Shown: in pieces, positions 1-36,917 of the stretch | Layout of the letters: every line of letters starts with the position of its first letter | Position numbering within the stretch: position 1 is the stretch's first letter | Source of the DNA: Chloroflexota bacterium | Lineage (GTDB): Bacteria > Chloroflexota > Dormibacteria > Dormibacterales > Dormibacteraceae | Direction: 5' to 3' | Assembly (NCBI GenBank): GCA_005889085.1 | Contig: VBDS01000045.1 | Span: 1-36,917 of the forward strand | DNA length: 36,917 nucleotides | Made by a program: the position numbers and the translations under genes | The notes under the pieces: model-generated | The model's database searches: none | Told to the model about the DNA's origin: nothing | What the model saw: only the letters and a program-made list of their open reading frames with translations

Positions 1-194
1 AAGGACTCGGTGTCAACGTCGAGAACGCCGAGATCACGATGCAGCCGAAGCAAACGGTGGCGGTGGGCGAGGACAAGGCCGCCGCGGTGCTCAGGCTGAT
101 GGAGTCACTGGAGGAGGACGACGACGTCCAGCAGGTCTACGCCAACTTCGATATTCCGAACAACGTCCTTGAACGCGTCTCAGCACAGGTGTAG
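1..194 (+). CDS. yebC: YebC/PmpR family protein, 3' end only
   Basis: This is the C-terminal part of a YebC-family protein, read from the window edge to TAG at 192-194 (about 63 residues visible). The family comprises DNA-binding regulators and, in recent work, translation factors that help ribosomes at polyproline stretches. The recognisable C-terminal signature is a run of acidic residues followed by DDVQQVYANFDIP, close to the family's usual ending. Position fits too, because yebC commonly sits directly upstream of ruvC, which starts 14 bases further on. The beginning of the gene lies outside the window, so length, start and promoter cannot be judged. Confidence 0.93.
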   Translation, partial: GLGVNVENAEITMQPKQTVAVGEDKAAAVLRLMESLEEDDDVQQVYANFDIPNNVLERVSAQV

Positions 195-208
195 AACCTG
201 ATGGACAC

Positions 209-706
209 ATGCCTGGTACGCGCGACGGACTGATCCTAGGCATCGACCCAGGCCTGGCGGGCACGGGGTTTGCCCTCTTCGCGGAACCCAACCTCGTCCT
301 TGACTGCAGCACGGTGGTGACGATCCCCGGTCGCGACGGCGCGCGCTTGCTCACCATCACAAACCACCTGAGGGCGCTGATCGCTTCGCACCCACCGGCC
401 GAGGCCTCGATCGAGGAGCTCTTCATGGGCCGCAACGCCACGAGCGCGGTCGGAGTCGCACAGGCAAGGGGCGCGATCCTCAACGTGCTCGAGGAGTGTG
501 GCGTGCCGGTGTACGAGTACAAGCCGAGCCAGGTGAAGGTCATCCTCACCGGATATGGCAACGCCGACAAGGGACAGATCGGCCGCATGCTCGCGGCGCA
601 GGTGAAGATGCCTGAAGGCCGGCTCGACGACCACGCGCGCGACGCGATCGCGATCGCGGTGTGCCATGCGCGAAGCAGAAAGTTCACCAGGGCGGCAACG
701 AGGTGA
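209..706 (+). CDS. ruvC: Holliday junction resolvase RuvC
   Basis: RuvC is the endonuclease that nicks Holliday junctions symmetrically while held by the RuvAB complex. The 165-residue product is of normal family size. It shows the RNase H-like fold landmarks: GIDPG with the first catalytic Asp at residue 13, IEELFMGRN with Glu 69, and a C-terminal DDHARDAIAIA. Aligned to E. coli, the third acidic position is occupied by His 142, with Asp 145 following. Many RuvC proteins, including the Thermus enzyme, have His here, so this is a normal variant. The ATG at 209 is preferred because it gives exactly the family N-terminus; the ATG at 201 is out of frame. The stop overlaps the ruvA GTG start (GTGA), so the genes are translationally coupled. 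Confidence 0.96.
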   Translation: MPGTRDGLILGIDPGLAGTGFALFAEPNLVLDCSTVVTIPGRDGARLLTITNHLRALIASHPPAEASIEELFMGRNATSAVGVAQARGAILNVLEECGVPVYEYKPSQVKVILTGYGNADKGQIGRMLAAQVKMPEGRLDDHARDAIAIAVCHARSRKFTRAATR

Positions 707-1320
707 TCGCACATCTGAGTGGAGTCGTCCGCCGCGCGGGCGCTGATTTTGTCGTGCTCGACGTTGGAGGCGTTGGCTACATGGTCACCGTCGCGTCGCA
801 GACGCGGCAGCAGCTTCCGCCTCCTGGCGGCGAGGTGGAGCTGCACATCCACACGCACGTGCGCGAAGACCAGCTCGCGATGTACGGATTTGCATCGGTC
901 GAAGAGCTCGATCTGTTCGAGATGCTGATCCAGGTCGACGGGGTCGGGCCGAAGGTCGGGCTGAACATCCTGAGTGCGTCCAGCCTCGAGGTGCTCAAGC
1001 GCGCCATCATGGGCGAGGATGCAGCGCCCATCAGGCGTGCCAGCGGTGTCGGACCGCGGACAGCGGCCAAGGTGATCATCGAGCTCAAGCCGCGACTCGA
1101 CGCAGTCGCGGCGCTGGACGTGGTGCCGCGCGCAGCGGCGCTCGCCGGCGATGGGCAGGTCCCGAAGGCCGTCGAGTCGGCCCTGCGCAACCTCGGCTAC
1201 TCGTCCCTCGAAGCCCGCACCGGGATCGAATCCGTGGACTGGAAGTCGACGCCGTCCACTCAAGAGGCGCTCGCGGTTGCGCTCAAGGCACTCGGTCAGG
1301 GAGGCCGGACCCAGCCGTGA
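703..1320 (+). CDS. ruvA: Holliday junction branch migration protein RuvA
   Basis: RuvA binds the four-way junction as a tetramer and loads the RuvB motor. The product is 205 residues, matching the family (E. coli 203). It begins VIAHLSGVV, the usual RuvA N-terminal OB-fold strand. Two helix-hairpin-helix segments follow ([12 protein letters not shown] near residue 80 and [12 protein letters not shown] near 115). A C-terminal RuvB-contacting domain contains [13 protein letters not shown] near 160. The GTG at 703 overlaps the ruvC TGA. An in-frame ATG at 661 would add 14 residues lying inside ruvC that match no RuvA, so it was not chosen. ruvB follows after a 157-base gap rather than directly. 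Confidence 0.96.
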
Positions 1321-1365
1321 CGGCGGATCTTCGGCGCCCATGCGGCCCATCTCCGTCGTTGCACC

Positions 1366-1418
1366 CTGCGCTGCTCGCTTGCGCATACAGATGCGCGCGC
1401 TGCGCTGCTCGGCTGCGC
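1366..1418 (+). repeat. 19-bp imperfect direct repeat flanking a small hairpin, ruvA-ruvB gap
   Basis: Two near-identical 19-mers, at 1366-1384 and 1400-1418, both begin CTGCGCTGCTCG and end TGCGC. Between and overlapping them, GCGCAT (1381-1386) and ATGCGC (1391-1396) form a 6-bp hairpin with loop ACAG. The segment sits in the 157-base gap ahead of ruvB. It may be a short duplication or a leader structure; I do not recognise a known element. Confidence 0.4.
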
Positions 1419-1477
1419 CTAGGATCTGGACCACCTGTGCACCGAATCTCTCGTCGCCCGGCCGGGTCCGGCCTCCA

Positions 1478-2500
1478 GTGACAAAGGACAAGATCCTGGA
1501 TGCCCGCTCCGACGACGACCAGTTCGACCTCACGCTGCGGCCCCGATTCCTGGCCGAGTACGTGGGCCAGGTGCAGGTGCGGGAAAACCTCGGCATCCTG
1601 CTCGAGGCGGCGCGCCGGCGCGACGAGCCCGTGGAGCACGTTCTGCTGTGCGGACCGCCCGGACTCGGCAAGACGACGCTGGCCCACATCATCGCCAACG
1701 AGCTCGGCGTCGCGATCAAAGTCAGCTCCGGCCCCGCGATCGATCACCAGGGCGCGCTGGGCTCGATCCTCCTGAACCTCACCACGCGCGACGTCTTCTT
1801 CATCGACGAGATCCACCGCCTGAACACGGTAGTTGAGGAGTCGCTGTACCCGGCGCTCGAGGACTTCCGGTTCGATGCAGTGCTGGGCAAGGGCGTTGGC
1901 GCGAGCGCCGCCACGCTGCCGCTACCGCATTTCACCTGCGTCGGCGCGACCACGCGCCAGGGCCTCTTGAGCGGACCGCTGCGCGATCGTTTCGGCGCGG
2001 TCTACCGACTCGACTTCTACACCAAGCCAGAGCTCGAGCACATCGTCGGCCGCTCCGCGCGGATCCTGGAGATCGAGATCCAGGCTGACGCGATCTCGGA
2101 GATCGCCCGTCGCGCTCGCGGCACGCCGCGCATCGCCAACCGGCTGCTCCGCCGCGTCCGGGACTACGCGCAGGTCCGGGGCGACGGCCGTGCCACGATG
2201 GACACCACCCGGCACGCGCTCGCCCTCTTGGAGATTGACGAGATCGGCCTGGAGCCGCTCGACCGGCGCCTGCTGGAGACGGTCGTGCTCAAGTTCAAAG
2301 GCGGGCCGGTCGGGCTCGACACCCTCGCCACCTCGCTCTCCGAGGAGCCCGAGACGATCGAGGACGTCCACGAGCCGTACCTGATCCAGGTTGGCTTTCT
2401 CGCGCGCACCGCCCGGGGCCGCGTCGTCACCGAGCTGGGGTACCGCCACATCGGGGTCAGCCCGCCACAACCCGAATCTCAGCAGACGCGATTACTGTAA
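1478..2500 (+). CDS. ruvB: Holliday junction branch migration helicase RuvB
   Basis: RuvB is the AAA+ ATPase that drives branch migration with RuvA and RuvC. From the GTG at 1478 the protein has 340 residues, as in the family. It shows the RuvB-specific N-terminus [16 protein letters not shown] (near residues 16-31), Walker [10 protein letters not shown] (59-67), Walker B FFIDEIH (about 107-113), sensor 1 GATTR, and an arginine finger region [10 protein letters not shown] winged-helix C-terminus follows ([25 protein letters not shown]). The frame stays open upstream into ruvA, with ATGs such as 1391, but residues encoded there look unlike any RuvB. No convincing Shine-Dalgarno precedes 1478, so the start is less certain than the identity. 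Confidence 0.95.
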
Positions 2501-2574
2501 CGCGCGAGGATGGCGCTGCCCTGCCGGCCCGAATCCAGGTTCTGAATTGGGGCGTAATGCCTTATTGGTCGATT

Positions 2575-2601
2575 CGGTGACCCGGGGAACCCGGGCCACC
2601 G
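2575..2601 (+). other. GC-rich hairpin downstream of ruvB
   Basis: A stem of 11 pairs with one A-C mismatch: CGGTG (2575-2579) pairs with CACCG (2597-2601), and CCCGGG (2581-2586) pairs with CCCGGG (2590-2595) across a GAA loop. No T-run follows, so it is not a classical intrinsic terminator. It could stabilise the 3' end of the ruvB message. Confidence 0.45.
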
Positions 2602-2615
2602 GCGCCATCGTCGCT

Positions 2616-2679
2616 TCGGCCTGAAACCGGCCTCCCGCGGCAAGCCGCGGGGACCCCAGAGGTGGCGATTTCAGGCCGA
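2616..2679 (+). other. nested inverted repeats upstream of the DUF2905 gene
   Basis: The perfect 11-bp arms TCGGCCTGAAA (2616-2626) and TTTCAGGCCGA (2669-2679) enclose a second perfect inverted repeat, CCCGCGGC (2634-2641) and GCCGCGGG (2644-2651). The inner hairpin closes with a CAAG loop. CCTC/GAGG pairs flank the inner stem. Such nesting is unlikely by chance and suggests a structured RNA leader or a palindromic intergenic element. A purine-rich AAAGGAAGGG lies just after it, before the GTG at 2705. No known riboswitch class is recognised. Confidence 0.5.
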
Positions 2680-2704
2680 GAAAGGAAGGGTCAAACTACT
2701 AGTA

Positions 2705-2911
2705 GTGGCTGATGTGGGGCGCCTGCTCCTCGTTTTCGGCGTGCTTCTCGTGGTCATCGGCGGGGCGCTGATGCTGTTCGGGCGCTTCCATCTGCCCGGC
2801 GACCTGACCTTCAGGAGCGGCAACACGACCGTCTACGTCCCTATCGCCACGAGCATCATCCTTTCAATCGTGTTGACCGTCGTTCTTAACCTGGTCTTCC
2901 GGCAGCGGTAG
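2705..2911 (+). CDS. DUF2905 family small membrane protein
   Basis: This small protein of 68 residues is predicted to span the membrane twice: one hydrophobic helix at about residues 6-25 and a second at about 46-64. A conserved linker, GRFHLPGDLTFRSGNTTVYVPI, joins them. That layout (helix, LPGD loop, helix ending near the C-terminus) is characteristic of the DUF2905 family, whose function is unknown. Members are often found next to ruvAB or queA/tgt, which agrees with the position here after ruvB and before secD. The GTG at 2705 is preceded by a purine-rich stretch about 15 bases away; the GTG at 2714 is a possible later start. It probably heads the transcript that reads into secDF. Confidence 0.8.
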   Translation: MADVGRLLLVFGVLLVVIGGALMLFGRFHLPGDLTFRSGNTTVYVPIATSIILSIVLTVVLNLVFRQR

Positions 2912-2940
2912 ATGGCTACTACGTACACTGATCGGCTGCC

Positions 2941-4446
2941 ATGCAGTTAGTCCTCAGCTGGCCCATCCGCCTGTTCGTGGTCGCCGTCCTCGTGTTTTCT
3001 TTGTTCGTCGACGGCGCCGGGTACGTCTATCGCTTCGCGAACCATTACCCACTGCAGGGCAACGTGCCGGGCCTGCCGCCCAACTTCGGCGGCTGGCAGC
3101 TTTACTTCCACAAGGGCCTGGACCTGGCCGGCGGTACTCACATCGATTACTCGCTCACCAACTTCCCGGCGGGCCAAAGCCGCGCCGACGTGCAGCAGCG
3201 AACCATTGCGGTGATCAACAAGCGTGTCAACGCCCTCAACGTCAGCGAGCCTGAGATCCGCGGCGCCGGCAGCAACTACGACCGCATCACTGTCGACCTG
3301 GCAGGCGTCAACGCAGCGCAAGCGCAAAAGACGATCGGCGCGGTTTCCAAGCTCGTCTATACGAAGTGGGTCGCGGACGCTAAGGCGACAGGCGGCCCGC
3401 AGCCGGGCTACAAGCCGGCGTTCACGGGGCTGACAGGCGACGACATCCAGAGCGCCAGTGCGGCGATCGACAGCACGGGCACGAGCTGGGTGGTCAATGT
3501 CAGCTTCACGTCGGGTGGCGGCACCCGCTTCGACCAGCTGACCACAGCCAACGTCAACGCGTGCCCTGGAGACCCTGGCACCTCACAGACTGCGAACTGT
3601 CCTCAGCGCCACCTGGCGATCTGGCTCGATCTGACCCAGAAGGACATCGACAACTGGGAGGATCCGTCGTACGTCGCCAAGGTCAGCCAGCCCTACGACC
3701 CTGGCTGTCTTGCTGCCCAGACCGCGGACACGGTCTGCGGCAAGTTCCTGACTGACCCGATCACGCTGACGGAAATCGCCGGCGGCAACGCGACGATCTC
3801 TGGCGCTTTCACCCAGCAGAGCGCGCAGGACCTCGCGACAGGGATCAACTCCGGCTCGCTTCCGGTCGACCTGGTCGCGCTGGACGTGACTCAGGTCAGT
3901 GCGACACTGGGCGCCGAGTCGGTGAAGCTCAGCCTCGCCGCGGGTCTGCTCGGCCTGGCCATCGTCGTCCTGTTCATGATCATCTACTACCGGATGCCAG
4001 GGCTCCTGGCGAGCCTCGCGCTGCTCTTCTACGCAGGGGCGGTGCTCGCCGTCTTCAAGGTCGTGCCGGTCACCCTGACGCTGGCCGGAATCACCGGGTT
4101 CATCCTCTCGGTGGGCATGGCGGTCGACGCCAACGTGCTGATCTTCGAACGCTTCAAAGAAGAGGTGAGAGCAGGGCGCACCATCACCGCCGCGGTCGAC
4201 GCGGCGGTCCGCAGAGCGTGGCCCGCGATCCGCGACTCGAACACCTCCACGTTCATAACCTGCGTCATCCTCGGCTTCGTCGGACCGTCGGTGGTGAAGG
4301 GCTTCGCGATCACATTGGCCATCGGCGTGCTGGCAAGCCTCGTCTCATCGATCGTTGTGACGCACAACCTGCTGGCGATAGTGCTGACCGGGAGCAGCTT
4401 CCGGCGACCGGCGCTGCTTGGAGTTGACCGTGTCAGAAGTGTCTGA
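2941..4446 (+). CDS. secD: protein translocase subunit SecD
   Basis: SecD forms, with SecF, the proton-driven membrane complex that pulls preproteins across the membrane after SecYEG/SecA. The product is 501 residues with the expected order. A first transmembrane helix lies at residues 7-25, followed by a signature GLDLAGGTH at 59-67 and a large extracytoplasmic P1 region. The C-terminal five-helix RND block contains GMAVDANVLIFERFKEE (Asp at 396). Cys residues in the P1 region (for example near 201 and 220) are a local peculiarity. The ATG at 2941 starts 29 bases after the DUF2905 stop. A TACACT sequence at 2924-2929 could be a -10 box very close to the start. secF overlaps the 3' end by 17 bases. 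Confidence 0.94.
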   Translation: MQLVLSWPIRLFVVAVLVFSLFVDGAGYVYRFANHYPLQGNVPGLPPNFGGWQLYFHKGLDLAGGTHIDYSLTNFPAGQSRADVQQRTIAVINKRVNALNVSEPEIRGAGSNYDRITVDLAGVNAAQAQKTIGAVSKLVYTKWVADAKATGGPQPGYKPAFTGLTGDDIQSASAAIDSTGTSWVVNVSFTSGGGTRFDQLTTANVNACPGDPGTSQTANCPQRHLAIWLDLTQKDIDNWEDPSYVAKVSQPYDPGCLAAQTADTVCGKFLTDPITLTEIAGGNATISGAFTQQSAQDLATGINSGSLPVDLVALDVTQVSATLGAESVKLSLAAGLLGLAIVVLFMIIYYRMPGLLASLALLFYAGAVLAVFKVVPVTLTLAGITGFILSVGMAVDANVLIFERFKEEVRAGRTITAAVDAAVRRAWPAIRDSNTSTFITCVILGFVGPSVVKGFAITLAIGVLASLVSSIVVTHNLLAIVLTGSSFRRPALLGVDRVRSV

Positions 4447-5434
4447 CGCAACTCCGCAGCAACAGGTTGCGGACATGATCGAAGACGGAAAGGCCCAGCA
4501 GGCCACCGTGGCCGTGAGAGAGCCGCGGGTCCGCAGGCTCAACATCATCGGCCGGCGGAACTGGTTCTTCCTGCTGTCCCTGGTGATCATCATCCCCGGC
4601 ATCGTCTCGATGTGGCACAACCACTTCCTGCTCGGCATCGACTTCGCCGGCGGCACCGAGTTCACCGTGACTTTCGCCGACAAACCGGACCTCGCAACGG
4701 TCGAGCGAGCGGTCGCCGCGGAGAACGCAAATGGATCCGTGATCCAGACCGCGAACGGTGGCTACATCATTCGCTACCCACCGCTCGGCGCGGCGCAGCA
4801 GACCAACATGCAGACCGACTTGCAGAACCGGCTCGGCGCAATGAACGTGCAGCAGATCCTGGAGGTGGGCGGCACCATCGCCGGCGAGACGATCTTCTAT
4901 TCGATCCTTGCGGTCGTCATCGCATCGATCGCGATTCTCGCATTGCTTGCGATTCGGTTCCGCAATGTGCCCGGCGGCTGGCGCGCAGGTTTTCAGTTCG
5001 GCGGCTCGGCCCTGGCCGCGTTGCTGCACGACGTCTTCGTGCTGACCGGGGTCTTCTCGATCCTGGGCACTGTGTTCAACTCACGGCTCGGCCAGATCGA
5101 CGCGTTCTTCGTCACCGCCGTGCTCACCGTGGTTGGCTTTTCGGTCCACGACACCATCGTGGTTTTCGACCGGATCCGCGAGAACCTGCGCGTCAGCCAG
5201 CGCCTGTCGTTCGAGCAGGTCGTGAACCTGAGCATCATGCAGACCGCGGCCCGATCCATCATCACGAGCTTCACCGTCGTCCTCGTGCTCGCCGCGATCT
5301 TCATCGCGGGCGGCGCGACACTGCAGGGCCTGGCCCTCGCCCTGCTGATTGGCATCATCTCGGGGACCTACAGCTCGATCTTCAACGCGGCCCCACTGCT
5401 CGTCGTCTGGCGGAGGTTGCAGCCGCTGCGATAG
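4430..5434 (+). CDS. secF: protein translocase subunit SecF
   Basis: SecF is the second half of the SecDF export motor. It has 334 residues from the GTG at 4430. The order is a short polar N-terminus, a first transmembrane helix (about 43-63), the family signature GIDFAGGTEF (69-78), an extracytoplasmic domain, then five transmembrane helices. These include the conserved FSVHDTIVVFDRIRENLR segment. The GTG at 4430 was chosen because GGAG at 4420-4423 stands six bases ahead of it; a TTG at 4418 is the alternative. The 17-base overlap with secD indicates coupled translation and a one-to-one complex. secD and secF are separate genes here, unlike the fused secDF of Bacillus. Confidence 0.94.
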   Translation: MSEVSDATPQQQVADMIEDGKAQQATVAVREPRVRRLNIIGRRNWFFLLSLVIIIPGIVSMWHNHFLLGIDFAGGTEFTVTFADKPDLATVERAVAAENANGSVIQTANGGYIIRYPPLGAAQQTNMQTDLQNRLGAMNVQQILEVGGTIAGETIFYSILAVVIASIAILALLAIRFRNVPGGWRAGFQFGGSALAALLHDVFVLTGVFSILGTVFNSRLGQIDAFFVTAVLTVVGFSVHDTIVVFDRIRENLRVSQRLSFEQVVNLSIMQTAARSIITSFTVVLVLAAIFIAGGATLQGLALALLIGIISGTYSSIFNAAPLLVVWRRLQPLR

Positions 5435-5464
5435 GCGACTGTTAAGGTATTCGAAGCTGCGGAC

Positions 5465-5935
5465 ATGCCAACCTGGCCCATATCGTCGATCAAGTCGTTG
5501 CTCGAGCCCACGCTGAACCACATGGGTTACGAGCTGTACTCACTCGACCAGTCGGGCCAGTCCGGACGCACGCTGCGGATCTCGATCGACCACAGCGAGC
5601 CCATCTCCATCGAGGACTGCGAGCGTGTCAGCCGCGTCGTGGGCCCGCTCCTCGACCACGCGAACCTGATCGAAGGTCGCTACGACCTCGAGGTGTCCTC
5701 GCCGGGCGCGGAACGCCCGCTGCGCTCGCACCTCGACTACGAGAGGTTCAACGGCAAGCGCGTCAACATCCGCTACCGCAGCGGTGACGCGGAGGCGGTG
5801 GTCGAGGGTCAGCTGGTTGCGGTCGACGGGGCCGGCGTTGCGGTGCAGGCGGCCGGTGTGCGTGGACGCGCGCCGGTGATCATCCACATCACATGGGAAG
5901 ACGTTGTCGCGGGCAGGCTCGCGGTCGCAATCTGA
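5465..5935 (+). CDS. rimP: ribosome maturation factor RimP
   Basis: RimP assists assembly of the 30S subunit. The 156-residue product carries the two-domain organisation: an alpha/beta N-terminal domain starting near IKSLLEPTLNHMGYEL and ending with the hallmark DLEVSSPGAERPL (about residues 76-88), then a small SH3-like barrel (NGKRVNIRYRSGDAEAVVEGQL). It sits in the classic rimP-nusA-ylxR-infB operon and probably begins it, because 30 bases separate it from secF. A TAAGGT sequence lies about 15 bases before the ATG, but no -35 is evident. The 3' end overlaps the start of nusA by about 30 bases. Confidence 0.93.
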   Translation: MPTWPISSIKSLLEPTLNHMGYELYSLDQSGQSGRTLRISIDHSEPISIEDCERVSRVVGPLLDHANLIEGRYDLEVSSPGAERPLRSHLDYERFNGKRVNIRYRSGDAEAVVEGQLVAVDGAGVAVQAAGVRGRAPVIIHITWEDVVAGRLAVAI

Positions 5936-6908
5936 GGCGTCCTCCCAGACGCTCGCCGAAGCGCTCAGCGCGCTTTGCGCGGAGGTCGGCATTCCTTTCG
6001 AGGAAATGCTGCACACCGTCGAGAGCGCGCTCGGCGCCGCTTACGTGCGCGCCTTCAACCCCGCCGGCGAGGTGACCGTCACGCTCGACACTGCCACTGG
6101 CGCACTGGACGTGCGGAGTCGGGTCGTGCGGCCCGACGGCACGGTGGTGGTCGAGGAGCTGCCGTCAGAGGACTTCAAGCGCATGGCCGCGCAGACCGCC
6201 AAACACGCGGTTCTGCGCCACATCCACGACCTCGAGCGAGACAAAGTGTTGCGCGACGTCGCGGAGCACCGAGGCGAGCTCGCGACCGGCGTGGTCGACC
6301 GGGTCGAGGGCGGGATCGTATTTGTCGACCTCGGACGCGCGGAAGGCGTGATGCCTCCCGAGGAGCAGATCCCGGGCGAGCTGCTGCATCCGGGCCGCAA
6401 CGTGCTCGTGGTGATCCTGGACACGCAGCACAACCGAAGGCAGGCGCAGGTGCGCGTGTCACGCGCCGCGCGCGCCTTCGTCCATCGCCTGATGGAGGCT
6501 GAGGTGCCGGAGATCAAGGCCGGGACGGTCCAGATCCGCGCGATCGCGCGCGAGCCGGGTCTGCGGACGAAGATTGCGGTCTCCTCGAGCGAGCCCGGGC
6601 TCGACCCGGTCGGCGCGTGCGTCGGTCCGAAAGGCGTCAGGCACCGCGCGATCCTCAGCGAGCTCTCCAACGAGCATGTCGACATCGTGCCGTGGTCGGA
6701 GGACCCCGAGGCATTCGTCGCCGCGGCGCTCGGCCCGGCGCGGGCTGATCGAGTGACGATCGACCGGGTGACCCGCACCGCGACGGTGCTCGTGCCGCGG
6801 AGCCAGCTCTCGCTCGCGATCGGGCGCGACGGCCAGAACGCGCGCCTGGCAGCGAAGCTGACCGGCTATCGGATCGACATCAAGCCCAGCGAACCGGCCG
6901 AAGAGTGA
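5904..6908 (+). CDS. nusA: transcription termination/antitermination factor NusA
   Basis: NusA binds RNA polymerase and modulates pausing, termination and antitermination. The 334-residue protein has an N-terminal polymerase-binding domain (about 15-120), an S1 domain (about 125-195, ATGVVDRVEGGIVFVDLG), and two KH domains. The first KH carries GPKG at 241-244 and the second IGRDG at 306-310. It lacks C-terminal acidic repeats, as in most non-proteobacterial NusA. The only usable start upstream of the conserved N-terminal domain is the TTG at 5904, which lies inside rimP and follows GGGAAG by three bases. The start is therefore tentative while the identity is firm. ylxR and infB follow. Confidence 0.94.
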   Translation: MSRAGSRSQSEASSQTLAEALSALCAEVGIPFEEMLHTVESALGAAYVRAFNPAGEVTVTLDTATGALDVRSRVVRPDGTVVVEELPSEDFKRMAAQTAKHAVLRHIHDLERDKVLRDVAEHRGELATGVVDRVEGGIVFVDLGRAEGVMPPEEQIPGELLHPGRNVLVVILDTQHNRRQAQVRVSRAARAFVHRLMEAEVPEIKAGTVQIRAIAREPGLRTKIAVSSSEPGLDPVGACVGPKGVRHRAILSELSNEHVDIVPWSEDPEAFVAAALGPARADRVTIDRVTRTATVLVPRSQLSLAIGRDGQNARLAAKLTGYRIDIKPSEPAEE

Positions 6909-6910
6909 AT

Positions 6911-6955
6911 CCTCCCCATTCATGGGGAGGTGGCGGCGAAGCCGCCGAAGGGGCT
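6911..6955 (+). repeat. palindromic intergenic repeat, copy 1 (nusA-ylxR)
   Basis: CCTCCCCAT (6911-6919) and ATGGGGAGG (6922-6930) form a perfect 9-bp palindrome around TC. Next comes a second hairpin, GGCGGC (6932-6937), GAA, GCCGCC (6941-6946), and then GAAGGGGCT. The same two-part plan recurs at 26021-26069, so this looks like a copy of an interspersed REP-like element. If the GTG at 6905 were used for ylxR the repeat would be translated, but the later GTG at 6986 makes it intergenic. Confidence 0.7.
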
Positions 6956-6985
6956 CGCCCGCAATCGCCGGGCCGTGGAGGCCCA

Positions 6986-7216
6986 GTGCGGACCTGCGTC
7001 GCCTGCCGGGAAGAGGCCGCCAAGCGGCGGCTGGTCCGCCTTGTAAGGCGCCCCGACGGCGGTGTCGCCGTGGACGGAACGGGGCGCCTGCCGGGCCGCG
7101 GCGCGTACCTCCATCCCGATCCCGCTTGCATCGAAATCGCCCGCAAACGAGGCTCTCTGGACCGCGCCCTGCGGGCCACAGTTCAGCCTGAGGTGTGGTC
7201 TCAGCTGAAGGGTTAG
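6986..7216 (+). CDS. ylxR: YlxR family RNA-binding protein
   Basis: This small basic protein of the YlxR (DUF448) family is found almost universally between nusA and infB. It is thought to bind RNA and, in some bacteria, to act as a regulator or RNase P partner. From the GTG at 6986 the protein has 76 residues and starts VRTCVACREE, the family's conserved beginning. It continues with basic helices and GRLPGRGAYLHPDPAC, another family hallmark. I chose 6986 because GGAGG (6977-6981) precedes it by four bases. The earlier GTG at 6905 would add 27 residues encoded by a palindromic repeat. Four Cys/His-type residues at the N-terminus may be structural. Confidence 0.88.
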   Translation: MRTCVACREEAAKRRLVRLVRRPDGGVAVDGTGRLPGRGAYLHPDPACIEIARKRGSLDRALRATVQPEVWSQLKG

Positions 7217-7271
7217 GCCCGAGGGCCTCAGGTTTCGAATTGACCCTGGGCGGCATAATCATTAGTTCCAG

Positions 7272-9254
<1,983 letters not shown>

Positions 9255-9288
9255 GCAAGCCGTGGCTTTGCTTCAAGCGGAGGTCGAA

Positions 9289-9666
9289 ATGACCAGCTAC
9301 CGCGCGGATCAGGTGGGGGAGCAGGTGCGGGAAGAGATCATGTCCATCATCCGGCGTGACCTGAAGGACCCGCGGATCGGGTTCGTGAGCATCACAGCCG
9401 TGCGCATGTCGCCCGACCTACGCCAGGCGCGCGTCCGGGTCAGCGTGCTCGGCAACCCAGACGAGCAGAAGGCGTCGATCAAAGGCCTCGTGTCAGCCAA
9501 GGGCCTGATCCGGCACGAGCTGGGCCGGCGCCTCCAGAACCTGAAGTTCTCGCCGGAGCTTCGCTTCGAGCTCGACCCGTCGATCGAGTACAGCGTCCAC
9601 ATCTCGGAGCTGCTGAAAGAAGTGCTGCCGCACGAAAGCAACGGCAGCCAGGAGCAAGAGCGATAG
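9289..9666 (+). CDS. rbfA: 30S ribosome-binding factor RbfA
   Basis: RbfA is the KH-fold factor needed for late 30S maturation and 16S rRNA 5' processing. It has 125 residues. Family features include the N-terminal VGEQVREEIMSIIRRDLKDPRIGFVS segment, the strand VRVSVLGNPDEQ, and the C-terminal LGRRLQNLKFSPELRFELDPSIE. The ATG at 9289 was chosen because GGAGG at 9279-9283 precedes it by five bases. The frame is open further upstream, but that part overlaps infB and resembles nothing. Its TAG stop overlaps the apparent ATA start of nrnA. Confidence 0.94.
   Translation: MTSYRADQVGEQVREEIMSIIRRDLKDPRIGFVSITAVRMSPDLRQARVRVSVLGNPDEQKASIKGLVSAKGLIRHELGRRLQNLKFSPELRFELDPSIEYSVHISELLKEVLPHESNGSQEQER
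9650..9654 (+). promoter_or_regulatory. ribosome-binding site pointing to an ATA start for nrnA
   Basis: AGGAG at 9650-9654 is followed, after an eight-base spacer, by ATA at 9663 in the overlap ATAG with the rbfA stop. No ATG, GTG or TTG exists in this frame between the upstream stop and 9831, which lies inside the catalytic domain. The site therefore decides the start. Confidence 0.6.
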
Positions 9667-10667
9667 TCACCGCCAAGCGCGACAAGCCGCATCTCTACGA
9701 CGAGATCAAGGAGCTGATCGACGCGAACCAGGAGATCCTGATCTTCGGCCACAAGGACGCCGACGGCGACACGCTGGGCTGCAGCCTCGCCTTCGCCGAA
9801 GCCCTGCGCACCGAAGGCAAGGACGTCTGGGTGCTCGTGCCGCCGCCGCTGCCGCCGATGTATGCGTTCCTTCCCGGATTCGACGATATCCAGGCCGAGC
9901 CTCCTCACGGCGTCGACCCCCAGCTCGTCTTCTTCTTCGACTCCGGCAACCTGGAGCGCTCGGGCAGCGCGGTCCGTAGCATCGCGGCTCACGCCACGAT
10001 CATCAACGTCGACCACCACCCCTCCAACACGAGGTTCGGCGACATCAACGTGATCGATCCCAACGCGTCCGCGGTGGGCCAGGTGGTGATGGAGATGCTC
10101 GACCACTTCGGCTATCCCATCACGCAATCGATCGCCACCGGCCTCTACGTCGCGCTGCTCACGGACACCGGGGGCTTCCGTCACGAGAACACGACGCCGC
10201 GAGCCCTCGAAGATGCGGCCCGACTCGCGAGGCTTGGCGCGGATCCGGGTCACATCGCGACGCAGGTCTACAAGATGCGCCCGGAGACGACCCTCAAGCT
10301 GAGCGGCCTCGCGCTGGCGACGATGCGGGTGGAGATGGAGGGCCGCCTTGCGTGGGCGAAGGTGACGCGCCGCATGCTCAAGGAGGCGAACGCCGCGATG
10401 TCGGAGTCGGAGGGCATCATCGACACTCTGAACAGCATCGCGGGCCTGGAGCTCGCCATCCTCTTCAAGGAAGTCTCGAGCGACCTGACGAAGATCAGCG
10501 TCCGAAGCCGCGGCGGGGTCGATGCGGCGGCGCTCTGCGCGTCGTTCGGCGGCGGCGGCCACATCCGCGCCGCGGGCGCGGAGATCGATAAGCCGATGGA
10601 CGAGGCCGTGAAGTTCGTGCTGGCGGCCGCCAAGGAGGCCATCCTTGCCGCCTCGCCCCAGCCCTGA
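9663..10667 (+). CDS. nrnA: DHH/DHHA1 phosphoesterase, NrnA-like nanoRNase/pAp phosphatase
   Basis: NrnA-type enzymes degrade 2-5 nt RNAs and dephosphorylate 3',5'-pAp. The protein has 334 residues if it starts at ATA 9663. The DHH domain shows the metal-binding sequence GHKDADGD (Asp 32, 34, 36), the family motif DHHPSN (Asp 117, His 118, His 119) and a further Asp in LLTDTGGF. The DHHA1 domain ends in GGGGHIRAAG (296-305), which holds the substrate. Starting at the first ordinary codon, GTG 9831, would delete the first metal motif and leave a dead enzyme, so an upstream start is required. It is flanked by rbfA and truB, the same order seen in many Gram-positive and actinobacterial operons. 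Confidence 0.9.
   Translation: MVTAKRDKPHLYDEIKELIDANQEILIFGHKDADGDTLGCSLAFAEALRTEGKDVWVLVPPPLPPMYAFLPGFDDIQAEPPHGVDPQLVFFFDSGNLERSGSAVRSIAAHATIINVDHHPSNTRFGDINVIDPNASAVGQVVMEMLDHFGYPITQSIATGLYVALLTDTGGFRHENTTPRALEDAARLARLGADPGHIATQVYKMRPETTLKLSGLALATMRVEMEGRLAWAKVTRRMLKEANAAMSESEGIIDTLNSIAGLELAILFKEVSSDLTKISVRSRGGVDAAALCASFGGGGHIRAAGAEIDKPMDEAVKFVLAAAKEAILAASPQP
10633..10638 (+). promoter_or_regulatory. ribosome-binding site that decides the TTG start of truB
   Basis: AGGAGG at 10633-10638 stands six bases before TTG 10645, inside the 3' end of nrnA. This near-ideal site supports TTG as the truB start. Confidence 0.75.
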
Positions 10668-11553
10668 ACGATTTAGCACCGGAGTCCTCAACGTTGACAA
10701 GGGCCCGGGAGAGACGTCATTCTCCGTCGTCAATCGCCTGCGAAGGCTGACCGGCGCCCACCGTGTCGGCCACGCCGGGACGCTCGATCCGCTGGCCACG
10801 GGCGTCCTGCCTATCCTGTTCGAGTCGGCGACCCGGCTCGCCGAGTTCGCTCTGAAGCTGCCGAAGACCTACGTCGCGGACATCCACCTGGGCTTTGTCA
10901 CGGCCACCGACGACGCCGAGGCGGAGCTGGAGCCGGTCGCTGACCCGAGCCGGCTGACCGCGCAGGACCTCCAGTCGGCGCTGGAAGAATTTTCCGGCCG
11001 CATCCTGCAGCAGCCGCCTGCCTATTCGGCGGTGAAGGTAGAAGGCAAGCGGTCGTATCGGCTCGCCCGAAGCGGCGACGCGACGAGACCCGCGCCTCGC
11101 GAGGTGGAGGTCTACGCGGCACAGGTGCTCGACTTTCAGCCCGGACCGAACGCCGTCGCACGCGTCGAGGTCCGCTGCGGCAGCGGCACCTATCTGCGTT
11201 CCATAGCGCGCGACCTCGGGCAGCGACTGGCGGTCGGGGGCTACCTGGGCAGGCTCATCCGCACCGCTTACGGCCCGTTGACGATCGACAGGGCGGTGGC
11301 GCTGGATGAGCTCGATACGGCGGATGCAGTGCGAGACCGGCTGCTCGCGGCCGAGGTCATACTGCCCGAGATGGAACGGGTCAAGCTCAACGTGGAGCAG
11401 GCGGCGCAGGTCCGCCAGGGCCGTGCTGTACGCGTTCTCCCGGAGCCGGCGCCCGGACAGGTTCGAGCGCATGACGCCGAAGGCCGGCTGGTCGCCCTGG
11501 GACACACCGACCCGCTGCGCCGCACGTTCGTGCCGGAGAAAGTGCTCTCCTGA
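10645..11553 (+). CDS. truB: tRNA pseudouridine(55) synthase TruB
   Basis: TruB makes pseudouridine 55 in the T-arm of tRNAs. The 302-residue protein has the family core GHAGTLDPLATGVL, whose Asp 48 is the catalytic nucleophile. It also has the N-terminal GVLNVDKGPGETS strand, the QQPPAYSAVKVEGKRSY region, and a C-terminal PUA-like extension. Translation begins at the TTG at 10645 with a strong Shine-Dalgarno, overlapping nrnA by 23 bases. The stop overlaps the likely CTG start of ribF, so nrnA-truB-ribF are coupled. Confidence 0.95.
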   Translation: MPPRPSPERFSTGVLNVDKGPGETSFSVVNRLRRLTGAHRVGHAGTLDPLATGVLPILFESATRLAEFALKLPKTYVADIHLGFVTATDDAEAELEPVADPSRLTAQDLQSALEEFSGRILQQPPAYSAVKVEGKRSYRLARSGDATRPAPREVEVYAAQVLDFQPGPNAVARVEVRCGSGTYLRSIARDLGQRLAVGGYLGRLIRTAYGPLTIDRAVALDELDTADAVRDRLLAAEVILPEMERVKLNVEQAAQVRQGRAVRVLPEPAPGQVRAHDAEGRLVALGHTDPLRRTFVPEKVLS

Positions 11554-12455
11554 AAGTCCACCTCGGGCTTCCGACCACACCGATCGGGCCCGTGGCGCTG
11601 ACGGTCGGAAGCTTCGACGGAGTCCACCTCGGCCACGTCGACGTCATCAGGCACCTGGAGGACACGGCCGTCGCCGAGCACGCTGCGTCCGCCCTGATCA
11701 CGTTCGAGCCACACCCGCGCTGCGTCCTCGACCCCGCCAACTGCCCGTCATCGATCACGACATTGAGCGAGAAGCTTGGCCTCATCGAGGCGGCCGGCGT
11801 TGAGCACGCAATCGTGCTGCGCTTCGACCGCGAGCTGGCGTCGCTGGCGCCTCAGGAGTTCGTCGACCGGGTGGCCGAAGTTATGGACATCAAGGCCTGG
11901 GTCATCGGGTTCGACTTCGCGTTCGGGCGCGGCCGCACCGGCAACGCCGACTGGCTCCGGACGCATGGACACCATGTCGAGGTGGTGCCGCCGTTCAAGA
12001 TCGACGGCCGGGAGCTCCACAGCTCGGAGATCCGGCGACTGGTGACCACCGGGGAGGTGGAGGCGGCGAACCGGCTGCTCGGGCGCGAGTTCGAGATGAG
12101 TGGACCGGTCGAGGCAGGCGCGCAGGTCGGCAGACAGCTCGGCTTTCCGACCGCGAACATCAGCCCGGAGCCGAACAAGCTGGTGCCGGCGCTCGGAGCG
12201 TACGCGGGTCGGGTCGTCGCCCCCGAGGGCGACTTCGTCGCCGCGCTGTCGGTCGGCTACCGCCCGACGTTCGGCGGCACGGAGCTGAAGATCGAAGCCT
12301 TCCTCCTCGACTTCGAGGGCGATCTGTATCAACACAGGCTCCGGCTTCGGTTCGTCCGTTACCTGCATCCCGATATCAAGTTCGCCACGCCAAACGACCT
12401 GGTCCGCCAGCTCAAGCAAGACGTGGCGGACACGCGTCGCATCGTTACTCGGTGA
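11550..12455 (+). CDS. ribF: bifunctional riboflavin kinase/FAD synthetase RibF
   Basis: RibF phosphorylates riboflavin to FMN and adenylates it to FAD. The N-terminal nucleotidyltransferase half has GSFDGVHLGH, the ATP-binding signature. The C-terminal kinase half has GRQLGFPTANI and the conserved region around FVAALSVGYRPTFGG. From CTG 11550 the protein has 301 residues and begins LKVHLGLPTTP, matching the first strand normally present in RibF (MKVIRGL-like). CTG overlaps the truB stop as CTGA, with GGAG 11 bases upstream. The conventional alternative is GTG 11592, giving 287 residues but losing that strand. Its FAD product serves the two flavoproteins encoded next. Confidence 0.92.
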   Translation: MKVHLGLPTTPIGPVALTVGSFDGVHLGHVDVIRHLEDTAVAEHAASALITFEPHPRCVLDPANCPSSITTLSEKLGLIEAAGVEHAIVLRFDRELASLAPQEFVDRVAEVMDIKAWVIGFDFAFGRGRTGNADWLRTHGHHVEVVPPFKIDGRELHSSEIRRLVTTGEVEAANRLLGREFEMSGPVEAGAQVGRQLGFPTANISPEPNKLVPALGAYAGRVVAPEGDFVAALSVGYRPTFGGTELKIEAFLLDFEGDLYQHRLRLRFVRYLHPDIKFATPNDLVRQLKQDVADTRRIVTR

Positions 12456-13579
12456 CGAAGGTCCTCGTCATCGGCGGCGGCATTGCCGGTTACTGCGCGG
12501 CGCTGGCGGCAAGGCGCGAGAGGGCGGAGGTGACTGTCGTGGCGAGGGCGCCTGGTGCGACCGCGCTCTACGCGGGCGGCATGGAGGTGGTGGACGACCT
12601 CGACTCGATCCTCGGTTCGCCCAATCATCCCCTGGCGCGTCTGGGGATGGACGCGGTGGGTCTCGCCACCGAGCTCGACGCCGCGATATCGACCCTAAAG
12701 CTCGCGCTCGGCAGAGGGGGCTTGAGCTTCGAAGGAACCTGGCGCAGCCGCGGCCTTTACGCCGACATCCACGGTCTCGCCCGGCCGGCAAGTGTGGTCC
12801 CCGAAACCGTCGCACCCGGCGAGCTGGGTGGGTTGAGCGGCAAGCGCGTCGCGGTCATCGGGGTGCCACAGGTTGGCGACTATGACGCGGCGTCGACGGC
12901 CCAGGCCCTGAAGGAGCTGCATGGGATCGAGGCGTTCGCGGAGGACATCTCGATCCCGGAGCTGCCACCCGCGGCTTCGATTACCGACCTTTACGGACGT
13001 CGAGCGCCCTCGCCTCGAGCCCGCGGCGCGGCGATCGCGTATCCGCCCGGCTTCACGAACCTGCCATCAGACGGATTTGAGCTGCTCGCCTCGCCACCTT
13101 CGCCTCACGGCTGGCGCCTCCAGCAGGCGATCGCGCTGGGCGCCGTCAGCGCGGAGGTGAGCTCGATCGAGACCGGACGCGGGAAGGTGACGTCGGCACG
13201 CGCGAGCGGCCGCGCCTTCCGCGCTGACGCTTTTGTGCTTGCGACGGGCCGCTACATCGGTGGAGGGCTGCGAGGCGGGCGAACGACCACCGAGTCGCTG
13301 TTCGGACTTGGCGTCTTTCACGAGGGTCTCGCGGCCGCGAGCCTCGGCACCCGTCTGCAACACCTCAAATACCTCGACCCGCGAGAAGAGATGCGAATGG
13401 GAGTGATGACCGACAGACGCCTTCGTCCTCTGCTGGAGGACGGCTCCGTCCCGTACACCAATCTCTACGCGGCCGGGTCGATGCTCGGCGGATACGACTA
13501 CAGCGGACCGTGCGGCTTCGGGGTTCCGATCCTGACGGGGTGGCTCGCCGGCCGAAACGCGGCGAGGCAGGGCCAGTGA
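12452..13579 (+). CDS. GlpB-like FAD-dependent glycerol-3-phosphate dehydrogenase subunit
   Basis: This 375-residue flavoprotein resembles GlpB, the FAD-type subunit B of anaerobic glycerol-3-phosphate dehydrogenase. The Rossmann dinucleotide motif VIGGGIAGYCAA lies at residues 6-17. The C-terminal NLYAAGSMLGGYDYSGPCGFGV closely follows the GlpB ending (AAGAVLGGFD...GCGGGV). Subunits A and C of the usual GlpABC complex are not nearby, so the electron acceptor and even the substrate are uncertain. The GTG start overlaps the ribF stop (GTGA) and its own stop overlaps the next gene (GTGA). The tight packing with an alkylglycerone-phosphate-synthase-like gene suggests a role in dihydroxyacetone-phosphate supply. 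Another flavin oxidoreductase function is possible. Confidence 0.75.
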   Translation: MTKVLVIGGGIAGYCAALAARRERAEVTVVARAPGATALYAGGMEVVDDLDSILGSPNHPLARLGMDAVGLATELDAAISTLKLALGRGGLSFEGTWRSRGLYADIHGLARPASVVPETVAPGELGGLSGKRVAVIGVPQVGDYDAASTAQALKELHGIEAFAEDISIPELPPAASITDLYGRRAPSPRARGAAIAYPPGFTNLPSDGFELLASPPSPHGWRLQQAIALGAVSAEVSSIETGRGKVTSARASGRAFRADAFVLATGRYIGGGLRGGRTTTESLFGLGVFHEGLAAASLGTRLQHLKYLDPREEMRMGVMTDRRLRPLLEDGSVPYTNLYAAGSMLGGYDYSGPCGFGVPILTGWLAGRNAARQGQ

Positions 13580-14937
13580 GGAGCGAGCTCGAGAAGGTCG
13601 TGGGCGCGACAGCGGTTGATGAGCGCCCGATCCGCGACCTGTGGCCGCTCGCGATCATGGACGAGCGTGCCGGCAAGACACCGCCCCGTGTGCTCGTCGT
13701 CCGTCCCGTAGGTCGCGAACAGGTCGCCGCGGTGCTGCGCCTGGCCGCCGCCAACCACGTCGCGGTCACGCCGATGGGGGGAGGCAGCGGAGTATGCGGA
13801 GCGCTCGCGCCGGTGGCCGGCGAGCTGGTCCTCGACATGGGCGCCTTTGACCGCGTCCTCGAGATCGACGAGACCAACCTCGTGTGCCGATGCGAGGCGG
13901 GTGTCAACGGCTACGCGCTGGAGCAGCAGCTCAACGCACGCGGGCTGACGCTCGGCCATTTCCCGAGCTCGCTGCCGGCCACGACCGTCGGTGGGCTGGT
14001 CGCCACGCGTTCCTCCGGACAGCAGTCGAGCCGCTACGGGAGCATCGAGGACATGGTTGTCTCGCTCGCCGTGGTCCTGCCCGACGGCACCTTCGCTGCT
14101 CCGCGTCCAGGTCCGCGGTCCGCGGCGGGGCCTGCGCTGCACGACCTGTTCATCGGAGCCGAGGGAGGGCTCGGAGTGGTGATCGGCGCGGTCCTGCGCG
14201 TCCACCGACTGCCGGAGTCGACGGTAGGCCGCGGCTACGCGTTTCGCGACCTGCGCGCCGGGCTCGATTGCATGCGGGCAGTCATGCAGGCAGGAATCCG
14301 CCCGCTCGTGATGCGCCTCTATGACGCGGAGGACACCGCGTTTGGCGGCTACGACCTGGGGGATGACGAGTGCCTGCTGGTGGTCGCGACTTGCGGTTTG
14401 AGCGCGGTCGCAGCAGCCGAAGCCGCGGCGGTCGAGGCATTCGCGCGCGAGGCGAGGCTACTTGGCGAGGCGCCCTGGGAGCGCTGGCTGCGCCACCGCT
14501 TCGACCTCTCGGCGGACCGCCTGAAAGCCTTCCTCGAGCCACCTGGCGCGTACCTCGACACGATCGAGCTGGCCGCCTCCTGGACGGTCCTCCCCGAGCT
14601 GCACGCCAGGGTCAAGCGCGCAATAGCGGTCGGTGGCCTGGCGTTATGCCATTTCAGTCATGCCTACGAGCAAGGCTGCTGCGCCTATTTCTCATTTGGC
14701 GGCTCAGGTGATACGGAAGATGAAGCGCGTGCGGCCTACGGACGCGCGTGGGAGGGAGCGATGACCACGGCGCTCGAGCTCGGCGCGACGATCACTCACC
14801 ACCACGGCGTTGGGCAGGTAAGAGCGCGATGGGTCGCCGACGAGATGGGAGGCTGGATGCGTGTTTGGCGGGCGTTGAAGGATGGCATCGACCCTGAGGG
14901 GATCATGAACCCGCGAGCATTGGGAGGCCGGTCATAG
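13576..14937 (+). CDS. FAD-binding oxidase related to alkylglycerone-phosphate synthase (AGPS)
   Basis: This protein belongs to the FAD-linked PCMH oxidase superfamily that contains GlcD and AGPS. AGPS swaps the acyl chain of acyl-DHAP for a fatty alcohol, the ether-bond-forming step. The 453-residue product has the flavin-binding GGGSG (about 68-72). It also has the AGPS-like segment SLPATTVGGLVATRSSGQQSSRYGSIEDMV (written here only to give its span, about residues 133-162). A Tyr at 371 lies in CCAYFSF, and a His triplet at 408-410 lies in ITHHHGVG. The triplet and Tyr correspond to catalytic residues of AGPS, whereas GlcD-type enzymes have EHGIG. GTG 13576 overlaps the previous stop. The substrate remains an inference. 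Confidence 0.78.
   Translation: MRSELEKVVGATAVDERPIRDLWPLAIMDERAGKTPPRVLVVRPVGREQVAAVLRLAAANHVAVTPMGGGSGVCGALAPVAGELVLDMGAFDRVLEIDETNLVCRCEAGVNGYALEQQLNARGLTLGHFPSSLPATTVGGLVATRSSGQQSSRYGSIEDMVVSLAVVLPDGTFAAPRPGPRSAAGPALHDLFIGAEGGLGVVIGAVLRVHRLPESTVGRGYAFRDLRAGLDCMRAVMQAGIRPLVMRLYDAEDTAFGGYDLGDDECLLVVATCGLSAVAAAEAAAVEAFAREARLLGEAPWERWLRHRFDLSADRLKAFLEPPGAYLDTIELAASWTVLPELHARVKRAIAVGGLALCHFSHAYEQGCCAYFSFGGSGDTEDEARAAYGRAWEGAMTTALELGATITHHHGVGQVRARWVADEMGGWMRVWRALKDGIDPEGIMNPRALGGRS
14922..14927 (+). promoter_or_regulatory. ribosome-binding site pointing to an ATA start for the DAGK-like gene
   Basis: GGGAGG at 14922-14927 is followed after six bases by ATA 14934, which overlaps the upstream TAG stop as ATAG. 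No ATG, GTG or TTG is in frame until 15063, past the NPSSG motif. Confidence 0.6.
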
Positions 14938-15878
14938 GCGGCCGTTCCGGCGCACCGATCCTGTTCATCGTCAACCCATCCTCAGGCGCGGGCAAGGCCG
15001 GACGTGAGTGGGCTGCAATCGAGACGTGGCTGCCCGCGAGCGGCCTGCCGTACGAAGCCGCTTTGACGACGCGGCCGCTCGAGGCGACCGAGATCGCCCA
15101 GCATGCGGTTCTCGAGTCGCGGCCGCTCGTGGTGGCGGTTGGCGGGGACGGCACACTCAACGAGGTCGTCAACGGTTTCTTCCGCAACGGAGCTCCGCTG
15201 CCGACGAGCAGCAAGCTCGCCATGGTGCCTCTCGGGACAGGCGGAGATTTCCGGCGCACACTGCGCATTCCCGGCGATCCCAAGCAGGCAATCGACGTCT
15301 TGCGCAGCGGGTTGGTGAGACGGCTCGATGCGGGATGCGTGACGTTCCAGACCGACGATGGGGCGACTGCGGTCCGGCATTTCATAAACATCGCGGACGC
15401 GGGGCTTGGTGGAGACGTCGTCTTCCAGATGGGCAACGGAACCAAGAGATTTGGCAGTGCCGCGTACAAGATTGCCGCCGGACGCGCACTCCTCGGCTAC
15501 AAGAACAAGCCGATGACGGTGAATATCGACGGCTCCACGCATGAGCTGCCAAAAGCGCAGCAGGTGGTGGTCGCGAATTGCCAGTTCTTCGGCGGCGGCA
15601 TGCAGATGGCCCCTTCCGCGTCGCCCACTGACGGAGTCTTCGACGTGATCCTGATCAAGGACGCAGGCAAAATTGAAACCATGCGTGGCATGAACGACTT
15701 CCTGGCAGGCAAGCACCTGGATCAGAACAACCCGAAGATCGAGCTGATGTATGGCAAGCGCGTGTCCGTCAGCTCGCCCGAGAAGGTCCGACTGGACATC
15801 GACGGCGAGACGGGTGGATTCCTCCCCGCGCTTTTCGAGATCCAGCCCGGCGCGATCGAATTCGTAACTCCGAGATGA
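14934..15878 (+). CDS. diacylglycerol kinase-like lipid kinase (YegS/DAGK catalytic domain)
   Basis: This is a member of the soluble diacylglycerol/sphingosine-type lipid kinase family, which phosphorylates lipid hydroxyls using ATP. From ATA 14934 the protein has 314 residues, a normal length. The first strand ILFIVNPSSGAGKAG (Asn 14 onwards) and the nucleotide loop GGDGTLNEVVNGF (GGDGTLNE at 70-77) are both intact. The rest fits the beta-sandwich domain (LGTGGDFRRTL, FFGGGMQMAPSASPTDGVFDV). If the first ordinary start, TTG 15063, were used, the NPSSG motif would be lost. It follows the AGPS-like gene with a four-base overlap, so the two are coupled. Its likely job is to phosphorylate a diacyl- or alkylacylglycerol. 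Confidence 0.85.
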   Translation: MGGRSGAPILFIVNPSSGAGKAGREWAAIETWLPASGLPYEAALTTRPLEATEIAQHAVLESRPLVVAVGGDGTLNEVVNGFFRNGAPLPTSSKLAMVPLGTGGDFRRTLRIPGDPKQAIDVLRSGLVRRLDAGCVTFQTDDGATAVRHFINIADAGLGGDVVFQMGNGTKRFGSAAYKIAAGRALLGYKNKPMTVNIDGSTHELPKAQQVVVANCQFFGGGMQMAPSASPTDGVFDVILIKDAGKIETMRGMNDFLAGKHLDQNNPKIELMYGKRVSVSSPEKVRLDIDGETGGFLPALFEIQPGAIEFVTPR

Positions 15879-17342
15879 CGCGCGGGGTTATCGCAACCCC
15901 GCATCACGCCGCCAGCGACATCGGGGCTCAGATCCTGCGCGATGGCGGCAACGCGATCGACGCCGCCATCGCTGCCGACGCTGCGCTGTGCGTGGTCTAC
16001 CCGCATATGACATCGGTCGCCGGCGACCTGATGGCGATCGTATGGGCCGGCGGCGAGACTTCGCCCGTCGGCCTGATCGGCGCGGGCCGCTCGGGCGAGC
16101 TCGCCACGATCGGGGCCGTGCGCGCGCGCGGCCACGACTCGATGCCGGCCCGCGGCGTGCTGCCGGTCACGGTGCCGGGCACGGTCGAGGCGTGGGGGAG
16201 ACTGCTCGAGCGATTCGGCAGCCTGGGGCTGGGCGCGGTCCTCGAACCGGCCGAGTCGCTGGCCCGGGACGGCTTCGTGATCACGCCGCAGGTCTCCCAG
16301 TTTCTGATGCAAGCCGCGGATTGGCTGGGCCGCGAGCCGGCCGCGTACGCGCTCTACCCGCCAATGGAGGCAGGCATGCTTCTGCGCAACCCAGACCTCG
16401 CGTCGGTGTTGCGCGACCTAGGCCACAGCGGAATCAACGGCTTCTATCGCGGCGAGATAGGTGCGGCGATTGCGTCGGCGATCAAGCGTCGCGACGGCTT
16501 CGTCACGCGACACGACCTGGCCACGCATCGATCGCAGTGGGTCGACCCGGTTGCGTTTCCGTATCGAGGCCTGGTCGTCTACGAGCTCCCCCCACCGACG
16601 CAGGGCCTCGCCGCCGCGGCGATGCTGGTCCGGCTGGAGGCAGGCGCTTCGTTCCAAGGTGCGCGCGACGCGAGCTACGCGCTGCGCGACCGCTACATCT
16701 CCGACCCGGATTTTTCTCCTGTGCCGGCGGAGCCTTTCCTCAATCCGCAACATGCGCCCGAAGGTCGCGCCGTGGCCCATGAAGCGGGCGACACGGTCTA
16801 TCTCTGTGCCGCAGATGAACACGGCAACGTCATCTCGATGATCCAGAGCGTTGCGTTCGACTTCGGGTCGGGCATCGTCGCCGAGGGCACGGGCATGCTG
16901 CTCCAGAATCGCGGTGCCTACTTCAGCCTCGACGAAATCCCACGTCAACCGGCTCGAGCCGAAGAAGCGGACCATGCACACGCTCATCCCGGCCCTCGCG
17001 GCGCGTGAGGGCCGGCCCTGGGCGGCTTTTGGCTCTATGGGTGCCGACCTGCAGCCCCAGCTCCAGGCGCAGGTGCTGATGAACCTGGTCGACCACGACA
17101 TGGACCCTGCCGACGCGGTGGCGCGCCCACGCATGGCGGTCCTGCCGGACGGCGTCACGGTCGCGGTCGAGGCCGACTACCCCGGCGCCGGGGAGATGGC
17201 CCGGACCGGCGCCCATGTCCAGCTGATGCCGGCACGCCACCACTCGTTCGGCCACGCCCATGCGCTGGTGATCGACGGTCCCAACGCCTGGCGTGGCGGG
17301 GCCGACCCACGCTCGGACGGATCGGTCGAATACGTCCGATAG
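15875..17342 (+). CDS. gamma-glutamyltransferase family protein, interrupted by a +1 frameshift
   Basis: GGT-family proteins are Ntn hydrolases that self-cleave before a Thr nucleophile. They transfer or hydrolyse gamma-glutamyl groups or related amides. The first frame (15875 to TGA at 17006-17008) carries the N-terminal HAASDIGAQILRDGGNAIDAA region and the cleavage/nucleophile segment GDTVYLCAADEHGNVISMIQS. The family then continues in the next frame with HVNRLEPKKRTMHTLIPA and GSMGADLQPQ, to TAG 17340-17342. The break lies near 16934-16941, at a CCC run. Skipping one base there restores a 488-residue protein, slightly short for GGT. It is either a real lesion making a pseudogene or a one-base assembly error. 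The start ATG overlaps the kinase stop (ATGA). Confidence 0.85.
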
Positions 17343-17409
17343 CCCGCGTTAGGCGCCAAAGGCGCGCCTCGACGTGACTTCAAACGAGCGTTAGGCGCCT
17401 AACGCGGGC
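17342..17409 (+). repeat. 16-bp perfect inverted repeat with embedded palindrome, upstream of rpsO
   Basis: GCCCGCGTTAGGCGCC (17342-17357) and GGCGCCTAACGCGGGC (17394-17409) are perfect inverted copies separated by 36 bases. The right arm overlaps an 18-bp palindrome, GCGTTAGGCGCCTAACGC (17388-17405). As a result GCGTTAGGCGCC also occurs as a direct repeat (17346-17357 and 17388-17399). There is no T-run, so it is not a canonical terminator. The rest of the 132-base gap before rpsO holds only a TATACT sequence. Confidence 0.75.
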
Positions 17410-17456
17410 AATGCGTGGCTTGGGAGTGCCGCTCACGGCCGATGAACGTCGCCCCG

Positions 17457-17462
17457 TATACT
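17457..17462 (+). promoter_or_regulatory. possible -10 box for rpsO
   Basis: TATACT lies 12 bases before the rpsO TTG start and matches the sigma-70-type -10 consensus in five of six positions. No -35 hexamer is visible. If used, the leader would be only about five to six bases. Confidence 0.35.
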
Positions 17463-17474
17463 TGCCAGCGAGTT

Positions 17475-17744
17475 TTGGCAGTCGAGAACGAAGTCAAAGG
17501 CAAGCTGATCGCGGAGCACAAGCGCGCAGAGAAGGACACGGGATCCCCCGAGGTCCAGATTGCGCTGTCCACCGCCAGGATCCGGGAGCTCACCGAGCAC
17601 CTGAAGACGCACGCCAAGGACCATCACTCGCGCCGCGGCCTGCTTCTCCTGGTGGGCAAGCAAAGGCGTCTGCTGAACTATTTGAGGGACACCGACGTGG
17701 AGCGCTATCGCGCCCTCGTCGCCAAGCTCGGGATCAGGAGGTAA
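17475..17744 (+). CDS. rpsO: 30S ribosomal protein S15
   Basis: S15 binds the central domain of 16S rRNA early in 30S assembly. From the TTG at 17475 the protein is 89 residues, exactly the standard length. It contains the signature stretch [22 protein letters not shown] (about residues 40-61) and the terminal [14 protein letters not shown]. Upstream in-frame starts such as ATG 17415 would add about 20 residues not found in S15. The stop codon is preceded by AGGAGG. The gene has its own structured upstream region and is followed by pnp after 148 bases, the widespread rpsO-pnp pairing. Confidence 0.96.
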
Positions 17745-17774
17745 TTAAAGAAACCGGGAGGACCCACGCCGGTA

Positions 17775-17856
17775 GCGCGGGTCAGCTCTTAGAAGCTCTC
17801 GCTCAGGTGGACGCCATCTAAGAGGCAGCTGCTAGGAATCTGACCCAGATACGCGC
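17775..17856 (+). other. structured rpsO-pnp intergenic region (long imperfect hairpin)
   Basis: GGGTCAG (17779-17785) pairs with CTGACCC (17840-17846), and CTCTTAGA (17786-17793) pairs with TCTAAGAG (17817-17824). This gives 15 base pairs in nested order with a 15-base bulge on the 3' side. GCGC at 17775-17778 can add pairs with GCGC at 17853-17856. In E. coli the same interval holds a hairpin cut by RNase III that lets PNPase repress itself. A comparable role here is inferred from position only. Confidence 0.55.
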
Positions 17857-17865
17857 CGCCGGGTT

Positions 17866-17884
17866 CCTCCCACATTCATGGAGG
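17866..17884 (+). promoter_or_regulatory. pnp ribosome-binding site inside a small hairpin
   Basis: GGAGG at 17880-17884 lies eight bases before the pnp GTG start. CCTCC at 17866-17870 is its perfect complement across a nine-base loop, CACATTCAT. The hairpin could hide the ribosome-binding site. The sequence resembles a degenerate copy of the CCTCCCCATTCATGGGGAGG palindrome found elsewhere in the window. Confidence 0.5.
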
Positions 17885-17892
17885 TATTTGGC

Positions 17893-20133
17893 GTGGCAGT
17901 AGTCACGAAAAACGTAGACGTCGCAGGGCGTCGCATCTCGATCGAGACCGGCCGGGTGGCCGAGCAGGCAAACGGGGCGGTGATCGTCCGCCAGGGCGAC
18001 ACCGTCGTGCTCAGCACCGCGGTGATGTCGAAAGAGCCCCGCGAGGGAATCGACTTCTTCCCGCTTACGTGCGATTACGAGGAGAAGCTCTACGCGGCCG
18101 GCAAGATCCCCGGCGCATTCATGCGCCGCGAAGGCCGGCCAAGCGAGACGGCCATCCTGGCGTCGCGCCTGACCGACCGGCCGCTCCGTCCACTGTTCCC
18201 CGATGGCTTCCGGCTCGACGTGCAGGTCGTCTCGACCGTGCTTTCGGTGGACCAGGAGAACGACCCGACCATCCTGAGCATCAACGGCGCCTCGACCGCG
18301 CTGGTGATCTCGGACATCCCGTTTCAGGGCCCGGTCGGAGCCGTAAAGATGGGCTACATCGACGGCCAGGTCGTCGTCAACCCGCCGATGTCCCAGATGG
18401 GCGACTCGCAGCTCGACCTGGTGGTCGCCGGCACCGCCGACGCGATCCTGATGGTCGAGGCCGGCGCGAAGGGAGTCACCGAGCAGGTCGTGCTCGACGC
18501 CCTCGTCGCCGCGCACGAAGAGATCAAGCGGATCTGCGCGGCGCAGCTCGAGCTGCGCGACCAGGTCGGTCTCGAGAAGCGTGAATGGGTTCCGCCGACT
18601 TACCCGGAGCAGATGCGCGAGATCGTGGGCGAGTACCTGGCGCTGCGCCTGGACCCCGTCCTCTACAACGCAGACAAGGCCAAGCGCGAGAGCGCGATGG
18701 ATGACCTTCGGAGCAGGACGATCGCGGAGCTCGGAGAGCGATTCCCGGAGTACGCCGACATCGTGGGCAAGCTCTTCGACAAGGCGGTGAAGGACCGGGC
18801 GCGACAGCGCGTGGTCGAGGAAGGCGTGCGGGTCGACGGACGAGGCCTCAAGGACGTGCGGCCGATCACCGTCGAGGTCGGCGTTCTGCCGCGGACCCAT
18901 GGCTCGGGCCTTTTCACCCGCGGCCAGACCCAGGCGCTCTCCATCGCCACGCTCGGCTCGATGTCTGACCAGCAAAAGCTGGACGGCCTTACCGCCGAAG
19001 AGTTCAAGCGCTACATGCACCACTACAACTTCCCTCCGTTCTCAGTTGGCGAGGCGCGACCGCTACGCGGTCCTGGCCGGCGCGACATCGGCCACGGCGC
19101 ACTTGCCGAGCGGGCTCTGCTTGCGGTCATTCCACCTATCGAAGAGTGGCCCTACACGATCCGCGTCGTCTCCGAGATCCTCAGCTCCAACGGCTCGACG
19201 TCGATGGCCTCGGTCTGCGGCTCGACCCTCGCCCTGATGGACGCGGGTGTGCCCATCAAGTCCCCCGTCGCCGGCATCGCGATGGGCCTGGTCACGCGCG
19301 AAGGCAAGTTCGCGGTGTTGACCGACATCCAGGGCGTCGAGGACGCGCTGGGCGACATGGACTTCAAGGTCGCCGGCACGCGCGATGGCATTACCGCGCT
19401 GCAGATGGACATCAAGATCAAAGGCCTGACCCACGAGATCATGGCCCAGGCGCTGGACCAGGCACGCGAGGCGCGTCTTTTCGTGCTCGACAAGATGCTC
19501 GCGGTCCTGCCGCAGCCCCGCACTGAGATGAGCCACTACGCGCCGCGCATCACCACCATCCTCATCAACCCCGACAAGATCCGCGACATCATCGGCAAGG
19601 GAGGCTCGATGATCCGCAAGATCACCGAGGAGACCGGCGCGCAGATCGACGTCGAAGACGACGGACGTGTCTTCATCGCCGCGGTCGACCAGGAGGGGGG
19701 CCAGAAAGCCATCGACTGGATCAAGGGCCTCACCGACGAGGTCGAGGTCGGCAAGATCTACCAGGGCAAGGTCGTGCGCATCATGCCGTTCGGCGCCTTC
19801 GTCGAGGTCCTGCCGGGACAGGATGGCCTGGTCCACATCTCCAAGCTCACCGACCACCGCGTCGAGCGGGTGGAAGAGGTCTGCAACATCGGCGACGAGA
19901 TAGTGGTCAAGGCGGTCGAGGTCGACAGCCAGGGCCGGCTCAACCTGAGCCGCCAGGCGGCGATCGAGGAGCTGACCGCCAAGGGTCTGCCGATCGAAGA
20001 GAAGATCAGCCAGGAGGCCATGGCGGTCGCCCTCTCATCGCCCCCGCCCCCGCCGCGCGAGGGTGGTTTCGGCGGACGCGATCGAGGCGGGCGCAACGGC
20101 GGCGGCCGGGGCCGCGGCCCACGTCGCGACTGA
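17893..20133 (+). CDS. pnp: polyribonucleotide nucleotidyltransferase (PNPase)
   Basis: PNPase is the trimeric phosphorolytic 3'-5' exoribonuclease of the degradosome. The protein has 746 residues from the GTG at 17893. It contains two RNase PH domains: the first with MRREGRPSE and [11 protein letters not shown], the second with RGQTQAL and the active-site [12 protein letters not shown] domain ([15 protein letters not shown]), an S1 domain ([26 protein letters not shown]), and a Gly/Arg-rich tail ([11 protein letters not shown]-like) follow. I chose GTG 17893 rather than ATG 17878 because GGAGG stands at the proper distance and the product then begins at the family's usual position. RNase Y and RNase J are encoded in the same window, so three major RNA-decay enzymes cluster here. 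Confidence 0.96.
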
Positions 20134-20146
20134 CCGACACGACCCC

Positions 20147-20905
20147 ATGACCGAGCCGATTAGAGTCGCAGTCGCGGGACACCGCGGCAAGGTCGGCTCG
20201 GTCCTCGCCGCGTCGCTTGCCGGCGAACCAGGCATCACGTATGTCGGCGGAGTTGGGCGCGGCGATGACCTCGCTGCCTTCCTGCACGAAAAACGACCAC
20301 GCGCCTTCATCGATTTCACGCGACCGAGTGAGGCTCTGCACAACTCACTGGCCGCGATCGCGTCGGGTGCCTCGCCCGTGGTCGGCACTACGGGGCTCTC
20401 GGGGGCTGATGTCGACAAGCTCGAGACCGCTTGCCACGAGAAGCATGTGGGCGGCATCGTCGCGCCGAACTTCGCGATCGGGGCGGTGCTCATGATGCAC
20501 CTGGCCGAAATCGCCGCGCCGCTGTTCGATGCGGTGGAGATCATCGAGATGCACCACGCGGGCAAGCTCGACGCACCGTCCGGCACAGCGCTCTCGACCG
20601 CGCGGCGCCTCGCCGCACGGCGCAAGGAAAAGCCCTTTGCACACATGACGGCCGAGAAGGAGACGCTCGCCGGCACGCGAGGTGGGGAGGAGGGCGGTGT
20701 CGCGGTGCACAGCGTGCGCCTCCCCGGGTTCGTCGCGGACCAGGAGGTCATCTTCGGCCTACCGGGACAGACGCTGACCATCGCGCACCGGACGACAAGC
20801 CGCGAGGCTTACGTACCCGGCGTTGTTCTCGCGATTCGGCGCGTGACCAGCGAACCGCGTTTCTATCGCGGCCTTGACGAATTGCTCGGTTTGCGCATTG
20901 GGTAG
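20147..20905 (+). CDS. dapB: 4-hydroxy-tetrahydrodipicolinate reductase
   Basis: DapB reduces the product of DapA in the diaminopimelate/lysine pathway, supplying peptidoglycan and lysine. The 252-residue protein has the nucleotide-binding loop [11 protein letters not shown] at its N-terminus and DFTRPSEAL. The catalytic stretch [15 protein letters not shown] contains His 136, His 137 and Lys 140, matching the E. coli HH..K motif. ATG 20147 gives the family start. The frame extends upstream into pnp, but those residues are low-complexity shadow sequence. asd and dapA lie 0.6 kb downstream, separated by an unrelated membrane protein gene. Confidence 0.95.
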
Positions 20906-21503
20906 GGTCCGGGTCTGGTCCTCGCAGCTGTGGGCGAACGACTTTCCTCCGGTCTGCGCGATGACCGGCCGCCCGGTCGAGACGTGGAAGAAGTTCAACT
21001 TCGCAACACCACCGGGTTGGGCTTATGCGCTGCTGATCCTCGTCTGTCTCGGCGGCCTCGGTCTCATCGCATTTGCCATCGTCCTCGCAGTTGTGTCGCA
21101 ACGCGCAAGTGGATACCTCCCGCTGACCAGGTCCAGCAGCCGGACTGCGACGCTCGCGCTCTGGATTCCCGTAGGCCTTTTGCTTGCCGGGCCCGTCGCC
21201 TTCGCCATCGCATTGATCTTTGCGCTAGCTTCCAACGATGCAACCGCCTCGACGATCACGGCCGTTTTTCTCTGGCTCGGCATCCTGGTGTTGGGAGTTG
21301 GTTTGCTCGGCCGCCTCGTCGTCACGCCGCTGATTCGCCCGCGCGGCAAAGTAATGGAGGCGGCTCCCGGACAGACCGATCGCATCGTCGAGCTTCGCAA
21401 CGTGCACCCGGCATTTGTCGCCGCGGTGCAGCAGCACCAGCAGGCGCGAGCGGCGCAGTACGCTCCGGCCCCGCAAGCTCCATTTCTGCTCGGTCCGAAG
21501 TAA
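20898..21503 (+). CDS. unknown three-helix membrane protein
   Basis: I do not recognise this gene. From TTG 20898 it would have 201 residues. A polar N-terminus contains LWANDFPPVCAMTGRPVE, a short Cys-containing motif of the P-P-V-C-x-x-T/C-G type common before membrane domains. Three strongly hydrophobic segments follow at about 41-66, 84-110 and 119-143, then a cytoplasmic-like tail rich in Gln, Ala and Pro. TTG 20874 is an alternative start; neither has a good Shine-Dalgarno. It overlaps the end of dapB and precedes asd by 10 bases, so it is probably cotranscribed with lysine genes. Nothing in its sequence ties it to that pathway. Confidence 0.65.
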   Translation: MGRVRVWSSQLWANDFPPVCAMTGRPVETWKKFNFATPPGWAYALLILVCLGGLGLIAFAIVLAVVSQRASGYLPLTRSSSRTATLALWIPVGLLLAGPVAFAIALIFALASNDATASTITAVFLWLGILVLGVGLLGRLVVTPLIRPRGKVMEAAPGQTDRIVELRNVHPAFVAAVQQHQQARAAQYAPAPQAPFLLGPK

Positions 21504-21506
21504 ACT
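21501..21506 (+). promoter_or_regulatory. possible -10 box giving a leaderless asd transcript
   Basis: TAAACT ends seven bases before the asd GTG. With ordinary spacing, transcription would begin at or next to the start codon. No -35 hexamer is evident, and the TAA is also the stop codon of the preceding gene, so the match may be accidental. Confidence 0.25.
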
Positions 21507-21513
21507 GACCCCA

Positions 21514-22542
21514 GTGCCCACCTCCAAGCAACTAAACGTTGCTGTCGTCGGCGCGACGGGTCTTGTCGGCACGGAGATGCTGAGGATCCTTGGTCAGCGC
21601 AAGTTTCCGATCGGCAAGGTGCGGGTTTTCGCGTCGGAGCGATCGATCGGCAAGCAGGTCGCGTTCAACGGCGACACGCTGAAGCTGGAACGGCTCGACG
21701 AGTCCTCGTTCAAGGATGTCCAGGTCGCGATGTTCGCCGCCGGAGCCGACATCTCGCTGATGTACGGACCGATCGCGGCGGAGTCGGGCGCGCTGGTCAT
21801 CGACAAGAGCTCGGCCTGGCGCATGAAGGCAAACGTGCCGCTGGTCGTGCCCGAGGTCAACCCCAACGACATCCGCGACAACGAGGGCATCATCGCGAGC
21901 CCGAACTGCACGACCATCCCGTTGACGATGGTGCTCGAGCCTTTGCGCCAGAAAGTCGGCGTGGAGCGCGTCATCGTTTCGACCTACCAGGCGGCCTCGG
22001 GCGCAGGTCGACCGCTGTCAGACGAGCTCGAGGATCAGATGGAGGCAATCGTCGCCAAGAAGAAACCCGAGGTCAATGCGACCACACACCAGCTCGCCTA
22101 TAACGTGATCCCCGGTGGCTGGAAGCCACAGCAGTATGGCTACAACGAGGAGGAGATGAAGCTCGTCAACGAGACACGCAAGATCCTCCACAACCCAGAC
22201 CTCAAGATCGCGGCAACCTGCGTTCGCGTCCCGGTTCAGATTGGACACAGCGAGTCCGTGGTCATCGAGACCACTGAAGCCATCGAGCCGGAAGACGTGC
22301 GGGCGCTCCTCGAACGCGCGCGCGGCGTCGTCGTCGAGGACGACCCGGTCGCCCGCATCTACCCGACGCCGCTCCACGTGGCCGGACGCGACGAGGTGTT
22401 CGTCGGCCGGATCCGCAAGGACATGTCGTCGGACAGGGGGGTCGCGCTGTGGATCGTGTCGGACAACCTGCGCAAGGGCGCCGCGCTGAACGCGGTGCAG
22501 ATCGCCGAACAGGCCATTGAGATGGGAGTGATACCGAAGTGA
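21514..22542 (+). CDS. asd: aspartate-semialdehyde dehydrogenase
   Basis: Asd reduces aspartyl phosphate to aspartate semialdehyde, the branch point for lysine, threonine and methionine. The 342-residue protein has the NADP-binding loop VVGATGLVGTEML near its N-terminus. The catalytic Cys 132 is in SPNCTTIP, and TYQAASGAGRP and the substrate-binding VPVQIGHSES segment are present. The GTG at 21514 fits the family N-terminus; upstream in-frame residues belong to the preceding gene's shadow. The stop overlaps the dapA GTG (GTGA), so aspartate semialdehyde producer and consumer are translated together. Confidence 0.95.
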   Translation: MPTSKQLNVAVVGATGLVGTEMLRILGQRKFPIGKVRVFASERSIGKQVAFNGDTLKLERLDESSFKDVQVAMFAAGADISLMYGPIAAESGALVIDKSSAWRMKANVPLVVPEVNPNDIRDNEGIIASPNCTTIPLTMVLEPLRQKVGVERVIVSTYQAASGAGRPLSDELEDQMEAIVAKKKPEVNATTHQLAYNVIPGGWKPQQYGYNEEEMKLVNETRKILHNPDLKIAATCVRVPVQIGHSESVVIETTEAIEPEDVRALLERARGVVVEDDPVARIYPTPLHVAGRDEVFVGRIRKDMSSDRGVALWIVSDNLRKGAALNAVQIAEQAIEMGVIPK

Positions 22543-23450
22543 GCAAAGAAATCGGGCGTTTGCTGACCGCGATGGTCACGCCGTTCAAAGCCGACGGGTC
22601 GGTCGACTATGACGCGGCGGAGAAGCTTGCGGTGATGCTGGTGAACGACGGCTCGGACGGCGTGGTCGTCGCCGGGACGACCGGGGAATCGCCAACGCTC
22701 ACCGACGCGGAAAAGGTCGAGCTCGTTCGCGCGGTCAAGGCTGCGATTCCCGGCCACGACGTCGTCGCCGGCACCGGCAGCAATAACACGCATCATTCGG
22801 TGGAGCTCTCGAAGCTTGCGATGAAGGCCGGCGCGGACGCCCTGCTGGCGGTCGTGCCGTACTACAACAAGCCGCCGCAGGAAGGCATGTACGAGCACTT
22901 CAAGGCCATCTCGGAGGTCGGCCCAACGATCATGTACAACATCCAGGGCCGGACCGCGGTCAACATGACCGCCGCAACCACGCTGCGCTGCGCTCACCTG
23001 CCCGGCATCATCGGGGTCAAGGAGGCCAGCGGCGACCTTGACCAGATCGGGCTCGTCTGCGCCGGCAAGCCGTCTCGCTTCAAAGTCTGGAGCGGTGACG
23101 ACAGCTGGACGCTGCCCGTCCTCGCGGTCGGCGGGTACGGCGTGATCTGCGTCGTCTCGCACATCGCGGGCAAGTCGATGGCCAGGCTCATCGACGCGCA
23201 TGCGAAAGGCGACAACGACGTAGCGCGCGACATACACCTCGCGCTGCTTCCGGTGATCAAGTCGCTCATGACAACGGCGGCGAACCCTGTCCCCATCAAG
23301 TCGCTGCTCAACGCGATGGGCTTCGCTGCGGGTCCGTTCCGGCTTCCGCTGGTGCCGCTCACCGATGAGCAGCTGAAGGCCGTCCAGAAGACTGTGAGCG
23401 AGGCGGGCGAGTACATCACGTTCGCCAAGCGTGGAGTCAAAGTCGCTTAG
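22539..23450 (+). CDS. dapA: 4-hydroxy-tetrahydrodipicolinate synthase
   Basis: DapA condenses pyruvate with aspartate semialdehyde. The TIM-barrel protein has 303 residues. It shows VVAGTTGESPTLTDAEK (pyruvate-side threonines), VPYYNKPPQEGMYEHF, YNIQGRT, and the Schiff-base lysine Lys 161 in GVKEASGD. Start and length agree with the family. The start overlaps the asd stop. The 3' end overlaps the next gene by 20 bases, so asd-dapA-udg-rnj form one coupled run. Confidence 0.96.
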   Translation: MSKEIGRLLTAMVTPFKADGSVDYDAAEKLAVMLVNDGSDGVVVAGTTGESPTLTDAEKVELVRAVKAAIPGHDVVAGTGSNNTHHSVELSKLAMKAGADALLAVVPYYNKPPQEGMYEHFKAISEVGPTIMYNIQGRTAVNMTAATTLRCAHLPGIIGVKEASGDLDQIGLVCAGKPSRFKVWSGDDSWTLPVLAVGGYGVICVVSHIAGKSMARLIDAHAKGDNDVARDIHLALLPVIKSLMTTAANPVPIKSLLNAMGFAAGPFRLPLVPLTDEQLKAVQKTVSEAGEYITFAKRGVKVA

Positions 23451-24075
23451 CGCCCCCTCAGAGCTGATCAACCTCCACGAGACCATCAGGTCGTGCAAGA
23501 GCTGCGGTCTGCATGCGACCCGAACGCAGGCGGTGCCCGGCGTGGGTCCCTGTCCGGCGGATCTGATGATCGTCGGCGAGGCGCCGGGCTTCAACGAGGA
23601 TCGGCAGGGCGAGCCATTCGTCGGCGCCGCGGGCAAGCTGCTCGACACGCTGCTCGCGCGCATAGGGCTGAGCCGGGCCGACGTCTACATCACCAACGTG
23701 CTCAAGTGCAGGCCGCCCATGAACCGCGACCCGATGCCCAACGAGGCCGAGGCCTGCTCGCCCTACCTCAAGGAGCAGCTTGCGCTGATCCAACCGAAGG
23801 TTGTGCTGATCCTCGGCCGCCACGCGCTCGAGCGCCTGATGCCTGGCCAGGGTTCGATCTCTCGAATTCACGGCAGCCTGATCAAGCGCGGCGACGTGGC
23901 GTACGTCCCTCTCTACCATCCGGCGGCCGCGCTGCACAACGGCTCACTCGTGGCGGACCTCGAGCACGACTTCGACCAGCTCAAGCGATATCTCGACCAG
24001 CTGCTGGCGCCACCACCGCCGCCAGTCCCCGTCCCAGGTCCGAAGCAGGAATCCGAACAGCTGCGTCTTTTGTGA
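23431..24075 (+). CDS. family 4 [4Fe-4S] uracil-DNA glycosylase
   Basis: This enzyme removes uracil from DNA, typical of thermophiles and many Terrabacteria. The 214-residue protein has the family motifs GEAPGFNEDRQGEPFVG (from residue 49) and a C-terminal HPAAAL (163-168). Cys 22, 25, 93 and 109 are spaced as the four iron-sulfur ligands. GTG 23431 is the only ordinary start ahead of the first two ligands; it lies 20 bases inside dapA and lacks a clear Shine-Dalgarno. A Pro-rich tail ends the protein. The next gene, RNase J, starts in the stop overlap. Confidence 0.92.
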   Translation: MESKSLSAPSELINLHETIRSCKSCGLHATRTQAVPGVGPCPADLMIVGEAPGFNEDRQGEPFVGAAGKLLDTLLARIGLSRADVYITNVLKCRPPMNRDPMPNEAEACSPYLKEQLALIQPKVVLILGRHALERLMPGQGSISRIHGSLIKRGDVAYVPLYHPAAALHNGSLVADLEHDFDQLKRYLDQLLAPPPPPVPVPGPKQESEQLRLL

Positions 24076-25730
24076 GCTCTTCTCGGCTTCGGTATCTCCC
24101 CCTGGGCGGCCTGGGCGAGGTCGGCATCAACATGTGGGCGCTCGAGTGGGAGAACAAGGTTTTCGTCGTCGACGCCGGGCTGATGTTTCCGCAGGAGGAC
24201 ATGCTCGGGATCGACCTGGTCCTGCCGGACATCTCGTACCTGCTGCACGGTGGCAGAGAGGTGCTCGGCATTTTTCTCACCCACGGCCATGAGGACCACA
24301 TCGGAGGCCTGCCCTACGCGCTCAAGAAGCTCAACGTGCCGGTTTACGGCACTCGGCTGACTCTTGGCCTCCTCAAGCCGAAGCTGAGGGAGCACCGCAT
24401 CCTGCGTGAGTCCGACCTGCGCGAGGTGAGGGTGGGTGACACGGTCCAGGTCGGGCCGTTCCGGGTCGAGACGATCGCGGTGTGTCACTCGATACCGGAC
24501 GCTGTCGCTCTCGCCATCGAGACGCCTGTGGGCCGCGTGGTCTATACGAGCGACTTCAAGCTCGATCCTGCGCCGCCGGACGGCCATCCAACCGACATGG
24601 ATCGGTTCCGCCGCCTGGGCGACGCCGGGGTCCTGCTCCTGCTCAGTGACTCGACCAACTCGGAGCGCGAGGGACGTTCTGGCTCGGAGCGCGCCCTCCA
24701 CGGACCGTTCGAGCGCATCTTCACCGAGGCGCCGGGCCGGATCGTCGTGGCCAACTTCGCATCCAACATCCACCGCATCCAGCACCTGGTCCGGATGGCG
24801 TCGCAGTTCGAACGCCGGGTTGCGGTGGTGGGACGCAGCCTGGAGCAGAACTTCAAGACTGCTCGCCAGCTGGGCTTTCTCGAGGTGCCGGAAGGACTGA
24901 CGATCCGGCTCGCGGAGTCAGAAAAGATTCCGCCCTCGAAGCTCCTGCTTCTGACCGCGGGCAGCCAGGGCGAGCCGCTCTCCGCGCTGGCCCGCTTCGC
25001 CGCCCAGCGCCACCAGTTCGTCAACGTCCAGAAGGACGACTGGGTGGTCATCTCCGCGCGACCCATACCCGGCAACGAGCGCTCGGTGCACCAGACCGTC
25101 AACAACCTCTATCGGCACGGCGCGCGGGTTTTCTATTCCGAGGTAGGCAGCGTGCACGTCACCGGTCACGCGCAGCGCGAGGAGCTCAGGGAGATGCTCA
25201 ACGCGGTCCGTCCGCGGTACTTCATACCCGTGCATGGAGAGTACCGCCAGCTCGTGCTGCACTCGGAGCTCGCGCACGAGGTCGGCCTGGACGCGGATCG
25301 CGTGGTGGTGGTGGAGGACGGCGAGTCGGTGGAGTTCGAGCGTGAGTCGATGACACGCGGCGAGAAGATCAATACCGGGCTCGTTTATGTCGACGGACTC
25401 GGTGTCGGTGACGTGGAGCAGGTCGTGCTGCGCGACCGCCGCCACCTGGCCGAAGACGGGATTCTCGTCGTCACTCTGACGCTCGACCGCGATACGGGCA
25501 CAGTTCGCGTCGGCCCTGACCTGATCTCACGTGGAGTGATCGAGCCCGAGCTTTCAGTGCGACTGATGGCCGACGCACGCAAGGCCGTCCTCGAGAGCAT
25601 CGCCAGGTTCGCGGATTCGCATCCCGAGCTGACGCTCCTTCAAGAGGTGATTCACGACGCTGTGTCGAAGACGGTCTACAAGCAGACGCGCCGCCGCCCT
25701 ATGGTGATCCCCGTGATCACGGAGATATGA
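24072..25730 (+). CDS. rnj: ribonuclease J
   Basis: RNase J is a metallo-beta-lactamase/beta-CASP enzyme with 5'-3' exonuclease and endonuclease activity in mRNA decay and rRNA processing. The 552-residue protein begins with RYLPLGGLGEVGINM. The zinc motif HGHEDH is at 71-76, followed by TSDFKLD and the beta-CASP block. The C-terminal VTGHAQREEL, FIPVHGEYRQL and the RNase J C-terminal domain complete it. GTG 24072 overlaps the glycosylase stop (GTGA). Its place between dapA and ftsK matches the Bacillus rnjB neighbourhood. Its own stop overlaps the next small gene (ATGA). Confidence 0.95.
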   Translation: MSSSRLRYLPLGGLGEVGINMWALEWENKVFVVDAGLMFPQEDMLGIDLVLPDISYLLHGGREVLGIFLTHGHEDHIGGLPYALKKLNVPVYGTRLTLGLLKPKLREHRILRESDLREVRVGDTVQVGPFRVETIAVCHSIPDAVALAIETPVGRVVYTSDFKLDPAPPDGHPTDMDRFRRLGDAGVLLLLSDSTNSEREGRSGSERALHGPFERIFTEAPGRIVVANFASNIHRIQHLVRMASQFERRVAVVGRSLEQNFKTARQLGFLEVPEGLTIRLAESEKIPPSKLLLLTAGSQGEPLSALARFAAQRHQFVNVQKDDWVVISARPIPGNERSVHQTVNNLYRHGARVFYSEVGSVHVTGHAQREELREMLNAVRPRYFIPVHGEYRQLVLHSELAHEVGLDADRVVVVEDGESVEFERESMTRGEKINTGLVYVDGLGVGDVEQVVLRDRRHLAEDGILVVTLTLDRDTGTVRVGPDLISRGVIEPELSVRLMADARKAVLESIARFADSHPELTLLQEVIHDAVSKTVYKQTRRRPMVIPVITEI

Positions 25731-26012
25731 AGCTCCCGCCGTTGGCGCTTGTCGCGCCGAGCCTTTGCCCGCGCTGCGACCAGCCTGCGATGGTCCTCAA
25801 CCACTCCGAGGAGGGACGCTGCGCCCACTGCGGCCTTCAGCTCCACCAGTGCGCGAGCTGCCGCGGCATCGCGCTACTGCGGTTTCTGCGGGCACGAGCT
25901 GGTGCGGGGAGAGAAGCGTCCCCTTTGGTGGAGGCTGTGGTTCCTGGCCGCGCTGCTTCCGGTAGCAGCAGGCCTGGCATACGGAATCGCGCAAGCACAA
26001 GTCCACCACTAA
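25727..26012 (+). CDS. double zinc-ribbon membrane protein with an apparent +1 frameshift
   Basis: This is a small unknown protein. In the first frame, from ATG 25727, it shows CPRC, CAHC and CASC pairs. Near 25865-25875 the sense moves to the next frame, giving RYCGFCGHELVRG and then a hydrophobic helix (RLWFLAALLPVAAGLAYGIA) ending at TAA 26010-26012. Joining both frames gives about 94 residues with four CxxC pairs (two zinc ribbons) and one membrane anchor, a common architecture. Without the shift, the first frame runs on into meaningless sequence through a palindromic repeat. The frameshift may be a one-base sequencing error or real decay. It is coupled to RNase J by ATGA. Confidence 0.6.
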
Positions 26013-26020
26013 AAAAGGGT

Positions 26021-26069
26021 CCTCCCCATTCATGGGGGCCGCGCGCTGCGCGCACGGAGGGGGAGGGGC
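26021..26069 (+). repeat. palindromic intergenic repeat, copy 2 (between convergent genes)
   Basis: CCTCCCCATTCATGGGG (26021-26037) repeats the first half of the element at 6911. It is followed by a second hairpin with different sequence but the same position (GCGCGC, T, GCGCGC at 26041-26053) and then GGAGGGGGAGGGGCT. The variable second stem with preserved pairing is typical of REP-like structured repeats. Lying between convergent genes, it could also act as a bidirectional terminator. A run of six A residues precedes it. Confidence 0.7.
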
Positions 26070-26076
26070 TTGTGGA

Positions 26077-26373
26077 CTATAGATTAAGCCGCTGTCCGCA
26101 TTCCACGCAGAAGCTGTGCCGGCCCAGGTTGTGGTGACCGCACGAGGCGCAGACAAGGCGGCGCGGGGGATCGGCTTGCAGCCAGCGTTCGTTCTCCCGT
26201 CGATACCAGATTCCGTCTTCAGGCCCGAGCATCCAGCGCCGCCCCTCGCTGTCGAGGACCGCGAGGTCGCGCACCGCGACCCGGAACGCCCGGGGCTGCA
26301 TGTTGCCGGTTCGGCGCTCGTCGACGAGGTACCTGTATCTGATCTCCGCTTCCGCGAATGGATCGACCGCCAC
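26077..26373 (-). CDS. small zinc-ribbon protein of unknown function
   Basis: This is the only gene on the minus strand. From GTG at 26371-26373 it encodes 98 residues. There is a polar N-terminal domain with RDLAVLDSEGRRWMLGPEDGIWYRR (about 36-60), then a C-terminal zinc ribbon with Cys 75, 78, 89 and 92 (CASC and CVEC). The N-terminal part resembles small beta domains that read a ligand or surface, but I cannot name a family. It faces the other zinc-ribbon gene across a palindromic repeat and is divergent from ftsK, sharing a 57-base upstream gap. The Cys spacing and clean frame make it a credible gene. Confidence 0.72.
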   Translation of the reverse strand: MAVDPFAEAEIRYRYLVDERRTGNMQPRAFRVAVRDLAVLDSEGRRWMLGPEDGIWYRRENERWLQADPPRRLVCASCGHHNLGRHSFCVECGQRLNL

Positions 26374-26400
26374 GCCGGAGAGTATGCAGCCCTGATCAAG

Positions 26401-26406
26401 TAGAAT
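26401..26406 (+). promoter_or_regulatory. possible -10 box for ftsK
   Basis: TAGAAT lies 24 bases before the ftsK ATG in the divergent gap between ftsK and the minus-strand zinc-ribbon gene. A promoter is needed here because the upstream gene points away. No good -35 is visible. Confidence 0.4.
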
Positions 26407-26430
26407 CCAATCGGCTCAAGGGCCCGCAGC

Positions 26431-28716
26431 ATGCGTCGCACCACATCCCGAAGCTCCACTCGATCCGGCGCCCGTCGCGCTTCCTCTTCACGTTCCAAAC
26501 GAAGTAAGCGCGCCGCTCGCCCGCGCCTGACCACGCGCCAGGTCCGAGAGATTCTTGGCGTCCTTCTGATGCTCGCGGCGCTGCTTGGATTGCTCGCGAT
26601 CCTGAGCCACGCCGGCATGATTCTGGGCGGGATTCGCGACGGCATGGTTGCCCTTTTCGGCAGTGCCTGGTTCGTACCCGTGGCGGCGGCGATCGCCCTC
26701 AGCGCGTGGCTGCTGTGGCCGAAGGCGCCGCGGCCGCGCACGGTCGACATGGTGGCCGGCCTGGTCGCCTTGCTTTCGCTGATCGGGCTGTTCGGTCTCG
26801 CCGCCAGAGCCGGGGGGTCGGTTGGAAGCGGCATCGATGCGGGCCTGTCGGGCCTTTTCACCAGTGTTGGCGCGTGGGCCCTGCTCATCGCCGGCCTCGT
26901 GATCGGGCTCATCGTGACCATCCACTTCAGCCCCGGGGCTCTTCTCGTCAGCGCGGTTGGAACGCTGCGCGCAGCCAACGCCGAACGGGCTCGGCTCCGC
27001 GACCTGGTCGGCACCGTCACTGCGGAGAAACCGAAACCGGCCAAGGCTGCTTCGGCGACCAGCGACGTGCTTACCCGCTCCGCGGCGAGCTTTGCGACCG
27101 CCCCGGCCACGTCTGGCCAGAAGAGCTTGTGGGAGGTCGACGAGCCCGAGGATGAGATCGTGGAGCAGCCCCGCCCTGAGCCTCGTGGCGAGCAACCGAC
27201 CGATGAGGAGCCGGCCCGTCGTGCCGAGCCGGTGATGAGGGTCGTCGCCGAGCCGGAGGATGACCTGCCCGAGATCGAGTGGAAGCTGCCCGCGATCACG
27301 CTGCTCGATACGGTGACCGCGCGCCGCGAGCGGATGGCGGACGAGATCAAGCGCAACGTCAGGATCATCGAGAGCACGCTCCAGACGTTCGGGGTCGAGT
27401 GCAAGGTCGTCGGCGTCAACCCCGGACCCGCGGTCACGCAGTTTGAGGTCCAGCCCGGTGCGGGGGTCCAGGTCAAGCGCATCACCGCGCTGCAGAATGA
27501 CCTCTCGCTGGCGCTGGCCGCCGCGCCGCTGCGCATCGAAGCGCCGATCCCGGGTAAGTCGGCGGTGGGCATCGAGGTGCCGAACAAATCGGCCAGCCTC
27601 GTGACGATTCGCGAAGTTCTCGAGACGGCCGCGTTCCGCGAGGGCACCAACAAGCTCGCCCTGGGCCTGGGCAATGACGTATCGGGACAGTCGATCGTCG
27701 CCGACCTCACGCGCATGCCTCACCTGCTGATCGCCGGAGCCACCGGCCAGGGCAAGAGCGTGTGCATCAACGCGCTCATCACCAGCTTGCTGTTCCAGGT
27801 GACACCGGACCACCTCCGCCTGCTGCTGATCGATCCCAAGCGCGTCGAGCTCACGGGCTACAACGGGCTGCCGCATCTCGCGCTGCCGGTGTTGGTCGAG
27901 TCCCACCAGGCCGCCGCGGCGCTGCGCTGGGCGGTGGCCGAGATGGACCGCCGGTACAAGCTCTTCTCGGCCGAGGGTGTGAGGAACATCGCCAGCTACA
28001 ACGAAAAGGCGACGCAGAGGCTCGCCCGGCCGCTGCCGTACATCGTGATCGTGATCGACGAGCTCGCCGACCTGATGATGGTCGCGGCGGGCGAGATCGA
28101 AGAGCTCATCTGCCGCATAGCGCAGCTTGCGCGCGCGGTGGGCATCCACCTGATCATCGCCACGCAGCGCCCATCGACCGACATCATCACCGGGCTGATC
28201 AAGGCCAACATCCCGTCCCGCATCGCATTTGCGGTCGGCTCGCAGGTCGACAGCCGCGTCATCCTCGACACCGGCGGCGCCGAGAAGCTTCTCGGCCGCG
28301 GCGACATGCTGTACCAGCCGGTCGACGCAGGCAAGCCGACTCGGATCCAGGGTGCGTTCGTCAGCGACCCCGAGGTCGAGGGCGTCGTCAACTTCTGGAA
28401 ATCACAGGGCGGACCGCGCTTCATGGAAGAGATCCTCGAAGAGGGCGCCGGCACCGAGTGGCAGGGGGAGAGGCGGGAAGAGCGCAAGCTCGACGCCCTG
28501 TTTGCTCGCTCGGCGCGCGCAGTCGCTGCCGAAGGGGCCGCGTCGGTGTCGCTCGTGCAGCGCAAGTTCAACGTCGGCTACTCGCGTGCGGGCCGGATTG
28601 TCGACCAGCTGGCGGAGCACCGGGTGGTCGGCGGCTACCAGGGATCCAAATCGCGAGAGGTGCTGATGACGCTACCCGACGTGGACGAGCTCCTGGAGCG
28701 CTTGGGCCTCGAATGA
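26431..28716 (+). CDS. ftsK: DNA translocase FtsK/SpoIIIE
   Basis: FtsK pumps chromosomal DNA through the closing septum and directs dimer resolution. The 761-residue protein has a strongly basic N-terminus and four predicted membrane helices (about 40-59, 78-95, 107-124 and 145-163). A short acidic linker leads to the motor domain: Walker A GATGQGKS at 436-443 and Walker B VIVIDELADLMM. The C-terminal winged-helix gamma domain (VQRKFNVGYSRAGRIVDQLAEHRVVGGYQG-type, about 705-735) reads polar DNA motifs. The length is close to Bacillus SpoIIIE (787). ATG 26431 has a weak purine-rich CAAGGG upstream. Confidence 0.95.
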   Translation: MRRTTSRSSTRSGARRASSSRSKRSKRAARPRLTTRQVREILGVLLMLAALLGLLAILSHAGMILGGIRDGMVALFGSAWFVPVAAAIALSAWLLWPKAPRPRTVDMVAGLVALLSLIGLFGLAARAGGSVGSGIDAGLSGLFTSVGAWALLIAGLVIGLIVTIHFSPGALLVSAVGTLRAANAERARLRDLVGTVTAEKPKPAKAASATSDVLTRSAASFATAPATSGQKSLWEVDEPEDEIVEQPRPEPRGEQPTDEEPARRAEPVMRVVAEPEDDLPEIEWKLPAITLLDTVTARRERMADEIKRNVRIIESTLQTFGVECKVVGVNPGPAVTQFEVQPGAGVQVKRITALQNDLSLALAAAPLRIEAPIPGKSAVGIEVPNKSASLVTIREVLETAAFREGTNKLALGLGNDVSGQSIVADLTRMPHLLIAGATGQGKSVCINALITSLLFQVTPDHLRLLLIDPKRVELTGYNGLPHLALPVLVESHQAAAALRWAVAEMDRRYKLFSAEGVRNIASYNEKATQRLARPLPYIVIVIDELADLMMVAAGEIEELICRIAQLARAVGIHLIIATQRPSTDIITGLIKANIPSRIAFAVGSQVDSRVILDTGGAEKLLGRGDMLYQPVDAGKPTRIQGAFVSDPEVEGVVNFWKSQGGPRFMEEILEEGAGTEWQGERREERKLDALFARSARAVAAEGAASVSLVQRKFNVGYSRAGRIVDQLAEHRVVGGYQGSKSREVLMTLPDVDELLERLGLE

Positions 28717-28845
28717 TCATCGGCCGCTGCTGGCTGCGAAACGCGGCGAGCGGGGCCTCTCCATCGAGCCGGTAGAACCTGGGGACCTTGGGCGTCGGCG
28801 TGGCAACTCGGGAGTTCTCGTCGCAAACTTCTCCCTAAGCGAGCG

Positions 28846-29919
28846 ATGAACATCCCCAACACGCTCACGATCAGCCGGCTCGTCGCCATCCCGTTGTTGA
28901 TGGCCCTGCTGCTGCTGCGCTTTCCCGGTCATGACCAGGCCGCGGCCGCGCTGTTCATCGTCTTCTCGCTGACCGACACGCTGGACGGGCAGCTCGCTCG
29001 CCGGCGGGGCACCGAAAGCGACCTCGGCAGGTTCCTCGATCCGCTCGCGGACAAGCTCTTCGTGCTCTCCGTCCTCATCGTGCTGGTACAGGAAGGGCTC
29101 GTCGCGGCGTGGGTCGTCGTTGTGATCTTCTCGCGCGAGCTGATCATCACGATCCTGAGGTCGGTGGGCGCAGGCCAGGGCCGCGTCATCTCCGCCGCTC
29201 CTCTCGGCAAGACGAAAACGGTCACGCAGATGGCGGCGGTGACGCTGCTGATCCTGCAGCGGCCGTATCCCGTGCTCGTTCCGATCGCGGCGATCGCAGT
29301 CGGCATCGCGGTCGTGTTCACGCTATGGAGCGGTCTCGACTACGTCTGGAGATTTCGCGACTTGATCCGGCCGTTTGACGTGTCGAAGATGCGCGAGAGT
29401 CCGAGCGGCGGAGCTCCAGAGGCATCTGCGCCTCAGGAGCTGGCCGCTTTGTTGAGAGGGTCCGGCCTCACCGTGTCGGTGGCGGAGTCGATGACCGGCG
29501 GCATGATCGGGACCATGATCACCGGTCAACCCGGAAGCTCCCTCTATTTCGTTGGTGGCGTCATCGCCTACTCGAATGACCTCAAGCGCGAAGAGCTGGG
29601 AGTCGCGGCCGAGCTGCTGGAAAGCGTGGGTGCGGTAAGCCCGGAGGTGGCGGAGGCCATGGCCCAGGGGGTTCGTTCGCGCCTCGGCACGAACCTGGCG
29701 GTTGCGGTGACCGGAATCGCCGGACCTGCAGCGGACGGCACGACCAAGCCTGTGGGGTTGACCTACATCGCTGTGGCTTCAGAGGGCCGTGTCGTCTCCC
29801 GAGAGTTCCGATTTGAAGGTGACCGAACCGTGATCCGGCATCGAGCGTCCACGGCGGCGTTGCGCATGCTGATCGCGGAGGCCCGTAGCGTCGCGCGGGC
29901 GGGGTTGAAGACGGCTTGA
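28846..29919 (+). CDS. fusion of phosphatidylglycerophosphate synthase PgsA and nicotinamide-nucleotide amidase PncC
   Basis: A single open frame of 357 residues joins two enzymes normally encoded separately. Residues 1 to about 180 form a membrane CDP-alcohol phosphatidyltransferase. It carries the full active-site pattern with Asp 44, Asp 47, Gly 48, Arg 52, Asp 65 and Asp 69 (DTLDGQLAR...LDPLAD), and so is a PgsA making phosphatidylglycerophosphate. After a linker rich in Ser, Pro and Ala (about 183-198) comes the CinA C-terminal domain. This contains AESMTGG at 213-219 and GSSLYFVGGVIAYSN, and hydrolyses NMN. Met 182 could serve as an internal start for a free PncC. pgsA and cinA are neighbours before recA in many genomes, so fusion by stop loss is plausible. 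Confidence 0.9.
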   Translation: MNIPNTLTISRLVAIPLLMALLLLRFPGHDQAAAALFIVFSLTDTLDGQLARRRGTESDLGRFLDPLADKLFVLSVLIVLVQEGLVAAWVVVVIFSRELIITILRSVGAGQGRVISAAPLGKTKTVTQMAAVTLLILQRPYPVLVPIAAIAVGIAVVFTLWSGLDYVWRFRDLIRPFDVSKMRESPSGGAPEASAPQELAALLRGSGLTVSVAESMTGGMIGTMITGQPGSSLYFVGGVIAYSNDLKREELGVAAELLESVGAVSPEVAEAMAQGVRSRLGTNLAVAVTGIAGPAADGTTKPVGLTYIAVASEGRVVSREFRFEGDRTVIRHRASTAALRMLIAEARSVARAGLKTA

Positions 29920-29944
29920 CGGCCGAACACCTGTTCGCTACAAT
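29916..29944 (+). promoter_or_regulatory. recA promoter
   Basis: TTGACG (29916-29921) and TACAAT (29939-29944) are separated by exactly 17 bases, a near-consensus housekeeping promoter. Transcription would begin around 29951, giving a leader of about 80 bases before the ATG at 30034. The -35 overlaps the stop codon of the preceding fusion gene, and an SOS box fills the spacer. Confidence 0.85.
29924..29937 (+). promoter_or_regulatory. LexA operator (SOS box), Gram-positive type
   Basis: CGAACACCTGTTCG is a dyad (CGAAC, four bases, GTTCG) that fits the Bacillus/actinobacterial LexA consensus. It lies between the -35 and -10 elements of the recA promoter, where bound LexA would block RNA polymerase. 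This supports a LexA-controlled SOS response in the organism. Confidence 0.88.
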
Positions 29945-30033
29945 TGCCGGACGTTCTTAACAGGCGCGATTGTCAGTTGAACCCCAACCACGCAACATTC
30001 GACGCAACCACTTAGGAGGCACGCCGAACAGCA

Positions 30034-31122
30034 ATGGACAAAGACAAGGACAAGGAACGGGAAAAGGCCGACGCAGAGAAGGGCAGAGCTCTGGATTCGG
30101 CGATGTCCCAGATCACGAAGAGCTACGGCAAAGGCGCGATCATGAAACTCGGAGAGCACTTCGCGCAGCGCAGCGAGGTAACCGCGATTTCCACCGGCGC
30201 GCTGCCGCTTGACCTTGCCCTTGGCGTAGGTGGCGTACCGCGCGGCAGGGTGACCGAGATCTACGGTCCCGAATCAGCCGGCAAGACCACGCTCGCTCTG
30301 CACGTCATCGCGGAGGCTCAGAAGGTGGGGGGCGTCGCGGCATTCGTCGACGCCGAGCACGCCCTCGATCCCCTGTACGCCTCGCGCATCGGGGTCAAGA
30401 TCGACGACCTGCTGATCAGTCAGCCCGACACGGGCGAGCAGGCGTTGGAGATCGTCGAGGTGCTCGTGCGGTCGAATGCTGTCGATGTGATCGTCATCGA
30501 CTCGGTGGCGGCGCTGGTGCCGAAGGCCGAGATCGAGGGTGAGATGGGTGACTCGCACATGGGCCTCCAGGCGCGCCTGATGTCGCAGGCGCTGCGCAAG
30601 CTCACCGCCGCGATCTCGAAGTCGAACTGCTCCGTGATCTTCCTCAACCAGCTGCGGGAGAAGGTCGGGATCATGTTCGGCAACCCCGAGACACAGCCCG
30701 GGGGTCGGGCCTTGAAGTTCTACTCCTCGGTGCGCCTGGACATCCGCAAGGTCGAGGTCATCAAGAACGGGCTCGATTCGGTCGGGAACAGGGTGAAGGT
30801 CAAGGTCGTCAAGAACAAGGTCGCGCCGCCGTTTCGGTCCGCCGAGTTCGACATCCTCTTCAATGAAGGCATCTCGCGCGAGGGATCGTTGATCGACGCG
30901 GCGGTTGAATACGGGATCCTCGACAAGAGCGGGACGTGGATGTCGTACGGCGACCAGCGTCTCGGCCAGGGTCGAGATAACGTCCGCAACTACCTGCGCG
31001 AGAACCCGACCCTTTCGTCGGAGATCGAGGCCAGGGTTCGCGAGAAGGCTGCCGGCGCGGCGGCGCCGATCAAGACCACGGCTCCCGTGAGGTCGCCTGC
31101 CGGTGCCCCGGAGGAGCTCTAA
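30034..31122 (+). CDS. recA: recombinase RecA
   Basis: RecA forms filaments on single-stranded DNA for strand exchange and triggers LexA self-cleavage. The 362-residue protein has a highly charged N-terminal stretch of Lys/Asp/Glu before the usual start of homology ([19 protein letters not shown]). Walker A GPESAGKT is at 78-85. MAW-like residues are represented by [20 protein letters not shown], and loop L2 by [26 protein letters not shown] at 30014-30019 stands 14 bases before the ATG, a rather long spacing. The gene has its own SOS-controlled promoter and overlaps recX. Confidence 0.97.
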
Positions 31123-31621
31123 GGAGACCCCGTCCCGGTCAGCTTTCGACGCCGCCGTGGGCCTCATGGCACGGCGTGCTCACTCGCGCGCGGAGCTCCG
31201 GCGGAAGCTCGCCCGCCGCGGGTACCCCGAGCCGGAGGTGGCGGCCGCGGTCGCCCGCCTCGCCGAGATGCGGCTCCAGGACGACGGGCAGTTCGCGGAA
31301 GGGCATGTTCGCAGACGATCCAGCACCCGCGGTCCGCTCGCCCTATCGGCCGAGCTGGCCGCCCGAGGCGTGGATCGCCGCCTGGTGGACGAGGCCCTGG
31401 CAGACTTCGGCCCAGAAGCCCAGCTCGCTGTGGCCATCGATCTTGCGGGGCGGTTGGCTGCCCGCAGAAGACCGGCAGGCTACCAGGAGTTGCTTAATAC
31501 GGTCGGAACCAGGCTGGTTCGGCGCGGCTTCGCTCCACACCTCGTGCGATCCGCCTGCCAGGCCGTCTGGCACGGGACGGACGACGGCCTCGAAGCCCAG
31601 GCCTCGCCGCCGGTCGTCTAG
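31103..31621 (+). CDS. recX: RecA regulatory protein RecX
   Basis: RecX caps and modulates RecA filaments. The 172-residue protein is all-helical, with the family's three-helix repeats starting at [29 protein letters not shown] (about residues 15-43) and repeating near [20 protein letters not shown]. The GTG at 31103 lies 19 bases inside recA; GTG 31157 is a later alternative that would cut into the first helix. The overlap with recA indicates coregulation by the SOS promoter and low coupled expression, the normal arrangement. Confidence 0.9.
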
Positions 31622-31692
31622 GGCGCGGCTCACCGGCTCAGGCGGCGGTGGCGCCTGCCGCGATCCGCGCCCATCCGCCCGGCGCCGAGGCC

Positions 31693-31772
31693 TAGAATTT
31701 GCTCAACGCGGGCCCACTTTGAGGTCCGCAAGTCATAGAGCCAACCCCAGGCGGGACCCTTCCGGTCCTGCC
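31693..31772 (+). promoter_or_regulatory. rny upstream region: -10-like box and two leader hairpins
   Basis: In the 194-base gap before rny, TAGAAT (31693-31698) could be a -10 element. Downstream lie two stable hairpins. In the first, GCGGGCC (31708-31714) pairs with GGTCCGC (31723-31729). In the second, GGCGGGACC (31750-31758) pairs with GGTCCTGCC (31764-31772) around a CTTCC loop. Both stems use one G-T wobble each. No known riboswitch is recognised. A TTGACA further on (31786-31791) has no -10 at the proper distance. Confidence 0.45.
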
Positions 31773-31815
31773 GTGGTCACGCACTTTGACAATCGAATAA
31801 CGAGGTGCATGTCAC

Positions 31816-33354
31816 ATGCCTGCTTACGTCTTCGTATGGCTATTTGTGGCAGTCGTGGTGGGCCTCGCCGGAGGTTTCGGCGCCGCCTACCTGCTGCTTC
31901 GCCGCCGGCAGAGCGACGGGAGTCAAGTCCTGGAGCTCAAGGCACAGCAGACCCTTCTCGAGGCTGAAACCCAGGCCAAGGAGAAGCTGCTCGAGGCCAA
32001 AGAGGAGGCGGTCAAGGTTCGGACCGCCGCCGAACAGGAAGCCCGCGAGTATCGGGCACAGTCACAACAGATCGAAAGGCGCCTTCTCCAGAAAGAGGAG
32101 AACCTCGACCGGAAGGCAGAGGACGTCAATCGGTCCGAGCGCGAGCTCGCGAATCAGAAGAAGTCGCTCGACGACATCAAGGCGCAGCTCGAGGAGAGCT
32201 ACCGCCAGCAGGAAAAGGAGCTTCAGCGCGTCGCGAACATGACGCGTCAGGAGGCTCAGGGAATCCTGATGGCGCAGGTGGAGCAGGACCTGCGCAACGA
32301 AGTTGCGCGCAAGGTCCGCGAATCGGAGCTGGCGGCTCGCGACGAAAGCGAGCGACGAGCTCGCGAGATCGTCACCGAGTCGATCCAGCGCATCGCCGCC
32401 GACCAGACCGCCGAGGTCTCGGTCTCCGTGCTGCCGCTACCGACCGACGAGCTGAAGGGCCGCATCATCGGCAAGGAGGGGCGCAACATCCGCGCTCTCC
32501 AGCAGGCCACGGGGATCGACCTGATCGTCGACGACACCCCTGAGGCCGTGATCATCAGCGGCTTCGACCCAGTCCGCCGTGAGGTGGCGAGGGTCGCGCT
32601 GAACAAGCTCATCGTGGATGGCCGTATTCACCCGGCTCGCATCGAGGAGATCGTCGCCAAGTCCCGCCAGGAGGTCCTGCAAAGGGTCAAGGAGGAGGGG
32701 GAGGCGGCGGTCCTGGAGCTCAGTCTTCAGGGTCTGCATCCTGAGGTCGTTCGCCACCTCGGCATCCTTCGTTTCCGCACCAGCTACGGACAGCAGGTGC
32801 TCAACCACTCCAAAGAGGTGGCCTATCTCGCGGCGATGATGGCGTCCGAGATCGGCGCCGACGTCCGCATCGCAAAGCTGTCGGGCCTGCTTCACGACAT
32901 CGGCAAGGCCATCGACCACGAGGTCGAGGGTTCGCATGCCGTGATCGGGGCGGACCTGCTCCAGCGACACGGAGTTCCCCCTCAGGTCGTGCACGCTGTA
33001 CGCGCGCATCACTACGACGAGGAACCGCACTCCATCGAGGCCCTCTTGCTCATCGCGGCCGACGCGATCTCCGCGGCCAGGCCAGGAGCGCGCCGCGAGT
33101 CACTCGAGGCGTACGTCAAGCGGCTCGAGAAGCTCGAGGAGATCGCCAATTCGTTCCAGGGAGTGCAGCAGTCTTACGCCATCCAGGCCGGCCGCGAGGT
33201 CAGGATCCTGGTCAAGCCCGAGCAGATCGACGACAGCGCTGCTCAGCTGATGGCGCGGGACATCGCCAAGAGAATCGAATCTGAGCTCAGCTTTCCCGGT
33301 CAGATTCGCGTCACCGTGGTGCGCGAGACCAGGGCTGTTGAATACGCAAAATAG
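31816..33354 (+). CDS. rny: ribonuclease Y
   Basis: RNase Y is the membrane-anchored endonuclease that starts mRNA decay in many Gram-positive-type bacteria. The 512-residue protein has an N-terminal membrane helix (about 4-27) and a long coiled coil rich in Glu, Lys and Gln (about 35-190). The KH domain has GRIIGKEG at 215-222. The HD domain has its metal pair His 360-Asp 361 in LLHDIGKA, and a conserved C-terminus follows. The gene is alone in its transcription unit, flanked by a structured leader and a strong terminator. RNase Y is absent from most Actinobacteria, which helps place the organism. Confidence 0.96.
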
Positions 33355-33358
33355 GCAC

Positions 33359-33392
33359 AAAGGGAGCCCCACAAGGGCTCCCTTTTTCTTTT
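33359..33392 (+). terminator. intrinsic terminator after rny
   Basis: An 11-bp perfect stem, AAAGGGAGCCC (33359-33369) with GGGCTCCCTTT (33375-33385), has a CACAA loop and is followed by a T-rich tract to 33392. This is a textbook Rho-independent terminator. It ends only 13 bases before the ymdB start. Confidence 0.93.
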
Positions 33393-33405
33393 CCACGAGA
33401 ATCTG

Positions 33406-34200
33406 ATGATGAGCGCCGCCGAGTTGAAGATCCTGTTCGTCGCTGATGTCGTCGGGCATCCGGGTCGCGACGCAGTCAAGGCGCTCCTTCCGGAGCTAAA
33501 AAAGGAGCTGCATCCCAACCTGGTCATCGTCAACGGCGAGAACGCGGCCGGTGGCTTTGGGCTTACCGCCAAGATCGTCGCTGAGCTGCGAGGCGCCGGC
33601 GCCGATGTCATCACCACCGGCAACCACGTCTTTGCGCAGAAAGAGTTCGTCGGTGAGCTTCCCAACCTGGAGCGCGTCCTGCGGCCCGCCAACTACCCGC
33701 CGGCGGCTCCCGGCCAGGGCTGGTGCCTGGTGGACGCGGGCGGCCACCAGGTGCTGGTGATGAACCTCATCGGGCGGATCTTCCTCGACTCCCTGGACGA
33801 CCCATTCCGCGCCGCGGATGCGATCCTCAATGACCACCCCGAAACGCCGATCGTGTTCTGCGATATGCACGCCGAGGCCACCTCGGAGAAGACCGCCATG
33901 GGCTGGTACCTGAACGGTCGCGCGAGCGCCGTGGTCGGCACTCACACCCACATACCAACAGCCGACGCCCGCGTCCTCCCTGGGGGGACGGCCTACGTCA
34001 CCGATGTGGGCATGGTCGGGCCTCGGGACGGCTGCATCGGAATGGATAAGGACGTGGTCGTCCAGCGCTTCTTGACGGGGGTCCCGAACCGGTTCGTGGT
34101 GGCGTCCGGACCCGTGACATTCAATTCGGTACTGGTTACCATTAACAGTTCAACCGGACGCTCAACGTCGATCCAGCGAGTCGATCGTGAACATATTTGA
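33406..34200 (+). CDS. ymdB: YmdB-family metallophosphoesterase
   Basis: YmdB is a dinuclear metal phosphodiesterase acting on 2',3'-cyclic nucleotides; in Bacillus it affects biofilm and motility. The 264-residue product has the metal-binding series FVADVVGHPGRDA, NGENAAGG, TTGNHVF, CDMHAEATSEK and VGTHTHIPTAD in the proper order. Two consecutive ATGs (33406 and 33409) are equally possible starts. The gene begins directly behind the rny terminator, so it needs readthrough or an unrecognised promoter. Order rny-ymdB-spoVS matches Bacillus. Confidence 0.94.
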   Translation: MMSAAELKILFVADVVGHPGRDAVKALLPELKKELHPNLVIVNGENAAGGFGLTAKIVAELRGAGADVITTGNHVFAQKEFVGELPNLERVLRPANYPPAAPGQGWCLVDAGGHQVLVMNLIGRIFLDSLDDPFRAADAILNDHPETPIVFCDMHAEATSEKTAMGWYLNGRASAVVGTHTHIPTADARVLPGGTAYVTDVGMVGPRDGCIGMDKDVVVQRFLTGVPNRFVVASGPVTFNSVLVTINSSTGRSTSIQRVDREHI

Positions 34201-34213
34201 AGGGGTTCCAGCA

Positions 34214-34495
34214 ATGACAACGGAGCGCGCTCCAGTAGAGGTGCTCAAGGTTTCGGCCACCTCAAAGCCGGTTGCCGTGGCGGGCGCCATCGCCGGCGTC
34301 ATTCGGAGCAAGGGGCGCGTGGAGGTCCAGGCGATCGGAGCGGGCGCGATCAACCAGGCTGTCAAGGCAATCGCCATCTCGCGTGGCTATGTGGCACCGG
34401 GCGGCCTCGACCTGGTCTGCATCCCGGCCTTCATCGACATCTCGATCGATGGTGAAGAGAGGACAGGAATTCGGTTGCTCGTGGAGAGTCGCTGA
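34214..34495 (+). CDS. spoVS: stage V sporulation protein S (SpoVS) homologue
   Basis: SpoVS is a small Alba-like protein; in Bacillus it affects septation and sporulation, and it also occurs in many non-sporulating bacteria. The 93-residue product carries the near-invariant core EVLKVSATSKPVAVAGAIAG and AIGAGAINQAVKAIAISRGY, so the family assignment is secure. ATG 34214 follows AAGGGG by eight bases; the GTG at 34187 would add nine residues overlapping ymdB and is less likely. With no other sporulation gene in the window, a role in general cell division or RNA/DNA binding is more likely than sporulation. Its stop overlaps the CTG start of miaB. Confidence 0.93.
   Translation: MTTERAPVEVLKVSATSKPVAVAGAIAGVIRSKGRVEVQAIGAGAINQAVKAIAISRGYVAPGGLDLVCIPAFIDISIDGEERTGIRLLVESR
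34483..34486 (+). promoter_or_regulatory. ribosome-binding site pointing to a CTG start for miaB
   Basis: GGAG at 34483-34486 precedes CTG 34492 by five bases; the CTG overlaps the spoVS TGA as CTGA. No ATG, GTG or TTG lies in frame before 34543, and starting there would lose the first cluster cysteine of MiaB. Confidence 0.65.
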
Positions 34496-35772
34496 CGGCA
34501 GTCCAGACCAGGTCGTTCCACATCTGGACGATCGGATGCCAGATGAACTCGGCGGATTCCGAGAGCCTCGCCCGGCGGCTCCTTGCCGCCGGCTACGTCG
34601 AGGACTCGCTCGACCGGGCTGACGTCGCGATCCTCAACACGTGCGTCGTGCGCCAGGCATCAGAGGACCGCGTGTACTCCAAGCTCCATGAGTTGAAGGA
34701 ATGGAAGACCGAGGCGCGCACCATCGCGGTCACCGGGTGCATCGTCGCCAAAGAAGGCGATGGCCTGCGCCGGCGGTTTCCACATCTCGACGCCGTCGTA
34801 CCCATCGGCGACTACGAGGCCTTCGTCGCCGGCCTCGAGGCTCGGTATGACTACTCGCAGGGTGAGCCGCTGCCACATTCGGGGCGGACCGGCATCAGTC
34901 ACTTCGTCCGTGTCATCCAGGGGTGCGACCACAACTGCACGTTCTGCATCGTGCCCAGCGTGCGAGGCCGGGAGAAGCATGTGCCGATGACATCGGTCGT
35001 GGACGAGTGTCGCCAGGCCGTGGCGGCAGGGGCGAGAGAGGTCGTCCTGCTTGGTCAGAACGTCGATGACTACCGAGACCCGGACGGCCGGGGCGGCCTC
35101 GCCGCGCTCGTTCGCGAGGTCGAAACCATCCCTGGACTGAGGCGCCTTCGCTTTCTGACGTCCCATCCGCAGGACCTGGAGCCACAGCTGCTCGAGGTCA
35201 TGGCCTCGAGTGATGTCGTGTGCCGCGAGCTGCAGCTTCCAGTCCAGTCGGGTGATGACACGGTTCTGAAGCGGATGGCCCGTGGTTACCAGACGCGGCA
35301 CTATCGCGCCATCGTCGAGAATGCGCGTCGCCTCATGCCCGACATCGGACTGGTGACGGACGTGATCGTTGGGTTCCCGGGCGAGACCGAGTCCGCCTAT
35401 CTCAACACCCGGGCGCTCGTTGAAGAGATCGAGTTCGACGTCGTCCACATCGCCATGTACTCGCCTCGGCCAGGCACGTATGCAGCGACAAAGATGTCCG
35501 ACGACGTGCCTCAAGAAGAGAAGCTGCGCCGCCTGAACGACCTCCTGGCGCTGCAGCGCGAGATCGCCGCCCGGAAAACGGCGAGGTGGATCGGACGGGA
35601 CGTCGAGGTGCTGATCGAGGGACGGGATGAGCTGCACCGTCCGTACGGGCGAATCCGGCAGGGCAAAAGGGCGAACGTGCTGCGGGCCGGTGACATCGCG
35701 CCAGGCGACGTGATCAACGTGCGCATCCTCCAGGCCACTGCAGGCCAGCTCACAGGAATGCCCGCGGCTTGA
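34492..35772 (+). CDS. miaB: tRNA-2-methylthio-N6-dimethylallyladenosine synthase MiaB
   Basis: MiaB is a radical-SAM methylthiotransferase modifying A37 of tRNAs. From CTG 34492 it has 426 residues. The N-terminal cluster cysteines are Cys 16 (in TIGCQMN), Cys 51 (LNTCVVR) and Cys 83 (VTGCIVA). The radical-SAM cluster is Cys 145, 149 and 152 in GCDHNCTFCIVP. A C-terminal TRAM domain follows (KTARWIGRDVEVLIEG). The ATG at 34543 would remove Cys 16, so the conventional start cannot be right. GCQMN and the overall layout favour MiaB over MtaB or RimO. The stop overlaps the mutS start (TTGA). Confidence 0.94.
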   Translation: MTAVQTRSFHIWTIGCQMNSADSESLARRLLAAGYVEDSLDRADVAILNTCVVRQASEDRVYSKLHELKEWKTEARTIAVTGCIVAKEGDGLRRRFPHLDAVVPIGDYEAFVAGLEARYDYSQGEPLPHSGRTGISHFVRVIQGCDHNCTFCIVPSVRGREKHVPMTSVVDECRQAVAAGAREVVLLGQNVDDYRDPDGRGGLAALVREVETIPGLRRLRFLTSHPQDLEPQLLEVMASSDVVCRELQLPVQSGDDTVLKRMARGYQTRHYRAIVENARRLMPDIGLVTDVIVGFPGETESAYLNTRALVEEIEFDVVHIAMYSPRPGTYAATKMSDDVPQEEKLRRLNDLLALQREIAARKTARWIGRDVEVLIEGRDELHRPYGRIRQGKRANVLRAGDIAPGDVINVRILQATAGQLTGMPAA

Positions 35773-36917
35773 ACGTCCCAGCTACCCCGGTGATGCGGCA
35801 GTACCGGGAGGCAAAAGAGGCTCACCCCGACGGGATCCTGCTGTTCAGGCTCGGCGACTTCTATGAGATCTTCTTCGAGGATGCCCAGGTCGCCGCGCCG
35901 ATCATGGGCGTGCAGCTTACGTCGCGGCCGCTGGGCAAGACCGGCCGCTATCCGATGTGTGGCGTGCCTCACCACGCGTGGCAGTCGTACGTAGGAAAGC
36001 TGCTGCGCGCGGGACACAAGGTAGTGATCTGCGACCAGGTGGAAGCGGCGAGCAAGAACAAGATCGTGCGCCGCGACGTCACCCGTGTCCTCACACCGGG
36101 CACTGTCGTCGAGGATGCGTACCTCGAACCGTCGCGCCGCAACTATCTCGTCGCGGCATGGTCGCGTGGAAGCGACGCCGGGATCGCCGCGTGCGAGGTT
36201 TCCACTGGCGAGCTTCTGCTCTGCCAGCTGCACAAAGACCGATTGCAGTCCGAGCTCGAACGCCTCGCGCCGGCCGAGCTGCTCGCGCCTCCTGACATCG
36301 ACGAATACAGGTTCGACCCTGTCCGCGGCCAGCAGCGACTAAAGGATTTGCTGGGAATCGCGTTTCCGGCCTCGGTTGGAGCCCAGGACGCGCCGCTGGC
36401 GGTGGGAGCAGCCGGCGTCGTGCTCGATTACCTGAAGCAGAACCAGAGCCGCGTCGTTCCGGGCTCCTTCACAGTGCGGACCTATTCGCCCGACCTCACG
36501 ATGCCTCTCGACGCTGCAACGGTGCGCAACCTCGAGCTGCCTGCGCTCGTCTCGCTGATGGACCGCGCGTCAACCCCGGTCGGAGCGCGTCAGCTGCGCG
36601 CTTGGATGGGCGCGCCCCTTCGCGATGCGGAGTCGATCCAGCTGCGCCTGGCGGCGGTGGACGAGCTGGTGTCGGCGCCCGGACTTAGGGATCGCCTGCA
36701 GGCGGCGTTGAAGCCGGTCGGCGATCTCGAACGCCTCGTCTCGCGGGCGGTCCAGGGCCACGCTTCGGCGCGAGAGCTCGTCGGCCTGCGGCGCTCGCTC
36801 GCCGCCATTCCGGACGTGCAGGAGGCTCTGAGCGCCTGCTCGGCCCTGGTGACGCGGGACCTGGCCGGCGAGGTCACCGCGGCGCCGGAGCTGGCGGGCA
36901 CCCTCGCTCGTGCGCTC
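35769..36917 (+). CDS. mutS: DNA mismatch repair protein MutS, 5' part
   Basis: MutS recognises mismatches and starts repair. The window holds the first 383 codons and then ends. The N-terminal mismatch-binding domain is clear: TPVMRQYREAKEAHPDGILL followed by RLGDFYEIFFEDA. This contains the Phe-x-Glu element (F in GDFYE) that stacks on the mismatch, so it is MutS1 rather than MutS2. The connector domain and the start of the lever domain (TVRNLELPALVSLMDRASTPVGARQLRAWM, about 255-285) follow. TTG 35769 overlaps the miaB stop; ATG 35793 is an alternative that would trim eight residues. The ATPase domain lies beyond the edge. The miaB-mutS order matches Bacillus. Confidence 0.95.
   Translation, partial: MNVPATPVMRQYREAKEAHPDGILLFRLGDFYEIFFEDAQVAAPIMGVQLTSRPLGKTGRYPMCGVPHHAWQSYVGKLLRAGHKVVICDQVEAASKNKIVRRDVTRVLTPGTVVEDAYLEPSRRNYLVAAWSRGSDAGIAACEVSTGELLLCQLHKDRLQSELERLAPAELLAPPDIDEYRFDPVRGQQRLKDLLGIAFPASVGAQDAPLAVGAAGVVLDYLKQNQSRVVPGSFTVRTYSPDLTMPLDAATVRNLELPALVSLMDRASTPVGARQLRAWMGAPLRDAESIQLRLAAVDELVSAPGLRDRLQAALKPVGDLERLVSRAVQGHASARELVGLRRSLAAIPDVQEALSACSALVTRDLAGEVTAAPELAGTLARAL

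Follow-up and report, generated by a model that had tools for sequence, protein, structure and literature searches.

Organization of the ribF-rpsO interval

The window, i.e. the whole stretch of 36,917 nucleotides analyzed here, comes from a soil Chloroflexota bacterium (Dormibacteraceae) whose genome assembly is 86% complete. The three open reading frames of positions 12452-15878, in which the original prediction recognized a GlpB-like flavoprotein, a relative of alkyl-DHAP synthase (AGPS) and a lipid kinase, are all present and correctly read, and Pfam and NCBIfam matches together with the HHHGVG and Tyr motifs agree with these identities. Overlaps of four bases chain them to ribF upstream and to a gamma-glutamyltransferase (GGT)-like gene downstream, all on the plus strand. 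The relevant features are:

11592..12455, plus strand: ribF, riboflavin kinase/FAD synthetase (FAD_syn 5e-39, Flavokinase 2e-35); GTGA stop/start overlap with the GlpB-like gene
12452..13579, plus strand: GlpB-like flavoprotein, 375 aa; GTG start inside the ribF stop (GTGA), N-terminal Rossmann motif GGGIAG
13576..14937, plus strand: AGPS-like (HHH-type) FAD oxidoreductase, 453 aa; GTG start, GTGA overlap, FAD_binding_4 and FAD-oxidase_C domains
13957..13959, plus strand: His128 of the GHFPSS motif, aligned to guinea-pig AGPS His300
14314..14316, plus strand: Arg247, kept, aligned to Dictyostelium discoideum AGPS Arg352
14686..14688, plus strand: Tyr371, catalytic-type, kept, aligned to D. discoideum AGPS Tyr508 and guinea-pig Tyr578
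14797..14805, plus strand: His408-His409-His410 of HHHGVG (residues 408-413), the AGPS His triplet
14934..15878, plus strand: YegS-type lipid (diacylglycerol) kinase, about 314 aa (DAGK_cat 3e-29, YegS_C 1e-33)
15875..17342, plus strand: GGT-like gene; ATGA overlap with the kinase gene
17415..17744, plus strand: rpsO, right border of the ribF-rpsO interval

The 5' end of the kinase gene offers no ATG, GTG or TTG start codon; translation likely starts at the ATA at 14934, within an ATAG pattern that is conserved across the genus. The kinase scores 156.7 bits against TIGR00147 (YegS/Rv2252/BmrU; cut-off 118.65), with both DAGK_cat and YegS_C above cut-off. The GGT-like gene, omitted in the original prediction, is a member of the same overlapping run; an additional A at 16935 shifts its reading frame in the window, and the gene is intact in relatives. 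A PADLOC search gave no match to a defence family.

The GlpB-like protein reaches neither the curated cut-off of NF003723 (97 bits, 8e-28; cut-off 680) nor that of TIGR03378 (71 against 174), although GlpB is by far its nearest named family, hence the name GlpB-like. A group-specific GlpB family matches with E values of about 1e-132 to 1e-195 in the window family and in one genome of the sister family (G059), and GlpABC-type GlpB with only about 1e-40. The predicted structure of this protein (pLDDT 33 from a six-row alignment) supports no fold statement. No relatives were found on plasmids, and neither a GlpA nor a CCG gene lies beside the GlpB-like gene at the window locus.

Conservation in the family and in the sister family

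The AGPS-like gene adjoins the kinase gene in 36 of the 37 family genomes, and the block persists over 14 genera at protein identities as low as about 50%, which argues against a chance arrangement. GlpB is present in 29 of the 33 genomes examined; the other four (G005, G029, G020 and G032) keep the flavoprotein and the kinase, and another genome (G019) lacks GGT, so that the core pair depends on neither GlpB nor GGT.

In the sister family the usual arrangement is ribF-kinase-rpsO, with additions 5' of the kinase of either GlpB or GlpB, the AGPS-like gene and an iron-sulfur (CCG) subunit. The latter case is G059 (ribF-GlpB-AGPS-like-CCG FeS-kinase-rpsO), the only genome with a CCG gene beside the GlpB-like gene; the extra subunit is an electron-transfer protein. 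In G039, GlpB and the kinase occupy the locus and the flavoprotein is missing there, which together with the four GlpB-less genomes indicates that a fixed complex with GlpB is not required everywhere. The three genes do lie within the ribF-rpsO interval, as originally described, but the idea of an insertion has to be corrected: in the sister family the kinase by itself usually occupies the interval, and it was probably there before the flavoproteins. Related genomes also have ordinary GlpK-GlpA-GlpB-GlpC operons.

Phylogeny, active-site residues and fold of the AGPS-like protein

Phylogenetic trees place the AGPS-like protein in the HHH (AGPS) superclade, apart from the GEHG enzymes (support 100); the grouping with GlcD/D-lactate enzymes, which the original prediction had named as speaking against it, did not occur. 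Within the superclade the protein falls outside the AGPS clade (support 99), which contains eukaryotic AGPS, as do the plasmid-borne relatives from catabolic operons. In AU tests, placement as sister to the entire AGPS clade was not rejected (p 0.44) and direct grouping with eukaryotic AGPS alone was weakly rejected (p 0.034).

The resemblance to AGPS is borne out by sequence comparison with solved structures, among which AGPS is closest (2uuu, E 2e-64; 4bby, 1e-51), followed by D-lactate dehydrogenase (8e-37). The top NCBIfam match is GlcD, under its cut-off, and the GEHG signature of GlcD-type enzymes is replaced by HHHG. For the predicted model Foldseek ranks AGPS first, whereas VIA-align favours D-lactate dehydrogenase (Z 40.2 versus 38.7 for AGPS), a near tie of 1.5 Z, so that the two folds match the model about equally and are not separated.

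Eukaryotic AGPS/ADPS and Myxococcus xanthus MXAN_1676 share with the window protein the VAO fold, the HHH triplet, the catalytic Tyr and one catalytic Arg, but differ in their gene neighbours and in several structural respects. The model lacks the AGPS N-terminal extension (its residue 1 aligns to AGPS 164), and the segment between the two catalytic arginines of AGPS, Arg352 and Arg447 in D. discoideum numbering (PMC3509576), comprises 68 aa versus 95 in D. discoideum. At the position of R447, local alignment gives K and multiple alignment R in the window protein (in the stretch SADRLK), with a spacing compatible with either; relatives carry W, L or Q (W or L in two of them in the multiple alignment), and there is no strict conservation. 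To call R447 simply lost would therefore be too strong, as K or R could be its counterpart in the window family to judge by the spacing.

Genomic neighborhoods of relatives in other bacteria

Of eight Myxococcota/delta loci, six have a CCG gene close to the AGPS-like gene and four a lipid kinase gene; the partner of the AGPS-like protein in Myxococcota may be a GlcE-like protein with a CCG subunit. GlpD adjoins the AGPS-like gene in 42 of 51 Acidimicrobiia-type loci, followed by an FGGY/GlpK-type kinase, and actinobacteria of the R447 type have GlpD in 10/12 loci and a lipid kinase in 8/12. The catabolic operons (for polyols or glycerol) of plasmid-borne relatives read LacI-FAD oxidoreductase-xylulokinase-UgpC/ABC, DeoR-FAD oxidoreductase-PdxA-four-carbon acid sugar kinase, GlpD-FAD oxidoreductase-FGGY and FAD oxidoreductase-GlpK-GlpD. 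The link to glycerol-phosphate metabolism drawn in the original prediction is correct. Most of these catabolic-operon relatives also carry the His/Arg/Tyr motif set, so the His triplet, the Tyr and one Arg are not diagnostic of AGPS.

The suggested parallel with mycobacteria is matched by the annotation in Tsukamurella (GlpD, TetR, FAD oxidoreductase, diacylglycerol kinase) and by similar loci in Mycobacterium, Rhodococcus and Streptomyces. As in the Rv2249c (glpD1)-Rv2251-Rv2252 type (loci L102, L125 and L208), the AGPS-like flavoprotein is encoded directly 5' of a diacylglycerol kinase, with GlpD nearby; the mycobacterial-type protein, however, keeps R447 and falls inside the AGPS clade. In Pseudomonas aeruginosa, PA3026-PA3023 form one co-regulated cluster under GliR that encodes an FAD oxidoreductase, a GlpD homologue, an FGGY kinase and a YegS-type lipid kinase (PMC8151288). 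Compared at the level of the cluster, not of PA3026 residues, it shares with the window an FAD oxidoreductase, a flavoprotein of the G3P-oxidising type and a lipid kinase, with a function that is unproven there too (PMC8151288); the window differs in having GlpB for GlpD, the coupling to ribF and the extra GGT-like gene, and in lacking a glycerol kinase. Our literature search found nothing on function for Rv2251/Rv2252 or for ether lipids in Dormibacterota, and no assayed enzyme of the AGPS-like subgroup.

Related functions encoded elsewhere in the genome

GlpD and GlpK are encoded at other loci of the window genome, which already provide for simple G3P oxidation. Separate GlcD-type genes lie with a CCG gene on another contig (C10); as far as seen, the CCG proteins of this genome sit at loci other than that of the window. 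The search for the flanking steps of ether-lipid synthesis gave a candidate for one of the two enzymes. No GPAT_C (GNPAT/PlsB-type) acyltransferase matched in 37 genomes, with a positive E. coli control, though another acyltransferase could serve and the window genome is 86% complete. A conserved 786-aa protein with NAD_binding_4, Sterile and HAD domains is a candidate fatty acyl-CoA reductase, and the only fair one, as the PF07993 search is unspecific (it matches 14/14 controls).

Discussion

Gene order, overlaps, conservation, family membership, motif state and neighbour sets are established here at the level of sequence. They are best read as a redox variant, with GlpB replacing GlpD, of a glycerolipid module described before for Pseudomonas (PA3026-PA3023) and also found in mycobacteria. 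We give roughly even chances to the cassette being a glycerolipid/polyol turnover module with an AGPS-like flavin dehydrogenase. This reading draws on the near-constant adjacency of flavoprotein and kinase, the CCG subunit of G059, the GlpD, CCG and kinase neighbours and catabolic plasmid operons of relatives, the tree and residue state, and the PA3026-PA3023 cluster; gene neighbours across bacteria point to the oxidation of glycerol-type compounds, and not to ether-lipid synthesis, as the task of the protein and its relatives. Weighing against it are the GlpB-less genomes and G039, the missing CCG subunit at the window locus, the separate GlpD and GlpK, the near-equal fold match to D-lactate dehydrogenase and AGPS, and the AU result for a sister position to the AGPS clade.

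In such a module, the AGPS-like protein would most likely oxidise its substrate at FAD, a candidate substrate being a probably phosphorylated compound of the glycerol, polyol or DHAP type, with the His triplet, Arg247 and Tyr371 serving in substrate binding and proton abstraction. Electrons may leave via a partner, perhaps GlpB in the window, GlpB and CCG in the related family and the GlcE-like protein with CCG in Myxococcota. The kinase would (re-)phosphorylate diacylglycerol-type lipids within the same turnover, and translational coupling to ribF places FAD supply and flavoprotein synthesis on a single message.

A more specific possibility, which we hold tentatively and consider rather unlikely, is a hybrid electron-transferring glycerol-phosphate dehydrogenase on the GlpABC plan, with the AGPS-like protein in the place of GlpA. 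It would be complete in G059 (GlpB, AGPS-like protein and CCG) and reduced in the window, and would act on a substrate that GlpD refuses, such as sn-glycerol-1-phosphate or a lysolipid-type glycerophosphate. The anaerobic G3P dehydrogenase GlpABC likewise has a GlpB-family subunit, but its GlpA belongs to a different superfamily from the AGPS-like FAD protein, and GlpC has no counterpart at the window locus.

The original proposal of ether-lipid synthesis now appears unlikely. In it, DHAP would be acylated, a fatty alcohol would take the place of the acyl chain on the AGPS-like enzyme to form alkyl-DHAP, and the (alkyl)glycerolipids that result would be substrates of the kinase. The closeness to AGPS in PDB sequences and by Foldseek, the conserved GH, R352, Y508 and HHH, the candidate reductase, the G3P/DHAP-related genes adjoining relatives and the AU result for a sister position all favour it. 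Yet most relatives in catabolic operons have identical residues, R447 has no fixed place, the R352-R447 segment is shortened, the protein falls outside the AGPS clade, and no GPAT_C acyltransferase was found in 37 genomes. In M. xanthus the AGPS gene shares an operon with a FAR and GNPAT-like fusion (PMC9131029), which is missing at the window locus, and a non-redox synthase has no obvious need for the electron-transfer subunits that adjoin relatives.

It is similarly doubtful that the genes are grouped mainly by a need for FAD (the ribF coupling) or by lineage habit, with GlpB, the FAD oxidoreductase, the kinase and GGT in separate pathways. Such a grouping would account for the independent gain and loss of GlpB, GGT and CCG genes, for the probable precedence of the kinase and for GGT, which has no obvious role in lipids, but not for the recurrence of a G3P-oxidising flavoprotein and a lipid kinase beside the AGPS-like gene at unrelated loci in other phyla (PMC8151288). 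A GlcD-kind D-2-hydroxyacid dehydrogenase (for glycolate, D-lactate or D-glycerate) with a drifted active site is highly improbable: the GlcD match under cut-off and the VIA-align order fit it, but the fully supported separation from GEHG enzymes, HHHG for GEHG and the distinct GlcD-type genes on C10 do not.

Metagenome surveys take "AGPS homologues" as a sign of ether-lipid synthesis (e.g. PMC11868695). Since a broad AGPS-like branch sits in catabolic or redox contexts, the His/Tyr motif should not be taken as ether-lipid capacity, and if the hybrid dehydrogenase were real, much of so-called bacterial AGPS would be a new dehydrogenase class. The turnover module offers a testable target, a candidate flavin dehydrogenase whose gene is associated with those for glycerol-phosphate metabolism and lipid kinases in several phyla, with mycobacteria and pseudomonads among the carriers.

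Gene layout and conservation of the ribF-rpsO interval

The cassette of the original prediction, comprising a GlpB-like protein, an AGPS-like FAD oxidoreductase and a lipid kinase, is present as claimed in the sequence of the window's genome (2.8 Mb, 86% complete), with a four-base overlap at each junction. Taken together, such overlaps define a coupled run of ribF, GlpB-like, AGPS-like, lipid kinase and GGT-like genes, followed downstream by rpsO and then pnp.

Junctions within the coupled run
12452, + strand: ribF/GlpB-like junction, GTGA, 4-base overlap
13576, + strand: GlpB-like/FAD oxidoreductase junction, GTGA, 4-base overlap
14934, + strand: FAD oxidoreductase/lipid kinase junction, ATAG, 4-base overlap
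15875, + strand: lipid kinase/GGT-like junction, ATGA, 4-base overlap

The GGT-like gene (15875-17342), a member of the run missing from the predicted cassette, carries one additional A at 16935, compared with the closest relative (locus L064), that shifts its frame in the window; the gene is unbroken in relatives (~500 aa). The added base may be an assembly error or mark a real loss of the gene. The lipid kinase apparently starts with ATA within ATAG (14934-14937), an uncommon initiation codon where stop and start overlap; this junction is kept throughout the genus and is replaced by ATGA or GTGA in other genera.

The named relatives from the family are Dormibacterota/'Chloroflexi' MAGs, several of soil origin. 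By a tally made by eye, the FAD oxidoreductase and lipid kinase genes are adjacent in 36 of 37 family genomes from 14 genera, the sole exception having the two on separate contigs. GlpB lies between ribF and the FAD oxidoreductase in 29 of the 33 genomes examined (absent from G005, G029, G020 and G032), and GGT is absent from G019. In two genomes of one genus, the AGPS-like gene match (L027 on G025:C93, and G034:C44) crosses one in-frame TGA. In another family of the class, ribF-kinase-rpsO is the arrangement in most genomes read, with ribF-GlpB-kinase-rpsO in G039 and ribF-GlpB-AGPS-like-CCG iron-sulfur subunit-kinase-rpsO in G059. The simplest history would be that the lipid kinase was the earliest arrival in the interval and the flavoproteins were inserted ahead of it later.

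Phylogeny, structure and catalytic residues of the AGPS-like protein

In two trees of the 'quick' kind, proteins with the His triplet form one fully supported superclade, separate from the GlcD-type (GEHG) enzymes. Within it, a clade with support of 99* includes the mycobacterial type and eukaryotic AGPS, the latter represented by less than full-length fragments from sequence-search alignments. The window family falls outside this clade in both trees; a sister position to it is not rejected (AU test, p 0.44), and direct grouping with eukaryotic AGPS, a group picked after the tree was seen, is weakly rejected (AU p 0.034). Two motifs differ in a separate AGPS-clade group (L039, L041, L136, L139-L141): RH(F/Y/Q)PQS replaces GH.PQS, and the Tyr motif reads PAPY or CAPY.

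Among solved structures, the D. discoideum and guinea-pig AGPS enzymes are closest in sequence, with D-lactate dehydrogenase far behind. The AlphaFold model is of good quality (pLDDT 89) but matches AGPS (Z 38.7) about as well as it matches D-lactate dehydrogenase (Z 40.2). R352, R447 and Y508 (D. discoideum numbering) are required for AGPS catalysis (PMC3509576). Almost all of the superclade relatives that were read retain R352, Y508 and the His triplet. The R447 position is conserved (YLRD) in actinobacterial Rv2251-like proteins but not in those of Acidimicrobiia, Myxococcota and G059; in the window family K or R occupies a nearby position, where two genomes have W or L instead. The R352-R447 segment, where the phmmer alignment is also interrupted, comprises 68 residues here versus 95 in D. 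discoideum and probably corresponds to the AGPS gate segment.

Gene neighborhoods of relatives

Neighbors were tallied by custom profile searches with loose gene calls among the best 80 named loci matching the G059 protein in a scan of genome contigs, an uneven sample; the tallies are lower bounds since some loci stop close to the gene. GlpD lies within 2.5 kb in at least 42 of 51 Acidimicrobiia-type loci, followed in those read by an FGGY kinase best matching glycerol kinase. R447-type actinobacteria have GlpD in at least 10 of 12 loci and a lipid kinase in at least 8 of 12, and Myxococcota/delta loci have a CCG subunit in at least 6 of 8 and a lipid kinase in at least 4 of 8, with a small GlcE-like FAD_binding_4 protein in between in the locus read.

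Plasmid-borne relatives, which share the His motif except in Mesorhizobium (EHH), occur in the following contexts: LacI-FAD oxidoreductase-xylulokinase-UgpC/ABC transporter (Roseibium, Paracoccus, Shinella), xylulokinase-FAD oxidoreductase (Mesorhizobium), DeoR-FAD oxidoreductase-PdxA-four-carbon acid sugar kinase (Methylobacterium), GlpD-FAD oxidoreductase-FGGY kinase (Novosphingobium, Paracoccus jeotgali), FAD oxidoreductase-GlpK-GlpD (Microbacterium) and GlpD-TetR-FAD oxidoreductase-diacylglycerol kinase (Tsukamurella).

Dehydrogenase or ether-lipid synthase

The AGPS-like protein is read as a probable dehydrogenase, mainly because it is hard to see what an ether-lipid synthase would do in a polyol operon linked to a transporter, or what electron-transfer partners would gain from an enzyme that brings about no net redox change; the argument comes from gene context rather than from assay. 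The window's genome also encodes GlpD, GlpK and GlcD-type genes at other loci. The ether-lipid pathway originally predicted, with the AGPS-like protein as candidate key enzyme, may still operate: a 786-aa protein that joins an NAD_binding_4 domain (fatty acyl reductase type) to Sterile and HAD domains (L193 3844-6201, G000:C148), conserved in nearly all family genomes searched, could be a source of fatty alcohols. Such a pathway would have no recognized acyltransferase: 37 genomes gave no match to GPAT_C, the PlsB/GNPAT-type domain (E. coli control positive). A second kinase-type ORF of 824 aa (L196 2573-5044, G000:C50), with DAGK_cat and PAP2 matches, is a possible kinase-phosphatase fusion.

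The Dormibacterota cassette is a variant of a kind of cluster already published, P. aeruginosa PA3026-PA3023 of the GliR regulon, for which an alkyl-glycerone-phosphate route was proposed, although deleting PA3026-PA3024 left growth unaffected in the conditions assayed (PMC8151288). Likened to it by gene content, the Dormibacterota cassette has GlpB for GlpD, is coupled to ribF and adds GGT, while G059 carries a fuller GlpB and CCG set. The wider neighbor pattern weakens AGPS-like genes as ether-lipid markers and singles out a putative dehydrogenase family open to direct testing.
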